Source: Arthrobacter sp. H16F315 (lineage in GTDB: Bacteria > Actinomycetota > Actinomycetes > Actinomycetales > Micrococcaceae). From it: 64,000 nucleotides of DNA. Shown in pieces: positions 1 to 64,000 of this stretch. Under the pieces are notes generated by a model. The model was not told where the DNA came from. It ran no database searches and saw only the letters and a list, made by a program, of their open reading frames with translations. A program made the translations under genes and the position numbers. The number at the start of each line of letters is the position of its first letter. The stretch's first letter is position 1. The DNA is taken from the NCBI RefSeq assembly GCF_024124825.1, contig NZ_JAMXSS010000002.1, positions 372,001-436,000 of the forward strand, written 5' to 3'.

Positions 1-1
1 G

Positions 2-916
2 CTGCGGCTGGTTCCGGCCGTCCCGGGCGACCGTAGCCGACGCCTGGACTGGGTGGGACTGGCGCTTACGACCCTGGGCGTGGGGACCGTCGTGGTGGGT
101 CTGGAGCTGGCGGGCGGCCGCGGTGCCGGCGCTCCGGCGGCCCTCACCTGCACCGCTGGGGCGCTGTTGCTCGGTGCTGCCGTCTGGTGGCTGCGGCGGG
201 CCCGGTACCCCTTGTTCGATTTGGTCGTCTTTTCCGCCCGTACATTCCGCGCCACGGCGACCGGCGGTTTTATCTACCGCCTGACGATCAGTGCCGTGCC
301 CTTCCTCTTGCCGCTGATGTTCCAAAACGGCTTCGGTTGGGATCCGCTGCACGCCGGGGTGCTCGTCGCTGCGGTATTCGTGGGCAATATCGGGATCAAA
401 CCGGCAACGACCCCGCTGATCCGGCACTTCGGTTTCAAAGCGGTGCTGGTGTTCGCAGCCCTGGCCTCGGCGGCCACCTTTACGCCGTGCGCCCTCCTCG
501 ACGCCGGCACCCCGGAGCCGCTGATTTTCGCGCTGCTCGCGGCCAGCGGAGCCTTCCGATCCATCGGTTTCTCGGCTTACGCCTCGGTGCAGTACGCCGA
601 CGTCCTTCCGGCCCAGATGCCATCCGCCAACGCCGTGTCCGCGACCCTCGTGCAGCTCGCTGCGGCGGCCGGGATAGCGATCGGGGCACTGCTGATCCGC
701 ACCTTCGGAGCCGGCGGCCCCCTGCCGGGCGGGGCTGGTGCGGCAGCCGCCGCCGGCGATCCGGTGGCAGCCTACCGTGCAGCGTTTTTTGCAATTGCTG
801 CGCTGATGCTCCTGAGCGCACTGGACAGCCTGACGCTGCCCCGCCATGCCGGAGCGGAAGTCAGCCGGCCTGGCCAAGCACCAGCGGAAGTACCGCCCCG
901 GCGCCCGCGAGCCTAA
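2..916 (+). CDS. MFS exporter, DHA2 (EmrB/QacA-like) family, 5' end outside the window
   Basis: This is the C-terminal part of a multidrug-type major facilitator transporter of the cytoplasmic membrane. The reading frame is open from base 2, and the codons before the first in-window GTG (53) read RRLDWVGLALTTLGVG, the start of a typical DHA2 membrane helix, so the real start lies upstream. At least seven hydrophobic segments follow, then a Pro/Arg-rich cytoplasmic tail. The substrate cannot be told. The last 56 bp overlap the convergent recQ gene. Confidence 0.85.
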   Translation: MRLVPAVPGDRSRRLDWVGLALTTLGVGTVVVGLELAGGRGAGAPAALTCTAGALLLGAAVWWLRRARYPLFDLVVFSARTFRATATGGFIYRLTISAVPFLLPLMFQNGFGWDPLHAGVLVAAVFVGNIGIKPATTPLIRHFGFKAVLVFAALASAATFTPCALLDAGTPEPLIFALLAASGAFRSIGFSAYASVQYADVLPAQMPSANAVSATLVQLAAAAGIAIGALLIRTFGAGGPLPGGAGAAAAAGDPVAAYRAAFFAIAALMLLSALDSLTLPRHAGAEVSRPGQAPAEVPPRRPRA

Positions 917-3050
917 GGGCCCTGCCTGCGACGGTCAGGCTCCAGCGGCTGTCAACCAGATCGTCAATCAGCATCACACTCTGGCCCTGGATCCCGGCAA
1001 GGGCCGCCTCCAGTTCAGGGCCCACCACAAGCCGGTCCCAGACCCCCGCAAGCCGGTAGGCGCTGTTGCCTCCACGGCCGCCGGTCGGTCCGCCGTGCCC
1101 CAGTTGCAGCTGGCCCAGATAGGGGAGCCGGCCGATCTCCGAGATGCCGCGGGCCAGCGAGTCGACCAGCGCGGGCTTGCTGCGGGACGGGATACTGATG
1201 ATCGCGGCGGGCCGGCCGGCACCACTCCAGCCGGGCGTGCGGGAGTCACCGGCACCCCATTCACGCAGCACCTGAACGCATGCCTGAAGCATGCCGGAGT
1301 CCACCGTGCGGTCGGGGGCTCCGGCGGCGAACGCTTCGCGCAGGGCGCCGCCCCAGCCCAGGTCCGTAAGCCTGGCCAGCGCCCGGCCGCTGGCGACGCT
1401 TTCTTCGGGTTTTATTTTGCCCTTCACCGGCACGCCCAGCCGGTCCATGCCGCTGGGCCATTGCAGCCGGGGTTCCAGCGGTACACCGGCGCGGCTCAGC
1501 GTCTGGCCCGCTGCTTCGGTGGCCGCGGCGGCAATGTCTGCGGGGAACCACTGACCGGCGCAGTTATCGCAGCGGCCGCAGGGGCGGGCTGTCTCGTCGT
1601 CGAGGACCGACGTGATGTATTCCATCCGGCAACCGGCGGTGTCCTGGTAGATCACCATCGAGTCCTGTTCGTCCACCCGGGCTTCCGCGATCCGGCCGTA
1701 ACGCTCGGCATCGTAGGTCCACGGCCGTCCGGTGGCCCGCCAGCCGCCGCCCACACGCTCCACCGCACCGTCAACTGCCAGCACCTTCAACAGCAGCTCC
1801 AAAGGGGTCCGGCGCAGGTCCACCCGCGCCTCCAGCGCCACCGTTGACACAGCCGCCCCGGCTTCGGCAAGAGCGGCCAGTACGGCGCCGGCCTTCTCCT
1901 CCGAGGGCATGGATGCGGTGGCGAAATACTGCCAGATATCGCGGTCCTCGGAACCGGGGAGCAACAGCACGTCGGCGTTCGCGGCCCCACGGCCCGCACG
2001 GCCGACCTGCTGGTAGTAAGCCACCGGCGAGGACGGCGCCCCGAGGTGCACCACAAACCCGAGGTCAGGCTTGTCAAAGCCCATGCCAAGGGCAGAGGTG
2101 GCCACGAGCGCCTTGACCTGGTTGTCCTTCAGGAGCTGCTCCGCGCGTTCCCTGTCCGCAGGGTCTGTCCGTCCGGTGTAGGCGAGCACTTCGTGTCCGG
2201 CCTCGGCGAGAAGCCGGGCGGTATCCTCGGCAGCGGAGACCGTCAGCGTGTAGATAATTCCACTGCCGGGCAGGTCTTTGAGGTGCGTGAGCAGCCAGCC
2301 AAGCCGGTCCCGGGAGTCCCGCAGGCTCAGCACGCCCAGCCGGAGGGAATCACGGCCGAGGGCGCCGCGGATGGTCAGCACCCCGGCGCCCAGCTGCTCC
2401 TCGATGTCATGAACCACCCGGGAGTTGGCGGTGGCGGTGGTGGCCAGTACCGGGACGGAGTCCGGCAGCTGGGTGATCAGGTCCGCGATACGCCGGTAGT
2501 CGGGACGGAAATCGTGGCCCCAGTCAGAGATGCAGTGGGCCTCATCGATGACCAGGAGCCCGGTGCGGCGGATTAGCTCCGGCAGCTGGTTCTCCCGGAA
2601 CGAGGGATTGGTGAGCCGCTCCGGCGAGACCAGCAGGACATCGACTTCATCCGCCGCGAGCTGTTCACGGACGCTGTCCCAATCCAGCTGGTTGGCGGAG
2701 TTAATGGCCACCGCCCGCACACCGGCACGGGCCGCGGCGGCCACCTGGTCACGCATCAGGGCCAGCAGCGGGGAGACAATCAGCGTGGGCCCGGCGCCGC
2801 GGCGCCGGAGCAGCAGCGAGGCAACAAAATACACCGCCGATTTGCCCCAGCCGGTGCGCTGCACCACAAGGGCCCGCCGGCCGCCGTCGACGAGGGCCTC
2901 AATCGCCTCAAACTGGCCGTCATGGAACTCCGCAGCCGGGTGGCCGACCAGCTCCCGCAACACCGTCTGGGCCTGTTCCCGGGTTCCGCCGGGCCCGGCG
3001 GCAGCATCGGGAGCGGCGGACAGCAGTGCAGCGTTCTGGTTAGTGGCCAT
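861..3050 (-). CDS. recQ: ATP-dependent DNA helicase RecQ with C-terminal phosphoribosyltransferase-like domain
   Basis: A 3'-5' superfamily 2 helicase for recombination and fork repair, 729 aa from the ATG at 3050; the frame is open further upstream but that part has no family similarity. Visible motifs are a Walker A variant RTGWGKS (residues 65-71), the box DEAH (169-172) followed by CISDWGHDFRP, and the Cys cluster CGRCDNC of the RecQ zinc domain. Instead of an HRDC domain the C-terminus carries a Rossmann-type stretch with DDLVDSRWSLT near residue 695, which resembles a PRPP-binding loop. RecQ-PRTase fusions are known in actinobacteria; the role of the extra domain is unclear. Its 3' end overlaps the MFS gene by 56 bp. 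Confidence 0.93.
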   Translation of the reverse strand: MATNQNAALLSAAPDAAAGPGGTREQAQTVLRELVGHPAAEFHDGQFEAIEALVDGGRRALVVQRTGWGKSAVYFVASLLLRRRGAGPTLIVSPLLALMRDQVAAAARAGVRAVAINSANQLDWDSVREQLAADEVDVLLVSPERLTNPSFRENQLPELIRRTGLLVIDEAHCISDWGHDFRPDYRRIADLITQLPDSVPVLATTATANSRVVHDIEEQLGAGVLTIRGALGRDSLRLGVLSLRDSRDRLGWLLTHLKDLPGSGIIYTLTVSAAEDTARLLAEAGHEVLAYTGRTDPADRERAEQLLKDNQVKALVATSALGMGFDKPDLGFVVHLGAPSSPVAYYQQVGRAGRGAANADVLLLPGSEDRDIWQYFATASMPSEEKAGAVLAALAEAGAAVSTVALEARVDLRRTPLELLLKVLAVDGAVERVGGGWRATGRPWTYDAERYGRIAEARVDEQDSMVIYQDTAGCRMEYITSVLDDETARPCGRCDNCAGQWFPADIAAAATEAAGQTLSRAGVPLEPRLQWPSGMDRLGVPVKGKIKPEESVASGRALARLTDLGWGGALREAFAAGAPDRTVDSGMLQACVQVLREWGAGDSRTPGWSGAGRPAAIISIPSRSKPALVDSLARGISEIGRLPYLGQLQLGHGGPTGGRGGNSAYRLAGVWDRLVVGPELEAALAGIQGQSVMLIDDLVDSRWSLTVAGRALRLAGAGAVLPLVLGQAG

Positions 3051-3213
3051 TGCTCCAGTATCCCAGCCGCCGCCGAGAGCCGCGAAGCCGCAGGGGCCGC
3101 TATGTGGACAATCACAGCGGTCCGCCGGCAGATCCACCGCGGACCGACACCGCGGACCGACATCGCCGGCACTCCTCCACAGCGGTGAACGGCTGCAACG
3201 TAAGATAAGACGC

Positions 3214-4631
3214 GTGACTACGGAAAAGACGAAGACTTTTGACCTTTCGGCCTCCTTCAAGGCCTACGACGTGCGCGGCATTGTCGGCGAGTCAATCACC
3301 GCGGAGATCGTCGAGGCTGTGGGCGCAGCGTTCGTTGACGTCCTGCAGCTGGAAGGCGAAACGGTCCTGGTCGGCGGCGATATGCGCCCCTCCTCCCCGA
3401 ATTCAGCAAGGCCTTCGCCAACGGCGCCGCCCGGCGCGGGGCCAACGTCCAGCTGCTCGACCTGATCTCCACCGATGAGCTCTACTACGCCTGCGGCGCG
3501 CTCAATGCAGCCGGCGCCACCTTCACCGCCAGCCACAACCCCGCCGCGTACAACGGCATCAAGATGGCCAAGGCCGGCGCCGAGCCGATCTCCTCCGAAT
3601 CCGGACTCAAGGAAATCCAGGCCCGCGCCGAGGAATACCTCAACGCCGGTTCGATCCCCGCCGCCGCCGCCCGCGGCCTAATCGGCGTCCATGACGTGCT
3701 GAAGGACTACTCCGAGTACCTCCGCAGCCTGGTGGAGCTCACCGGCAACCGCCCGCTGAAAGTCGTAGTCGATGCCGGCAACGGCATGGCCGGCCTCACC
3801 ACGCCCGCGGTGCTCGGGGACACCCTGCTGCCCGCACTCCCCCTCGAAATCATTCCGCTGTACTTCGAGCTCGACGGATCGTTCCCGAACCACCCCGCCA
3901 ACCCGCTGGAGCCCGAGAACCTGCGTGACCTGCAGGCCGCCGTCCTCGAACACGGGGCAGACATCGGGCTAGCCTTCGACGGCGACGCCGACCGTTGCTT
4001 TGTCATCGATGAGAACGGCGAACCGGTCTCGCCGTCCGCGATCACCGGCATGGTGGCCCGCCGCGAAATTGCCCGCGCGCAGGCACTCGGCGAGGAGAAT
4101 CCAACTGTCATCCATAACCTGCTGACCTCCCGCGCCGTCCCCGAGCTGGTGGCGCGCCACGGCGGCCGGGCAGTGCGCACCCGCGTCGGCCACTCGTTCA
4201 TCAAGGCCGAGATGGCAGCGGAAGGGGCCGTCTTCGGCGGCGAACACTCCGCGCACTTCTACTTCCGCGACTTCTGGAACGCGGACACCGGCATGCTCGC
4301 CGCGATGCATGTCCTCGCCGCCCTCGGGGAGCAGGCCGGCCCGCTGTCCGAGCTCGGCCGCGAGTACGAGCCATACCGGTCCTCCGGCGAGATTAACTCG
4401 GAAATCGAAGACAAGGCCGGCGCCGTGGAACGGGTCCGCCACGACTTCCATTCCGAGGACGTCGAGATGGACTACCTCGACGGCAGCACCTTCATTGCCA
4501 CCGACGGCAGTTACTGGTTCAATCTGCGCCCTTCCAACACCGAGCCTTTCCTCCGCTTGAACGTCGAGGCGACGGACAAGGCCACAATGGAGCGGGTCCG
4601 CGACCGCGTCCTGGCACTGGTCCGGGGCTAG
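3214..4631 (+). pseudogene. Phosphomannomutase/phosphoglucomutase, broken by one frameshift
   Basis: Alpha-D-phosphohexomutase, interconverting hexose 1- and 6-phosphates for cell-wall and glycan precursors. It starts at GTG 3214 (reading TTEKTKTFDLSASFKAYDVR). The frame breaks in the C run at 3395-3398 (CGCCCCTCCTCCCCGAATTC): one extra C restores PSSPEFSKAFANG and continues to the stop at 4631, giving about 472 aa, the usual length. After the shift all four family signatures are intact: TASHNPAAYNGIK with the phosphoserine, the metal loop DGDADR, the sugar loop GGEHSAH and the phosphate loop RPSNTEPF. Intact signatures on both sides and a lone homopolymer change argue for a sequencing error. 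Confidence 0.9.
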
Positions 4632-4635
4632 GCAC

Positions 4636-5130
4636 GTGTCGGAACTGCCCTCGGAGACATCTGCCCCCTCCGCTGCTAACTCCTGGCGCGACACCGTCCC
4701 GGAAGCCAGCGCCACCGATCTGGAGAACCTGCTCGGCACCGGGGTCGGTGCCGCCCAGGAGCAGCTTGAGCGCAACGGCGGGTTCCTGCCGTTCGCCCTG
4801 GTGGTGGAGAACGACGGCGAGGTCCGGCTGGTCGCCGTCACCCCCGCCGACGCAGACGAGGGTACCGACGCCGATTTTGACGCGGACTCGATGATCAGCG
4901 ACCTCACGGAACTGCTGAGGCAGCACCGGGACGAGTTCCGCGCCGCGGCCATCGTTTGTGACATCACCCTGCTGGAAGAAGCTTCGGATGCCATCCACGT
5001 GGCCGCAGAGCATCGTGACGGCTCGCTGTTTGCCGCGGTCCTGCCCTACGCCGCCAACCCTGCGACCCGTGAGCTGGAATTCGGCGAGCTCTCCGCCGAC
5101 ACCAACGAGCCCGGCGTTTGGGTGGACTAG
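4636..5130 (+). CDS. Conserved hypothetical protein, acidic, 164 aa
   Basis: GTG start four bases after the mutase stop, so the two are probably co-transcribed. The protein is soluble and acidic, with no signal peptide, membrane segment or Cys cluster. Regions such as GFLPFALVVENDGEVRLVAV and the central Asp-rich stretch TDADFDADSM suggest a small alpha/beta fold, but I do not recognise the family. A role with the mutase is possible from position only. Confidence 0.8.
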   Translation: MSELPSETSAPSAANSWRDTVPEASATDLENLLGTGVGAAQEQLERNGGFLPFALVVENDGEVRLVAVTPADADEGTDADFDADSMISDLTELLRQHRDEFRAAAIVCDITLLEEASDAIHVAAEHRDGSLFAAVLPYAANPATRELEFGELSADTNEPGVWVD

Positions 5131-5150
5131 ACCGCCGGTAAACTGGTGTT

Positions 5151-5600
5151 ATGAAGATTAACGCCTTCGCGGATGTGAGCCTGCGCGCCATGATGGTGCT
5201 CGCCGCGGCTCCCGACGGCGGACTCCTCACCACCCAGAGCGTAGCCGACGCCGTCGCAACGCCGTACAACCATGTCAGTAAGGCGATGGCGAAGCTGCGC
5301 GAACTGGGCATGATCGACGTCGAACGCGGCCGGCACGGCGGTGCCCGGCTCAGCAGCGCCGGCCGGACCGCCACCGTCGGGGCGCTCCTGCGCCAGCTGG
5401 ACACCCGCCTTGACCCTGCCGACTGCGTCTCTACCGGCGGAGTGTGCCCGCTGATTAACGAATGCCGCCTCCGCGGCGCCCTCGCACGGGCCCGCGAGGC
5501 CTTCTACCTCGAACTGGACGATCTGGTGGTCGCATCGCTGCCCACCTCCCGGCAGATGGCGCCGGTGTTCCAGGTGATTGGCCTGCGCCCGGGCCTCTGA
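5151..5600 (+). CDS. nsrR: Rrf2-family nitric-oxide-sensing repressor, NsrR type
   Basis: A 149-aa winged-helix repressor. The N-terminal HTH includes VADAVATPYNHVSKAMAKL and a wing with RGRHGGARL. The iron-sulfur ligands expected for actinobacterial NsrR are present: Cys92, Cys99, Cys105 and Asp8, the same set known for the Streptomyces coelicolor protein. In that family nitric oxide nitrosylates the [4Fe-4S] cluster and releases DNA. The gene lies directly before a flavohemoprotein gene on the same strand, with an NsrR-like operator between them, which supports the assignment. ATG 5151 is used. Confidence 0.9.
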   Translation: MKINAFADVSLRAMMVLAAAPDGGLLTTQSVADAVATPYNHVSKAMAKLRELGMIDVERGRHGGARLSSAGRTATVGALLRQLDTRLDPADCVSTGGVCPLINECRLRGALARAREAFYLELDDLVVASLPTSRQMAPVFQVIGLRPGL

Positions 5601-5670
5601 ACTCCCGCTTCGCCCGCCCCACCCCAGCGCCCAGTCGCCGCGCCCGGGAATCCACCCGATTTGAAGTTGT

Positions 5671-5699
5671 TTCTACACCCTGTAAAACTGAGGTATAAA
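5671..5699 (+). promoter_or_regulatory. Probable promoter of the flavohemoprotein gene
   Basis: A -10 element TATAAA (5694-5699) lies 17 bp after a weak -35 TTCTAC (5671-5676). Transcription would start near 5706, inside the NsrR palindrome, a usual layout for repression. The -35 match is poor, so the assignment leans on the -10 and on position. Confidence 0.45.
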
Positions 5700-5723
5700 T
5701 ACTTGCATTTCAAATACTTATAT
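5699..5723. promoter_or_regulatory. NsrR-like operator
   Basis: An imperfect palindrome centred on base 5711 with core GCATTTCAAATAC, which fits the GYATTTNAAATRC pattern of NsrR sites known in proteobacteria and actinobacteria. It lies between the repressor gene and the hmp start, at the predicted transcription start. Confidence 0.7.
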
Positions 5724-5770
5724 TTTCATCGGTCCGGTTGCAGACCCGGGCCACTATCTCAGGAGTCCCA

Positions 5771-6931
5771 ATGCTCTCGGACAAATCCTTCCCCGTGATC
5801 GAGGCCACCCTTCCCCTGGTCGGTTCCCGGATCGGTGAAATCACGCCCAAGTTCTACGCCCGGCTCTTCGCAGCGCACCCGGAACTGCTGGACGGTCTCT
5901 TCAGCCGCTCCAACCAGCGCAACGGCAACCAGCAGCAGGCGCTGGCCGGGAGCATCGCCGCGTTCGCCACCCACCTGGTGAACAACCCCGGCACCCTGCC
6001 CGAGACGGTGCTCGCCCGCATCGCCCACCGCCACGCTTCCCTCGGCATCACCGAACCCCAATACCAGGTGGTCTACGAGCACCTCTTCGCCGCCATCGCC
6101 GAGGACCTGGCCGAGGTCATCACCCCGGAAATCGCCGATGCCTGGACCGAGGTCTACTGGCTCATGGCGGATGCGCTGATCAAGCTCGAGAAGGGCCTCT
6201 ACGCCGCACAGGCCAACGGCACGATGTGGAGCCCGTGGCGGGTCGCCGCCAAGGCCGCCGCCGGTACCGGCTCCACGACCTTCACCCTGGAACCGGCCGA
6301 CGACACCCCTGTCACTGAGGCCCTCGCCGGGCAGTACGTGAGCGTCAAGGTCCAGCTGCCGGACGGGCTGCGCCAGGTCCGCCAGTACTCGCTGTCCGGC
6401 AGCGCCGGCACCAGCCGCACCTTCACCACCAAAAAGGACGACGGCGGCGAAGTCTCCCCCGTCCTGCACAACAACGTCCAGGTGGGCGACATACTCGAGA
6501 TCTCCAACCCCTACGGTGAAATCACCCTCAAGGAAGGCGAAGGCCCCGTCGTGCTGGCCTCCGCCGGCATCGGCTGCACACCGACCGCCTCGATCCTGCG
6601 CTCCCTCGCGGACGCCGGCTCGGACCGCCAGGTCCTGGTCCTGCACGCGGAGAGCGACCTGGAGTCCTGGGCACTGCGCAGCCAGATGACGGACGACGTC
6701 GAACGCCTCGACGGTGCCGACCTCCAGCTCTGGCTCGAGAGCCCGGCAGCCGGTGCCAAGAACGGCTTTATGTCGCTGCGCGAAGTGGACCTTCCGGCCA
6801 ACGCCTCGCTGTACCTGTGCGGCCCGCTGCCCTTTATGAAGAGCATCCGCAACGAGGCCATCAACGCAGGTATCCCGGCGACCAAGATCCATTACGAGGT
6901 CTTTGGCCCGGACATCTGGCTCGCAAGCTAG
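5771..6931 (+). CDS. hmp: Flavohemoprotein, nitric oxide dioxygenase
   Basis: Oxidises nitric oxide to nitrate with O2 and NAD(P)H in the cytoplasm. The ATG at 5771 is preceded by AGGAG at a good distance; the longer open frame from 5738 adds a non-conserved tail. The 386-aa protein has an N-terminal globin domain with the proximal haem His in HRHASLGI (His88), then a ferredoxin-reductase module with the FAD motif RQYSLSG and the NAD-binding motif GIGCTPTASIL, and a C-terminus YEVFGPDIW typical of Hmp. Length and domain order are normal. It is probably regulated by the upstream NsrR. Confidence 0.95.
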   Translation: MLSDKSFPVIEATLPLVGSRIGEITPKFYARLFAAHPELLDGLFSRSNQRNGNQQQALAGSIAAFATHLVNNPGTLPETVLARIAHRHASLGITEPQYQVVYEHLFAAIAEDLAEVITPEIADAWTEVYWLMADALIKLEKGLYAAQANGTMWSPWRVAAKAAAGTGSTTFTLEPADDTPVTEALAGQYVSVKVQLPDGLRQVRQYSLSGSAGTSRTFTTKKDDGGEVSPVLHNNVQVGDILEISNPYGEITLKEGEGPVVLASAGIGCTPTASILRSLADAGSDRQVLVLHAESDLESWALRSQMTDDVERLDGADLQLWLESPAAGAKNGFMSLREVDLPANASLYLCGPLPFMKSIRNEAINAGIPATKIHYEVFGPDIWLAS

Positions 6932-6969
6932 ATCCCCGCCGCCCTGGCTTCGGAGACCCCGGCGAGGGA

Positions 6970-7016
6970 ACGACGGCGGCCCCGCACCTTTTCACAAGGT
7001 GCGGGGCCGCCGTCGT
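6970..7016. terminator. Bidirectional terminator between hmp and pckG
   Basis: A perfect 21-bp inverted repeat (6970-6990 and 6996-7016) with the 5-base loop TTCAC, placed between the 3' ends of two convergent genes. The stem ends in AAGGT/ACCTT and has no long T tract, as often in high-GC actinobacteria. Confidence 0.85.
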
Positions 7017-7031
7017 CTGATCAGCCCGCTG

Positions 7032-8864
7032 CTAGTGCGCGGCCATACGTTCCTTCAGGCCCTCAAGTTCCGAGCGCAGGGCCTCGGGCAGGGAGTCACC
7101 GAACCTCGCGTACCACTCTTCGATCGAGGCGAGTTCGGTGTCCCACTCCTCGCGGTCCACGCGGACGGCGTCTTCGACGTGGGCGTGCGTGAGGTCCAGT
7201 CCGGTCAGATCCAGGGAGTGCCCGGCCGGGACGAAGCCGATGGGGGTCTCGACGGCCTCCGCCTTGCCTTCGATCCGCTCGATGGCCCATTTGAGGACCC
7301 GAGCGTTGTCGCCGAAGCCGGGCCAGGCGAAGCCGCCCTCGGCGGTGCGCCGGAACCAGTTGACCAGGAAGATGTGCGGCAGGCGTTCGGGATCAGCCTT
7401 CCCGGAGACGCTGATCCAGTGCTTGAGGTAGTCCCCCGCGTCGTAGCCGATGAACGGGAGCATGGCCATCGGGTCGCGCCGCAGCACACCGACCTTGCCG
7501 GCCGCCGCGGCGGTCGTCTCCGAGGACAGGGTGGAGCCCATAAAGATGCCATTGGTCCAGCTCCGGGCCTGGGTAACCAGGGGCACAGTGGTCTTGCGCC
7601 GGCCGCCGAAGAGGATCGCGGAAAGCTCCACACCGTCGGGGCTGTAGTACTCCTCGGCCAGCATGTCTACCTGTGATATCGGGGTGCAGAAGCGGGAGTT
7701 CGGGTGGGCTGCAGGCTGGTCCGAACCAGGAGTCCAGGAGTTGCCCTGCCAGTCGGTCAGGTGCGCGGGAACCTCGTCCGTCATCCCTTCCCACCAGACG
7801 CCGCCGTCGTCCGTCAGGGCCACGTTGGTGAAGATGCTGTGGCCCTTAGCGATGGCGCGCATGGCGTTGGGGTTGGTACCCCAACCGGTGCCGGGGGCGA
7901 CGCCGAACAGACCGGCCTCCGGGTTGGTGGCCCGCAATTCACCTTCCTTGCCGATCCGCATCCAGGTGATGTCGTCACCAAGGGTTTCGACGCCCCAACC
8001 CTCGATGGTCGGATCCAGCAGGGCGAGGTTGGTCTTGCCGCAGGCCGACGGGAACGCGGCAGAGATGTAGTAGTTCTTCTTCTCCGGCGAGGTCAGCTTG
8101 AGGATGAGCATGTGCTCAGCAAGCCACCCCTCATCGCGGGCCATCACGGAGGCGATGCGCAGGGCGTAGCACTTTTTGCCCAGCAGGGCGTTGCCGCCGT
8201 AGCCGGAGCCGAAGGACCAGATCGAGCGTTCCTCCGGGAAGTGCACGATCCACTTGTCCGGATTGCAGGGCCAGGCAACGTCTTGCTGGCCGGCGGCCAG
8301 CGGTGCGCCCAGGGAGTGCAGTGCCGGGACGAAGAAGGCATTGGTCGCGGTGATCTTCTCCAGCACCTCGGTGCCGATCGTGGCCATGATGCGCATGGAG
8401 GCGACAACGTACGCGCTGTCCGTAATTTCCACACCAAACTTGGGATCCTCGGCGTCAAGGTGGCCCATAACAAACGGGATGACGTACATGGTGCGGCCGC
8501 GCATGGAGCCGCTGAACAGGCCGCGCAGCTTCTCCTTCATCTCCGCCGGAGCCATCCAGTTGTTGGTAAAGCCTGCATCACGTTCGTTTTCCGAGCAGAT
8601 GAAGGTCTGCTCCTCGACCCGGGCCACATCGGCGGGATCGGAGAATGCCGCGAAAGATTTGGGGAACAGCTTTTCGTTCAGGCGGGTCAGTGTGCCCGCG
8701 GCAACGAGTTCGTCCGTGAGCCGGGTGTTCTCTTCTTCGGAGCCGTCTACCCAGTGGATCCGGTCCGGCTGGGTCAGTTCAGCTACCTCTTCAACCCATG
8801 CCAGCAGCCCGGCATGTGTGGTGGGTGCCTTTTCAAGCAACGGCAGTCGCGCCAAATCTCCCAT
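7032..8864 (-). CDS. pckG: Phosphoenolpyruvate carboxykinase (GTP)
   Basis: Converts oxaloacetate and GTP to PEP, CO2 and GDP: gluconeogenesis in the cytoplasm. 610 aa, normal for the GTP class. The kinase P-loop reads SACGKTNLA, upstream of the metal/substrate region DDITWMRIG; the lid and guanine-binding regions are also recognisable ([19 protein letters not shown]). The ATG at 8864 follows a purine-rich ribosome site. Monocistronic: a strong hairpin closes it at the 3' side and a tRNA lies upstream on the other strand. Confidence 0.96.
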
Positions 8865-9066
8865 TACGGTTCCCTTCCTCGGGTTCAGTCGTGTTTCCTA
8901 AATGTAGGGCTAGATCACCCCCGAAAATGGGGCATTATGTGGGGTGAACGGGGGAAGGGATTTCAAAAAGCCCGGAAATTCAAGGAATCAACACTGCGAA
9001 CCGATGCTATTTTGTGAGTAAGGTCACGTAGACCGGTCTAGTCAGCTAGATTACACCTGTTTCGAT

Positions 9067-9096
9067 TTGTCACCGCGGCCCCCTCTCGCGTAAAGT
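9067..9096 (+). promoter_or_regulatory. Probable promoter of tRNA-Arg
   Basis: TTGTCA (9067-9072), an 18-bp spacer, then TAAAGT (9091-9096). The predicted start near 9103 is about 36 bases before the mature tRNA. Confidence 0.5.
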
Positions 9097-9138
9097 AATT
9101 CGAGGTTCAGGGAGCGAGAAGTTCCAGGAACAGAAAAT

Positions 9139-9212
<74 letters not shown>

Positions 9213-9220
9213 CAGAGAAG

Positions 9221-9258
9221 AAGATCCGCACCGGCCCGCCGGTGCGGATCTTTGTTTA
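9221..9258 (+). terminator. Rho-independent terminator of tRNA-Arg
   Basis: A 14-bp perfect stem (9221-9234 with 9239-9252), loop CCCG, followed by a T-rich tail. Confidence 0.85.
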
Positions 9259-9334
9259 ACCCACCGGCGGACCCAGCCCCGGCCCGCCCGCTGCAGACGG
9301 CCCGGCCGGACCTCGCGGGGGTTAGGCTTTTGCC

Positions 9335-10792
9335 ATGACGGCACAGCAAAAACAGGAATTCGATGTCATTGTGATCGGCGCCGGTGCCGTGGGCGAGAAC
9401 GTGGCGGAACGTGTGGTCCGGGGCGGGCTGACCGCAGTACTGATCGAGGCGGAACTCGTCGGCGGCGAATGCTCCTACTGGGCTTGTATGCCTTCCAAGG
9501 CGCTGCTGCGTCCGGGTACCGCCCTGCACGGCACCCAGACCGTTCCCGGCGCAGCGGAAGCAGTCACCCGCACCCTGGACGTAGCCGCCGTCCTGAAGCG
9601 CCGCGACTCCTTTACGTCCAACTGGCAGGACGACGGCCAGGTCACCTGGGTAGCGGACGCCGGGATCGAACTCATCCGCGGCCATGGCTGGATCACCGGC
9701 AGCCGCAGCGTTGAGGTCGCGGGACTGGACGGCAACGGATACACGCTCACGGCGCGGCACGCAGTGGTGGTGGCAACCGGGTCCGCACCAACCGTGCCGC
9801 CGCTCGAAGGCCTGTCCCAGGTGGATTACTGGACCACCCGCGAAGCAACGTCCGCGAAGGTCATCCCGGAGCGGCTGGCGGTGCTCGGCGGCGGCGTGGC
9901 CGGCACCGAACTCGCCCAGGCCTTCGCCCGGCTGGGCTCCGCCGTGACAGTGGTGGCCCGCGGCAGCCTGCTCGGCTCTTTCCCGGCGGAGGCAAGCTCC
10001 CTGGTCGCTGCCGGACTGCGTGCGGACGGCGTCGATCTCCGCCTGCACACCGGAACCAAAAGCGTCCGGGAAAACAGCGACGGCTCGCTCACCCTCGAGC
10101 TGGCGGGCGGCAGTTCCGTGACAGCCGACAAAGTCCTGGTCACCACCGGCCGGCATCCGGCCCTGGCAGGGATTGGACTGGAAAGTGTTGGCCTTGTCGC
10201 CGCGGACGGCAAAGGTCTCCGGCTGAGCACCGACTCCACCGGCCTGGTCACGGGTTTGGCCGGGAACGGCGAGGACCCGTGGCTCTACGCCGTCGGCGAT
10301 GCAGCGGGCAAGGTCATGCTGACTCATCAAGGCAAGTATGAGGCCCGGGCCACCGGCGATGCGATTGCCGCCCGCGCCAAAGGCGAGCTCACAGGCGATC
10401 CGGCCCCGTGGAGCCGCTTCGCCCAGACAGCAGACGAGCACGCCGTCCCCAATGTCGTTTTCACGGATCCCGAACTGGCGAGTGTGGGCCGGAGTGTGGA
10501 CCAGGCCCACAAGGACGGCTACCGCGCCACTTCCGTGCAGCTGCCCATCCAGGTGGCCGGTTCCGCGCTCCACGCCGAGCACTATGAGGGCTGGGCCCAG
10601 CTGGTGATCGATGAAGAGCGCACGGTCCTGCTCGGCGCCACGTTCGCGGGACCGGACGTGGCCGAACTGCTGCACGCCGCGACCATTGCCATAGTCGGAG
10701 AAGTTCCGCTGGACCGGCTCTGGCATGCCGTCCCGTCCTACCCCACCATCAGTGAGGTGTGGCTCCGGCTGCTCGAAGCGTACGGCCTGTGA
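9335..10792 (+). CDS. Pyridine nucleotide-disulfide oxidoreductase family flavoprotein
   Basis: A 485-aa FAD/NAD(P)-dependent oxidoreductase of the dihydrolipoamide dehydrogenase/mercuric reductase group. The FAD fingerprint VIVIGAGAVGENVAE is near residue 13. The redox-active pair is a CX4C (Cys46, Cys51, in GGECSYWACMPSK), the NAD fold follows VLGGGVAGTELAQ, and the second FAD motif is LYAVGDA. The C-terminal dimer domain ends in SYPTISE: where classical disulfide reductases have the His of HPTxxE there is Tyr469, so the usual acid-base dyad is missing. Substrate unknown. Its stop codon lies inside an 18-bp palindrome. Confidence 0.85.
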   Translation: MTAQQKQEFDVIVIGAGAVGENVAERVVRGGLTAVLIEAELVGGECSYWACMPSKALLRPGTALHGTQTVPGAAEAVTRTLDVAAVLKRRDSFTSNWQDDGQVTWVADAGIELIRGHGWITGSRSVEVAGLDGNGYTLTARHAVVVATGSAPTVPPLEGLSQVDYWTTREATSAKVIPERLAVLGGGVAGTELAQAFARLGSAVTVVARGSLLGSFPAEASSLVAAGLRADGVDLRLHTGTKSVRENSDGSLTLELAGGSSVTADKVLVTTGRHPALAGIGLESVGLVAADGKGLRLSTDSTGLVTGLAGNGEDPWLYAVGDAAGKVMLTHQGKYEARATGDAIAARAKGELTGDPAPWSRFAQTADEHAVPNVVFTDPELASVGRSVDQAHKDGYRATSVQLPIQVAGSALHAEHYEGWAQLVIDEERTVLLGATFAGPDVAELLHAATIAIVGEVPLDRLWHAVPSYPTISEVWLRLLEAYGL

Positions 10793-10805
10793 TCAGTTGA
10801 TCACA
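10788..10805. promoter_or_regulatory. Perfect 18-bp palindrome, candidate operator
   Basis: TGTGATCA-GT-TGATCACA, two 8-base arms around GT. It overlaps the stop codon of the flavoprotein gene and lies 17 bp before a second palindrome upstream of the ABC-like operon. The spacing is not that of a CRP site. Confidence 0.45.
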
Positions 10806-10822
10806 CGGGAGGATTCTTATTT

Positions 10823-10840
10823 GAACTGACCAGTCAGTTC
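10823..10840. promoter_or_regulatory. Candidate operator for the TetR repressor of this operon
   Basis: GAACTGAC-CA-GTCAGTTC, a perfect 8+2+8 palindrome. TTGAAC (10822-10827) could be a -35 element, so a bound repressor would cover the promoter. The operon ends with a TetR gene, and such repressors usually act on their own operon. Confidence 0.6.
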
Positions 10841-10877
10841 AGTTAGCCTTGGAGGAGACCCGACCCGAAAGGCTTAT

Positions 10878-11681
10878 ATGCTCTCCGCGCAACACCTCCA
10901 GGTGAACGGCCGCCGGAATGACCTGCTTCCGCCCACCTCCCTTGAGGTGCTCCCCGGGGAGCTGCTTCTGGTGGAAGGCGACGGCCAGGACCAGCGGACC
11001 GCACTCGCGCTCACACTCAGCGGCCGGATGAGGCCCTCCGGCGGAGTGCTCAGCTGGGACGGCAACCCCAAGATCAAGCGCCTCCGCCTGGCCAGCTCCC
11101 TGGTGGACTCCCCGGGTGTCAACGAGCCCGAACAGCACCTCAGCGTGGGCGATCTGGTCACCGAGGACCTGGCGCTTGTCCCCCGGCGTTATCGCGGAGC
11201 GCTGCTCAGCAAACCCTGGCTCAAGGTCAACCGCTTCGAGGACATCGCCGATCTGTGGACCGAGGAGATTCCGGCCCGGCGGCGCGTCGAACTTCTCACC
11301 GCACTGGCCTTGGCGAATCCCCGCACGGATCTCTTGGTCATCGACTCCCCGGACCGGCACAGTGCAGATCCCGGCGACTGGCTGCCCCGGCTGCAGGAAC
11401 TGGCGTACGACGGCGGACGGCCGCTCGCCGTCGTCGCGACGGTCGCAGCGCTTCCGGTCGGCTGGACCGGACCCTTCGCCGCCATTGGGAACGCCGTTGA
11501 GGCTGCGCCCGCAGCGGCACCGCCGGCGGTGGCACCGGCGGCGGTGGCACCGGCGGCGGTGGCACCGGCGGCGGTGGCACCAGCTGACGCCGACACGTCG
11601 GACACTCGGAGAATGGACAACCCTCCCGGAAAGCACCGGGACCACCCATCAATCCTGCTCGAAACCGAGGACTCACAGTGA
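10878..11681 (+). CDS. ABC-transporter ATPase-like protein with degenerate nucleotide-binding motifs
   Basis: A 267-aa protein with the outline of an ABC ATPase: an N-terminal beta region, a Walker B-like DLLVIDSPD (151-159), and AALALANPRT-type spacing before it. The Walker A position reads EGDGQDQRTA (33-42) and lacks the conserved Gly-Lys-Ser/Thr, so ATP hydrolysis is doubtful. A clear LSGGQ signature is also absent; RRRVELL stands in that place. The C-terminus holds four AVAPA-type repeats encoded by a 15-bp tandem repeat. It overlaps the next gene (YhgE/Pip) by 4 bp, so it is probably a partner of that membrane protein. Confidence 0.75.
   Translation: MLSAQHLQVNGRRNDLLPPTSLEVLPGELLLVEGDGQDQRTALALTLSGRMRPSGGVLSWDGNPKIKRLRLASSLVDSPGVNEPEQHLSVGDLVTEDLALVPRRYRGALLSKPWLKVNRFEDIADLWTEEIPARRRVELLTALALANPRTDLLVIDSPDRHSADPGDWLPRLQELAYDGGRPLAVVATVAALPVGWTGPFAAIGNAVEAAPAAAPPAVAPAAVAPAAVAPAAVAPADADTSDTRRMDNPPGKHRDHPSILLETEDSQ
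11526..11585 (+). repeat. 15-bp tandem repeat, four copies, inside the ABC-like gene
   Basis: GCGGTGGCAC begins at 11526, 11541, 11556 and 11571 with a constant 15-bp period. It encodes an Ala/Val/Pro linker and could change copy number by slippage without breaking the frame. Confidence 0.85.
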
Positions 11682-13726
11682 CTGTTCTGCGGCTGGCCCG
11701 CTCCGAACTCAAGCGTATGACCGGCGGACTCCTGCCGAAGCTGACCATCCTTGCCCTGACCCTGGTGCCGTTGCTCTATGGCGCGGTGTATCTGTACGCC
11801 AACTGGGATCCCTATGGGAACCTGGACCAGATCGACGCCGCCCTGGTGGTCGAGGACACGGGGGCGGCCGCCAGCGACGGAACCCGGCTGGAAACCGGAA
11901 AGACGGTCGCGGACAGCCTGGTCGAGGCCCACGTCTTCAACTGGCAGACCGTAGCCACTGCCGAAGAAGCAGACCAGGGCGTGAACAGCGGCAAGTACTC
12001 GTTCGCGCTCAAGATTCCCAAGGACTTCTCGGCCAATCTCGTCTCGCCGGGCAGCTTTGACGCCGCGAACCAGGCGATGCTGAATGTCACCACCAACGAT
12101 GCCAACAGCTATGTGCTCAGCACCGTTGTGGACAAGCTGACCACCGCCGTGCACTCAACGGTGGCCAAGGAGGTGGGCGAGGAAACGGCCAACGAACTGC
12201 TGACCGGCTTTGGCACCATCCACACCCAGATGGTCAAGGCGTCCGACGGCGCCGGGCAAGTCGCCGGCGGAGTCGCCAAGCTCCGCGAGGGGGCGTTCGC
12301 CCTCCACCAGGGCACAGGCGATCTCAAGAGCGGCGCCGCCGAGCTCTACGCCGGCCAGCTCAAACTCCGGGACGGGGCCACCGCCCTCAGCGCCGGGGCG
12401 GGCCAGCTCAGCAGCGGACTGTCCCAGCTCAAGGACAAAACCGCCACCTTGCCTGCCGATTCCCGGACCCTGGCCGACGGCGCGGCGCAGATCGCCGCCG
12501 GAAACGCGGCGCTGAACACGAAGGTGCAGGGACTCGCAGGGCAGCTGGCAGCCACCGAGCAGGCGACCGCCCAGGCCCAGCGCGGCCGCGTCCTCGCGTC
12601 CAATGACCGGCTCGTCGCGGCCGGCAGCATCACTCCGGCCCAGGCCGATCTCATCCTCGCGGACTTCGACGCAAATGCCGCCCCGCCGGCCTCCCCGGGA
12701 CCTGCGGCCGCGTTCAAGTCAGCCGCAGGGCAGATCCAGCAGCTGGCGGACGGCTCAGCGGCTGTCAGCGCAGGAGCGTCCCGGCTTGCGGAAGCAACCC
12801 CGGCCCTCGGCCGCGCCATTAGCCAGTCATCCACCGGCGCGGACCAGCTCGCCGCCGGCGCGTCCGGCCTCGCCGCCGGTGAGCAAAGCGCCCTGGACGG
12901 TGCCGCAAAACTCTCCGGAGGTGCGCAAACACTCGACGACGGTGCCGCGCAGCTGGAAAGTGGAACGGCGACGGCAGCCGACGGCGCGGGCACCCTCGCC
13001 GCCGAACTCGCCAAGGGTGCCGGCCAGGTCCCGAACCCCAACGACTCCCAAAAAAGCAGCCTGTCCAAGGTGATCGCTGACCCCGTGGCGGTCAGCAACG
13101 TCTCGCAGGCCAAGGCCGCTTCCTATGGTGCGGGCCTGGCCCCGTTCTTCCTGACGCTGGCACTATGGATCGGGATATTTATGCTGGTCCAGGCCATGCG
13201 GCCGATCACCCAGCGGGCGCTGGCATCCAACGCCCCGTCGTGGAAGATCGCCGTAGGCGGCTGGCTGCCCTTCCTGGCCGTCGCGGTGGTCCAGGCAAGC
13301 CTGCTCACCCTCGTGGTCGACGTCGGGCTGGGCCTCAACCCCGTTCATCCCGTCCTGATGTGGTTGTTTATGCTGGCTGCCGCGATGGCCTTCACCGCCA
13401 TCATCCAGGGTGTGGTGGCACTGCTGGGAACTCCGGGGAAATTTGTGGTCCTTGTCCTTCTGGTCCTGCAGCTGGTCTCCTCCGGCGGAACTTTCCCCTG
13501 GCAGACCACTCCCCCGCCGCTGCACGTTGTCCACGAGGTCCTGCCAATGGGGTACGTGGTGTCCGGAATGCGGCACCTGATCTACGGCGCCGACCTGTCA
13601 ATGATCGTGCCCACGGCGGCGGGCCTGCTTGGTTACACCGTGCTGGGGGCGGCGCTGTCCACGCTGGCCGTTCACAAGCACAAGTTCTGGACCCTCAAGA
13701 CCCTGAAACCGGAGATCACAGTATGA
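11678..13726 (+). CDS. YhgE/Pip-family membrane protein, ABC-2 permease-like
   Basis: 682 aa. One N-terminal membrane segment (LTILALTLVPLLYGAVYL) is followed by a long extracytoplasmic part with repeated Gly/Ala/Ser heptad-like units (for example GAGQLSSGLSQL, DGAAQIAAG), then five C-terminal membrane helices resembling ABC-2 permeases. This is the YhgE/Pip architecture, which includes phage-infection proteins and type VII-related factors; substrates are generally unknown. It overlaps the ATPase-like gene before it and the TetR gene after it (ATGA), so the three form one operon. Confidence 0.88.
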   Translation: MTVLRLARSELKRMTGGLLPKLTILALTLVPLLYGAVYLYANWDPYGNLDQIDAALVVEDTGAAASDGTRLETGKTVADSLVEAHVFNWQTVATAEEADQGVNSGKYSFALKIPKDFSANLVSPGSFDAANQAMLNVTTNDANSYVLSTVVDKLTTAVHSTVAKEVGEETANELLTGFGTIHTQMVKASDGAGQVAGGVAKLREGAFALHQGTGDLKSGAAELYAGQLKLRDGATALSAGAGQLSSGLSQLKDKTATLPADSRTLADGAAQIAAGNAALNTKVQGLAGQLAATEQATAQAQRGRVLASNDRLVAAGSITPAQADLILADFDANAAPPASPGPAAAFKSAAGQIQQLADGSAAVSAGASRLAEATPALGRAISQSSTGADQLAAGASGLAAGEQSALDGAAKLSGGAQTLDDGAAQLESGTATAADGAGTLAAELAKGAGQVPNPNDSQKSSLSKVIADPVAVSNVSQAKAASYGAGLAPFFLTLALWIGIFMLVQAMRPITQRALASNAPSWKIAVGGWLPFLAVAVVQASLLTLVVDVGLGLNPVHPVLMWLFMLAAAMAFTAIIQGVVALLGTPGKFVVLVLLVLQLVSSGGTFPWQTTPPPLHVVHEVLPMGYVVSGMRHLIYGADLSMIVPTAAGLLGYTVLGAALSTLAVHKHKFWTLKTLKPEITV

Positions 13727-14340
13727 GCGCAGTGGAGTCCGGCGACAAGAAGCTCCGCCCCGGACGGACCAATGCCACCAAGCAGAAGCTGTTCGAGGCC
13801 TCGATGGAGCTGATCGGCGAACGCGGGGCCGCCGGCGTCACAGTGGATGAGATTGCTGCGGCGGCCGGCGTCTCCAAAGGCACCGTGTACTACAACTTCG
13901 GCAGCAAGTCCGATCTGATTGCCCAGTTGCTCCGCTACGGCGTGGACATCCTGCTGACCGGGCTACTCAGCGTCCGGGATGAATCCGGGGACCCGTTGGA
14001 GCAAATGGACGTTATGATCGGCCGGGCCATGGACTTTATGGCTGAATACCCCTCCTTCGCGAGGCTGTGGGTCAGCGAGAACTGGCGTACCCCAAGTGAA
14101 TGGCAGGAGACGTTCGCCGAGCTCCGCGGACGGCTGCTGGAAGTGGTCGGAGCGGCGATCGATGCGGTGGCGGCCGTCTACCCGGTGGATCCTTCCGTGT
14201 CCCGCGGCAGCCTGGAGACCGCCATCCTGGGGGCCTGCTTCGTAGTGGGCCTGGACCGGCAGGCCTACAATCCGGAGCGGACCCGCGAGCAAAGCGTCGG
14301 CGCCATTATGACCTCCATGCGCGGCTACGTTGCAAAGTAG
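13723..14340 (+). CDS. TetR/AcrR-family transcriptional regulator
   Basis: 205 aa, ATG overlapping the stop of the YhgE/Pip gene. The N-terminal HTH is clear: VTVDEIAAAAGVSKGTVYYN. The C-terminal ligand domain is of the kind often found with YhgE/Pip operons. It is expected to repress its own operon, probably through the palindrome at 10823-10840. The ligand is unknown. Confidence 0.9.
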   Translation: MSAVESGDKKLRPGRTNATKQKLFEASMELIGERGAAGVTVDEIAAAAGVSKGTVYYNFGSKSDLIAQLLRYGVDILLTGLLSVRDESGDPLEQMDVMIGRAMDFMAEYPSFARLWVSENWRTPSEWQETFAELRGRLLEVVGAAIDAVAAVYPVDPSVSRGSLETAILGACFVVGLDRQAYNPERTREQSVGAIMTSMRGYVAK

Positions 14341-14364
14341 CCCCGCTCGGGGATGATGATTCAC

Positions 14365-15042
14365 ATGGGCCACATGAGTAACAGCGGCAAGTTTGCCATC
14401 GGTGCGTTTCTCGCCGCGCTGGCGCTCCTGGCGTTGGCCGGCGTCACACTCCACGAAACGGTGTTCCTGTGGTTCCTGGCGGCCGCCGGGGCAGCCTATG
14501 TGGCCTGCGTTTCCGAGGTGGTCATCCGCCGGCGGCACCGGACGCTGGCAGCCAGCGGGATTGGGAGCATGCTGTTTATCGCCTTCGGCATAGCGTTCCT
14601 GCGACAGTGGGGATTGGCCTTCAACGCTGATCCGGATGCGATGTCGGCTCCGGTGGATTCGGACCACCCGGACCTGTACTTCTACCTCGCCGCCGCGGCC
14701 GGCGCAGCTACCTTGCTGCTGCTGGTTGCCGGAACCGTCCTGCCGGGCCGGGGCAGGCGACCGCGGCCCCGCGGTTCCGTTCCCGGCCGCCGTCCGGCGG
14801 CCGCGCGGGGCACCGCTTCCAAAGCCCCGGCCGGCCGCCGCGCACCCTCCCGGACTGCCAGCCCGCGGCCGGCGCCACGGTCCGCAGCGCCGCCGGCACG
14901 CGCTCCTGCCCCGCGGCCTGCTGTCCCGGGAGCCAGGCGTCCGGCCCCCTCCGCCGGGCGAACCACCGGCACAAAGTCCGTTGCCAAAGGCCCCGCCAAA
15001 TCAGTGGAACGCACCTCGGCACGGTCGTCGACGCGCCGCTGA
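14365..15042 (+). CDS. Hypothetical membrane protein with basic Pro/Arg/Ala-rich tail
   Basis: About 225 aa. Four hydrophobic segments (for example FAIGAFLAALALLALAGV and YLAAAAGAATLLLLVAGTVL) are followed by about 95 residues of low-complexity Arg/Pro/Ala sequence. Several in-frame ATGs are possible (14353, 14365, 14374); a GGGGA lies just before them and 14365 is a compromise. No family recognised. It begins 24 bp after the TetR gene and may be read from the same operon. Confidence 0.65.
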   Translation: MGHMSNSGKFAIGAFLAALALLALAGVTLHETVFLWFLAAAGAAYVACVSEVVIRRRHRTLAASGIGSMLFIAFGIAFLRQWGLAFNADPDAMSAPVDSDHPDLYFYLAAAAGAATLLLLVAGTVLPGRGRRPRPRGSVPGRRPAAARGTASKAPAGRRAPSRTASPRPAPRSAAPPARAPAPRPAVPGARRPAPSAGRTTGTKSVAKGPAKSVERTSARSSTRR

Positions 15043-15245
15043 ACTTCGGTGCGCCGGGCCCCGGGCAAATACCCCGGCTCAGCGCAGGACCCCGGGCATG
15101 CCCGGCGGGATGGTATGCCCGGCTCGTGACTGGCCCGTCCGGAACCCGCCGAGGTTCGTCACGGCACGCTGGGTGCAGCGGCAGCCCGGCGTGGGCTTGT
15201 TTCGCGTCCGGAAGAACTGTGGGATGGCTTGGCTTGGGTCGCGGC

Positions 15246-15610
15246 TCAGGGTTCGGAGAATAGCTCGATGAGTCCGTCGATTTCCCGGGCCGCGGTGGTG
15301 GGGTGGCGGAAGTGCTGATGGGGTTCGATGGTGTACTGGGTGCGTCGTCCGACGCGGGTGCGGTGCAGGTACCCTCCGGTTTCCAGGTCCTTGAGGATCT
15401 GCAGGGCTGCACGTGGCGTTATGCCGACTCGTTCGGCGATGTCAGCCACCCGCAGCCGGGGTCCGTCGCCACGGCCAAAAGGACATGCCCGTGGTTCGTG
15501 AGGAAGGTCCAGGCCGCGCGTGGCGACGCGGGCGGCTCGGGCGACGCGGGCGGCTCGGCGCGGATCGTTTGATTCAGGCTCGTATCTGGTCTGCTGGGCG
15601 GAACGGTCAT
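15246..15610 (-). pseudogene. Winged-helix transcriptional regulator, broken by one frameshift
   Basis: The N-terminal part (ATG 15610, preceded by GGAG) reads AAWTFLTNHGHVLLAVATDP, and the C-terminal part in another frame reads VADIAERVGITPRAALQIL and GGYLHRTRVGRRTQYTI. Together they make one small MarR/ArsR-like winged helix of about 121 aa. The break is in the G run 15458-15461 (C on the coding strand); one more base gives TDPRLRVADIAERVG. The N-terminal 30 residues are Pro-rich and poorly conserved. It follows terC on the same strand. Confidence 0.7.
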
Positions 15611-15683
15611 GGATGCTCCTGGCTGACGTGTGCGCTGGCGGGATCGGATTCCGGATGCGGCATAAGCAATAGCGTGTGTCCGC

Positions 15684-16790
15684 TCATCTGCGTTCACCCG
15701 GACCCGGCGCGTCCGCGGAACGGCCGGTGTCCCCGTGGCCGGGAGCATCGGCGGTGGCCGTGGTTGTTGCTTCCGTGCGCTGGCGCGCGCGTCCCCACAG
15801 TGGTTCCAGCTCGGCGATCTCCGCAGCGGAGGCGGTTCCGAACGGGGAGGATGCCGGCGCCTCGGGAGCCTTGCGTTCTTGGCCCCGGGTGGCCCAGAGG
15901 CTGATTCCGATGGACACTCCGAGGATAGTGGCGATGACGGCCAGGGACAGTGGTGTGGGGATGTAGTAGATGTCGATCTTAAGGAGCATCTTGATGCCTA
16001 CCCAGATCAGGACGAGCGCGAGTCCGATCTTGAGGTAGATGAAGCGGTGGATCATGTCAGCGAGTAGGAAGTACATTGCCCGCAGGCCCAGGATGGCGAA
16101 CGCGTTGGCGGTGAAGACCAGGAACACTTCGTCGGTGACGGCGAAGATCGCGGGGATGGAGTCCACGGCGAAGATGATGTCGGTGACCTCAATGAGGGCC
16201 AACACCGCGAGCAGCGGGGTGGCCAGCAGGACGCCGTCCTTGCGGATCAGGAAGCGCTGGCCGTGGAAGTCGTCTGTCATGGGCACACGCCGGCGGAAAA
16301 GTTTCAGTGCCCGGGACTTTTCCGGGTCAAGCATGTCGTTGCGGTGGCGGATCATCCGGTAGCCGGTGATGAGCAGGAACGCTGCAAAGAGGTACAGCAC
16401 CCATTCGGCACTGGCGATGATTACCGCGCCCGCGGCGATGAAAACGCCACGGAAGACCAGGGCGCCGAGGACCCCGAAGAACAGGACCCGGTGCTGGTAT
16501 TCGCGGGGTACCGCGAAGTACGTGAAGATAATTGCCCAGATGAACACGTTGTCGACGGCGAGGGATTTCTCGATCAGGTAGCCGGCGAAGTATTGCTGGC
16601 CAAACTCCTGGCCGTAAATCTGCCAGATCAGGGCGCCGAAACCAACCCCGACGGCAACCCAGACCGCGGACCATAGGGCCGCTTCCCGGACACGGATCAC
16701 GTGTGCGCGGCGGTGGGCAAACAGGTCAACCGCAAGCATCAGGACGATGCAGCCAAGCACAGCCAGCCACGCCCAAAAGGGAACATTCAT
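15684..16790 (-). CDS. TerC-family integral membrane protein, probable manganese exporter (Alx-like)
   Basis: 368 aa with about nine membrane helices. TerC family marks are the acidic helices with EKSLAVDNVFIW (first third) and EVTDIIFAVDSIPAIFAVT (middle). The C-terminal 75 residues are cytoplasmic, low in complexity and Pro/Ala-rich. TerC/Alx proteins are linked to tellurite resistance and, more recently, to Mn(II) export during alkalinisation or secretion. The leader has the hallmarks of a manganese riboswitch, which favours a manganese role here. Confidence 0.92.
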   Translation of the reverse strand: MNVPFWAWLAVLGCIVLMLAVDLFAHRRAHVIRVREAALWSAVWVAVGVGFGALIWQIYGQEFGQQYFAGYLIEKSLAVDNVFIWAIIFTYFAVPREYQHRVLFFGVLGALVFRGVFIAAGAVIIASAEWVLYLFAAFLLITGYRMIRHRNDMLDPEKSRALKLFRRRVPMTDDFHGQRFLIRKDGVLLATPLLAVLALIEVTDIIFAVDSIPAIFAVTDEVFLVFTANAFAILGLRAMYFLLADMIHRFIYLKIGLALVLIWVGIKMLLKIDIYYIPTPLSLAVIATILGVSIGISLWATRGQERKAPEAPASSPFGTASAAEIAELEPLWGRARQRTEATTTATADAPGHGDTGRSADAPGPGERR

Positions 16791-16801
16791 GGGGATACCC
16801 G

Positions 16802-16917
16802 CTTCCAGTCAGCTCTAACCAACCGGAGGTCTTTCCCGGCCCCAAGGGGCCCGCTCCGCCGGGCCGCTCAGGGGCGGCCGGGCTGACGACGAAACATCCA
16901 TGGGATACTCCCCTCCA
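16802..16917 (-). ncRNA. yybP-ykoY (manganese) riboswitch candidate upstream of terC
   Basis: Read on the minus strand, the leader begins with GGGGAGTATCCC (16902-16913), continues with CGTCGTCAGCCCGG, a GC-rich hairpin, then GGCCGGGAAAGACCTCC (ending near 16823). GGGGAGTA near the 5' side, CGTCA, and the A-rich/AGACC loop are the conserved blocks of the Mn(II)-sensing yybP-ykoY class, which often precedes terC/alx genes. The gene starts 11 bases later. Recognised by eye, not by a covariance model. Confidence 0.7.
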
Positions 16918-17037
16918 CGAACAGTGAAACACATTTCACCTGTTGCGGCAATGGCCGGTGGGTTTCCCGGAATCCGGGAGTGACCGCCGCCCGCTGGTGG
17001 CCCGCCGGGTGTTCCCTTTGGCCCGTTGGCCGCTTGG

Positions 17038-17838
17038 CTAGGTGAGTGCCGGGATAATCGCGCCGGAGAAGACCTGCCAGGCCAGCGCGGTCTTGGCGAC
17101 TAGGCTCAGCGTGATGTAGGCCCGCTCGCCGCGCAGATAGTCCCGCCAGCCGCCGACCTGCCGGTACTGCAGCAGCTGGTTTATTGCGAACGTGTTGAAG
17201 AACAGGAACAGCGAAATGATGATCCCGTAGACAAAGGCCGGCGGGGAGGCCTCCGTGGTGGAGCCCGGAGCCAGGAAGTAAATGATGATCACAATCCACG
17301 GCACCACGCCCGCGATCGAGCCAAAGACAAACGGCAGGAACCTTCCGTTGCCGGGTGTTTCGTACTTTTCCTGCAGTGCCCCGAACATGATCATCGCCGC
17401 ATTGACGGCGAAGATCGAGAACAGCGCCGCGATATCCGTGATGCCGGTAATCTGGGCGATCAGCCAGATCATGATCGACGAACTTAGCGAGTACTCGACC
17501 CAGCGGAAGTAGTTGTGATTCGCCTTCAACCCGGCCGCGTAGCGGGGAAAGAACCACGGCGATGAGATGAGGAAATGGAACACGGCAGACAACGCCAGGA
17601 ACGCCACTACTCCCAGACCCACGTTCACATCGAACAGAGTCACCCGCTCAGGCGGCAGCGGAACACCGGGAGGGCCGCTGAGGTAGTCGGCCGTGACCGC
17701 GAAGGTGACCTGGCTGCCCAGCAGGGTCAGTACGTAGGCGAAGCCGAGGGCCTGCACCAGATGCAGGGAGCCGGCCACGATGTTGTATGCCCTCAGCCGG
17801 GAGATCTTCTGATCGGCGGTGCGTACTTTCCGTGCCAT
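17038..17838 (-). CDS. Heliorhodopsin
   Basis: A 266-aa seven-helix retinal protein of the heliorhodopsin family, which sits in the membrane with inverted topology compared with type 1 rhodopsins. The start at ATG 17838 has AAGGAG seven bases upstream; the open frame runs further but that part is not conserved. The last helix reads SLVAKTALAWQVFSG with the retinal Lys249. The third-helix motif EYSLSSSIMIW supplies the counterion Glu115 and the Ser cluster, and His26 and His88 match the family's cytoplasmic-side histidines. No retinal synthesis gene lies in the window. The role is unknown for the family; signalling or enzyme regulation has been proposed. Confidence 0.9.
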   Translation of the reverse strand: MARKVRTADQKISRLRAYNIVAGSLHLVQALGFAYVLTLLGSQVTFAVTADYLSGPPGVPLPPERVTLFDVNVGLGVVAFLALSAVFHFLISSPWFFPRYAAGLKANHNYFRWVEYSLSSSIMIWLIAQITGITDIAALFSIFAVNAAMIMFGALQEKYETPGNGRFLPFVFGSIAGVVPWIVIIIYFLAPGSTTEASPPAFVYGIIISLFLFFNTFAINQLLQYRQVGGWRDYLRGERAYITLSLVAKTALAWQVFSGAIIPALT

Positions 17839-18005
17839 CAGGAACTCCTTCAGAGTGGATGAGGCAGACACTAGCAGGGACGCAGGCGCAGAGGAACTCG
17901 TCGAGCTGGAGCACACACCGCTGATGGGCTGCGCCGGCATCGATCCGGCCGGCAGTTCGGGCCTGTTTCCAGGCTGCGGACGATGGAGACGACGTCGGCC
18001 GGGGC

Positions 18006-18533
18006 TTATGTAGCCCGGGGAACCTTAAAGTGCGTGAGCCTCGCGTCCTGGCCGTCCAGTTCGGCCCAGGACTTCTCCGTCTCCATAACGGTCAGCGCGC
18101 TGGTGGGGTATCGCGTGGCGGCGTCCATGTAGGCATCGTGGCTCGAGTCCCGGGACGCGAGGTGCATCGCGAGGTCCTGCACTCCGGGCATGTGCGAGAT
18201 CACCATCAGGGTGGTCACGGTATCCGGGACGTGGTTGATGACTGTCAGCATCCGCGACGCCGAGGCGGCGTAAAGTCCGTGCTCAAGTTTCGGCGTCGGT
18301 GCCTTGTCGCCTAGTTCGCTGCAAACCCAAGTGCAGGTCTGCCGCGTGCGCAGGGCGCTGGAGCAAAGAATAAAGTCCGGGACCACACCATGTTTCAGCA
18401 GCCACTTACCGGCCTGCGGGGCATCACGGTGACCGCGTTCTTCCAGCGGCCGGTCATGGTCCGCTACGCCGCCGGGCCAATCCGCCTTGGCATGGCGCAT
18501 GATCACCAGCCGTTTGATGTGATGCGCGCTCAT
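18006..18533 (-). CDS. SixA-like histidine phosphatase family protein
   Basis: 175 aa. The histidine phosphatase RHG motif appears as VIMRHAKADWP at the N-terminus, the second Arg is in SSALRTRQT, and the second catalytic His is in MVISHMPGVQDLA. This pattern and the small size fit the SixA branch, which dephosphorylates phosphohistidine in phosphorelays; small-molecule substrates are also possible. No partner kinase is adjacent. Confidence 0.87.
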   Translation of the reverse strand: MSAHHIKRLVIMRHAKADWPGGVADHDRPLEERGHRDAPQAGKWLLKHGVVPDFILCSSALRTRQTCTWVCSELGDKAPTPKLEHGLYAASASRMLTVINHVPDTVTTLMVISHMPGVQDLAMHLASRDSSHDAYMDAATRYPTSALTVMETEKSWAELDGQDARLTHFKVPRAT

Positions 18534-18584
18534 GGATCAATCCTAGTGCGGGGTATCACCCCGTCCGCAAAACCCGGAAACGCA

Positions 18585-18619
18585 AAAGCGCCCGCCCCGG
18601 TTCAAAGGACGGACGCTTT
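18585..18619 (-). terminator. Terminator of the OmpR-type regulator gene
   Basis: On the minus strand a 13-bp stem, with G-U pairs counted, between 18607-18619 and 18585-18597 with a 9-base loop, followed by a short T run, 25 bp after the stop. Confidence 0.6.
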
Positions 18620-18643
18620 CGCGTGGGGCGTGTGGGCCCGGCG

Positions 18644-19507
18644 CTAGATCGAGTACTCCGGTGCGGCCCAGACCACAACTTCCGGGTGCTCATAGAACCG
18701 GTAACCCTGGCCGCGGACCGTCCGCACCGTGTTGGCGAGGCGGCCGAGCTTGGAGCGCAGGCGGCGGATGTGGACGTCGATGGTCCGCTCGTTGGGCACT
18801 TCTTCGGCATTGCGCCACAGGCCCTCCAGCAATTCATCACGGCCCACGGTGCGGGTGCCGTTCTCGACGAGGTAGTTGAGCAGCTCGAACTCCTTGAACG
18901 TAAGGTTCAGGGATTCGCCGTCGAGTGCCACTTCACGGCGGGCAAGGTCGATCAGCACACCGGACGGGCGCGGATCCTGCGGCTGCTGCAGGCGGGCGCT
19001 CTCGGACCGCTGGCGGGAGCCCACTGTGGGGTCACCGAAGGTGGAACGGACGACGTCGAGGGCGGAACCCGGCGCGCTGGCCGGTGCGACGGCGACGGCG
19101 GCGTAGCTTTCGGCACCGGATACCAGCGACTGGGCGTAGGCCCGGATTTCCTGGGCCAGCTTGGCAATGGAGGTGCCGGCAGCCGCTGCGGTCTCCTCAT
19201 CGATGCCCATGTAGAGCACAAAACCCCGGGCGACGTTGTCAACCGGGACCGGGCGGATGGGACTGCCGCCGGCCGGGGCAATCACGGGCGTCGGCGCAGT
19301 GGCCGGCGCCGGCGGAACAGCCCGGAGCTGTCCATAGGAGTTGGGGTTGTAGCCCTGGGGTGCAAAACCCGGGGTGGGGAAGCTGTTTCCGGAGCCGGCG
19401 GGCGCGAAGGATGCCCTGTCGCCGAAGCCTTGGCGAATACCGGAGGTCTGGCCGGCTTTGCCGGCGTTACGGACGGAGATGTGGACGTATCCGGATGCAA
19501 CTGACAT
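18644..19507 (-). CDS. Orphan OmpR/PhoB-type winged-helix DNA-binding protein without receiver domain
   Basis: 287 aa. The C-terminal 95 residues are a full trans_reg_C domain: LNLTFKEFELLNYLVENG, DELLEGLWRN, ERTIDVHIRRLRSKLG and TVRGQGYRFY. The N-terminal half is not a receiver: there is no acidic pocket or phospho-Asp. It begins with a Gly/Pro/Asn-rich stretch (to about residue 75) and continues with a small mixed domain containing GFVLYMGIDEETAAAAG. Input is therefore not by ordinary phosphorylation. It is divergent from a complete two-component system across a 682-bp AT-rich gap. Confidence 0.85.
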   Translation of the reverse strand: MSVASGYVHISVRNAGKAGQTSGIRQGFGDRASFAPAGSGNSFPTPGFAPQGYNPNSYGQLRAVPPAPATAPTPVIAPAGGSPIRPVPVDNVARGFVLYMGIDEETAAAAGTSIAKLAQEIRAYAQSLVSGAESYAAVAVAPASAPGSALDVVRSTFGDPTVGSRQRSESARLQQPQDPRPSGVLIDLARREVALDGESLNLTFKEFELLNYLVENGTRTVGRDELLEGLWRNAEEVPNERTIDVHIRRLRSKLGRLANTVRTVRGQGYRFYEHPEVVVWAAPEYSI

Positions 19508-20189
19508 GGATTGCTTACCTCAATGTGAATGGCCGTCATCGCGGCTCGAATGCTACTTTTCCCCGCAATGAATACTGGGGAGGGGCGCCCGACACTGGGC
19601 TGGGGCGAATGCCTAGAAACCTTTGGGGTGTAAAGGTTAGGCGTGCATTCGACAACAGCGCTTCCCTGCGTCAGCGGGTGCGCTGATCCAGGAAACTGCG
19701 GCTGCAGGTGCTGTTGAGTTCTTGTTCACAATTGAAGTGTGCAACGTAACAATGAAAACTTGCAAGTAACAAAGGGTCCTGGATTCCACATTCTGAGACG
19801 AATATCCACAATGTGGTGCGGATCACGCTTCGGCCAAGACGGTGAGCCGAGCAACAGATTTCACAACCAGGAAACAATTTCCGCTTTTCCCGAATCTTAT
19901 TCGACATATTGGGACAAAGAATGTTCATAATTCTTTGATGGTGTGTTGAGTGACTACTGGGCCGCCTGGCCACTCGGGGCTGCCGTCCCATCTGGTGGTC
20001 ACCCTGCTTCCGGGAAGCGCCCGGACCCGGGTCACGCAGCTTGGCGCCCGCTCAGCGGCCCGTCCTGGCCTGCACATCCGCAGGACGCTGCCGTGGGCAG
20101 TCTCCTCTCCAGCTCGCTAGGGTGGGATTCACAGGTGCCGCACAGGATCACCAAAGCCGTAGCTAACCGGCAGATCGGAGAGTTGTCCC
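19508..20189. other. Long intergenic region between divergent regulator genes
   Basis: No credible gene. The middle (about 19690-19945) is clearly richer in A and T than anything nearby and probably carries the promoters of both flanking regulator genes. A spaced inverted repeat CCACATT...AATGTGG (19786-19792, 19810-19816) is the only ordered element I see. Confidence 0.6.
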
Positions 20190-20930
20190 ATGGCCACCTC
20201 GCACTCCATGACCAACAACCTCCCGCAGCTGAGCCATCCGGACGGCTCCCCCATCCGCGCCCTGGTAGTGGACGATGAGCCGAGCCTCTCCGAGCTGATG
20301 AGCATGGGCCTGCGAATGGCGGGCTGGTCGGTGGCTGTCGCCGCCGACGGACCGGAGGCCATGAAGCTCGCCCGGGAATTCCGGCCCGACGTCCTGGTGC
20401 TCGACGTGATGCTGCCCGGGTTCGACGGCGTCGAGCTCCTCGGCAGGATCCGGGCCTTCGCGCCGGAGGTACCGGCCTTGTTCCTGACGGCAAAGGACGA
20501 CGTCCAGGACCGCATCACCGGGCTGGCTGCCGGCGGCGACGACTACGTGACTAAGCCGTTCAGCATGGAGGAAGTGCTGCTGCGCCTGCACCGGCTGGTC
20601 CAGCGGTCCGGGGTGGCAGCAATGGATACGGCCGAACTCGTCGTCGGGGATCTTGTCCTTAACATCGACACACGGGAAGTGCGGCGCGCAGGTGACGAGC
20701 TCCACCTCACGGCCACCCAGTTCGAGCTGCTGCGCTACCTGATGGAGAACCCGAAACGGGTCGTCAGCAAAGCCCAGATCCTGGACCGGGTCTGGGACTA
20801 CGACTTTGGCGGGCAGGCCAACATCGTGGAGCTCTACATCTCCTACCTCCGCAAAAAGGTCGACGCCATCCACCCGCCGATGATCCACACGGTCCGCGGC
20901 GCCGGCTATGTCCTGAAGCCGGCGGACTGA
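20190..20930 (+). CDS. OmpR-family response regulator
   Basis: 246 aa: receiver domain with acidic pair VVDDE, phospho-acceptor Asp72 in VLDVMLPGFDG, the conserved Lys in VTKPFS, then a DNA-binding winged helix (LHLTATQFELLRYLMENP, IVELYISYLRKKV, TVRGAGYVLKP). ATG 20190 has GGAG upstream; a second ATG at 20208 is possible. The histidine kinase gene follows after 3 bp. The PhoP/TcrA-like type is common in actinobacteria; the stimulus is not visible. Confidence 0.93.
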   Translation: MATSHSMTNNLPQLSHPDGSPIRALVVDDEPSLSELMSMGLRMAGWSVAVAADGPEAMKLAREFRPDVLVLDVMLPGFDGVELLGRIRAFAPEVPALFLTAKDDVQDRITGLAAGGDDYVTKPFSMEEVLLRLHRLVQRSGVAAMDTAELVVGDLVLNIDTREVRRAGDELHLTATQFELLRYLMENPKRVVSKAQILDRVWDYDFGGQANIVELYISYLRKKVDAIHPPMIHTVRGAGYVLKPAD

Positions 20931-20933
20931 TCC

Positions 20934-22564
20934 GTGCCTGTCCGTTCCGGCCAGGCCGGCGCCGCCGGACCCGTGTGGCGCACCCCTTCCAGCTGGCACC
21001 TGCGCACCCGGCTTGTTCTGGTTGCCATGGCCCTTCTGGTGGCTATCTGCGGTGCTGTGGGCCTAGTCAGTTATGCCTCGATGGATTCCTTCCTGACCAG
21101 GCAGCTCGACACACAACTCGAGCAAGCCGCGGACCGTGCCCGCGAGTTTGGCCGCACTGGCGGCCGCGCCGACCCCTTGAGGCCCGGGGCCAGGGAATCG
21201 GGACCCTTAACGCCAGGATCGTGGCCAGCTCGGTACGCGGCGCCGGTTTCCTCGCCGAAGACGCCACCCGAAAGTCCCTGACAATGGAGGACAACGCAGC
21301 TCTCCTGTCGCTCCCTGCGAGCAGCGAGCCGGTCAACCGATCTCTTTCCGCCGGGGCCTATCGGCTGGTAGCTTTCACGGCCCCGGATGGCAGCATGATC
21401 GTGACCGGGCTGCCGCTCGCCGAGAAATTGAACACGCTGGCCTCTTTGGTTTGGACTATGGTGCTTGTCTCTGCGGGCGGCCTTGTTGTCATTGGCCTCG
21501 CCGGCACGGCGTTGATTCGCCGCACCATGAAGCCGCTCGATCAGCTCTCCGAGGTGGCCACGAAAGTGTCCCGCCTTCCCCTCGACGCCGGAGAAGTCGG
21601 ACTTGCCATGCGGGTGCCCGCATCCGCAGCCCATCCCGGCACCGAGGTGGGCAGTGTTGGCCACGCCCTGAACCAGATGCTGGACAATGTGTCCAGCGCA
21701 CTCGAAGCCCGGCAGAAGAGCGAAATGAAGGTCCGGCAGTTTGTCGCAGACGCCTCGCACGAGCTGCGCACACCCCTGACGGCGATCCGCGGGTACACCG
21801 AACTGATGCGGATGACCGAACACTTCACCCCAGACGGCGAGAAGTCCCTGGCCCGGGTGCAGAGCCAGTCCGAGCGGATGACCACCCTGGTGGAGGATCT
21901 GCTCCTGCTTGCCCGGCTGGACGAGGGCCGGCCGCTCCGCCTGAGCGAAGTGGACCTCACCCAGCTGGCCATCGAGACGGTGAGCGACGAAAAAGTGATG
22001 GCACCGGACCGGGTATGGCACTTGGAGCTCCCGGCGGAGCCGGTGGTGGTCCGCGGCGACACGACCCAGCTCCACCAGGTTCTGGCGAACCTGCTCTCCA
22101 ACGCACGCAAGCACACTGGAACCGGCACCACAGTGGTGACAGCTGTGCAGCGGGCTCCCGACGGCACCGCCGTGATGACCGTGACGGACAACGGCCCCGG
22201 GATCGCCCCGGAGTTCGTGGACCGGGTCTTTTCGAGGTTTACGCGCGCGGATGCGTCGCGCAGGAATCCTGCAACGGGTACAACGCCGGCATCCGGCCAG
22301 GCGCGCCCGCACGTGCCGCTGCGCGCACACCGGCTGCCGGCCGCACCGGGTGCGGACTCACACCTCGCCGCCGCGGCTGTCGGCCCGCCCCGAACTGCCG
22401 CGTCATCTGAGGGCACCAGCGGGCTGGGATTGTCAATTGTGCAGTCGATTGTGGAAGCCCATGGCGGCACTGTCAGCGTAGCGTCGGTGCCGGGCCGGAC
22501 CGAGTTCACCGTTCGGCTGCCGGACGCTCCGGCCGAGGACCGGACACCCCGCCGCTCCAGCTAA
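20934..22564 (+). pseudogene. Two-component sensor histidine kinase, broken by one frameshift
   Basis: GTG 20934 opens a kinase with a first membrane helix (LVLVAMALLVAICGAVGLVS), an extracellular sensor loop, a second helix (LVSAGGLVVIGLAGTALI), HAMP, the phospho-His motif FVADASHELRTPLTAIRGY, N box LLSNARKHT, and ATP boxes DNGPGIAP and GTSGLGLSIV. The sensor loop is split: GRADPL in the first frame must join EARGQGIGTL in the next. One additional C in the run 21173-21176 restores the frame. A Pro/Ala-rich insertion of about 45 residues lies between the F box and the GLGLS box. It pairs with the response regulator before it. Confidence 0.88.
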
Positions 22565-22690
22565 GCCGCGTAGCAATCCGCCGCGCCGAACCCGCCGCTC
22601 CTGTTATCGAAATGTGACATTGGCGTTCCGGTCCTGTACCGTTTTTAGCGTGCGGTCATCACTCGGACCGCATATCCGGATGCACGCCAA

Positions 22691-22857
22691 ACTCTGCCGC
22701 CTCCCGGATTCCGCTGGATTAGGCAGAGGCGGGGGACCCAGAGTTCCCGGGCATTTCTGCACATTCCGCCCTTGGGGTGAAGCCGTCACGTGAGATTCCG
22801 TGCGGCCGGGTGACCTCATCCGAACCCGACAGCTAACTCCGCAGGCGTTGAGAGGCG
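22691..22857 (+). ncRNA. ydaO-yuaA (c-di-AMP) riboswitch upstream of the cell-wall hydrolase gene
   Basis: The leader contains the class signature blocks: TTGGGGTGAA (about 22772-22781), then CCGAACCCGACAGCTAACTC (near 22819-22839) and GCAGGCGTTGAGAGG. CGCCTC (22698-22703) can pair with GAGGCG (22852-22857), closing the element and hiding the ribosome site GAGAGG just before the ATG; CTCTGCC can alternatively pair with GGCAGAG near 22722. In actinobacteria this class commonly precedes resuscitation-promoting-factor-like and other wall hydrolase genes, which is what follows here. Confidence 0.88.
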
Positions 22858-22860
22858 ACC

Positions 22861-23604
22861 ATGACTGAATTCACGGCACAACCACGCCCTGAGGGCGATG
22901 CAAAGCGGCGCTCCAAGCCGTCGCGCCACCGCGCCGAGCCCGCCAAACCGGCGTCGGCCCTTTCCCGCTTCACCACCGGCCTGGGCTCCACCGGCCGCCG
23001 GGCGGCAGTTGTTGCAGCGGCGTGTGCGGTGCTCGTGGGAGCCGGCGCCGCCGGCCAGGCGTCCGAGACAGCCACCCGCGACGCCAGCAAAACAAGCAAC
23101 GCCAGCAACGCCACGGAATCGGCTGTCAGCGCGGATCCGCTGCCGCACCTTGACTTTGAACGCGTCCTGGTGGCGAACCAGACCGATAGCCCGCCGGCCG
23201 ATGCCCCGGCCCCGGTCTCCGAGGTTAAGCCTGCCGAGTTACCGGCCCCCGCCGCCGCACCGGCGCCGGAGCCCGCGCCGGTTCCTGTTGCCGTCGACGA
23301 TCCCGCCGGAGCGCAGGCTTATGCGGCCAGCCAACTGGGTGCCCACGGCTGGGACGCCGGCCAGATGCAGTGCCTGGTCAAACTCTGGACCAAGGAGTCT
23401 GACTGGAAGACTACTGCCACCAACCCGAGCAGCGGCGCCTACGGCGTGGTTCAGTCCCTCCCGGCCGAGAAGATGGCCAGCGCAGGCGCCGACTACCTCA
23501 CGAACTACCGGACGCAGATCAACTGGGGACTGAACTACGTCCAGGAACGCTACGGCTCACCGTGCGGGGCGCTGAACTTCCACTACGCGAACAACTGGTA
23601 CTGA
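22861..23604 (+). CDS. Secreted lytic transglycosylase-like cell-wall hydrolase
   Basis: 247 aa. A basic N-terminus leads to a membrane/signal segment (about 48-66), then an Ala/Pro-rich linker, then a compact C-terminal domain with LWTKESDWKTTATNPSSGAY; Glu179 is the likely catalytic acid of this lysozyme-like fold, followed by GVVQSLPAEKM and QERYGSPCGAL. Two Cys residues could form a disulfide. It probably cleaves peptidoglycan outside the cell during growth or resuscitation. Expression is expected to fall when c-di-AMP binds the leader. Confidence 0.85.
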   Translation: MTEFTAQPRPEGDAKRRSKPSRHRAEPAKPASALSRFTTGLGSTGRRAAVVAAACAVLVGAGAAGQASETATRDASKTSNASNATESAVSADPLPHLDFERVLVANQTDSPPADAPAPVSEVKPAELPAPAAAPAPEPAPVPVAVDDPAGAQAYAASQLGAHGWDAGQMQCLVKLWTKESDWKTTATNPSSGAYGVVQSLPAEKMASAGADYLTNYRTQINWGLNYVQERYGSPCGALNFHYANNWY

Positions 23605-23645
23605 GCTGCGGCGGAGGCATCGGCCCTTCCGACGGGGCCACGGTT

Positions 23646-24329
23646 TCACAGCCGGAAGGAGATGATGCTGCGGCCGGCGCCGTCGACCCCGACCTCGCAG
23701 CCGACGGCTGAATAATCGGCGATGCGCAGCACGCCGTCGGGCAGTTCGCCCGGGTTCGGGCCTACCGCCACCGTCCGCATCCCGGCAGCCAGGCCGGCGG
23801 CGATGCCAGCCGGTGCGTCCTCGAAAACCACAGCGTCCGCCGGGTCCACTCCGAGCAGTTCGGCCGCGCGCAGGTAGCCTTCCGGGTGTGGCTTGCCGCG
23901 GCCGACGAGATCTGCTGTCACAGCGGTGGCGGGCACGTCAAGACCGGCGGCGGCCATCCGAATGTCTGCCAGCAACCGGTCCGCCGATGTCACCAGGGCG
24001 ACGGCGTCCGCCGGCAGCAGGCGCAGCAACCCGGCAGCGCCCGGCAATGCCACGATGCCGGCAGTCCTGGCGCGTTCCATGGCACCCAGTTCCGCGGTGA
24101 GGGCCACGACATCGGCTCCCGCCGGCGCGAAGCGCCGCACCGTGTCCGCTGCCTGAACGCCATGTGAGGTGCGCAGGATCTCGGCAAGGTCCAGACCATA
24201 GCGGGCAGCAAACTCCCCCCAGACCTGTTCCACCACTGCGGTGGAATCAACGAGAGTCCCGTCCATGTCAAAAAGCACCGCTCGGACGGTGAAGGCGGGC
24301 GGAAGTGCGGTGCCGGTACCTGAAGTCAT
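23646..24329 (-). CDS. HAD-superfamily hydrolase, beta-phosphoglucomutase/sugar phosphatase type
   Basis: 227 aa. HAD motif I is [11 protein letters not shown], motif [10 protein letters not shown], motif III is the Lys in [11 protein letters not shown], motif [13 protein letters not shown]. The alpha-helical cap between motifs I and II is of class IA. This pattern fits phosphatases of small sugar phosphates; the substrate cannot be fixed from sequence. The gene stands alone. Confidence 0.88.
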
Positions 24330-24377
24330 CGTCCCATCTTGCCGCGTACCAACCGGATGTTCCGGATCCCTTGGCCG

Positions 24378-24660
24378 TCAGGAGCCGGTTGACCGTGCCG
24401 GGAGCTGGTGTACCGCCCACTTGTTGCCGTCGGGATCGGCGAAGTAGAGGAAACGTCCCGAGTCCTGGACATCGACGCCGCTGACGTCCACGCCGTTGTC
24501 CTTGAGCTGCTTGTGGGCGGCCTGAATGTCGCTGACCACGAGTTGCAGGCTCGGCGCCGTACCCGGCGGTGCATCGCTTAGGCCCTCACCGATCGCGATC
24601 GAGCAGCCCGAGCCCGGCATCGGATACGGGAACATTAACAAGTTCGAGTTTCCAGTCCAT
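24378..24660 (-). pseudogene. VOC-family (glyoxalase-like) protein with internal deletion
   Basis: The gene begins normally at ATG 24660 with MDWKLELVNVPVSD, the first strand of a VOC module. It then jumps, in a different frame, to PGSGCSIAIGEGLSD and the intact C-terminal half (VVSDIQAAHKQL, DPDGNKWAVHQ). About 40 residues that normally lie between are missing. Unlike the other breaks this is not a one-base homopolymer change, so it looks like a real deletion or a collapsed assembly. Confidence 0.7.
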
Positions 24661-24754
24661 GGGCTCAGGCCAGTCCCGTGTTGAGTTTCCCGGCAGGCCG
24701 GAACCCCACTGGGTGGGAAGGTCAGCCGCGCCGGTGTTGCTGCCGGGCGCTGGC

Positions 24755-25390
24755 TTAGCCGGCCACACCGTAGAGGCGGTCGCCGGCGTCGCCCAGACCC
24801 GGGACGATATAGGACTTCTCGTTGAGCTTCTCGTCGATCGAAGCAAGCACGATCGTGACGTTGGCGTCAGCCAGCTCTTCTTCCAGCTTCGCCAGGCCTT
24901 CCGGCGCGGCCAGCAGGCAGATGCAGGTGACGTCGGAGGCGCCGCGCTTGAAGAGGAACTTGATGGCCTCGCGCAACGTCCCGCCGGTGGCAAGCATGGG
25001 GTCCAGCACGAAGATCTGCCGGTCCGTGAGGTCCTCGGGGAGGCGCTCGGCGTATGTGATGATGTCCAGGGTTTCTTCGTCGCGGGCCATGCCCAGGAAA
25101 CCGACCTCAGCGGTGGGGACCAGCTTGGTCATGCCCTCGAGCATGCCGAGGCCGGCGCGCAGGATGGGGACAACCAACGGAGTCGGCTTGGTGAAGGCGG
25201 TGCCAACGGTGGTGCTGACCGGCGTCTCGATGGTCACCGGTTGGGTGCGGACGTCGCGGGTGGCCTCGTACGCCAGGAGCGTGACGAGCTCCTCGGTGAG
25301 CTGGCGGAAGACCGGGGACGGGGTGTTCTTGTCCCGCAGAACTGTGAGCTTATGGGCGACCAGCGGGTGGTCCACAACGAAAGTGCGCAT
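24755..25390 (-). CDS. upp: Uracil phosphoribosyltransferase
   Basis: Makes UMP from uracil and PRPP in pyrimidine salvage. 211 aa, the family's length. The PRPP loop reads [16 protein letters not shown], uracil binding is in [14 protein letters not shown] at the C-terminus, and the N-terminus [15 protein letters not shown] is typical. Confidence 0.96.
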
Positions 25391-25402
25391 GGGTCAAAAC
25401 TA

Positions 25403-26245
25403 TCACCCGGCGGATGGGGTCCTGCCCGTGGGACCGGGGGCGCCGGCGTCGTGCTTCTCAGCCGAAGTGCTGCCGCCGGTGGCGTCGGCGTTAAGGTGGA
25501 CCTCGTTGTCAAACGTCGGGGCTGGACCGGCCTGTTCGCGGTGCCGCAGGACGTGGAAGAGCCGGTGGGCCAGGATCACTATCCCGACCCATGCCAGGCC
25601 CAGAATCCAGCCGAAGATCACATCGGTCATCCAGTGGTGGCCCAGATAGACCCGGCTCATTCCCATCGCGAAGATGAAGACCGCGCCGGCCGCTATCAGG
25701 CCCACCCGGGCGATGGTGCGTGTGATCTGCAGGCATGCGAGGTACACCACCAGGCCGATCACCACAGTGGTATTGAGTGTGTGGCCGCTGGGGAACGATG
25801 GCGAGGATTCATAGGGCGGGACGGCGTCGGTGTGGTCCGGGCGGGTCCGGCCGATCAGTTTCTTGCCGATGGCGGTTGCCGTCACAGAGACCGCGGCGGC
25901 GCCTCCGATCAGGATCAGCGGCCGCCAGGTCCGGCTGGCCCAGATGAGCGCCGCCGTGAGCAGGCTGGCCAGGATGGGCATCCCGATCCCGCCGCCGATA
26001 TTGGTGAATCCCGTGACGAACGAGTCGAGGGCGGGACTGCGCAACTGTTCCATCATCCCGAGGGTGGGCTTGTCCAGGTTGGCCAGGCCGGCGTCGTCCA
26101 CCACGTTGTCGTAGACCTCGGCGCTTAGCAGGGCCAGGACCAGCACCACCACACCGCCGATCAGCATCGTGGCCCATAGCGCCGCGTAGGGCACCACCCA
26201 TTTACCCCAACGGCGGGTCAACCAGCCCTCTGTCCCGGTGTTCAC
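25403..26245 (-). CDS. PAP2-family phosphatase, integral membrane
   Basis: About 280 aa. The three phosphatase motifs are KKLIGRTRP, SFPSGHTLN and SRVYLGHHWMTD, placed between six membrane helices, so it is a lipid-phosphate or undecaprenyl-pyrophosphate type phosphatase with its active site outside. I use GTG 26245 because GGGAG precedes it at a good distance; an ATG at 26284 is possible. The 12-bp gap to upp suggests co-transcription. Confidence 0.88.
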   Translation of the reverse strand: MNTGTEGWLTRRWGKWVVPYAALWATMLIGGVVVLVLALLSAEVYDNVVDDAGLANLDKPTLGMMEQLRSPALDSFVTGFTNIGGGIGMPILASLLTAALIWASRTWRPLILIGGAAAVSVTATAIGKKLIGRTRPDHTDAVPPYESSPSFPSGHTLNTTVVIGLVVYLACLQITRTIARVGLIAAGAVFIFAMGMSRVYLGHHWMTDVIFGWILGLAWVGIVILAHRLFHVLRHREQAGPAPTFDNEVHLNADATGGSTSAEKHDAGAPGPTGRTPSAG

Positions 26246-26316
26246 GGTTTCTCCCGAATGTTGTGCCGGGCAGCCGGGCTGCACAGCTTGCTTACTGTCG
26301 AAACTATCATTGAGCC

Positions 26317-26820
26317 ATGACTTCCCCCGACCCCCGCCATGCCGATTGGATGGGCCTGGCCCTTGAGGACGCTCGTGCCGCGCTGGCCACTGCGGACGTA
26401 CCGATCGGCGCCGTTGTCATTGGTCCGGACGGTACGGTGCTCGGCCGCGGCCGCAACGAACGCGAGGCCCTCGGGGACCCGACGGCGCACGCCGAGATGG
26501 TAGCCATCCGGGCGGCTGCCGCGCGGCTGCAGGAGCCTGATTCGCGGGGCCAAAACGGCGGGGACGGCTGGCGTTTGGCGGACTGCACCCTGGTGGTGAC
26601 GCTGGAGCCTTGCGCCATGTGTGCCGGGGCCGTGGTGTTGGCCCGGATTCCGCGCGTGGTATTCGGAGCGTGGGACGAGAAGGCCGGGGCCGCCGGCTCC
26701 GTCTTCGACATCCTCCGCGAGCGCCGGCTCAACCACTGGGTGGAAGTGTATGGCGGGATCAGGGAGTCCGAAAGTGCGGCGCTGCTGCGGGATTTTTTTG
26801 CCGGCCACCGCGGCAGCTAA
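26317..26820 (+). CDS. tadA: tRNA-specific adenosine deaminase (A34 to inosine)
   Basis: 167 aa. Zinc ligands and the catalytic Glu are in TAHAEM (His58, Glu60) and EPCAMCAG (Cys99, Cys102). TadA edits the wobble A of tRNA-Arg(ACG), and exactly that tRNA is encoded at 9.1 kb. The insertion between the two motifs (EPDSRGQNGGDG) is slightly longer than in Escherichia coli. Divergent from the PAP2 gene. Confidence 0.93.
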   Translation: MTSPDPRHADWMGLALEDARAALATADVPIGAVVIGPDGTVLGRGRNEREALGDPTAHAEMVAIRAAAARLQEPDSRGQNGGDGWRLADCTLVVTLEPCAMCAGAVVLARIPRVVFGAWDEKAGAAGSVFDILRERRLNHWVEVYGGIRESESAALLRDFFAGHRGS

Positions 26821-26853
26821 GCCCGGTCGGGTCCTCTTCACCGATTCCGTACA

Positions 26854-28101
26854 CTAGCTGGAGCCGGTTGCGGCTGCCGCCAGGCCGTCGATCCGCTTTT
26901 GCGGGGTGGCCGGCGAGTCGAGGCTGAAGGCGCGAAAGTCGCCCAAGTCCGCACGGATCCACTCCTGAACTTCGGCGATCCGCCGGATCACGGCGGCCGT
27001 GGGCCGGTGGAACACCCACGGAACGATCCGTTCCTTCCCGGGATCGTACTGCCAGAGCCCGATGATCCGGCCCCGGTCGAAAATCGGATGATCCGGAAGG
27101 TCCGCCTGAAGGGCAAGCGAACCCCTCGTCATCAGGTGCCGGTCCTCCTCGGCCAGCATTTCCGCCGCGTTGCGCCGCAGGAGCGTTAATGAGTCGGTTC
27201 CGGCGAGCAGTTGGATCTGCTCGCCGGCTGGCTCCTCGAAGGCCGCGAGGCGCCCGACGTCCGCGGGCAGCATCCACAGCGCCTCGCCGGCGGCAGTGGC
27301 TACTTCCGCCGCGCCCGCTGCCGCAAGCGCCGCCTTGCTCTGGGCCACTGTAAAAGCCGTGAACCATTGTGACTGCTTGAACGTGGCCCCTCCGGTCCAG
27401 CCGAGGTAGCGACGGATCAATTCGGTGCGGGCTTCGTCATCGTCGATCTGGCCCGGCGGCAAATTCCACAGGTCATAGGCGTAGCGCTGCTGGTCCAGGC
27501 GTCCGTTGGCCGGAACCCGGCGGATCCGTCCCTGCGACTGCAGGATTCCCAGTGCCGTGGGCAGCGTGGTGGCGGCGCCCTTCTTTTTGCCTTCCTCCCC
27601 GAGGTTCCGCACCGAATCGCCCAACTCCTCCTTGAGTTGCCGGGGGTCCATCGGGGCTGCTGCCTCGGCCAGAGTATGGAGCACCTGCTCCTCCAGCAGT
27701 GTGATTTCGCCGCGGTCCACACCGAGCCTGCCGAGCACCTTGACCGCGGACTCGGCCGCATCCCGGCCGAGCCGCAGCGCCCACGCAAAGTCGTCCCGGC
27801 CCATAACGTAGGTGCAGCCGCGCGCAGCCGGGAGTTCCAGGATCCGGCGCGCCAGGACATCGGCGTCCGCTTGTTCGCGGCGGATTCCGGCCCGGGCAAA
27901 GAGTGCGAGGTAGGGGTTGGCGCCACCCACGGAGCGGGCCCATCCGGCCCGGGCGAACACCTGCTCCGCGGTACAGCCGGTCAACGAGCCGTCCAGTCCC
28001 TGCTTGTGCCAGGCCCACGCGCGCAGCCGCTCCCGGGTGAGGGTCCTGGCCGGCGGCGTGTTCGCCGGCAGTGGCTGCATAGTAAGTGGCTCGGGGGTCA
28101 T
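26854..28101 (-). CDS. Winged-helix DNA-binding protein of the AlkZ/YcaQ-like family
   Basis: 415 aa. The family, named for the HTH_42 domain, includes DNA glycosylases such as AlkZ that unhook alkylated bases or cross-links. Seen here are the tandem winged-helix pattern (ITLLEEQVLHTLAEAAAPM, AATTLPTALGILQSQGRIRR) and a C-terminal beta region with FDRGRIIGLWQYDPGKERI. The KQSQW segment in the middle could correspond to the family's Gln-x-Gln catalytic motif, but I cannot align it with certainty. An alternative ATG is at 28080. Confidence 0.78.
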   Translation of the reverse strand: MTPEPLTMQPLPANTPPARTLTRERLRAWAWHKQGLDGSLTGCTAEQVFARAGWARSVGGANPYLALFARAGIRREQADADVLARRILELPAARGCTYVMGRDDFAWALRLGRDAAESAVKVLGRLGVDRGEITLLEEQVLHTLAEAAAPMDPRQLKEELGDSVRNLGEEGKKKGAATTLPTALGILQSQGRIRRVPANGRLDQQRYAYDLWNLPPGQIDDDEARTELIRRYLGWTGGATFKQSQWFTAFTVAQSKAALAAAGAAEVATAAGEALWMLPADVGRLAAFEEPAGEQIQLLAGTDSLTLLRRNAAEMLAEEDRHLMTRGSLALQADLPDHPIFDRGRIIGLWQYDPGKERIVPWVFHRPTAAVIRRIAEVQEWIRADLGDFRAFSLDSPATPQKRIDGLAAAATGSS

Positions 28102-28276
28102 GGGGTCATTGTCCCCCTGCCGATGCGGCAGGGGAATCTTCCACGGCAGGCATTTTCCGGCGGTCCGGCCGTCGGCGGCCCGTCCGGACGCTCCGGTCTC
28201 AGCATTTCACCCGGACCGGCCCCTGGCATCCCAGCCGGGCAGACCGTTCCCGTCAAGAAGCCTGAAGAAATATCAC

Positions 28277-28304
28277 AACCCCGGTAAATCCCCTCGCCGG
28301 GGTT
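28277..28304. repeat. Inverted repeat next to a -35-like box, upstream of the secreted-protein genes
   Basis: AACCCCGG (28277-28284) and CCGGGGTT (28297-28304) with a 12-base loop, directly joined to TTGACA (28303-28308), a perfect -35 hexamer. No good -10 follows at 17 bp. It could be an operator or an upstream terminator. Confidence 0.4.
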
Positions 28305-28374
28305 GACAAGGAGCAGGCAGGCAGACAGTGTCAAGCATGGTTATTCCATTTATTGGATAAAACAAGGAGGATCC

Positions 28375-28712
28375 ATGAAAAAGAAGGCTCGTGCCGCTTT
28401 GGCTCTCATTACGGCCTGCGCTTTAGCACCGATCGGGATTGCGGCCTCTTCGGCCCCCGCCAGTGCCGCCAACTTGGGGCACTGCTCATCATTGACCCTC
28501 GACAGGGTCTCGTACTTCCCAAACCACGATTACGTGGTTGGCTCCTGCGTACCCCCAACAAGGGCCCGGGCGCTCGACTTATGCTTCGCGTCGAATGCCA
28601 CGTGACCGGCTGGAGGAACGTGTACGTCACGCTCAACTATGGGGCGTCGTTCCGCGTCGACTCCGGGTGTGGAGGATGGGGCGCCCGCCAGGTTACCTAC
28701 AGTCCGACCTAA
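28375..28712 (+). pseudogene. Small secreted four-cysteine protein, paralogue 1, broken by one frameshift
   Basis: ATG 28375 has a perfect AAGGAGG site. A signal peptide (MKKKARAALALITACALAP ... ASA) is followed by CSSLTLDRVSYFPNHDYVVG. The frame breaks in the C run 28552-28556; one more C continues it as PPNKGPGARLMLRVEC and NYGASFRVDSGC to the stop at 28712, about 112 aa. The restored protein aligns with the next gene, sharing CSSL, VGSC, YGxSFRV and four Cys with similar spacing (second to third Cys 16 residues apart in both). Two disulfides are likely. I do not recognise the family. Confidence 0.7.
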
Positions 28713-28723
28713 GGAACAACTTG

Positions 28724-29038
28724 ATGAAAAAACTTCGTACGCTCACGGCCTCCATCGGCACCGTGGCCCTCAGCGCAATGTTCCTTATTGGTGCACCGGC
28801 ACCAGCAATGGCCGGCGTTGGTGGATGCTCATCACTGGCGGCCGACGGGCAATACATCGTGGGCAGCTGCACCGCCAACAACCCCGGCCCCAACGCAACG
28901 ATCACCGTGGCTCATTCTTGCTTCGGCCTAAAAAACGGCGCAAGCATCCGCAAGACGATCACAGTGGGCTACGGATCATCCTTCAGGGTGAAATCTTCGT
29001 GCTGGACCTGGGTCACACAACTGGATCGCGTCGGATAA
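28724..29038 (+). CDS. Small secreted four-cysteine protein, paralogue 2
   Basis: 104 aa, ATG 28724 with AAGGA upstream, 11 bp after paralogue 1. The signal peptide (MKKLRTLTASIGTVALSAMF ... AMA) yields a mature protein of about 74 aa beginning GVGGCSSLAADGQ. Cys residues lie in GGCSS, GSCTA, HSCFG and SSCWT. The mature part is mildly basic, rich in Gly, Ser and Thr, and probably beta-structured (ASIRKTITVGYGSSFRV). Function unknown; a secreted antimicrobial or surface protein is possible but not shown. Confidence 0.8.
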   Translation: MKKLRTLTASIGTVALSAMFLIGAPAPAMAGVGGCSSLAADGQYIVGSCTANNPGPNATITVAHSCFGLKNGASIRKTITVGYGSSFRVKSSCWTWVTQLDRVG

Positions 29039-29165
29039 CGTCAAGGGCCGACAAAAACGAGGTGGCACTGCCCGAGTCGGCCACTCGACGCCCGCCTGCC
29101 GTGTTCGGCAGGCCCAGCGAATAGCAGTTTCTAAAACCAACTGATCAACACGATGGAGATCAAAA

Positions 29166-29402
29166 TTGAAACGTAAACTGATCGCTTACCTGGCTGCCCC
29201 TGTGGCGGCTGCGGCGGTATTTATTGGTGGAGCGCTGCCAGCACAAGCGGCCACGCCCCGGGTGTCCTATTACTCATCCCTTTCCCAGTGTTCCCAGGCT
29301 GCCGACTACTTCAGTCAGCGCGGCACAATCGTGCAGTTTTGTACCGCCGATGTCTACATAAACGGGAAGCCGTCCAGGTGGCGATTGATGTACAACCTGT
29401 AG
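29166..29402 (+). CDS. Small secreted protein, 78 aa, two cysteines
   Basis: TTG start at 29166 after GGAG. Signal peptide (KRKLIAYLAAPVAAAAVF, ending LPAQA) and a short mature part of about 49 aa with SSLSQCSQAADYFSQRG and IVQFCTADVY. The two Cys could form one disulfide. It differs from the two paralogues upstream but shares their size, export and position. No family recognised. Confidence 0.7.
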   Translation: MKRKLIAYLAAPVAAAAVFIGGALPAQAATPRVSYYSSLSQCSQAADYFSQRGTIVQFCTADVYINGKPSRWRLMYNL

Positions 29403-29550
29403 GAACCGGGCCACACGGCACATTGGCGTTGAACCAGCCGGCGATGATCAGAAAGTACGCGGGCGGTTAGCCTCGTAAGCCTGAATCACGCGGCTGCGAA
29501 TTGGACGCCAGGAACCCGGAGCGCGGCAGGCCCGCCGGAGGCAGGGAGCG

Positions 29551-29984
29551 TTAAGCTGCACCCTGTTTTCGGCCGGCGCCGGAGTCCGGGCCGGCCTCGA
29601 AGTCGAGCGTGTAGCTGGCCCACGCGTCTGGGGTTTCGCGCAAGGTGACCTCCAGCCCGGCGAGCTCGCGCCCGTCCGCACCGGTGCGGATCCTGGCCGC
29701 TACGGCGTCGGCGATGTACTGGGCCAGGGCCTCGGTGGTGCTGAGCCTGGCGGCGAAATCAGGGTGCTCGTCAAGGTTCTTGTAGTTCAGGCCGTCAAGG
29801 ATGGAATCCAGCACGGTGCCGGCCTCGCCAATATCCACAACGATCGAGTCGGCGTTTAGGGTGCGTCGGCGGAAGGTCACTTCCGTGACGAAAGTGGCAC
29901 CGTGCATCCCTGGGCGGGCCCGAAAGCAGGGCGCGGGAGGCTGTGGGCAATCATAAAGTTGCGGCGGACGGTCAGGCTGAACAC
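29551..29984 (-). pseudogene. 6-carboxy/6-pyruvoyl tetrahydropterin synthase family protein (QueD-like), broken by one frameshift
   Basis: The N-terminus starts at GTG 29984 (preceded by GAGG) and reads FSLTVRRNFMIAHSLP, with the first zinc His of the family. The rest continues in another frame from MHGATFVTEVTF, with a zinc His in HGATF, and DIGEAGTVLDSILDGLNYKN and LSTTEALAQY. One more G at 29908-29910 (C on the plus strand) joins the two as GPAQGMHGATF, about 144 aa. The actual pterin-type substrate is uncertain in such actinobacterial homologues. It lies 44 bp after a zinc-type dehydrogenase gene on the same strand. Confidence 0.82.
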
Positions 29985-30028
29985 GGATTTACCTCGTGGC
30001 TTCTGTGGTGGCTGGCTTCACGGATTTG

Positions 30029-31038
30029 CTATGCACTCGCCGGGTATTCAATAACGTGGCAGAGCGCGTCCAGTACGCCGTCGGAGAGCTGCTGGACGAC
30101 GTCGGGCAGCTCCGCGAGCGGAGACGAGCCGGTGAGGAACACCTCGAACGCGGGATCGCTCAGCAGAGCGACGGCGAGCCGGAGCCGGTCGGCGTTGGTG
30201 CGGCGGTGGCGGCGCGCACGGGCCACAACGCCCACCTGGCTGGCGCGGATGGACAGCCTGCGGGCGTGGAAATCTTCGCCCAGCGGGACGCTAACTTTAC
30301 GGTCGGCGTACCAGGACATTTCAATGACGTCGCCGTCGTCGCCCGCGAGCTGCAGGGCTCGCTCAAGGCCCGCTTCCGAAGCGGAGCAGTGGATAACGAT
30401 GTCGCAGTCGCCCAGGGCATCGTCCGGGTGGCTGAACTCCACGCCGAGCGTCTCGGCGAACGCCCGCTTGGCCGGGTCGACGTCGATCAGCTGCAGCCGT
30501 CCGAGTGGAAAGGAGCCCAGGAGCTTGGCCACCATGCCGCCGACGAGGCCGGCGCCGATGACGGCGACGCGGTCACCCAGGCGCGGACCGGCCTCCCAGA
30601 TCCCGTTGATCGCGGTCTCGACGGTGCCGGTCAGCACGGCGCGGCGGGCCGGTACGTCCGCCGGAACCACGGTGAGTGACTCCACCGGGACGATGTACAG
30701 GTCCTGGTGCGGGTACAGGCAGAATACCGTTTTGCCCGCCCAGTCCACCGGACCCGCCTCGACGATGCCGACGGAGAGGTAGCCGAACTTCACCGGGGAC
30801 GGGAAGGAGCCTTCCTGGTTAGGGGCGGCCATTTCCTCCGCCACGCACTCCGGTACGCGGGCGTTGTGGACCACCAGCTCGGTGCCCTTGCTGATGCCGG
30901 AGTAGAGGCTCCGCACCAGCGCCTCGCCGGGCCCGGGGGCCGGCAGGTCCTCGCGCCGGAGCTCCCCTTTTCCAGGCCGACCGTCCAGTAAGCGGTGGCG
31001 GTGCTCTGCTGCGGTGGTTGCTCGTCTGAATTGCTCAT
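30029..31038 (-). pseudogene. Zinc-type (MDR) alcohol dehydrogenase family protein, broken by one frameshift
   Basis: ATG 31038 starts SNSDEQPPQQSTATAYWTVG. The frame breaks in the C run 30964-30967; one more base gives GLEKGELRREDLPAPGPGE and continues with RSLYSGISKGTELV. The Rossmann fold is at VAVIGAGLVGGMVAKL with the acidic end in LQLIDVDPAK. The usual GHE zinc motif is not visible (GISKGTE stands there), so catalytic zinc may be absent. The restored length is about 336 aa. It is probably co-transcribed with the pterin synthase-like gene; this pair recurs in actinobacteria in a pathway not known to me. Confidence 0.82.
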
Positions 31039-31188
31039 CTTGCTGACGAATCTAGTCCCCTACCCATGCGCGGGGAAGCCCGGGCCATCCCGGGCGCGCC
31101 GCCGCCAGCGGTCCCGGGGCGGCGTTGGGCGATCTGTCGGGGTGCCGTTTTGTGCATCAGCGCTTGGCTCCGGTAACCTATTCAGGTT

Positions 31189-31276
31189 GGTGACGTGTCC
31201 GAGCGGCCGAAGGTGCAACACTCGAAATGTTGTTTGGTGAAAGCCAACGTGGGTTCAAATCCCACCGTCACCGCCA
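31189..31276 (+). tRNA. tRNA-Ser (anticodon CGA)
   Basis: Acceptor GGTGACG pairs with CGTCACC, discriminator G, CCA encoded. The anticodon stem CAACA/TGTTG closes the loop CTCGAAA with anticodon CGA. A long variable arm (TTTGGTGAAAGCCAA) is typical of class II tRNA-Ser. Confidence 0.96.
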
Positions 31277-31281
31277 ATGAG

Positions 31282-31325
31282 AAAGGCCCTGCTTCCCTTG
31301 CAAACAAAGGGAAGCAGGGCCTTTT
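31282..31325 (+). terminator. Terminator of tRNA-Ser
   Basis: A 17-18 bp perfect stem (31282-31299 with 31307-31325), short A-rich loop and TTTT tail, directly after the tRNA. Confidence 0.9.
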
Positions 31326-31416
31326 GCTTTGACCTGGATGGACTCATCGGCAAAGAACTGGCAAAACTTGCCGTCCTGGGGTTGCGGCAGCCCTTGTTGA
31401 CCGGTGACAACATTCA

Positions 31417-31690
31417 ATGACGTACGACGACCTGGAACTCCTCTGCCCTTAAACGCTCTCCATCTTCGCTGCGGCGGCGCTTATGCTGATCGGTGGTCTC
31501 ATCCACAGACGGTCATCCGGCCCCCGGCCGATGTCCCGCTATCTCTTCGGCACGATTGTCGGATCGATTCTCTACGCAGTGTTCGCTGGCGTCCTTGCCG
31601 CTAGGACGTTTCCGCCGCCGTACGACCCGTACCTGCAATCGGGCCGGGGACTCGATCTGCGCGGAATCGGCTTCGTTCTGGGCGGCTTGA
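31417..31690 (+). pseudogene. Remnant of a small membrane protein gene
   Basis: ATG 31417 reads MTYDDLELLCP, then a TAA, then in the same frame TLSIFAAAALMLIGGLIHRR and a second hydrophobic segment GTIVGSILYAVFAGVLA. After about 31690 the frame runs antisense into the next gene. Either the real start is the ATG at 31483 or the gene is disrupted. The family is unknown. Confidence 0.3.
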
Positions 31691-31706
31691 AACAGCCAGC
31701 CGGCTA

Positions 31707-31937
31707 TCACCGGTTGCCGCGGCCAGCTCCAGTCCGGAGCGCGCGTTCGAGCAGGACCAGCCGGGCAGCCCAGAACACGAACAGGAAAGCACCAACTGCC
31801 AGGAGCAAAGCATTAGGCCAGCTGAAACCCCGATCCAGCAGCCGGAACCATGCCGGGCCGGCAACCGTCGTCGAAACGAAGATCCCCAGCCACCCGGCCA
31901 GCCGCGTGCCATAGCGTTCGGTTGGCGTCTTCTCCAT
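31707..31937 (-). CDS. Small membrane protein, 76 aa
   Basis: Two hydrophobic helices (GWLGIFVSTTVAGPAW and ALLLAVGAFLFVFWAARLVL) between charged ends. It starts just after the broken ABC ATPase gene on the same strand. It may be the remaining part of an export/immunity unit; no family recognised. Confidence 0.5.
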   Translation of the reverse strand: MEKTPTERYGTRLAGWLGIFVSTTVAGPAWFRLLDRGFSWPNALLLAVGAFLFVFWAARLVLLERALRTGAGRGNR

Positions 31938-31950
31938 CAGTCCCCCTGCA

Positions 31951-32266
31951 TCATTGAAGTACGGTGCCGCCCTTGCGGGCTGTCGACGACACGATGCCTA
32001 GCCCATCGATCTCGTCCAGTGTTGCCACAATGGCCGCACAGGACTGCGGTGAGCCGGCCTGGGTCTCGCCGTGCCAAAACACCTGCTGCAGTCGGATTCA
32101 TCAGTCCACAGAGAATCTTCAGGAGGGTCGACTTCCCGGCCCCGTTCGGACCGAGCAGACCGACACACTCGCCCCGGCCAATACCAAAGGTCACTCCTGC
32201 GATTCCTGTTTTCTGTCGATACCTCTTTTCCAGGCCTGTCACTGAGACGATTGGTTGCGCGGCCAT
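31951..32266 (-). pseudogene. Truncated ABC-transporter ATPase
   Basis: ATG 32266 opens a normal ABC ATPase N-terminus: [19 protein letters not shown] and Walker [20 protein letters not shown]. After LMNPTA the similarity stops; no Q loop, LSGGQ signature or Walker B remains. A tail in a shifted frame ([16 protein letters not shown]) runs to a stop at 31951, while the start frame runs on to 31937. Most of the catalytic domain is gone, so this is a real deletion and not a one-base error. Confidence 0.7.
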
Positions 32267-32270
32267 AGTA

Positions 32271-32468
32271 TTAGCTCCGCTTCCGCAGGAGTCCGATGAA
32301 AACCCCGAGCACAACCAGCAGGATCAGGCCGACAGCCAACGTAATGCCCAGGAGGACGGGCTGGGTGCCAGTCACGGCCAGCATCGCGGTCAGGCCGCCC
32401 AGCGTGGCTACGAGGGCACCAAGTACGGCGATAAGGGGGATGGTTGCCTTGCCTTGCGTCATTCGCAT
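32271..32468 (-). CDS. Small two-helix membrane protein, 65 aa
   Basis: Starts at ATG 32468 (or 32462). Two hydrophobic stretches, [20 protein letters not shown] and [20 protein letters not shown], end in LLRKRS. It lies between the RiPP-like precursor and the ABC ATPase, four bases from the latter, so it may belong to transport or immunity of that peptide. Not a recognised family. Confidence 0.6.
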
Positions 32469-32552
32469 CGTCGCTCTTTTCTGCAATTTGATGTCGTGGG
32501 AAATGCCTGTGGGGCGGAAATAAGACGTCCACCCCCACAGGGACAATCATTT

Positions 32553-32699
32553 CTAGGTGATGGCTACGCCGATGCCGACCCCGCCGTAAACAAGACCGCC
32601 GCCAACAACTGCGCCTACGCCGATTCCGGCAACCCATTCGCCCCATCCGGGCGCGTCGAGCTCTTCACGCTGCTCAATCTGAGCGAGTCGGTTCTCCAT
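32553..32699 (-). CDS. Candidate daptide-type RiPP precursor peptide, 48 aa
   Basis: This ORF is too short for common gene finders. ATG 32699 has GGGGAG and AAGGA upstream. The peptide begins MENRLAQIEQREELDAPGWG, a hydrophilic leader with an EELDAP motif, and continues as a Gly/Val/Ile/Ala-rich hydrophobic core ending in GVGIGVAIT. A leader of this type, a helical hydrophobic core and a C-terminal Thr are features of daptide precursors, whose last Thr is converted to a dimethylated diamine. The modifying genes (dehydrogenase, aminotransferase, methyltransferase) are not in the window, so it may be an orphan or remnant. The identification is from motif memory. Confidence 0.6.
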   Translation of the reverse strand: MENRLAQIEQREELDAPGWGEWVAGIGVGAVVGGGLVYGGVGIGVAIT

Positions 32700-32734
32700 A
32701 GTCCTTAACTCCCCTCAGAAGTAGAAGGATGCAA

Positions 32735-32753
32735 TTGTCCATTCGCTGGACAA
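32735..32753. promoter_or_regulatory. Inverted repeat upstream of the daptide-like gene
   Basis: TTGTCCA-TTCGC-TGGACAA, a perfect 7-bp palindrome with a 5-base spacer, 36 bp before the start codon, in promoter position. Confidence 0.5.
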
Positions 32754-33395
32754 AAAGAGAATCTAACAGACCGAACGTGAAGCCCTGCCGCAGCAGGGCC
32801 GACACTCCTCATGTGACTTGCAGTTCGCCGGGGAGCATGAAATAACCCTGACGCCAACGGAGTGGTAGCTGCCAGAACTTGGAAGGCACGAGGATTCCGA
32901 CCTAGCCCGGCCCGGAAGGATGCCGCTGCCATGGCCATCCGGCCGTAGAAACCCCAACCGGTTCAGCTTTCAGCGAAACTACGCACTGCGCGGCTCAGCC
33001 CAGCCGCGGTCGCGGGGAATGTCGCGGAATCGGCGGTACGGCCCGGTGCCGGCGTCGAGAATTGCCTAGGTGTCCGTTCGGGTCGAGAACGACGAAACCG
33101 AACTTCTCGACCTTATTGCCACGGTTGCGAAGATCGCCGGGGGAGCTCTGATGGGTCACGGATCTGAACGCTGGCGATGCGGCGCCGTTGGCCGCACACG
33201 CGCAGCAGCTGCTCTGCACCCCCGGACAGGTCGTGCACCATGCGGCCACCACCTATCGCGGAGCTGGCAAAACCGACGCGAAGCCTCCAACCGGCTCGTG
33301 CTGCGGATCAGGATCAGATCAGCGCTGAGCTGCAGCTGCCCACTGCCCGTCGAACGGATCTGATGTGTGCCCGGGATCTTTGCTGGCGCCCGCGC
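32754..33395. other. Gene-poor stretch, probable gene debris
   Basis: No reading frame here has a convincing start, ribosome site or recognisable domain. Short open stretches on both strands change frame repeatedly (for example near 33070-33300), as in decayed genes. I see no insertion-sequence ends. Confidence 0.5.
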
Positions 33396-33599
33396 CTAGC
33401 CCGCCGGGTGCGCGACGTCCTCCAGCACCGTCCGGTCGAAGAAGCGGATTTCGCCGGTTTCCGGGAAATACACGGGAACAACAGAAGTGCTGGGGTCCTT
33501 CGAAGTTTCATAGATTTCCGGTGCACCGCCATGCCTGCGGGCAATCGTTCCGACTAGATCCGTACCGCGGACCGTGACGGTCCGGTATTTGTAGCTCAT
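33396..33599 (-). CDS. Small conserved hypothetical protein, 67 aa
   Basis: ATG 33599 with AAAGGAG upstream. The sequence MSYKYRTVTVRGTDLVGTI and VVPVYFPETGEIRFFDRTVL looks like a small beta-rich soluble protein. No signal peptide, no Cys. Divergent from ppsR. Function unknown. Confidence 0.65.
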   Translation of the reverse strand: MSYKYRTVTVRGTDLVGTIARRHGGAPEIYETSKDPSTSVVPVYFPETGEIRFFDRTVLEDVAHPAG

Positions 33600-33697
33600 G
33601 GCGCTCCTTTGGTGACGTGGGACACAGCCTACTCTTCGGAGCTCGGCATGGTGCGTCGCGGAAGAATACCCGGCCCGCACTGGGGCACAATGCGTCT

Positions 33698-34516
33698 ATG
33701 ACCAATGACGCTCCACGCCCGGTCTACTTTCTTTCGGACAGTACGGGCATCACCGCAGAAACACTCGGCAACACCCTGCTGACTCAATTCCCTGAGAACC
33801 TTTTTGACCGCATCACGGTCCCGTTCATCACCACTGTCGACCAGGCCAGGGCCGTCGTCAAAGTCATTGACAACCTAGCCGCCACCGGGCTGCAGCCGAT
33901 CGTCTTCTCCACCGCCGTCGGCAGCGACATCCGCCAGGCCCTCGGCACCTGCCAGGGGATCATCGTGGATCTCATCGGGACGCACGTCGGCCAGTTGGAG
34001 CGGGCCCTCGGAAGCGAAGCCAGCGGCGAACCGGGCCGGGCCCACGGCCTGGGCAACGCAGCCCGCTACCAGTCCCGGATGGCCGCCGTCGAATACGCCA
34101 TGGAGCACGACGACGGGCAGAGCCTGCGTGCGCTCGAAAAAGCCCAGGTGATCCTGGTGGCGCCGTCGCGCTGCGGCAAGACCCCCACCACCATGTACCT
34201 GGCGTTGCAGCACGGCATCTTCGCCGCCAATTTCCCGCTGGTGGACGAGGATTTTGAACGCGAAGGCCTCCCCAAGCCGCTGCGTCCCTTCGTGTCGAAG
34301 TGCTTCGGCCTCACCACCAACCCGCTCCGGCTGAGCCAGGTCCGCACCGAACGCCGCCGCGGCTCGCCCTACGCGTCGCTGCGGCAGTGCGGCTTCGAGC
34401 TGCGCAGCGCCGAGCGGCTGTATGTCTCGCACGGGATCCCCTACCTGAATTCGGCCAGCGTGTCCGTCGAGGAAATGGCCGCCACCATCCTCCAGAAAAT
34501 GAACCTTAAACACTAA
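33698..34516 (+). CDS. ppsR: PEP synthase regulatory protein (ADP-dependent kinase/phosphorylase, DUF299)
   Basis: 272 aa. The family phosphorylates, with ADP, a Thr next to the catalytic His of PEP synthase or pyruvate phosphate dikinase and removes it with inorganic phosphate. Markers are the N-terminus [17 protein letters not shown], the P-loop [16 protein letters not shown] and the C-terminal [17 protein letters not shown]. The target gene ppsA follows on the same strand after about 150 bp, which fixes the assignment. Confidence 0.94.
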
Positions 34517-34665
34517 GGCGCCCATTCACTAGTGTTGCGTGGACCACATCAGCTGGAACCACCGGCGCGGACCTGTCACTGTGGACAGGAATTGCGCCAT
34601 CAACTGGCTGCCGCCCGAAGCGGGCCGCGGCACCGATTGCCACCATCTGCAAAGGAGCAGCAACC

Positions 34666-37065
34666 ATGACGACAGACATCCTGTGGTTCTCAGAACTCGG
34701 CCTCAAAGATCTGGACCGGGTGGGCGGCAAAAACGCCTCCCTCGGCGAGATGGTGCAGAACCTGACCTCTGCCGGCGTCCAGGTACCTGACGGGTTCGCT
34801 ACGACGGCAGATGCCTACCGCAGCTTCCTGGCCGGCTCCGGCCTGGACCAGAGGATTGCCGACCGGCTCGTCGGCCTGGATACCGATGACGTGACGGCGT
34901 TGGCAGCCGCGGGCCAGGAGATCCGAACCCTGATGCGCGAGACGCCCTTCCTGCCGGACTTTGAAGCCCAGATCCGCGCCGCATACCAGGCGCTTGTGGA
35001 AAAGCACGGGGGCTCCGACGACCTGTCCTGGGCGGTCCGCTCCAGCGCGACGGCGGAAGATCTTCCCGATGCCTCCTTCGCCGGGCAGCAGGAGACGTTC
35101 CTGAACGTCCGGGGCATCGAGAACATCCTGGTGGCCATCAGGGATGTCTTCGCGTCCCTCTACAACGACCGGGCCATCGCCTACCGGGTGCACCACAAGT
35201 TCGAGCACGCCGACGTGGCGCTCTCGGCCGGCATCCAGCGGATGGTGCGTTCCGACGTCGGCGCTTCCGGCGTTATGTTCACAATGGACACCGAATCCGG
35301 GTTCCAGGACGCTGTTTTCGTCACCTCCTCCTACGGCCTCGGCGAGGCCGTAGTCCAGGGGGCCGTTAACCCGGACGAGTTCTACGTGTACAAGCCCGCC
35401 CTCGAGGCAGGGCGCCCGGCCATCCTCAAGCGCGGCCTGGGTGAGAAGGCCCTCCAGATGACGTACACAAGCAACCGCGAAATCGGGCACACCATTGACT
35501 TCGTTCCGGTGGAGGCGTCCCTGCGGAACCGCTTCAGCCTTGACGACGACGACGTCGAGCAGCTCGCCCGGCACGCCGTCGCGATCGAGAACCACTACGG
35601 ACGGCCCATGGACATCGAATGGGGCAAGGACGGGATCGACGGCGGCCTGTACATCCTGCAGGCACGCCCGGAGACCGTGCAGTCCCGGCGCACCTCCGGC
35701 AGCCTGAGCCGATTCCGGCTGAACGGCTCCGGCCGGGTGCTGGTCGAGGGCCGCGCCATCGGCCAGCGCATCGGGGCCGGCCGCGTCCGGATCCTCACCG
35801 CGATTGACCAGATGGCCGCCTTCAAGACCGGCGACGTCCTGGTCGCGGACATGACCGACCCGGACTGGGAACCGATCATGAAGCGCGCCTCCGCCATCGT
35901 GACCAACCGCGGCGGACGTACCTGCCACGCGGCCATCATCGCCCGGGAACTGGGGATTCCCGCCGTCGTCGGCACCGGTGGCGCCACCGACGCCCTCTCC
36001 GACGGCCTTGAGGTCACCGTCTCGTGCGCCGACGGCGAGACCGGGCTGATTTACGAAGGGATCCTGGACTTTAGCGTCGAGGAAACCGAGATCACGCAGC
36101 TGCCCGAAGCGCCGGTCAAGGTCATGATGAACGTCGGCACCCCCGAGCAGGCGTTTACGTTCGCGCAGCTGCCCAACCACGGGGTGGGCCTGGCCCGGCT
36201 GGAATTCATCATCAACCGCCAGATCGGCATCCACCCGAAGGCACTGCTGAACATGGCCGACCAGCCCGCGGAGGTGCTGGCGGAAATCAAGGAGCGGATC
36301 GCCGCCTATGGCAGCCCGCGCGAGTACTACATCAAGCGCCTCGCCGAGGGTGTGGCGACCATCGCTGCGGCCTTCGCACCGGAACCGGTGATTGTGCGGA
36401 TGTCCGACTTCAAGTCCAACGAGTACGCGAATCTCCTCGGCGGACCGGCCTACGAGCCGCACGAGGAGAACCCGATGATCGGGTTCCGCGGCGCCTCGCG
36501 ATACCTGGAGCCGTCCTTCCGGGACTGCTTCGACCTGGAGTGCGAGGCCCTGTCCTTTGTCCGGAACGAGATGGGCCTGACCAACGTGAAGTTGATGATC
36601 CCGTTCGTGCGCACCGTGGATGAGGCCAGCGGCGTGATCGACCTGCTCGCAGAGAACGGCTTGCGCCGCGGCGAAAACGGCTTGGAAGTCATCATGATGT
36701 GCGAAATTCCGTCCAACGCGCTGCTGGCCGATGAGTTCCTGGACTACTTCGACGGCTTCTCCATCGGTTCCAACGACATGACCCAGCTGGCACTGGGCCT
36801 GGACCGGGATTCCGCGATCGTCGCCGGCAGCTTCGATGAGCGCAACCCCGCCGTCAAAAAGCTCCTCAGCATGGCGATCAAGGCCTGCAAGTCGCGCGGG
36901 AAGTACGTCGGCATCTGCGGCCAGGGCCCGAGCGACCACCCGGACTTCGCTGAATGGCTGGTCGACGAAGGCATCGATTCGGTCTCGCTGAACCCCGACA
37001 CCGTTGTGGACACCTGGATCCGGCTCGCCGGAGCCGCCGCAACGTCGCCGGCCGCGGCGAGCTAA
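34666..37065 (+). CDS. ppsA: Phosphoenolpyruvate synthase (pyruvate, water dikinase)
   Basis: 799 aa, full length. Converts pyruvate, ATP and water to PEP, AMP and phosphate. The N-terminal ATP-grasp part starts [20 protein letters not shown]. The swivelling domain carries [14 protein letters not shown] with phospho-His421, preceded by a Thr that is the usual target of PpsR. The C-terminal TIM-barrel has [14 protein letters not shown] and [16 protein letters not shown] with the catalytic Cys. Regulated by the neighbouring ppsR product. Confidence 0.96.
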
Positions 37066-37648
37066 GGTTCTTGCGCCAGTGCCGCGGGATGGGGTTTCGC
37101 GCCTTTCCCGCGGCCACTCGGAGTGATGACCGACCAGCAGCAGACCTGGCACGAGAAACACCAAGCCTCGCCCACCCAGGGCCAGCGCGCCAGCGCGCCG
37201 GCTACATCGAGGGCCTCGACCCAGGCGGTACACAGCATCGCCGGCGCTGGACTCCGGCGCTGGACGCTTGCACAAGACAGAACCGGCGTCACCGTCAATT
37301 GGTCCATTGAACGGTGGCAGCCACCCGGGGTTAGCTTGGAATCATCACCGTTCCGCACCAATGACGTTCAGGACCCCTCGTGACTTTGCAGCAAGATCGG
37401 GCCAGCGGCGCCCCGGCTTTGGACCGACGTACCACCCGGAGGCCGGCTCAAAGACCTGCCGGTTGACGAATTGTGCCCTGACGACTGCCACTTCTGCTCA
37501 GGACCCGAGACGGACTGACACCGGCCGGTTCCCGGGCGCCCAGCGCTTTCGCAGCCCGGTAGAATCCGCCGGTAGAATCGGGGGACAACCCGCAGCCGGC
37601 AACGCCCGCGGGAGCAACCATGGCCGCCGCTGGTGAAGGGAGTGTTCT
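37066..37648. other. Intergenic region with a weak hairpin and a tandem 11-bp repeat
   Basis: No convincing gene on either strand. A 9-bp stem (37081-37089 with 37106-37114) after ppsA may serve as a terminator. CCGGTAGAATC occurs at 37556-37566 and 37569-37579, so two -10-like TAGAAT boxes stand 13 bp apart before the next gene. Confidence 0.5.
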
Positions 37649-38403
37649 GTGCGCACAGCCGCCCGGGCACCATTCCACGCCCTGCGTTCTGCCATGGTGG
37701 CGCTCACCGTCCTGTCCCTGGCGGCGGGCGCGCACACGCTGGCCGGCGGACAATTGCCGGTGTCCGGCATCCTGCTGGCCCTCCTGGCCCTGACCGGGCT
37801 GGCCGCCACCACCGCGACCCGGCTCAAACTGAACCTGCCGGCACTCGCCGGGCTGTTGGGTGCCGGACAGCTGCTGCTGCACGAGGCCTTCACTGCCTTG
37901 AGCCCCCGGCCGTGGGCGGATCTGCGTCCGGGCCGGCCGGCCCCGTCGCGTCGCACCATCTTGCGGCGATCCCGCACTTCCTCGGCCCTGAGCTGCAGAC
38001 TGCCTCCACCGGCACGGCGGCCGAGGCCCCGTTTGTTTCGCTCCTGATGTTGGCCGGCCATGCGCTGGCGACTCTGCTCTGCGCCGTCCTGCTCGCCCGC
38101 GGCGAAGACGCCCTGTGGTCCCTCGCGGCCTGGCTGCGTCCCCTGCTCCGGCTCCCCGCGCCCGTAGCGCCCGACGCCGTTGCGGTTCCGGCTGTTACCG
38201 GCTGGCCCGCGGAGTGCGCACCGCTGCCGTGGCGGAACCTTCGGCGCGATAGCGGCCGCGGGCCCCCGCCGCCGTCCTTGTATTTTCCTGACTCCTTTCC
38301 CGGCCGCGGCCGCGACCGGCCCCCACCAGCGGGTCCGGATCATAAGCAGCGCCGCGCCACCCCCATTTTTGTGCGCCTGCCGCTGTGCTGCGCGCAGGCC
38401 TGA
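37649..38403 (+). pseudogene. Hypothetical membrane protein upstream of ycnI, broken by frameshift
   Basis: GTG 37649 opens a protein with three hydrophobic helices (ALTVLSLAAGAHTLAGG, GILLALLALTGLAAT, LAGLLGAGQLLLHEAF). The C run 37903-37907 interrupts it; one more C joins FTALSPPAVGGSASG and GPVASHHLAAIPHF, followed by a fourth helix LLMLAGHALATLLCAVLLAR. His residues near the second and third helices (LLHEAF, SHHLAA) and the YcnI gene 12 bp downstream suggest a copper-related role. The C-terminal tail after about 38160 is uncertain and may hold another shift. Confidence 0.6.
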
Positions 38404-38415
38404 AAGGCAACCCCT

Positions 38416-39198
38416 GTGAAGACCTTTTCCACCTCCGCCATCCGCCGCACCCTCTCCGGAACGGCCTTGGCCGGCGGAACCGCCGCGCTGATGCTTGCCG
38501 GCATCTCCGGCGCTTCCGCGCACGTCGGAGTAACCCCGGACACGACGGGCGCCAACTCCTACGCCTTGCTGACCTTTGGGATCCCGCACGGCTGCGACGC
38601 GTCCGGCACCACCAAAGTCACCATCACCCTCCCCGCCGAACTCAACGACGCCCAACCCACGGTCAACCCCAATTGGACGGCCGCCAAAGTCACCGAACAG
38701 CTGGCCGAGCCGAAAAAGCTCGCCGACGGCACCTCCATCACCAAACGCACCAGCCAGATCGTCTACACCGCCAAAGCCCCGCTGGATCCGGCCTTCCGCG
38801 ACGTCCTGGTGCTTTCGGTCAAACTGCCCGACGCTGCGGGCAAGACCCTGTACTTCCCGACGCTGCAGAACTGCGAGGTCGGCCAGACGGACTGGTCGCA
38901 GCTCCCCGCCGAGGGGCAGGACCCGCACGCGCTCAAGGCGCCGGCGCCGTCCGTGACGGTCACGGCGGCCGCTGCGGCCGACGGGCACAGTGCCCATGCC
39001 GCCAGCACCTCCGACGCCGCGCCGGAGGCGGTCCAGGCCACCGCGGTGAACGACGACGGAGCCCAGGCCCGCAGCTGGGCTGGACTGGTGGCAGGCGTCG
39101 GCGGGCTCGCCCTCGGCGGACTCGCCCTGGCCCGCAGCCGAAGCAACACCCCGGCGCCAGTTCGCACCCCGGCGCCCGCTTCCGCGGCCAGGGAGTAG
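38416..39198 (+). CDS. YcnI-family (DUF1775) copper-binding protein
   Basis: 260 aa. The signal peptide ends ...SGASA, leaving His as the first mature residue (HVGVTPDTT); YcnI proteins bind Cu(II) with this N-terminal His plus a Trp and Glu. The domain runs to QNCEVGQTDW, then a low-complexity linker with DGHSAHAAS, a C-terminal membrane helix (WAGLVAGVGGLALGGLALA) and basic tail. It sits outside the membrane and probably works with the membrane protein encoded before it in copper handling. Confidence 0.9.
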   Translation: MKTFSTSAIRRTLSGTALAGGTAALMLAGISGASAHVGVTPDTTGANSYALLTFGIPHGCDASGTTKVTITLPAELNDAQPTVNPNWTAAKVTEQLAEPKKLADGTSITKRTSQIVYTAKAPLDPAFRDVLVLSVKLPDAAGKTLYFPTLQNCEVGQTDWSQLPAEGQDPHALKAPAPSVTVTAAAAADGHSAHAASTSDAAPEAVQATAVNDDGAQARSWAGLVAGVGGLALGGLALARSRSNTPAPVRTPAPASAARE

Positions 39199-39210
39199 CT
39201 GACCCACGAT

Positions 39211-39240
39211 TGATGCCCGGAAATCACAATCCGGGCATCA
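39211..39240. terminator. Terminator-like hairpin after ycnI
   Basis: TGATGCCCGGA and TCCGGGCATCA, an 11-bp perfect stem with an 8-base loop, 12 bp after the stop. No T tract. Confidence 0.6.
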
Positions 39241-39300
39241 ATCGGACAGCGCTGCCGTGGCGTCGTTGACTCAGGCAACATCGGGCGTGAAGGTGGTGCC

Positions 39301-39942
39301 ATGACGGCTCAGCGAATCAACACCAGACTGGTATTTACGACGGCAGCGGCCGCGGCGGCACTCCTCCTCGCCGGCTGCGGCACCGGAACACCGCAGTCCC
39401 AAACGTCCAGCACTCCGGTGTCCTCCCCGGAAACCTCCGCCAGCCAGTCGGCCGGGGCGGCAGCTACCGCCCCCTCGGCCTCGGCCTCGGCCTCGGCACC
39501 GGCACCTTCCACCCCCGCGGGCCCGGGCTTGTGCAAGGCCGCCGGCCTGACCGCCACGACCGATGCCACCGGCGGCGGCGCGGCCGGCAGCGTCTACATG
39601 CAGCTGATCCTGACGAATTCCGGCACCGAACCGTGCCGGCTGGTGGGCTTCGCCGGCGTCTCGCTCACCGCCGACGCGAACGGTGCCCCGATCGGCGCCC
39701 CAGCGGCGCGGGACGAGTCCACGCCCTCCGCCGAAGTGCTGCTCGCACCGGGACAGGCCGGAACCGCCACCCTGCGCTACACGCAGGCCCGCAACTACTC
39801 GGACTGCACCCTCGTTCACGCGGCGGGCTTTCGGGTCTACCCGCCCGAGGACACCGCGTCCTTGTTTATCGCCGAACCACATGACGCCTGCAGCAACGCC
39901 GGCATCAACGTGCTGACCATCGGGGCGTTCACCGGCAAGTAG
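39301..39942 (+). CDS. DUF4232 lipoprotein
   Basis: 213 aa. Type II signal peptide with lipobox LLLAGC, then about 45 residues of Ser/Ala/Pro linker, then a DUF4232 beta-sandwich beginning LCKAAGLTATTDATGG with QLILTNSGTEPCRLVGFAGV and a paired Cys near the end (PHDACSNAG). DUF4232 lipoproteins are common on actinobacterial membranes; their function is not established. Confidence 0.87.
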   Translation: MTAQRINTRLVFTTAAAAAALLLAGCGTGTPQSQTSSTPVSSPETSASQSAGAAATAPSASASASAPAPSTPAGPGLCKAAGLTATTDATGGGAAGSVYMQLILTNSGTEPCRLVGFAGVSLTADANGAPIGAPAARDESTPSAEVLLAPGQAGTATLRYTQARNYSDCTLVHAAGFRVYPPEDTASLFIAEPHDACSNAGINVLTIGAFTGK

Positions 39943-39982
39943 CCCCACCGCACCGCGTGACTCCCAGCAGCCGGTGCTGCGC

Positions 39983-41323
39983 CTAGTCGGTGTCGCCGAG
40001 AACGGCCCAGCCGTAACCGTCCAGGGTAAGAGTGCCGCGGTCCGGATGCTTCCCGCCCCGCCCCGCCAGTAACGCGGCGGCCGAGGCGGGCACGGACACT
40101 TCCACGGGAGCGCCCGAGAGGTTCAGGGCTACCGTGAGCGAACCGCCGTCTCCGCTGGCCTCATAGACGAGGTGTTCGTTGCTGATTGTGAGTACCCTGG
40201 TGCGCGCGGAGTGCAGCCACGCGTGCCGGCGTCGGAGGCTGATCAGTTCCTGGTGCAGGTGGTAGACCGGCCAGCCAAGCCCGGCGAGCTCTGCCGGGGT
40301 GCCCGGGAAGGCCGGCCGGACCGCGTCGTCTCCTCCAGCCCGGTCCTCCTTAACACCGCGAAAGGCCTGCTCGTCGCCGTAATAGATCGACGGTGTGCCG
40401 CCCACTGTGAGGAGCACCGCCAGTGCCAGCGGCAACTGCTCCGGATCCGTCAGCCGGCTCGCCAGCCGGGTGACGTCGTGATTGCCCACAAACGTCAACG
40501 GGGTAAAGGTCGCCAGGAAGCCGTTGTGCCGCTCCAGCGCAGCGGCCAGTTCGTAGAAGTTGCCGTCATTCAGCGAACTCCACACGGCCTTCCAGAGTTC
40601 GTATTGGGTGACGGCATCGAGGGTACTTGCCTGCACTTCACGGGCATAGTCGCCGTGGATATATTCACCCACGAAGTACGCGTCCGGATAGTCACTGCGC
40701 ACCTGCGCCAGGACCGGTTTCCAGAACGACGGCGGCACGGCATACGCCGCGTCCAGCCGCCAACCGTCCGCTCCGCGCCCCAACCAATGCTTCATAACGT
40801 CCGCGACGAACTCGGCAACCTGGGGTTCCTCGTGGTTCAGCGCGACCAGGTGATGGTGGCCTTCGAAGTCCTTGTAGCCCGGCTCGACGCCGGGGGCCCA
40901 GCCGGCTTCGGGCCAGTCCAGCCGGAACCAGGAACCGGTGGGTGCTGCCGGACCGTCTGCAAGAACCTGGCGGAACGGCCCGAAGCTGCGCCCGGTGTGG
41001 TTGAAGACGCCGTCGAGCAGGACCTTCAAACCGCGGGCGTGGGCCTGGGCAACCAGTTCGTCGAAGTCGTTGTCGTCGCCCAGCCGCGGATCGATGCGGT
41101 AATAGTCAGTCGTGTCGTAGCCGTGCGATTCGGAGGCGAAGACCGGGCCGAGGGCCAGCCCGGAAGCCCCCAGCTCCACTGCGTAATCCAGCCAGGCGTG
41201 CAACCGGTCCAGGCGGTGGACCACCGGTTCCGCGGCGGTGCCTGCTGCTGCGTCGGCGCCGGTGAAACCCAGCGGATAAACCTGCCACCAGATTGCGTGC
41301 TGTACCCAGGTCGGCTCACTCAT
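39983..41323 (-). CDS. Alpha-amylase family (GH13) glycoside hydrolase
   Basis: 446 aa, no signal peptide, so probably cytoplasmic. GH13 regions are visible: DGVFNHTGRSF (I), GWRLDAAYAVP with the nucleophile Asp (II), YFVGEYIHGDY with the acid Glu (III), and FVGNHD (IV). A small C-terminal beta domain ends AVLGDTD. Likely acts on alpha-1,4 or alpha-1,6 glucans or maltodextrins. The gene stands alone. Confidence 0.92.
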   Translation of the reverse strand: MSEPTWVQHAIWWQVYPLGFTGADAAAGTAAEPVVHRLDRLHAWLDYAVELGASGLALGPVFASESHGYDTTDYYRIDPRLGDDNDFDELVAQAHARGLKVLLDGVFNHTGRSFGPFRQVLADGPAAPTGSWFRLDWPEAGWAPGVEPGYKDFEGHHHLVALNHEEPQVAEFVADVMKHWLGRGADGWRLDAAYAVPPSFWKPVLAQVRSDYPDAYFVGEYIHGDYAREVQASTLDAVTQYELWKAVWSSLNDGNFYELAAALERHNGFLATFTPLTFVGNHDVTRLASRLTDPEQLPLALAVLLTVGGTPSIYYGDEQAFRGVKEDRAGGDDAVRPAFPGTPAELAGLGWPVYHLHQELISLRRRHAWLHSARTRVLTISNEHLVYEASGDGGSLTVALNLSGAPVEVSVPASAAALLAGRGGKHPDRGTLTLDGYGWAVLGDTD

Positions 41324-41568
41324 CAGGCATGCCCTCTCTGTCAGTGCGGTGGAATCGGCCGCGGGGCCAATCGGCCCTAAAGTCTTTCCGAAGTATCCGG
41401 CAGTTGCTCCGTGAACAGGTTAGGCCTGCGCAGCACGTCGCCGCGGCCACCATCAAGATTGCAGCAAGAAGAACGAGTATTAGCAAACGCGGGAGCCGCC
41501 CACTGTCGAGACCGGACGGACGGCCGACGACCGTTGTCCGGGCAGCTCGGGTGTGACATGTTTGTGCC

Positions 41569-42030
41569 GTGGATGATCTCCGGGTTCGACGGCTCAGCCG
41601 GGGCGATGTGGCCGTGGCACGTGATCTGTTCGCCATGATGGCGGACGTCTTCGCGGAGCATGCCAAGGATGGGGTTCTCGAGCCACTCAGCGACGGCTAC
41701 CTTGTCCGGCTTCTCGATCAGGATACATTCTGGGCCCTTGCGGCATCCGTCGGTGGCGATATTGTCGGAGGCCTCACGGCGCACACGTTGCCGATGACCC
41801 GGTCCCCGATATCGGAGGTGTTCATCTACGACCTTGCGGTGCGCCGGGACCACCAGAGGCAAGGCGTCGGGAGCCGCCTGGTTCACGAATTACGTGAGCA
41901 GGCCGCGGCCGCAGGCATCCACGAGGTTTTCGTCCCGGCCGATAATGCGGACACACACGCCCTCGACTTCTACCGGGCGCAAGGAGCCGAGGCTTCCGCA
42001 GTGACATTCTTCACCTTCCCGCCCCGGTAG
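41569..42030 (+). CDS. GNAT acetyltransferase resembling aminoglycoside 3-N-acetyltransferase I
   Basis: GTG start, 153 aa. The acetyl-CoA loop reads RRDHQRQGVGSRLV, preceded by VFIYDLAV. The order of blocks (a Tyr-Leu motif SDGYLVRLL, then TFWALAA, then VGGLTAHTLPM, the strand VFIYDLAV, a VPAD loop, ending FFTF) follows AAC(3)-I enzymes closely. Substrate and resistance activity are not shown; a chromosomal homologue with another substrate is equally possible. Confidence 0.8.
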   Translation: MDDLRVRRLSRGDVAVARDLFAMMADVFAEHAKDGVLEPLSDGYLVRLLDQDTFWALAASVGGDIVGGLTAHTLPMTRSPISEVFIYDLAVRRDHQRQGVGSRLVHELREQAAAAGIHEVFVPADNADTHALDFYRAQGAEASAVTFFTFPPR

Positions 42031-42203
42031 TGGTCCGGCCACACACCGGGCCCGCTTGATCAGGCGCTCATTAACACCGCGGACCTGATCCACCCAGGCC
42101 GGGCCGGGCAACAAAGCCAAAAATCAGCCTGCTGAGCATCGCGGTCGCTGAGGCGATGCCGGGGCCGCCCGTGACTGTCAGTGCCGTAGGGCATGATGGA
42201 GGA

Positions 42204-45200
42204 ATGAAGGGGCAGGAACTCGCTGGCGGCACACTCGCAGCGGAGGCTATGGACCGGTTCAGCCGGCCAACCCGGGACTGGTTCCTGGGCGCCTTCACCG
42301 CGCCCACACCCGCCCAGGACGGGGCCTGGAACGCGATTTCCTCCGGCGCGCATGCCCTCGTCGTCGCCCCCACCGGTTCCGGCAAAACACTCGCAGCCTT
42401 TCTCTGGGCACTCGACCGCCTGCTCATCGCGGCCCCCCGCTGAGCCCGAGGGGCTGCCCGGCCTTGACGCCGTTAAAGGCGCCCGCCAAAAGACGCCCAA
42501 ACGCAAAACCCGGGTGCTCTACATCTCTCCGCTCAAGGCGCTCGGCGTCGACGTCGAACGCAACCTGCGCGCACCGCTGATCGGCATCACCCAGACCGCC
42601 AAGCGCCTTGACCTGCCCGCACCGCTGATCACCGTGGGCGTCCGGTCCGGTGACACCCCGGCCTCGGAGCGCCGATCGCTGCTGGGCAACCCCCGGACAT
42701 CCTCATCACCACCCCCGAATCCCTCTTCCTGATGCTCACGTCCAAGGCCCGGGAGACCCTCAGCGAAGTGGACACCATCATCGTCGACGAGGTCCACGCC
42801 GTCGCGGGCACCAAACGCGGTGCCCACTTGGCAGTGTCCCTGGAACGCCTCGACGCGTTGCTCCCGAAACCCGCCCAGCGGATCGGGCTCTCGGCCACCG
42901 TGGAACCCAAGGAGTTGGTAGCACAGTTCCTCGCCGGTTCCGCCCCGGTGGAAATTGTCGCTCCGCCGTCGAAGAAGACCTGGGACTTGACGGTCTCCGT
43001 CCCGGTGGAGGACATGTCCGACCTGCAGGGCGCTGCCGGCGCGTTCGACTCCGGGCCGGCATCCGGGCTGCAGCCCCACGCATCGATCTGGCCGCATGTG
43101 GAGGAGAAGATAGTGGACCTGGTGCTGGCCAACCAGTCCACCATTGTGTTCGCCAATTCCCGCCGGCTCGCCGAACGCCTCACGGCCCGGCTCAACGAGA
43201 TCCACGCCGAGCGGCAACTGATGGCCGCCGGCGGCGGCGGCTGGGACGGGGCCGCCGTCGGGACGCCGGCTTCCACCGCGACACCAGCGCACCTGATGGC
43301 CCAGGCCGGCAGCACCACCGGAGCCGACCCGGTCCTGGCCCGTGCCCACCACGGCTCGGTCTCCAAGGACCAGCGGGCCCTGATCGAGGACGACCTGAAA
43401 TCCGGCCGGCTGCGCTGCGTTGTTGCCACGTCCTCCCTCGAACTCGGCATCGACATGGGTGCTGTTGACCTCGTGGTGCAGGTGGAGTCCCCGCCTTCCG
43501 TGGCCAGCGGGCTCCAGCGGGTGGGCCGCGCCGGTCATCAGGTCGGGGAAATCTCCCAGGGTGTGCTCTTCCCCAAGCACCGTGCAGATCTGGTGCACAC
43601 CACCATCACGGTGGAGCGGATGCTGGCCGGCAAAATCGAACGCCTCTACGTCCCCGCGAATCCGCTGGACATCCTGGCCCAGCAGACCGTCGCGGCCACG
43701 GCACTGGAGCCCATCGAAGTGGAGGAATGGTTCTCCACGGTCCGCCGGTCGGCGCCGTTCGCCTCGCTCCCCCGCTCCGCCTTCGAGGCCACACTGGACC
43801 TGCTCGCCGGCCGGTATCCCTCGGACGAGTTCGCGGAACTGCGGCCCCGGATTATCTGGGACCGCAATGCCGGCACCATCGAGGGCCGGCCCGGAGCCCA
43901 GCGGCTGGCTGTCACCTCCGGCGGCACCATTCCGGACCGCGGGCTCTTCGGCGTCTACATCATCGGCACGGAAGTCGAAGGCTCCGGCTCCCCGGGTTCC
44001 GCGAGCGGCGACGGCAGGGCGGCCAGCCCGGCCGCCGCCGCAGCCAAGGGTGGCCGCCGGGTCGGCGAACTCGACGAGGAAATGGTGTACGAGTCCCGGG
44101 TCGGTGACGTGTTCGCCCTGGGCGCCACCAGCTGGAAGATCGAGGACATCACCCATGACCGGGTCCTGGTCTCCCCCGCCTTCGGCCAGCCCGGGAAGCT
44201 CCCTTTCTGGAAGGGCGACTCCCTCGGCCGGCCGGTGGACCTGGGCCGCGCCCTGGGCGCGTTTGTCCGCGAGCTGTCCGCGTCCGACGTCGGACCGGCC
44301 ACGGAACGCTGCAAGGCCAGCGGCCTGGACGATTTCGCCGCCAACAACCTCATCCAGTACCTCGCCGAGCAAAAGCTGGCCACCGACGTGGTCCCCAGCG
44401 ACACCACGCTCGTGGTGGAGCGCTTCCACGACGAACTCGGCGACTGGCGGGTGGTACTGCACAGCCCGTTCGGCATGCCGGTGCACGCGCCGTGGGCCCT
44501 CGCCGTCGGGCAGCGCCTGCACCAGCGTTACGGGATGGACGGCTCCGCCATGGCGGCCGATGACGGCATCGTACTGCGTGTGCCCATGATGGAGGACGAG
44601 CCCCCGGTGCGGAGCTCTTCCTCTTTGACCCGGAGGAACTTGAACAGATCGTGACGGCGGAGGTCGGCGGCAGTGCCCTGTTCGCGTCCCGGTTCCGTGA
44701 GTGCGCCGCCCGGGCGCTGCTCCTGCCCCGGCAGAACCCGGGCAAGCGGCAACCCCTGTGGCAGCAGCGGCAGCGCTCTGCCCAACTGCTGGACGTTGCG
44801 CGGAAATACCCCACCTTCCCGATCGTCCTCGAGACGGTCCGGGAATGCCTCCAGGATGTATACGACCTCCCGGCACTCAAGGACATCGCCGCCTCCATTG
44901 AGCGGCGCGAGCTGCGGATCCTGCAAACCACTACCCAGCAGCCCTCCCCCTTCGCCAAGTCCCTGCTGTTCGGCTACGTCGCGCAGTTCCTTTACGAAGG
45001 CGATTCCCCGCTGGCCGAGCGTCGGGCTGCCGCGCTGGCGCTGGATTCGACCCTGCTCAACGAACTCCTGGGCCGGGTCGAGCTGCGTGAACTGCTCGAC
45101 GCCAAGGTCATTGACGACACGGAGCAAGAACTGCAGCGCCTCGCCCCGGACCGGAAGGTCCGCGGGCTGGAGGGGGTTGCGGATCTGCTCCGGCTACTGG

Positions 45201-47152
45201 GCCCGCTGACCGCGGGGGAAGTCGCCGCCCGCCTGGAAGGCGCGGCAGGGCTTGAAGGATCGGCTGCCGAGCCGGTGGCCGACGCTGTTGAGGCTCCGGT
45301 TGCCGATGCCACCGCACACCTTGTGGCGCTCCAACGCGCCAACCGCGCCATCAAGGTCAACGTCGGCGGTACCGAGCGGTACGCCGCGGTGGAGGATGCC
45401 GCCCGGCTGCGCGACGCCATCGGCGTGCCGTTGCCGATGGGCGTGCCGCTGGCCTTCATCGAGCCGGTCGCTGACCCGTTGGGCGACCTCGTCTCCCGCT
45501 TCGCCCGAACCCACGGGCCGTTCACCTCCGCCGAGGCCGCCGCCCGGCTGGGACTCGGAGTCGCCGTCGTCGCTACGGCGCTGAAGCGGCTTGCCGCGGA
45601 CGGACGGGTAGTGGAAGGCGAATTCCGCCCGCACGCCGCACCACCGGCGGCACCGGCGCAGGAGGCCGACGGCGGGACGCAGGCAACCACGGCCCCGTCG
45701 CTGGCCGGGGTCAGTGAATGGTGCGACGCCGAAGTCCTGCGCCGGCTCCGCCGCCGCTCGCTCGCCGCACTCCGCGCCGAAGTCGAGCCGGTGGACGCCG
45801 CCGCCTACGGCCGCTTCCTGCCCGCCTGGCAGAACGTCCGCGTCCCGGGCAAGCGCGGGCAGTCGGCGCTGCGCGGACTGGACGGGATCATCACCGCAGT
45901 CGACCAACTCTCCGGCGTGCCCATCCCGGCCTCAGCCTGGGAACCCCTGATCCTCGCCAGCCGGGTGGCCGACTACCAGCCCGCGATGCTCGATGAGCTC
46001 ATGGCGGCCGGCGAAGTCCTCTGGTCCGGAGCAGGAGCGCTCCCCGGCAACGACGGCTGGGTCAGCCTCCACCTGGCCGATTCGGCAGAACTGACCCTCA
46101 ACCCGGCCATCGACTTCGAGCCCGGGGACGCGCAGCAGCGGCTGCTGGACTACCTGCGCAACAACGGCGGCGGCTACTTCTTCCGGCAGCTCACAGACGT
46201 AGCCGGCGGCATGGACACGGTGCTCAGCGACCAGGACGTCGTCTCCGCACTCTGGGACCTGGCCTGGGCGGGCCGGATCACGGGCGACACCTTTGCCCCG
46301 GTCCGGGCGATGATTGCCGGCGGCCACACCGCGCACCGGCAGGTCGCCCGCGCCCCACGGGCCCGGGCCCCCAGGCTGAGCCGGCTGGGGCGCTCCCACG
46401 GCACCGGGTTGCTCGGCTCCCCGGGGCTGACCGGCGGCCGGTACGGCTCCGCCAGCGGCGCTGCCCCCACTCCCCCGCTGGCCGCCGGCCGCTGGTCCGC
46501 CCTCCCCGCCCCCGAACTGGACGCCACTATCCACGCCCGGGCCACCGCGGAACTCCTGCTGGACCGGTACGGCGTCGTCACCCGCGGCTCGGTCATGGCG
46601 GAGAACATCCTGGGCGGCTTTGGCCTGATGTATAAGGTCCTGGCGCGGCTGGAGGAAGCCGGCCGCTGCCGGCGGGGTTACTTTATCGAGCACCTCGGTG
46701 CGGCGCAGTTCGCCGTTCCAGCGACCGTGGACCGGCTGCGTTCATACGCCGAGGACACCCAGCTGCACAAAGCCGAGCCGGTGGCGTTGGCCCTGGCCGC
46801 GACGGACCCGGCCAATCCCTACGGCGCCGCGCTGCCGTGGCCCGCGCTCAACGTCGAAGCTGGAACCGGCCACCGCCCGGGCCGAAAAGCCGGCGCCCTG
46901 GTGGTCCTGGTGGACGGCGCCCTGGCGCTGTATGTGGAACGCGGCGGCAAGACCCTGCTGGCCTTCAGTGCGGACACTGAGGTTCTGGCTGCGGCCGGCG
47001 CGGCCCTGGTCAGCGTGGTGACCCGCGGCGCGGTGGACAAACTGATTATGGAAAAGGTCAACGGCCACGGCATCCTCGACACTCCCATCGCGGCCGCCTT
47101 GGCCCATGCCGGGGCCTACTCCACACCCAAGGGACTGAGGATCCGTGCCTGA
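42204..47152 (+). pseudogene. lhr: Lhr-family large ATP-dependent helicase, broken by three frameshifts
   Basis: A very large superfamily 2 helicase, about 1650 aa when repaired. The first segment (ATG 42204) has Walker A VVAPTGSGKTLAAF. It is interrupted at the C run 42433-42438 (one too many, or two too few), at 42690-42694 and at 44601-44605 (each one C short). The second segment carries VLYISPLKALGVDVERNL, the third the box IIVDEVHAVAG, motif III LSATV and motif VI LQRVGRAGHQ, the fourth the long Lhr-specific C-terminal region. Lhr acts in DNA repair, mainly with the base excision type gene nei that overlaps its 3' end. Confidence 0.92.
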
Positions 47153-48007
47153 GGGCGATTCGGTCTTCCGCGCTGCCGCGCAGCTTCAGGCCGCACTGGC
47201 CGGACAACAGCTGATCTCCTCCGACTTCCGGGTACCGCGGTTCGCCACCCTCAAACTGGGCGGCTGGACCGTAACCGAGGTGGTGCCAAGGGGCAAGCAC
47301 CTGCTGATGCGGCTGGAGGCCCCGGCGCGGCCACACGGCGCCGGCCCGGCCGGACCGGAGCGGCTAACGATCCATTCCCATCTCAAAATGGAGGGGACTT
47401 GGCAGGTCTACCCTCCGGGCGGGCGCTGGCGCAAGCCGGCATTCACCGCGCGTTGTGTGTTGCGCACCGCCGCGGCGGACGTTGTTGGATTCTCGCTCGG
47501 AATCCTCGAGGTGGTCCGCAGCTCTGAGGAAGCCGCCGTCGTCGGCCACCTTGGCCCGGATCTGCTCGGTCCTGACTGGGACATGGCCGAGGCGGAGCGG
47601 CGGATCAGTGCAGCGCCGGACGTCCCGATCGGCGTCGCCCTCCTGGACCAGCGGAACCTTGCCGGGATCGGCAACATCTACCGCTGTGAGGCCTGCTTCC
47701 TCTCCGGCGTTCACCCGGCGGCACCCGTCTCGGCCGTGCCTGACATTGCGGCCCTCATCACCGACGCAAAGCGCCTGTTGGAGGCCAACCTGGGCCCTGG
47801 TCGACGAACCACCGTCCTGAACCGGCGCGGCGCCACCGTGGGCCGAACCGCCGGGCTGCCCGGCTACTGGGTCTACCGGCGCGAGCACCAGCCATGCTTG
47901 AAGTGCCGGACTCCGCTGCGGCGGGGGTCCTGGCTACGGCCACCGGTGCCGAGGAGCGCGACATCTACTTCTGTCCCTCGTGCCAGCCGCTGCCGATCCC
48001 CGGATAG
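47145..48007 (+). pseudogene. nei: Endonuclease VIII-like DNA glycosylase (Nei), broken near its 3' end
   Basis: GTG 47145 overlaps the lhr stop. Catalytic Pro2-Glu3 are in MPEGDSVFRAA, the H2TH region is in LDQRNLAGIGNIYRCEACF. The C-terminal zinc finger starts CLKCRTPL and breaks in the G run 47923-47927; one more G gives RRGVLATATGAEERD and completes it with YFCPSCQ, ending at 48007 with about 287 aa. It removes oxidised pyrimidines. The real 3' end overlaps the convergent yczE by 43 bp. Confidence 0.9.
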
Positions 48008-48645
48008 CTACGCCCGGGATGCGGGGGCGCCGCCCCGGCGGCCACCATCGGCGGTCCCGGCACCGTCAACTCCGGCACGGTGAACCGGGGCAGCAGCAGT
48101 TGAACCAGCGGACCGATAGCCAGGGCGTAGAGCACGGTCCCGATGCCGACGGAACCGCCGAGCAGCCAGCCCGCGGCCAGAACCACGATTTCAATTCCGG
48201 TCCGGGATGTCCGCACCGACCATCCGGTCCGCCGGGCGAGGCCGGTCATCAAGCCGTCGCGGGCGCCGGGACCAAAGCGGGCACCGATATAGCAGGCCGA
48301 GGCGATGCCGTTGAGCAGCACGGCGCCGGCAAGCATTCCGGCCTGCCCGCCCAGGTGGCTGATCTGCGGGATCAACGCCAGCCCGACGTCCGCGAAGACG
48401 CCCACCAGCACGGCGTTGCACAGCGTGCCGATGCCCGGCCACTGCCGGAGTGGAATCCACAGGAGCAGCACCAGAAAGCTGACAATGATGACCACTGTGC
48501 CAATGCTCAGCCCGGTCTTGAGGGCCAGGCCCTGGTGGAACACGTCCCAGGGGTCCAAGCCAAGGCCGGCGCGGATGAACATGGCCAAGGATACGCCGTA
48601 CATGGCGAGGCCGATTAGAAGCTGGAGGATCCTGCGCGTCATCAT
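47965..48645 (-). CDS. YczE-family integral membrane protein
   Basis: 226 aa with five or six helices. MYGVSLAMFIRAGLGLDPWD and GARFGPGARDGLMTGLARRT are the conserved YczE blocks. The C-terminus is Pro/Gly-rich. It is divergent from a MocR-type regulator gene, a pairing known as YczR/YczE. The transported compound, if any, is unknown. Confidence 0.87.
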   Translation of the reverse strand: MMTRRILQLLIGLAMYGVSLAMFIRAGLGLDPWDVFHQGLALKTGLSIGTVVIIVSFLVLLLWIPLRQWPGIGTLCNAVLVGVFADVGLALIPQISHLGGQAGMLAGAVLLNGIASACYIGARFGPGARDGLMTGLARRTGWSVRTSRTGIEIVVLAAGWLLGGSVGIGTVLYALAIGPLVQLLLPRFTVPELTVPGPPMVAAGAAPPHPGRSYPGIGSGWHEGQK

Positions 48646-48671
48646 GGAACCATCCTCCCGGAAAACTGGCC

Positions 48672-48699
48672 TTGCAATCCAGAGCCAGTTTGAAATACT
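48672..48699 (+). promoter_or_regulatory. Probable promoter of the MocR regulator, leaderless
   Basis: TTGCAA (48672-48677), 16-bp spacer, AATACT (48694-48699). Transcription would begin about at the A of ATG 48706; no ribosome site precedes that ATG. Confidence 0.45.
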
Positions 48700-48705
48700 G
48701 GCTCT
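48681..48705. promoter_or_regulatory. Palindromic operator for the MocR/YczR regulator
   Basis: AGAGCCAGT-N7-ACTGGCTCT, a perfect 9-bp inverted repeat that ends exactly at the start codon at 48706. A third copy of the core (AACTGGC, 48664-48670) lies on the yczE side. Placed between the divergent genes. Confidence 0.65.
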
Positions 48706-50208
48706 ATGTCCGGTTCGCTGAATTCAAGCTCCCTGACCCGTTTGCTGGGCGACTGGAACCTTGGTGCCGCCCCCGCCTACCGGGAACTCGCCGACGTCGT
48801 CCGCCTTCTGGTCCTTGACGGCCGGGTGCCGCTCGAAATAGCCCTCCCCAGCGAACGGGCGCTGGCCTCGACACTCGGGATCAGCCGGACCACCGTGACC
48901 GCCGCCTACTCGGTGTTGCGCGAACAGGGCTTCCTCAGCAGCGGGCAGGGCAGCCGCGGCCGGACGTGCATCCCGCAGGCCAGCCAGGTTGGCGGCGGCG
49001 GTACGATTCTCAGCGGCGCACCGGGCCTGGCCGTCCCGGACGGGATTCTCGACCTTGCCTACGCCTCGCTGCCGGCCAGCGGAGAGGTCGTCCACCGGGC
49101 CTTCGCCTCAGCCCTGACCGAGCTTCCGGCGCTGCTGCCGGGCTTCGGGTACGACGCCCTCGGTGTCAGGCCGCTGCGGGAAGCTATCGCCAGGCATTAC
49201 GCTGCGGCCGGTGTGCCCACCACGGCAGCGCAGATTCTCGTGACATCCGGGGCACAGCACGCCCTGAACGTGGTGCTGAGTACCCTGGCCGGCCGGTCTG
49301 ACAAAGTCCTCGTGGAGCATCCGAGCTACCCCAACGCGATCGACGCTATCCGGGCCGCGGGTTGCCGGCTGGTACCGGTGGCCATGCCCGCCGTCGAACC
49401 GGGAAGGGACTCCGCGCCGTTTTCCGCTGGGCGGCCTGGGTGGGACCTGGCGGCGATCGAGTCCGCGCTGAGGCAGCAGCGGCCCGCGATGGCCTATGTG
49501 GTCCCGGACTTCCACAACCCCACCGGGCGGCTGATGTCGGATTCCCAGCGCCGCAGGCTGGTCCACGCCGCTGCCGCCGCCGGCACCGTTCTTGTGGTCG
49601 ATGAGACGCTTCGGGCGCTGAACCTGGACGGAATCGAGACTGCGCCGGTGGCGGCTTTCAGCCCCGCCGTCGTCTCTATCGGTTCCCTCAGCAAGTCGCA
49701 CTGGGCCGGTTTGCGGACCGGCTGGATTCGCGCTGACGAGTCCCTGATCCAACGCTTCGCCGCCGCGCGGACCACAATGGATCTGGGCGGGCCGGTTGTG
49801 GAACAGCTCGCGGCGGCCCACTTGGTCAACGCGCTGTCCGAGCCGCTCCCGGCACGGCTGGCCTCACTGCGCGGCAACCGGGACACGCTGCTGGACCTCA
49901 TCGCAGGACGCCTGCCGGGCTGGCAGAGCGAACGGCCCGACGGCGGGCTGTCCGTGTGGTGCCGCCTCCCGGCCCCGATCAGCACCGCCCTTGCCGTGGT
50001 GGCCCCCGACTTCGGCATCCGGCTCGCGGCCGGCCCGCGGTTCGGCACGGGTGGGGCGTTCGAGAGCTTTCTTCGGGTGCCGTTCACCCTGCCCCCGGAG
50101 CAGCTCGAAACCGCTGTGGCGGCGCTGCGTGCAGCCCAGGACCGGCTGGAGGCCTCCCCGCAGTTGCGGCGCAGCCCTGGCGCCGTGCCCGCCGCCGCCA
50201 TCGCCTGA
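48706..50208 (+). CDS. MocR/PdxR-family PLP-dependent transcriptional regulator (YczR type)
   Basis: 500 aa: a GntR winged helix (LPSERALASTLGISRTTVTA) linked to a fold type I aminotransferase domain with PDFHNPTGRLM, the cofactor pocket VVDETL and the PLP Lys in SIGSLSKSHWAGLRTGW. Members of this family found divergent to yczE are called YczR. PLP or a PLP adduct is the expected effector. Confidence 0.92.
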   Translation: MSGSLNSSSLTRLLGDWNLGAAPAYRELADVVRLLVLDGRVPLEIALPSERALASTLGISRTTVTAAYSVLREQGFLSSGQGSRGRTCIPQASQVGGGGTILSGAPGLAVPDGILDLAYASLPASGEVVHRAFASALTELPALLPGFGYDALGVRPLREAIARHYAAAGVPTTAAQILVTSGAQHALNVVLSTLAGRSDKVLVEHPSYPNAIDAIRAAGCRLVPVAMPAVEPGRDSAPFSAGRPGWDLAAIESALRQQRPAMAYVVPDFHNPTGRLMSDSQRRRLVHAAAAAGTVLVVDETLRALNLDGIETAPVAAFSPAVVSIGSLSKSHWAGLRTGWIRADESLIQRFAAARTTMDLGGPVVEQLAAAHLVNALSEPLPARLASLRGNRDTLLDLIAGRLPGWQSERPDGGLSVWCRLPAPISTALAVVAPDFGIRLAAGPRFGTGGAFESFLRVPFTLPPEQLETAVAALRAAQDRLEASPQLRRSPGAVPAAAIA

Positions 50209-50237
50209 TCCGGCCCCGGTGAGGTCAGGCGATGGCG
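50196..50237. terminator. Terminator between the MocR gene and the SRPBCC gene
   Basis: Arms 50196-50208 and 50225-50237 pair perfectly over 13 bp with a 16-base loop; the left arm contains the end of the MocR gene. Confidence 0.55.
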
Positions 50238-50268
50238 CACTGCCGGGCAGCCCCGCGTTGCGGATCCG

Positions 50269-50961
50269 TTAGGCGTAGACCTTCTCGAGGAAACCGCCCC
50301 AGGCCTTTGCCGTGGCCGCGGAGTCCTTGCCGGCGCTGAAGTCGTGGACAGTCATCCCGACCGGGGCGCCGAACGCATTGCGGCCGAAGAACCTGTACAG
50401 CGTGTCCGCGGTGCGCAGGCCAAGGAAATTGCCGTTGGCGAAGTCCACCTCCGCGGAGAGCGTTCCGACGCCGTCAAGCTCAAGCTCCACGGTGCGGCCA
50501 GGCGCCGTCCCCTCGACGCCCAGGGCCTTCCGGAGCCGGTCAAAGCCGTCCGGCGCCGCCGAGGAGGGCGGGGCCTGGACGTCGGTGAAGACCACCGGCC
50601 TGCCGTCAAAATATTTCAGGTACTGGCCGAGGGTGTGGAGGTAGAACTCGGTGTGCTTGCTGGCGCCGTCGTATTGCTGGTCCCAGTCCTCGGAAAAGAT
50701 GCCGCTGTGGACGTAGTGCAGCCGGGCCCGGCCGCCGTCGAGCGGTTCCAGCACGTGCTCCAACTGGTTGAACCAGCCCTCAGGGCCGTCCATCCGGGAG
50801 ACCAGATGGGCCGGGTACTCGTCCACCGTCCGCACGGCCGGCCACTCGTCGGTGGGGAACATCCATGCCGGGGTGCCTGCCGTGACGGCCTCCCAGACCC
50901 GCTCGGGGGTGCCGGGCAGTTCCGCGTCCACGATGATTTCGAAGTTCCGCTTGTCAGTCAT
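50269..50961 (-). CDS. SRPBCC (AHSA1/START-like) domain protein
   Basis: 230 aa with two halves. The first is the AHSA1-type fold: EIIVDAELPGTPERVWEAVT and GWFNQLEHVLEPLDGG with HYVHSGIFSEDWDQQ. The second (from about residue 135) is a smaller SRPBCC-like unit. The start overlaps the end of an ArsR gene by 8 bp, so they are translationally coupled. Such pairs are frequent in actinobacteria; ligand unknown. Confidence 0.87.
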   Translation of the reverse strand: MTDKRNFEIIVDAELPGTPERVWEAVTAGTPAWMFPTDEWPAVRTVDEYPAHLVSRMDGPEGWFNQLEHVLEPLDGGRARLHYVHSGIFSEDWDQQYDGASKHTEFYLHTLGQYLKYFDGRPVVFTDVQAPPSSAAPDGFDRLRKALGVEGTAPGRTVELELDGVGTLSAEVDFANGNFLGLRTADTLYRFFGRNAFGAPVGMTVHDFSAGKDSAATAKAWGGFLEKVYA

Positions 50962-51604
50962 TGTCCTGCTCCTTAGCTGAGGAGGTTTTGGGTGATGCCT
51001 TCGGTGGTGTCCTGAGCGACGGGTGAAGTGCGACGACGAGGCGGTGCCTGCGCCCGCCGCCCGCAGTGGCGCCGGGCCTCGGTCCGCCGTCGTGGTATTT
51101 GTCCACGAGCCGGGTCACGGTGACGCCGAGTTCCTCGGCGAAGGCGGCCCGGTCCGCGGCGGTGCGGAAGGTGATCTCGCCGTCGATGGCGAAGGTGGCC
51201 AGTGGCTGTTTGGCCACCGCGGCGCCGGCGATCAGCTGGCCCATCTCCTGGACCATGCGGCTGGCGAGCGCCAGCAGCCAGAAGGCCGAAAAGCGGTCCG
51301 AGAAGCGGTGCGGATCGGGCGCCACAGACGCCAGCGCCGCCGGGGAGATAAGGTAGGCGGCTGCGCTCGCCTGGAGGATGCGCTCGGTGACGTTGCCGCG
51401 GCGTCGCTCCTCCACCAGTTCCACCAGCCCGTGCCGCTCCAGGGCCTTGAGGTGGTAGTTCACCTTCTGCCGCGGCAGGCCGATTTTCGCGGCGAGCTGC
51501 GTGGCCGAGCCGGGCTCGGAGAGTTCCATCAGGATGCGGGTCCGGATCGGGTCCAGGGACGCCTCCGCGGCGGCCGGGTCTTCGATCACTTCGATGTCCA
51601 GCAT
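50954..51604 (-). CDS. ArsR-family winged-helix regulator
   Basis: 216 aa. The HTH reads LSEPGSATQLAAKIGLPRQK with VNYHLKALERHGLVELVEE. No Cys metal site is present. The C-terminal extension of about 100 residues is unusual in length for the ArsR class and ends in a Lys/Ser-rich tail. It is probably the regulator of its own two-gene unit with the SRPBCC gene. Confidence 0.87.
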   Translation of the reverse strand: MLDIEVIEDPAAAEASLDPIRTRILMELSEPGSATQLAAKIGLPRQKVNYHLKALERHGLVELVEERRRGNVTERILQASAAAYLISPAALASVAPDPHRFSDRFSAFWLLALASRMVQEMGQLIAGAAVAKQPLATFAIDGEITFRTAADRAAFAEELGVTVTRLVDKYHDGGPRPGATAGGGRRHRLVVALHPSLRTPPKASPKTSSAKEQDND

Positions 51605-51677
51605 GCCTCAAGTGTCGCTGCCGACAGTTTTATTTGTCAAGAACTTTTTTATCGTCGGCGGGGCGGTGCGCCGAGTT

Positions 51678-51733
51678 CGCCGGAAACGCCCGGGGTCGCC
51701 GGAAGCTTACGGCGACCCCGGGCGCTTCCGGCG
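51678..51733. repeat. 56-nt near-perfect palindrome between divergent genes
   Basis: Arms of 24 bases (51678-51701 and 51710-51733) with one mismatch (A 51686 against C 51725) around the loop GAAGCTTA. It lies between two start regions, so it is not a simple terminator. Confidence 0.8.
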
Positions 51734-51778
51734 ACCTCGTGGCCGGCCCGAACCCCGGCGAAGTAGAATGGACCGGTG

Positions 51779-52744
51779 ATGCAATCCCCCCTGCCCGTGC
51801 GCGACGGCGTCAATGCCACCCGGCTCCGCCTCCCGGACGAGGGGCCGTGGGACACCGCGATGGACTACATGATGCACCGCTGGGGCCACATCGATCCACA
51901 GGGCATTGAAGACCGTTTCGACGCCGGCGAGATCGTGGGTGCGGAGGGCATCCCCCTGGACCGGGCCACCCCGCTGCGGAACCACACGTTCATCTGGTAC
52001 TACCGCACCCTGCCGCCCGAAGTCCGGATCCCGGTGGAACTAAGCATCCTGCATCAGGACGAGCATCTTCTGGTGGTGGACAAACCGCATTTCCTGCCCA
52101 CCACCCCCGGCGGGACCTACATCCAGGAGTCCGCGCTGGTCCGGCTCCGGAACCAGCTGAATCTCCCGGATCTTATTCCCATGCACCGGCTGGACCGCAT
52201 GACTGCCGGCGTCCTGCTGCTCTCCACGAACCCACAGACCCGGGGAAAGTACCAGGTGCTCTTCGAGAAACGCCAGGTCCAGAAGGAATACGAGTGTGTG
52301 TCTGCGGCCGAGCCCACACCCGGGTACCCCGCCGTCGAATTCCCCGTGGTGGTCCGGAACCGGATGACCAAGTCCCGCAGCTACCTGCTCGCCGAAGTAG
52401 TCGACGGCGAACCCAACGCCGAGACCAGGATTGAGCGGCTGCGGACCTTCGACGGCCCCGCCCCAAAAGCGCCCGACGCCGGCACTCCTCCCGACTCCGC
52501 CCTGCGCCGTGCGCTGTACCGGCTGGAGCCGCACTCGGGAAAAACCCACCAGCTCCGGGTGCACATGGCCTCGCTGGGCCTCGGAATAGTCAACGACGCC
52601 TTCTACCCGGATTTGCTCGCGAAAGCCCCGGACGACTACTCGAAGCCGCTCCAGCTCCTCGCCCGCGGAATCCGGTTCGTGGACCCCATCACCGGGGAGC
52701 CGGTGGAGTACCGCAGCGGACTGGAGCTCAGCGAGGACTGCTAG
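51779..52744 (+). CDS. RluA-family pseudouridine synthase
   Basis: About 321 aa; ATG 51779, with GTG 51776 also possible. The catalytic Asp is in MHRLDRMTAGVLLLS, with LLVVDKPHFLPTTP before it and SGKTHQLRVHMASLGLGIVND after it. The N-terminal 80 residues (MDYMMHRWG, GEIVGAEG) form an S4-like part. The RNA target (rRNA or tRNA) is not evident. Confidence 0.9.
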   Translation: MQSPLPVRDGVNATRLRLPDEGPWDTAMDYMMHRWGHIDPQGIEDRFDAGEIVGAEGIPLDRATPLRNHTFIWYYRTLPPEVRIPVELSILHQDEHLLVVDKPHFLPTTPGGTYIQESALVRLRNQLNLPDLIPMHRLDRMTAGVLLLSTNPQTRGKYQVLFEKRQVQKEYECVSAAEPTPGYPAVEFPVVVRNRMTKSRSYLLAEVVDGEPNAETRIERLRTFDGPAPKAPDAGTPPDSALRRALYRLEPHSGKTHQLRVHMASLGLGIVNDAFYPDLLAKAPDDYSKPLQLLARGIRFVDPITGEPVEYRSGLELSEDC

Positions 52745-52771
52745 CCGGCTTGGGGGCGCCGGTAAGGCAGA

Positions 52772-53362
52772 GTGATCCATATGGACCAAAAATCTGACCT
52801 GCACGGATACCTTCGAATTCGACGGACGGACCTTCTCGCCAAACTCGACGGCCTGGGCGACTACGACGTCCGCCGTCCGCTGACTCCGACCGGCACAAAC
52901 CTGCTTGGACTCATCAAGCATGTCGGCAGCGTGCAGTTGGGGTACTTCGGGGAGGTGTTCGGCAGACCCAGCAATCGGGTTGTGCCGTGGCTCGGCGCCG
53001 ATGCGCCGGCGGACGCCGACATGTGGGCCGCCGACGGCGAGACCCGGACCGAGATCATTGAGTTCTTTGAGTTCTCGGCCCGCCACAGCGACGCCACGAT
53101 CGAAACACTCGCACTCGATGCGCACGGAGACGTGCCATGGTGGACTCCGGAGCGCCGCCGGGTAACCCTGCATCAGATCCTGGTTCACATGTGTGTTGAG
53201 ACCGCCCGCCATGCCGGTCACGCCGACATTCTCCGCGAACTAATCGACGGCGCCGCAGGGAACGGCCCGCAGGACCCGAACGTGCCGGCCCGCACAGCGG
53301 AGCAATGGGCGGCATACCGGTCAGAACTTGAGGCTGTGGCACGCCGGGCCGGCGCCCATTGA
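52772..53362 (+). CDS. DinB-superfamily (DUF664) protein
   Basis: 196 aa. A four-helix bundle with three metal-binding His positions: LIKHVGSVQ, the middle region EFSARHSD, and ETARHAGHADILRELIDG near the C-terminus. DUF664/DinB members include thiol-dependent transferases using mycothiol or bacillithiol. GTG 52772 has AAGG at a suitable distance; ATG 52781 is the alternative. Confidence 0.87.
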   Translation: MIHMDQKSDLHGYLRIRRTDLLAKLDGLGDYDVRRPLTPTGTNLLGLIKHVGSVQLGYFGEVFGRPSNRVVPWLGADAPADADMWAADGETRTEIIEFFEFSARHSDATIETLALDAHGDVPWWTPERRRVTLHQILVHMCVETARHAGHADILRELIDGAAGNGPQDPNVPARTAEQWAAYRSELEAVARRAGAH

Positions 53363-53409
53363 CCGCCTGGTAAACGGGCGTCCGGGCCGAAGTGCGATAC
53401 CTTGTGCGC

Positions 53410-54036
53410 ATGGACTTCGGCAACGCTGATAACTGGGGGGGACGCGATCTATTTCTGGATCATCCCCCTGGTTATGGGCGATGCGATTTTCCCCCGGTCC
53501 CCTCCGAAATGCTGCTCATCACCGGCGGCGCGCTCTCCGCAGTCGGCCGCGCCAACGCCGTCGTACTGATCCTCCTGGCCGCGGCGGCGTCCTGGCTCGG
53601 CGACATCCTGGTATTCCAGCTCTTCAAGCGGCGCCTGAGCCACGTCCTGGACCGCTGGCAGTGGGGCCGCAGCTTTCACCGGGCCGTGCACAGAGCGACA
53701 GGCAAAGCCGGCCGGTCCACGACCTACGGCGCGATTATCGGAATCCGGTTCATTCCCGGCGGACGGCTCGCGACGACGGCCGCAGCCGGCATCGCCAACG
53801 TCTCCACCCGCGGGTTCAGCCTCTGCGCAGCTTTGGGCGGCATCCTCTCGGCCGTCTGGTCCGTCGGTCTCGGCTATGCCACCGGCGCGGCCACCGGCCT
53901 GCCGTTCTGGGCGAGTTCGCTCATCGGCGTCGCCCTCGGGATCCTGATCGGCGCCGTCGTCGGCGTTATTGTCACGCTCCGGCGCGGCAACAACTCCCCT
54001 GTGGTGGACAGCCCCGGGGAGGAACTGGACTTCTGA
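53410..54036 (+). CDS. DedA-family membrane protein, N-terminal segment out of frame
   Basis: From ATG 53410 the open frame gives about 208 aa. The second half is a normal DedA domain: PPVPSEMLLITGGALSAVGR, then GIRFIPGGRLATTAAAG and three membrane helices. The bases between about 53442 and 53495 make no sense in this frame (RDLFLDHPPGYG), but the neighbouring frame gives AIYFWIIPLVMGDAIFPPVP, the expected first helix. The G run 53435-53441 and the C run 53491-53495 carry two opposite shifts that cancel. DedA proteins maintain membrane potential or recycle lipid carriers. Confidence 0.82.
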   Translation: MDFGNADNWGGRDLFLDHPPGYGRCDFPPVPSEMLLITGGALSAVGRANAVVLILLAAAASWLGDILVFQLFKRRLSHVLDRWQWGRSFHRAVHRATGKAGRSTTYGAIIGIRFIPGGRLATTAAAGIANVSTRGFSLCAALGGILSAVWSVGLGYATGAATGLPFWASSLIGVALGILIGAVVGVIVTLRRGNNSPVVDSPGEELDF

Positions 54037-54051
54037 GCGGCCGCCCGGGGC

Positions 54052-54357
54052 CTAGACGGGCGCCCAGCGGCCGCGGTTGCGGCGAAGGACCAACAGGTTG
54101 CCGGTCACCGCAACGCGCTCGACGGCGTCGCGCATCATCGCGGCCGACTCCAGCGCCTGGCTGTTCTCGCCGCCGTAGGAAGTGGGCTCAACGAGGAAAC
54201 GCAGATTCAACTGCGGGACCCCTCCGGCCAGGTCCAGCTCGTTCGCTTCGACGTGATGCCGGCTCTGCAGTGCCTCCACGGCCGCAGCCATCACGGCCTC
54301 CGGTGGTTTGCCCGGTTTGAGTCCGGTGATCTTCAATCTGGTCTGGAACGACGGCAT
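54052..54357 (-). CDS. Conserved hypothetical protein, 101 aa
   Basis: Soluble, with a possible alternating alpha/beta fold (FQTRLKITGLKPGKPPEAVM, QLNLRFLVEP, DAVERVAVTGNLLVLRRNRG). The gene lies between DedA (convergent) and ppc, same strand as ppc, 40 bp downstream of it. No motif points to a function. Confidence 0.7.
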   Translation of the reverse strand: MPSFQTRLKITGLKPGKPPEAVMAAAVEALQSRHHVEANELDLAGGVPQLNLRFLVEPTSYGGENSQALESAAMMRDAVERVAVTGNLLVLRRNRGRWAPV

Positions 54358-54397
54358 ACCACCACCCTATCGGGACTCGCTGCCGGCTCCGCCGGGC

Positions 54398-57214
54398 CTA
54401 GCCGGTGTTGCGCAGGCCGGCCGCCACGCCGTTGACCGTGATGAGCATGGCTCGCTGGAGCCGCTCGTCGATCTCGCCGTTGGGCATGCCCTCCCCTGCC
54501 GCTTCGGAACGCACCCTGCGCAGCAGTTCCACCTGCAAATAACTGATCGGATCGAGGTACTGGTCGCGGATCTCCAGCGAGCGCTTTAGGGTGGGCTGCG
54601 CGTCGAGCAGCAGGTCCTCGCCGGTCAGGTTCTGGATCTCAGTGACAGTCAGTTCATATTCGGCCAGGATGGCACGGAAGAGGTGGTGCAGTTCCGCAGG
54701 CACCAGGGTGGAGACGTAGTAGCCGGCAATGTCCATGTCCGTTTTGGCCAGCGTCATTTCGACGTTGGAGAGGACCGAACGGAAGAAGTGCCAGCCGTCA
54801 ATCATCTCCACCAGCTGGGCCGAGTGGCCGGCCTCCCGTGCTGCCTTGAGCCCGGAGCCGACCCCAAACCAGCCCGGAACGATCTGCCGCGACTGCGTCC
54901 AGCCGAACACCCAGGGGATGGCCCGCAGGCCTTCCAGTCCCGAACCGGAATCAGGTCGTTTGGACGGCCGCGAGCCGATGTTCAGCGAGCCGAGCTGCTC
55001 CACCGGCGTCGACGCCATAAAGTAGGCCGGCAGGTCCGGATCATCGATCAGGGTCCGGTACCGGGCGAACGCCGCGTCCGAAATCGTCTCCATAACGTGC
55101 CCGTAGCGTTCCCGCTGGTCCTCCGAGGTACGCGGCGTGCGGTGCAGCGCTGAACCCTGCATCACTGCCGCGAGCGAGAGCTCCAGGTTCTCGCGGGCGA
55201 GTTCGGGCAGCGAGTACTTGTCCGAGATGACCTCGCCCTGCTCAGTGAACTTGATTTCACCTTCGAGCACCCCGTTGGGCTGGGCCATGATGGCATCGTA
55301 GGTTGGCCCGCCGCCGCGGCCCACAGAGCCGCCACGGCCATGGAACAAGCGCACCCGCACACCATGCTTCGCGGCGACATCGCGCAGTTTGCGCTGGGTC
55401 TTGTGGATTTCCCACTGGCTGGTCATCACGCCGGATTCCTTGTTGGAGTCCGAATAGCCGAGCATAATTTCCTGGACGTCACCGCGCAGGCGGACCAGCT
55501 CGCGGTAGGAGGAGTCAGAGAGCAGGCGGTCCACGATTTCAGCCGAGGAGCGCAGTTCCTCCACGGTTTCGAGCAGCGGCGCAAAGCCAATCCTGGCATA
55601 GGGGGCCGCGCCGAAGAGGTTGACCAGGCCGGCTTCGCGGGCCAGCACGGCCGCGGCCAGGACATCGTCAGCGCCGCGGGTCATGGAAATGATGTAGGTC
55701 TCGATCACGTCGGGGCCGTAGGTGCGCAGGGCCCGCCGGATCTCACGGAAGACGTCGTACGTTCCATCCGCAACGCCGTCGAGCTTGATCGGGTGGCCGG
55801 AAAGCGGGCGGCGGGAGGCCAGCTCGGACCCCAGCACCTCGAAGCGCTCGGCCCGGCTGAGTTCCGCATACCGGATGCCGGGGCCGCCGAGCCGGTCCAT
55901 CAGCTGGCCGACGGCGTCGTGGTGGTGGTCTGCGTGTTCCCTGATGTCCAAGGTAGCCAGGTGCAGCCCAAAAGAGGCAATGGCCCGGCGCACCCTGGCC
56001 AGGGAGCCGTCCGCTGCCAGCGCCGCGTGATGGTTCCGCAGGGATCGCTCCAGCAGGGCCAGCTCGGCGAGCAGCTCCGCGGTGGCGGTGTAGTCGCGGC
56101 CGGGCTCATGCACTGCCCCGGCCGCCACACGCCGGGCGGTGTTGAGCAGTTTGGCTTTGATGCAGGTGAGTTTTAACCGGTACGGCTCCTGGGCATTAAG
56201 TTCCAGGACCCGGCGGTCAAGTCCCGGCAGCTTTTTCAGGTCCGCCTCGATCGAGTCCAGCAACTCCTGGTCCGCACCGGCGAGCGCCGTTGAGTTGGAA
56301 AGGATCGAAATCAAGCCGTCTATAAGGCCGATGCTGATCCGGACGGCATGCTGGTTCTGGATCTGCAGGATTTCGCGGGTGACTGCTGCTGTCACATTGG
56401 GGTTGCCGTCCCGGTCGCCGCCGATCCAGGAGCCGAAGCGGATGGGGGCCGTCTCCGCGGGCAGGGTGACACCGTGCTCGCCGAGCAGTTCCGAGAGGTC
56501 CGAGAGCATCTCGGGCAGGGCGTCCCCCAGGATTCCGGTGAGGTAGTAGATCGCGTTCCGGGCCTCGTCCACCGGGGTCGGCCGGACTTGGCGCAGTTCG
56601 TCCGTTTGCCACATCTGGTCAATCACTTCGGCGAGCTGACGGTCCTGGCGGCGGCGCCCGGACGTACCTTCCGTGGTGCTCTCGGCCAGAATGTCAGAGA
56701 GCCTGCGAACCTTGTCCAGCACGGACCGGCGGGACGCCTCTGTGGGGTGGGCCGTGAAGATGGGCCGCACATCGAGTTCGTTCACGACGTCCTGCAGGAC
56801 CGCCGGCCCGGCCTGGCTGGCGATGTCACTGACGGCCTTGGCCAGCCAGCCGTCCTTTTCCTTCCGGGTGCGCAGCCCGCGGACCCGGTGGACCTGTTCG
56901 GCGGCGTTGGCGAGGTGGAAGTAGAACGCGAACGCCCGCACCAGGTCGGTTGCCTGCTCCAGCGGCAGGGAGCCCAGCAGTTCGCGCACCTGCGCAACGA
57001 CGTCGTAGGAGCTCCACGGTCCGGTGGCATCCGCGCCGCCGCGGGCGGCTTCCTTGGACTCCTTGGTCAGCAGGCGGACCTGTTCCACGAGGACCAGGAG
57101 CTCGGGGCCGTGCTGGCGGACCAGGGATTCGCCGAGGAGGGTGGAGACCCGGCGGACATCCGCGCGCAGTTCGGACGCGAGATCGGTGCCGGAATTAGTT
57201 GCAGTGTCAGCCAT
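54398..57214 (-). CDS. ppc: Phosphoenolpyruvate carboxylase
   Basis: 938 aa. Adds bicarbonate to PEP to form oxaloacetate, the anaplerotic reaction. Both signature regions are present: [17 protein letters not shown] with the catalytic His, and [19 protein letters not shown], and the mobile loop [16 protein letters not shown]. The C-terminus ends RNTG, as in the family. Start at ATG 57214. Confidence 0.96.
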
Positions 57215-57361
57215 GGATACAGTCTTTCGAGAGGACGTGGCTCGTACACTGCGCTGGATACTGTGAGCCCGGTTACTTTCTTCCTACTGGATGCTACCCG
57301 GAGCCGCGCCCGGCGGGGAATCCGTCTCAGATAGTGTCCGGGGCTCCTCCCAGCCCCACTT

Positions 57362-57427
57362 CCCAACTGACTCGCAGCTGGGGTCGTTTTGGGCGCTCAA
57401 AACGACCCCTGCTGCGAGCCAGTTGGG
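57362..57427. repeat. 66-nt palindrome, REP-like element candidate
   Basis: Arms of 30 bases (57362-57391, 57398-57427) with two mismatches around GGCGCT. It lies downstream of the reductase gene and upstream of ppc, so it may act as a terminator for the former. Its length exceeds that of ordinary terminators. Confidence 0.8.
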
Positions 57428-57436
57428 TGGCGGGTT

Positions 57437-58117
57437 CTAGCGTGCGATCTTGAAGTTGAAGTCCGCATTGCCGAAGGCGCCCCAGAGCCGCAGCCAGATC
57501 GGCAGGATCATTTCGGCCCCGCGGGCGGTGGTGATGTCGCCCAGGTCGATGATGTCCCGGTGGCCGAATCCCCTGAGCAGCACTGCCACGGTCTCCTTGG
57601 CCTCCGCGTCATTTCCGGAAACGAAGACCGTGTGGTCGCCGCCGGCCACACTCGCCGGGTCCACCATCACACTCGCAGCCATCGTGTTCAGTGTCTTGAC
57701 CACCCGGGCGTCCGGGAAGGAACGCTGGATCTGCTCGCCGAGGCTGTCGGTGTTGACCGGGTTCAGCGACGGCGGCATGCCCTGCGAGAAATCCAGGGGG
57801 TTGGCGATGTCCATGATGACCTTGCCGTCGAGGTTCCGGGCGCCCGCAGCCGTCAGGGCCGCCAGCGAGCCAGCGCCGTTCGTGGCATTGACGACCACTT
57901 CGGCTCCGGCCGCGGCGTCGGCGAAAGCGGCAACGCCGATTCCGGAATTCGCGGCATGCCACTTGGCGAACGGTGCATTGCCCATGGCGTCCGGCTGCGT
58001 CCGGGCCAGCGTTTCCTCCCTGTCGCGGGTTCCGACGACGACGTGGTGCCCGCGGCTGGCGAGCGCCACGGCGATCGTCCGGCCGACCGTTCCAGTTCCC
58101 AGTACTGCGATGTTCAT
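57437..58117 (-). CDS. NADP-binding F420-dependent-type oxidoreductase
   Basis: 226 aa from ATG 58117. N-terminal Rossmann motif MNIAVLGTGTVGRTIAVALA, with an NADP-type second strand VVVGTRDREE, then VVVNATNGAGSL, MDIANPLDF and VVKTLNTMAA, as in the F420-dependent NADP reductase group and related small reductases. No F420 genes are in the window, so the actual cofactor partner is unknown. Confidence 0.86.
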   Translation of the reverse strand: MNIAVLGTGTVGRTIAVALASRGHHVVVGTRDREETLARTQPDAMGNAPFAKWHAANSGIGVAAFADAAAGAEVVVNATNGAGSLAALTAAGARNLDGKVIMDIANPLDFSQGMPPSLNPVNTDSLGEQIQRSFPDARVVKTLNTMAASVMVDPASVAGGDHTVFVSGNDAEAKETVAVLLRGFGHRDIIDLGDITTARGAEMILPIWLRLWGAFGNADFNFKIAR

Positions 58118-58278
58118 GGCGGCCTCATTCCGATGGTGGGCAACTGGGCACGGCAGGCGGCGGCGCCTGCGGCTGGGACCGACGCTACCGGGCTGCCGGG
58201 CACGCTTCAAGGCCCGGTACCTGGTGGCCTCCGGGATGCACACGCGACAGCCGCGACCCGGCGGCGTATCGTCTAGCC

Positions 58279-59307
58279 ATGACGAATCCCCGCCTGACCC
58301 ACACCCGGGCACTGGGCTCCACCGGGCCTTCCGCAGCCACCATCGGCATCGGCCTGATGGGCATGTCCGATCACTACGGCGCGGCCGACGAGAACGAAAG
58401 CGTGGCCACGATTCAGGCCGCTCTCGATGCGGGTGTCACGTTGGTGGACACCGCCGATTTCTACGGCTCGGGGCACAACGAAATGCTGTTGCGTGAGTCG
58501 CTGCGCGGCCGCCGCCGCGAGGACGTTATCATCAGCGACAAATTCGGCCTGCTGCGGGATCCGGCGGGCGGCTGGGCCGGCATTGACAACCGCCCCGGCT
58601 CCATCAAAAATTTCCTCGCCTATTCGCTGCGGCGGCTCGGCACGGACTACATCGACATCTACCGACCGGCGCGGCTGGATCCAGCCGTCCCGATCGAAGA
58701 GACCATGAAAGTGCTCGCGCAGCTGGTCCGCAAGGGCCACATCCGCCACATCGGCCTGTCGGAGGTCGGGGCAGACACGTTGCGCCGCGCGCACGCAGTG
58801 CATCCGATCAGTGATCTGCAGATTGAGTATTCAATGTTCTCCCGCGGGATCGAGCGGGACATCCTGCCGGCCGCCCGGGAGCTCGGCATCGGCATTACTG
58901 CCTACAGCACCCTTTCGCGGGGACTGCTCTCCGGCCACTGGAACGCCGGACCTGCGCCCGAGCCTGACCCGGTCCGGGGCCGGGATGTCCGGTTCCGGTA
59001 CCCGCGGTTCACCGGTGAAAACCTGAGCCGCAACCTGGAACTGGTCGAGGATCTGCGGGTGGTCGCCGAGGCCAAGGGAGTCACTGTGGCCCAACTCGCG
59101 ATCGCCTGGGTGCTCTCGCGCGGGACGGATATTGTGCCGGTCGTCGGCGCCCGGACCCGGGAGCGGCTTGCCGAGTCCCTCGCTGCCGCCGACATCGCCC
59201 TGACCCCGGACGACCTGGCCGATTTGGAAGACGCCGTGCCCCTCGGCGCCGTGGCCGGTACCCGTTACGAGGCCTCGCAAATGAAGGTCCTGGACAGCGA
59301 GCGCTGA
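58279..59307 (+). CDS. Aldo/keto reductase
   Basis: 342 aa. The catalytic residues are in VDTADFYGSG (Asp and Tyr), ISDKFG (Lys) and the YIDIYRPARLDP segment, where the usual His is replaced by Ala/Arg as in the AKR13-like subgroup. NADP binding is by the C-terminal region VPVVGARTRERLAESL. Physiological substrate unknown. Divergent from the reductase gene at 57.4 kb. Confidence 0.9.
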   Translation: MTNPRLTHTRALGSTGPSAATIGIGLMGMSDHYGAADENESVATIQAALDAGVTLVDTADFYGSGHNEMLLRESLRGRRREDVIISDKFGLLRDPAGGWAGIDNRPGSIKNFLAYSLRRLGTDYIDIYRPARLDPAVPIEETMKVLAQLVRKGHIRHIGLSEVGADTLRRAHAVHPISDLQIEYSMFSRGIERDILPAARELGIGITAYSTLSRGLLSGHWNAGPAPEPDPVRGRDVRFRYPRFTGENLSRNLELVEDLRVVAEAKGVTVAQLAIAWVLSRGTDIVPVVGARTRERLAESLAAADIALTPDDLADLEDAVPLGAVAGTRYEASQMKVLDSER

Positions 59308-59462
59308 CGGCGCCGGCATGAACAAGCGCTGAACTCCAACGGAATCTCCTCCGCCCACGCCCGATTCGGCGGCTGACAACCCGGCGTGTGACTTATTGTG
59401 ATGTTCTGTTGACATGATCTGTCAACATTCGTCAGGAGGCCGTGTCCGGCGGCCGCCGCGCC

Positions 59463-60691
59463 ATGAGGAGAACCGTGAACACGATCCCGCCCATTTCCGC
59501 GCCCCGGAAGAGATCCCTGGCCGCCGGGCCCGCGCGCAGCCCGCTGCTCGCCGTCGCCCTTGTCCTCAGCCTGCTGTTCGCCGGACTGGTGGGGCAGTCC
59601 GCGGCTGCACCCGGCTCGCAGGCGGCCGCGCCGCTCACCGTGGCCCAGGCCATCGCAACCCAGAACGGCTCGGCCGCGGCGGTGACCGGTTACATCGTGG
59701 GCCAGCCGACGTCGGCAACCACAGTGCTCCGTACCGGCTTCACTTCGGACACGGCCTTGGCGATCGCCGACTCGGCGGCCGAGACGAGCACGGCGAAGAT
59801 GCTCTACGTCCAGGTCACCACGCAGTACCGCACCGCGTTCGGGCTGCAGAGCACCCCGTCCCTGTTGGGCAAAAAGGTCAACGTCACCGGATTGCTGACG
59901 GCCTACTTCTCGCACGCCGGGATCAAGAGCCCCACCAGCATGGCGCTGTCGGCAACCCCGACGCCAACCCCCACCCCAACGCCGACCCCAACACCGACCC
60001 CGACCCCGGGTGACTACTACGCCCCGGCCACCGGAAAGACGGGACCGGCCCTGGAAAGCAGCCTGCACCAGATCATCTCCGTGCAGCAGAAGCTCAACTA
60101 TGACCAGGTCTGGGATGCACTGAAGGACACGGACCAGGATCCGTCCAACAGCAACAACGTCATCCTGCTGTACACCGGACGCTCGCAGTCCAAGGCCACC
60201 AACGGCGGCGGCGTGAATGACTGGAACCGGGAACACGTCTGGGCCAAGTCGCACGGGGACTTCGGCACGGCCACCGGCCCGGGGACCGATGTGCACCACC
60301 TGCGGCCCACCGACGTCACTGTCAACTCCGCCCGCGGAAACAAGGACTTCGACCTGGGCGGCACACAGTCCGCCGAGGCCCCGGGCAACTACACCGATGC
60401 CGATTCCTGGGAGCCCGCAACGCGGTCAAAGGGGATGTGGCACGAATGATCATGTACATGGCGGTCCGGTACGAGGGCGGTGACGGCTTCGCCGACCTGG
60501 AGATGAACAACTCCGTCAACAACGGCACGACACCTTTTATGGGCAAGATGAGCGTGCTGCTGGAGTGGAACCGGATCGATCCGCCGGATGCCTTCGAACA
60601 ACGCCGCAACCAGCGGATCTTCGAGCAGTGGCAGGGCAACCGGAACCCGTTTGTGGACCACCCGGAGTACGCCGAGGCGATCTGGAACTGA
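59463..60691 (+). pseudogene. Secreted endonuclease I-family nuclease, broken by one frameshift
   Basis: ATG 59463 begins a signal peptide (SPLLAVALVLSLLFAGLVG). An OB-like domain follows (LTVAQAIATQNGSAAAVTGY, KKVNVTGLLTAYFS), then a Thr-Pro repeat linker, then an endonuclease I domain with WNREHVWAKSHGDFG and DVHHLRPTDVTVN. The domain breaks at 60414-60416; one extra C gives SWEPRNAVKGDVARMIMYMA and continues to 60691, about 409 aa. It probably degrades extracellular DNA or RNA for nutrients. Confidence 0.88.
59960..60008 (+). repeat. Short tandem repeat encoding a Thr-Pro linker
   Basis: Six-base units of the type ACGCCA/ACCCCG repeated about eight times; they encode alternating Thr and Pro between the two domains of the nuclease. 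Confidence 0.8.
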
Positions 60692-60700
60692 CAGTATTTC

Positions 60701-60733
60701 GCGCCCCGCCCGGCTGGCGGCCGGGTGGGGCGC
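60701..60733. terminator. Terminator-like hairpin after the nuclease gene
   Basis: GCGCCCCGCCCGG and CCGGGTGGGGCGC, 13 bp with one G-U pair, loop CTGGCGG. Confidence 0.6.
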
Positions 60734-60780
60734 GGCCTAGGTGGTAGCCAAGGCAGCCGTTCACCGCTTGGAAGGATACC

Positions 60781-61623
60781 GTGAGCACCACCCACCGCGA
60801 CCTCGACGCCCAGCTCGCCCGCTGGCAGCGTTTCCGCAACAGCCGCAACACGGCCCTCGCGGGCGATTACGGCTGGCTGACGCTCACGTCCTTCCAATGG
60901 CTGGAGGACCGGCCGGCCGCGCTCGACCTCGCCCCCGGGCTGTGGTCCACGGACGGCACGACGGCGTCCCTCACCGCCACCGCCGCCGAGGGGCTGACGC
61001 TGGTGGACACCGGCGAACCCGTTGATGGCACCATCAGCGCCTCACTGCTCAATGAGGCATCGCTGCTGTGGGTCCAGTACGGCGGCGCGGACGGCCGGCA
61101 GGTGGTGGTTGAGCTGGCCATGCGCGCCGATAAGTACGCCGTCCGCACCCGGGATTCGACGTCGCCGGTGTTCACCGGGTTCGACGGCGTACCCACCTTC
61201 GACTACCGCCCCGAGCTGGTGGTTGAAGCCAGCTTCCGCCTCTATCCGGAGCCCGTGGACGTCCCGATCGGCACCGCCAACCCGCTGGTCGACGGGGTCC
61301 ACCGCTCGGTTGGCGAACTGGTGTTCCGGCTCCCCGGCAAGGACCACGAGTTCCATCTGCAGGCCGAAGAGGAAAAGCTCGGCGCCCTGACGGTCACGTT
61401 CCACGACGAGACGAACGGTGAGAGCACTGACGAGTGGCGGAAGGTCTCCACGGCCCGGCCGCGCGTCGACGCCCTGGGAAACCGCACCGTCAGCCTGGAT
61501 TTCAACCGGGCCATCAACTACCCCAGCGCCTTCACTCCCTATGGGACCTGCCCCATGCCGGTGAAGAACAACAGCCTGGATTACCGGATCGAGGCCGGGG
61601 AGAAGCAGCCCGCGTTGTTCTAG
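60781..61623 (+). CDS. DUF1684 family protein
   Basis: 280 aa, GTG start with GGAAGGA upstream. Conserved blocks of the family are GDYGWLTLTSFQWLEDRPAA near the N-terminus, DSTSPVFTGFDGVPTFDY in the middle, and the C-terminal FNRAINYPSAFTPYGTCPMP and KNNSLDYRIEAGEK. Cytoplasmic, beta-rich. No enzymatic function is established for the family. Confidence 0.87.
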   Translation: MSTTHRDLDAQLARWQRFRNSRNTALAGDYGWLTLTSFQWLEDRPAALDLAPGLWSTDGTTASLTATAAEGLTLVDTGEPVDGTISASLLNEASLLWVQYGGADGRQVVVELAMRADKYAVRTRDSTSPVFTGFDGVPTFDYRPELVVEASFRLYPEPVDVPIGTANPLVDGVHRSVGELVFRLPGKDHEFHLQAEEEKLGALTVTFHDETNGESTDEWRKVSTARPRVDALGNRTVSLDFNRAINYPSAFTPYGTCPMPVKNNSLDYRIEAGEKQPALF

Positions 61624-61632
61624 GCACCCGCC

Positions 61633-62859
61633 CTAGACGATCGCGGAAACCCCGGTCACGGCCCGCCCGACGATCAGGGTGTTGATCTCGTACGAGCCCT
61701 CGTAGGTGTAGATCGCCTCGGCGTCGGCGAAGATCTTGGCCATCCGGTAGTCGGTGACGATGCCGTTGCCGCCCAGCAGGGACCGGCCCATCCCCACGGT
61801 TTCCCGCATCCGGGCGCTCACATAGGACTTCGCGAGCGCCACCTGCGGCATGTCCGCGGCGCCCGCATCCTGCAGCTGTGCGATCCGGACCATCATGCCC
61901 ATGCTCGCGACGGCATTGCCGAGCATCGTTACCAGCTGCTGCTGGACCAGCTGGAATTTCGCCAGCGGGCGGCCGAACTGCTGGCGTTCGACGGCGTACT
62001 GCCGGGCGACGTCGAACGCGGCCAACTGCTGGCCAACACCCTGCCAGGCGACCATGATCCGCGACCCGCGCAGCAGTTCATTGGTGTCCTCGAAGCTGTT
62101 GATCCCGGCGAAACGGTCCGACTCTGCCACCTGGACGTCGGTGAAGACGATGTCCGCGTTCTGCACTGTGCGCAGCGCGATCTTGTTCTCGATCCTGCTC
62201 CGGCTCACGCCCGGCAGGGTCGCGTCCACAATAAAGCCGCGGATGCCGCCGCCGTCCTCGTCGCGGGCCCAAACCAGCATGTAGTCGCAGAACGTCCCGT
62301 TGCCGATCCATCGCTTGGCGCCGTTGAGCACCCAGGTGTCGCCGCCGTCGGGCGCCCCGCCGCGGACCCGCCGGGCAACGGATTCCATGCCGCCGGCCAC
62401 ATCGGAGCCGTGTTCAGGCTCGGTCAGGGCGAACGCCCCGGTGGTCCGGAGGTTCGCGGCGTCATCGAGCAGCCGCGCCTTCTGCTCCGCGGAGCCGAAG
62501 CCGTAAAGGGCTTCGACAAAAAGATCGTGATGGACCAGGAAAAACGTCGCCAGCGAGGTATCCACCCGGGTCATCTCGGCGATCGCCAGTCCGGCAAACA
62601 GGTTGCTGTAGCCGCGCTGGGCCGGTGCGCTGAGCTCCAGGGCCGCCAGCTTGGGCAGGATGTGGGCGGGGAACTCGGCCCTGTTCCACCAGTCCGCCGC
62701 GTAGGGTGCCACTTCCCGGGCCAGGAACTCCCGCAGTTCGGCGAGCTTAGCCTGTTCCGCGGCATTGAGCATCGCCTCGAAGCCGAAGAAGTCCGCGGTT
62801 GGAAGGCCCTCGATTGACGCAGCGGACGCCGGAGACTCGGCCAACCCGGCCGGCATCAT
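61633..62859 (-). CDS. Acyl-CoA dehydrogenase, glutaryl-CoA dehydrogenase-like group
   Basis: 408 aa FAD flavoprotein. Signatures are [28 protein letters not shown], and the C-terminal [20 protein letters not shown]. The catalytic Glu is in [17 protein letters not shown], the position used by glutaryl- and isovaleryl-type enzymes. The start overlaps the stop of the SDR gene by 4 bp, so the two are an operon for acyl-CoA breakdown (fatty acid or branched-chain amino acid). Confidence 0.92.
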
Positions 62860-63689
62860 TTCGGCCCCATCCGGATGGCGCCGTCAAGCCGGATGGTCTC
62901 GCCGTTGAGCATGGCGTTCTCCACGATGTGTGCGGCGAGGTTCGCGTACTCTGCGGGCCGGCCCAGCCGGGATGGATGCGGTACCTGGGCCCCGAGGGAG
63001 TCCTGGGCTTCCTGCGGCAGTCCGGCCATCATGGGTGTCTCGAAAATGCCTGGCGCAATGGTCATCACACGGATCAGGGACCGGGCAAGTTCCCGGGCGA
63101 TCGGCAATGTCATCGCGTGCACGGCCCCCTTGGAGGCGGCGTAGGCAGGCTGGCCGATCTGGCCATCAAACGCGGCGACGGACGCGGTGTTGATGATCAC
63201 TCCGCGCTCGGGGCCGCCCAGTGGGGTCACGGCCGGCTCGGTGGCAGCCATCGCGGCCGCCGCGAGGCGGATCACGTTGAAGGTGCCCACGAGGTTGATC
63301 TGGATGACACGGCTGAACGTCTCCAGTGCCAGCACGCCCGTCCGGCCCAGGACCTTTCCCGGGGTGGCGATTCCGGCACAGTTGACCACAATCCGGAGCG
63401 ACCCCAGCTCCACGGCAGCGTCAACGGCGCCCTGGACTTCCTCTTCGCTGGTGACGTCGGCTGGCACAAAAACCGCCCGGTTGCCCTGCCGCGTCGGGCT
63501 GCCGGCCTCGGCGGTGTTCGCCTGGACGTTGTCCGCCGCGTTCAGTTCATCGGCGAAGGCGCTGCCGGCGGAGCCGGGCAGGTCCACCAGGACGACCGAG
63601 GCTCCGGCGTCGAACAAACGCCGTGCCGTTGCAGCCCCGAGCCCGGAGGCCCCGCCGGTAATCAGCGCGACTGTACCTTTGATGTCCAT
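62856..63689 (-). CDS. Short-chain dehydrogenase, 3-hydroxyacyl-CoA dehydrogenase type
   Basis: 277 aa from ATG 63689. NAD motif [18 protein letters not shown], the VNCAGIA strand, and the catalytic Ser-Tyr-Lys in [13 protein letters not shown] and [11 protein letters not shown]. The sequence resembles the HSD17B10-like 3-hydroxyacyl-CoA dehydrogenases, consistent with its coupling to an acyl-CoA dehydrogenase. The insertion of about 20 residues after [10 protein letters not shown] is longer than usual. Confidence 0.9.
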
Positions 63690-63761
63690 GCATCCTCCTT
63701 GATGTGGAACGGAACCTGCCACGACACTGTGGGCAGCGTCACGAACCGACAGGGAACAATA

Positions 63762-63777
63762 GTTAATGAATGTTAAC
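63762..63777. promoter_or_regulatory. Possible operator upstream of the SDR/acyl-CoA dehydrogenase operon
   Basis: GTTAA-N6-TTAAC, 5-bp inverted repeat in an AT-rich patch 73 bp before the SDR start. It resembles operators of TetR-type fatty acid regulators only loosely. Confidence 0.3.
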
Positions 63778-63860
63778 TGGAATGCCGGCAGAAAGCACCT
63801 TCGCCCCGCAATGGCGCAACGGTCCCGCGCCGGATGCGGAGCCGCCACTACGCTGAAGCC

Positions 63861-64000
63861 ATGACGCCCGCAGACATCCCCCGGCCCACAACTGGTCTTT
63901 CCGGGCCGACGAAGCAGCCCGGTCGGTAACCAGAATGTTCGGGCAGCGGCTCTTTTTCCTGCCGGGAACCCATCTCGCCGCGATCGTGCGGCCCTCCGGC
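63861..64000 (+). pseudogene. 5' end of an unidentified gene, with a frameshift; runs out of the window
   Basis: ATG 63861 reads MTPADIP, then the C run 63878-63882 breaks the frame; with one more C it continues as [20 protein letters not shown] and [20 protein letters not shown] to the window edge. The start frame stops at TAA 63927-63929. Too little is present to name the product. Confidence 0.5.

Follow-up and report, generated by a model that had tools for sequence, protein, structure and literature searches.

We found a locus in the 64,000-nucleotide stretch of Arthrobacter sp. H16F315 DNA analysed here (the window) that is very probably (about 93%) the remnant of a complete daptide cluster from a divergent, glycosyltransferase-bearing branch, with its precursor gene left as an unprocessed relic. 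We infer that no mature product is made from the window peptide, and a putative mechanism and order for the deletions are given below. The original prediction had read the precursor as daptide-like, and had offered an orphan precursor, a decayed cluster or another class of hydrophobic bacteriocin as explanations. The daptide family was confirmed because homologues of the peptide adjoin daptide maturation proteins in four relatives. Of the three options a decayed cluster is favoured, because sequence has been deleted, the genome lacks the enzymes and leader positions have changed.

The precursor ORF lies on the minus strand at positions 32699-32553, with an ATG start and, as had been predicted, 48 codons, an EELDAP leader, a hydrophobic core and a C-terminal Thr. 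Its product is MENRLAQIEQREELDAPGWGEWVAGIGVGAVVGGGLVYGGVGIGVAIT, which divides into the leader MENRLAQIEQREELDAP and the core GWGEWVAGIGVGAVVGGGLVYGGVGIGVAIT. The ORF is a fusion of two precursor genes, with about codons 1-40 from the first (A1) and the last codons and the stop from the second (A2). The branched-aliphatic core and the invariant C-terminal Thr of daptide precursors are both found in the window ORF, and the Thr is also present in the copy of a second genome of the species (G148) and in all four A1 and all four A2 peptides of the whole clusters described below. The leader motif reads QREELDAP in the window and QLEELDAP or QLDELDAP in the whole-cluster relatives. Compared with the ELExMEAP motif, the DAP end is kept and position -7 is altered (the Pro of DAP is numbered -1).

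The NCBIfam and Pfam models alone would not decide the daptide identity of this ORF. The suggested check against daptide models gave a divided result: the best match was still the NCBIfam daptide precursor model NF041808 (16.4 bits, E 0.0055), but the score fell below the curated cut-off of 25 bits, and when all six frames of the genome were scanned, the ORF was the sole match and its E value of 0.93 was not significant. At E <= 1, the same model gives a six-frame match in 7 of 14 well-known control genomes. Against the cut-off of 25 bits, A1 and A2 of G180 and G182, two of the whole-cluster genomes, scored 24.7 and 13.9 bits and the G148 precursor scored 13.8 bits. The Pfam search of the 48-aa ORF found no family, and a weak match to F0F1 subunit c (E 0.42) probably stems from its Gly-rich hydrophobic composition. 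Judged by sequence comparison, the ORF is homologous to daptide precursors, and was recognised by eye below the model cut-off.

To find relatives, the peptide was searched against 206 genomes of the genus, including its own (G000), at E <= 0.01, and was matched in 12 of them. Full-length matches with 88-100% identity were identified in six genomes (G000, G148, G034, G168, G180, and G182). The five other than its own encode the peptide at 88-92% identity across all 48 residues, so the ORF is beyond chance, and the conservation that the original prediction had asked for was observed. G148 is a single contig and 99% complete; the assembly of the genome under study is 95.6% complete. A second precursor, A2, is located closely 3' of the first in four of the six (G034, G168, G180, and G182), and it was in these four that homologues stood beside daptide enzymes. 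The 50% matches in G019, G027, and G129 are canonical daptide precursors with an ELExMEAP-type motif, and the two of G027 score 32.9 and 24.3 bits with NF041808. Matches in G044, G191, and G195 (38-46%, inside frames of 269-296 aa) were rejected as chance, since the surrounding 20 kb holds no precursor motif and these genomes also have no RRE or dehydrogenase match. In the A2 precursors of five loci (L019, L020, L021, L022, and L036), SLDAA or SLEAA stands where A1 has its DAP or EAP leader end, with Ala replacing Pro at the usual cleavage position.

Whole counterpart clusters were identified in 4 of the 206 genomes: the MAGs Arthrobacter sp. RL56_bin.044 (G182, L021/L034) and Pseudarthrobacter sp. 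RM56_bin.062 (G180, L022/L035), Arthrobacter sp. fls2-241-R2A-200 (G168, L020/L033), and G034 (locus L019). The gene order in G180 (L022) is A1, A2, small membrane protein, ABC ATPase, permease, protease, family-2 glycosyltransferase, RRE protein, methyltransferase, aminotransferase, and dehydrogenase. The same gene set is present as open frames in G034, G168, G182, and Cellulomonas sp. PhB143 (L036). This Cellulomonas strain, which we take to belong to a different actinobacterial family, has an identical order from A1 through dehydrogenase at 34-55% protein identity. Five G180 proteins have a daptide model as their best NCBIfam match: the HExxH protease (NF041824, 344.9 bits, cut-off 300), the aminotransferase (NF041821, 437.3 bits, cut-off 450), the methyltransferase (NF041820, 167.6 bits, cut-off 175), the RRE protein (NF041823, 127.7 bits, cut-off 150), and the dehydrogenase (NF041822, 178.8 bits, cut-off 300). 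Because the protease alone exceeds its cut-off (1/5 enzyme models), we consider these clusters a divergent daptide branch, which automated mining may under-report.

The pieces in the window have counterparts in the four whole clusters at 75-87% DNA identity. The whole clusters have every gene and two separate precursors, whereas the window has only the fused precursor and remnants. When the whole-cluster loci (11-20 kb) were compared with positions 28001-40000 of the window, the cluster sequence and no more than about 0.4 kb at the precursor end aligned. Since little beyond the cluster aligns, the chromosomal place appears to differ. Daptide clusters are frequent in the genus, with a protease above the cut-off in 35 of the 206 genomes and two such proteases each in G168, G030, and G031. 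The RRE gene is in two pieces in G027 and G031, and in G063 a dehydrogenase is accompanied by no more than a weak RRE fragment, while the protease model finds no match; these three may be further clusters that are decaying. A literature search, with the supplementary tables of daptide papers outside its scope, found no paper on a daptide biosynthetic gene cluster in Arthrobacter, and none on decayed or orphan RiPP precursors was on point by title or start of abstract.

Relative to a whole cluster, the window sequence shows at least three breaks. We searched it with the eleven proteins of the G180/G182 cluster and found matches only to A1 (residues 1-22), the small membrane protein, the ATPase (residues 2-87), and the aminotransferase (residues 302-344). 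The ATPase match begins ahead of the likely start and extends beyond the junction described below by a few residues. DNA comparison placed the first deletion, which amounts to 229 bp when measured against the G182 cluster, at an in-frame A1/A2 crossover (about 32573-32582, minus strand). Over codons 1-39 of the window precursor, 109 of 117 bases are those of A1 and 56 those of A2, and over the last 24 bases 23 are those of A2 and 19 those of A1. The sequence 3' of the stop corresponds to that downstream of A2, hairpin included, and the A1 and A2 stops in G182 are 229 bp apart, which is the size of the fusion deletion.

The second deletion removed most of the ATPase gene. Its N-terminal part of about 60 codons, with GPNGAGKST kept, was identified by homology to the cluster ATPase at 32086-32266 on the minus strand. 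Alignment to G182 places the junction at 32086-32088 (minus strand), where 6,704 bp in G182 coordinates are missing and the two sides share a 3-bp CAG overlap. Joined there in a different frame is an aminotransferase fragment of 43 codons (31960-32088, minus strand) with 79% identity to G180 residues 302-344 (E 1e-15). Cluster homology stops again near 31960, the third break, so the aminotransferase end and the dehydrogenase were lost by a further break. The 65-aa membrane protein and the ABC ATPase start at 32266, named in the original prediction as the neighbours of the precursor, are there, but the ATPase is a fragment joined to the aminotransferase fragment. RRE, dehydrogenase, methyltransferase, and HExxH protease genes are absent from the window, and the ABC exporter is reduced to the truncated ATPase with no permease match in the window. 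A 76-aa hydrophobic ORF after the aminotransferase fragment (31707-31937, minus strand) is kept in G148; it has no DNA match in the whole clusters and no family above threshold in NCBIfam or Pfam.

Taken together, these data suggest the following history. The ancestor would have carried tandem A1 and A2 precursors, whose leaders were bound by the RRE protein. The terminal Thr would have been oxidatively decarboxylated, transaminated, and dimethylated, the intramembrane protease would have removed the leader, and the ABC pair would have carried the peptide out of the cell. For mpa of Microbacterium such chemistry has been published, and it is carried over to the ancestor here by analogy. Before the split of the two sequenced strains, the two precursor genes, which are alike at their 3' ends, may have recombined there to give the fusion. 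A deletion of about 6.7 kb, with its 3-bp overlap, would have taken most of the ATPase, the permease, the protease, the glycosyltransferase, the RRE protein, the methyltransferase, and the first part of the aminotransferase, and a further break the aminotransferase end and the dehydrogenase. The precursor ORF would have been left open without an enzyme, and has presumably drifted since, leader position -7 included.

Signals around the precursor are partly kept. The 7-bp inverted repeat TTGTCCA-5 nt-TGGACAA, predicted as a perfect palindrome, is present at 32735-32753, 35 bp 5' of the start, but among the six genomes compared it is perfect only in the two of this species. In the four whole clusters the box reads TTTGTCCA-[A/G]TGAA-TGGAT, a conserved but imperfect repeat. 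The good ribosome site of the original prediction was found on the minus strand as a Shine-Dalgarno-like GGGGAG 5' of the ORF, although the window sequence GAGGGGAGTT differs from the GGGGGGAGGT of the four whole-cluster relatives. A hairpin (CCTGTGGGG..CCCCACAGG; 32506-32541, minus strand) follows the precursor and is present after A2 in the four whole clusters. It has a paired change at one stem step in G180/G182 and one C fewer in the window than in G148, and may act as an attenuator between the precursor and the export genes.

We then compared the precursor between strains. Leader position -7 is Leu in all four whole-cluster A1 (4/4), Arg in the window, and Pro in G148, and position -4 is Leu in the whole-cluster A1 and the window and Ile in G148. 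In the mutational results on MpaA (PMC10036551), oxidative decarboxylation could not be detected for the Ala variants at -7 and -4. The G148 precursor also starts with GTG instead of ATG and has Asp in place of a core Gly. Between the window and G148, codons 2-40 carry 4 non-synonymous changes and 1 synonymous change, compared with 3 and 13 among three whole-cluster copies (Fisher p = 0.025); this rests on 5 versus 16 changes and excludes the first codon, codons 41-48, and the G180 copy, which does not differ from that of G182. These few precursor changes support, without proving, relaxed constraint. On the other side, the open ORF, the Thr end, DAP, and a usable start codon are kept in both strains, where a neutral relic could have been broken, though the strains are only about 3.4% diverged. 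Relaxed constraint is not visible in every piece, because the ATPase fragment has 1 non-synonymous and 3 synonymous changes between the strains and the small membrane protein has 1 and 0.

This pattern bears on whether the fused, unmodified hydrophobic peptide was kept for a new use, such as a small membrane peptide, together with the small membrane protein beside it. The ORF, ribosome site, hairpin, and small membrane protein remain in both strains, which speaks for such a use, but the strain changes are mostly amino-acid changing (6 to 1 synonymous over the whole ORF), the core Gly is Asp in G148, and the start is ATG in one strain and GTG in the other. We consider a new use unlikely.

The small membrane protein itself (32271-32468, minus strand; 65 aa, hydrophobic) has an intact frame and two helices by eye. 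Homology identifies it as the cluster's small membrane protein, and it is a candidate immunity protein. It is 95% identical to its counterparts in G180/G182; those of G168 and G034 are 88% and 83% identical to G180's, and that of Cellulomonas (L036) 43% over 54 residues. In Cellulomonas as in all four clusters of the genus, it lies between the precursors and the exporter, a position that suggests self-protection. We found it in 7 of the 206 genus genomes, namely the six precursor carriers and G016, whose solo copy is 54% identical (L037 9668-9931, minus strand, G016:C4). No precursor was found near that copy, and the daptide models for the protease, RRE protein, and dehydrogenase match nothing in the G016 genome. 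The other local cluster match at G016 is a weak dehydrogenase-like stretch of 32 residues (40.6%, E 5e-4) in a 43-aa ORF on the opposite strand, which could be chance or a trace. One difference in 192 bases separates the window from G148 in this gene, compared with 3.4% over 3.9 kb of the locus; a single change is too few to speak for or against selection on it. A doubtful but conceivable reading is that the protein provides self-protection for the daptide branch, and that it is an orphan immunity gene kept against the daptides of neighbours as the precursor decays, the G016 copy likewise.

A functional orphan precursor, with its daptide enzymes at another place in the genome, would also explain the open ORF, the retention of most of the leader motif, and the C-terminal Thr. 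However, we found 0 matches to the RRE protein (at 1e-3) and to the daptide dehydrogenase (at 1e-20) in the genome itself or in G148. The protease model has no match in the genome itself and one in G148 at 111 bits, below the cut-off, and a below-cut-off protease is the best match in 107 of the 206 genus genomes (G148 and 106 others). No methyltransferase above the cut-off was found in either genome (best 30 of 175 bits) and no aminotransferase (best 259 and 207 of 450 bits), so the original prediction's search for the dehydrogenase, aminotransferase, and methyltransferase genes elsewhere gave nothing above cut-off. The below-cut-off aminotransferase matches include the window fragment, at 32 bits, and two class-III aminotransferases of 258.6 bits each in contig C4 (G000:C4:38321-39502 and 87384-88565); no match to this model in G148 scores 258.6 bits.

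Of the 206 genus genomes, 36 have a match to the RRE protein (31 above cut-off), 38 to the dehydrogenase at 1e-20 (33 above), and 142 to the protease (35 above). The 14 control genomes gave 0, 1, and 4 genomes with RRE, dehydrogenase, and protease matches, none above cut-off. General aminotransferases and methyltransferases are available in the genome to an orphan precursor, but below-cut-off matches to these two models are not diagnostic because both match 14/14 controls, none above cut-off. A missing enzyme could lie in a gap of the 95.6% complete assembly, but G148 is one contig and 99% complete. With leader position -7 altered in both strains as well, an orphan precursor, one option of the original prediction, is highly unlikely.

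G148 also speaks to the assembly. Similar 3' ends of A1 and A2 can presumably mislead assemblers, so a cluster that is whole in the organism might be collapsed in the sequence. However, the single contig of G148 has the identical fusion and junction with the same flanks. Around the locus it aligns over stretches of 9.6 and 8.4 kb, with 96.6-96.7% DNA identity, and the pieces have diverged between the two genomes (3.4%; 133/3,881 over the 3.9 kb compared), so that an assembly artefact is barely credible.

The decayed cluster lies between the tRNA-Ser(CGA) gene (31189-31276) and a gene at 33701 that we take to be ppsR. Among relatives (29 genomes searched, own included), the closest ppsR is that of G141 (96%). 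Both flanks recur there on a single contig, but the roughly 14 kb between them (L055 3414-17549) is other sequence, and none of it matches the remnant at the DNA level. The tRNA-Ser(CGA)-ppsR interval therefore varies between species, with about 2 kb including the relic here (31331-33397) and about 14 kb of other DNA in G141. The flanks of about 1.5 kb at 13 ppsR loci (L051-L053, from other families, excluded) gave no match to the remnant, and a search of the window for a further exact copy of the tRNA 3' end found none. The G+C content of the remnant is 59.6%, compared with 66.9% in the window. Two further features were observed nearby: about 208 bp at 31378-31585 are absent from G148 and adjoin the repeated terminator-like sequence AAAGGCCCTGCTTCCCTT, and three small ORFs in a row at 28360-29402 (plus strand), with signal-peptide-like starts (MKKKARAALALITACALAP.., MKKLRTLTASIGTVALS.., MKRKLIAYLAAPVAAAAVF..), may be a tandem family of small secreted proteins.

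The below-cut-off, genome-wide non-significant NCBIfam match and the weak F0F1 subunit-c match might point to a chance ORF or to a different class of hydrophobic bacteriocin. Both readings were rejected because five genomes conserve the peptide at 88-92% and in four of them the homologue stands beside daptide enzymes.

The remnant illustrates how a RiPP cluster can die: its precursors fuse, its enzymes are deleted, and its leader changes at a position on which recognition depends in a characterised daptide. It also points to a glycosyltransferase-bearing daptide branch in Arthrobacter-group and Cellulomonas genomes that is poorly covered by current models, and it cautions that lone precursors should not be counted as producers.

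We compared the locus with characterised daptide systems. The mpa system (Microbacterium paraoxydans DSM 15019, PMC10036551) and the relatives have an ELExMEAP-type leader, a hydrophobic core, a terminal Thr, and multiple precursors. mpa and the whole-cluster relatives share the RRE protein, Fe-alcohol dehydrogenase, aminotransferase, methyltransferase, intramembrane protease, and ABC transporter. The whole-cluster relatives differ from mpa in the added family-2 glycosyltransferase and in scores mostly below the NCBIfam cut-offs. Because PMC10036551 already names glycosyltransferases among the occasional tailoring genes of such clusters, finding them here is not in itself a novelty. tfDap and saDap (PMC12670281) are like the relatives in the core enzymes and the C-terminal Thr chemistry, but both carry YcaO and tfDap also LanKC/LanJ-type tailoring enzymes, none of which is among the eight larger proteins of G180. 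Compared with mpa, the window has only the fused precursor, the small membrane protein, and two gene fragments, with leader position -7 altered. On this sequence evidence, the locus truly belongs to the daptide family, is non-functional so far as one can tell, and is of a kind that is already known.
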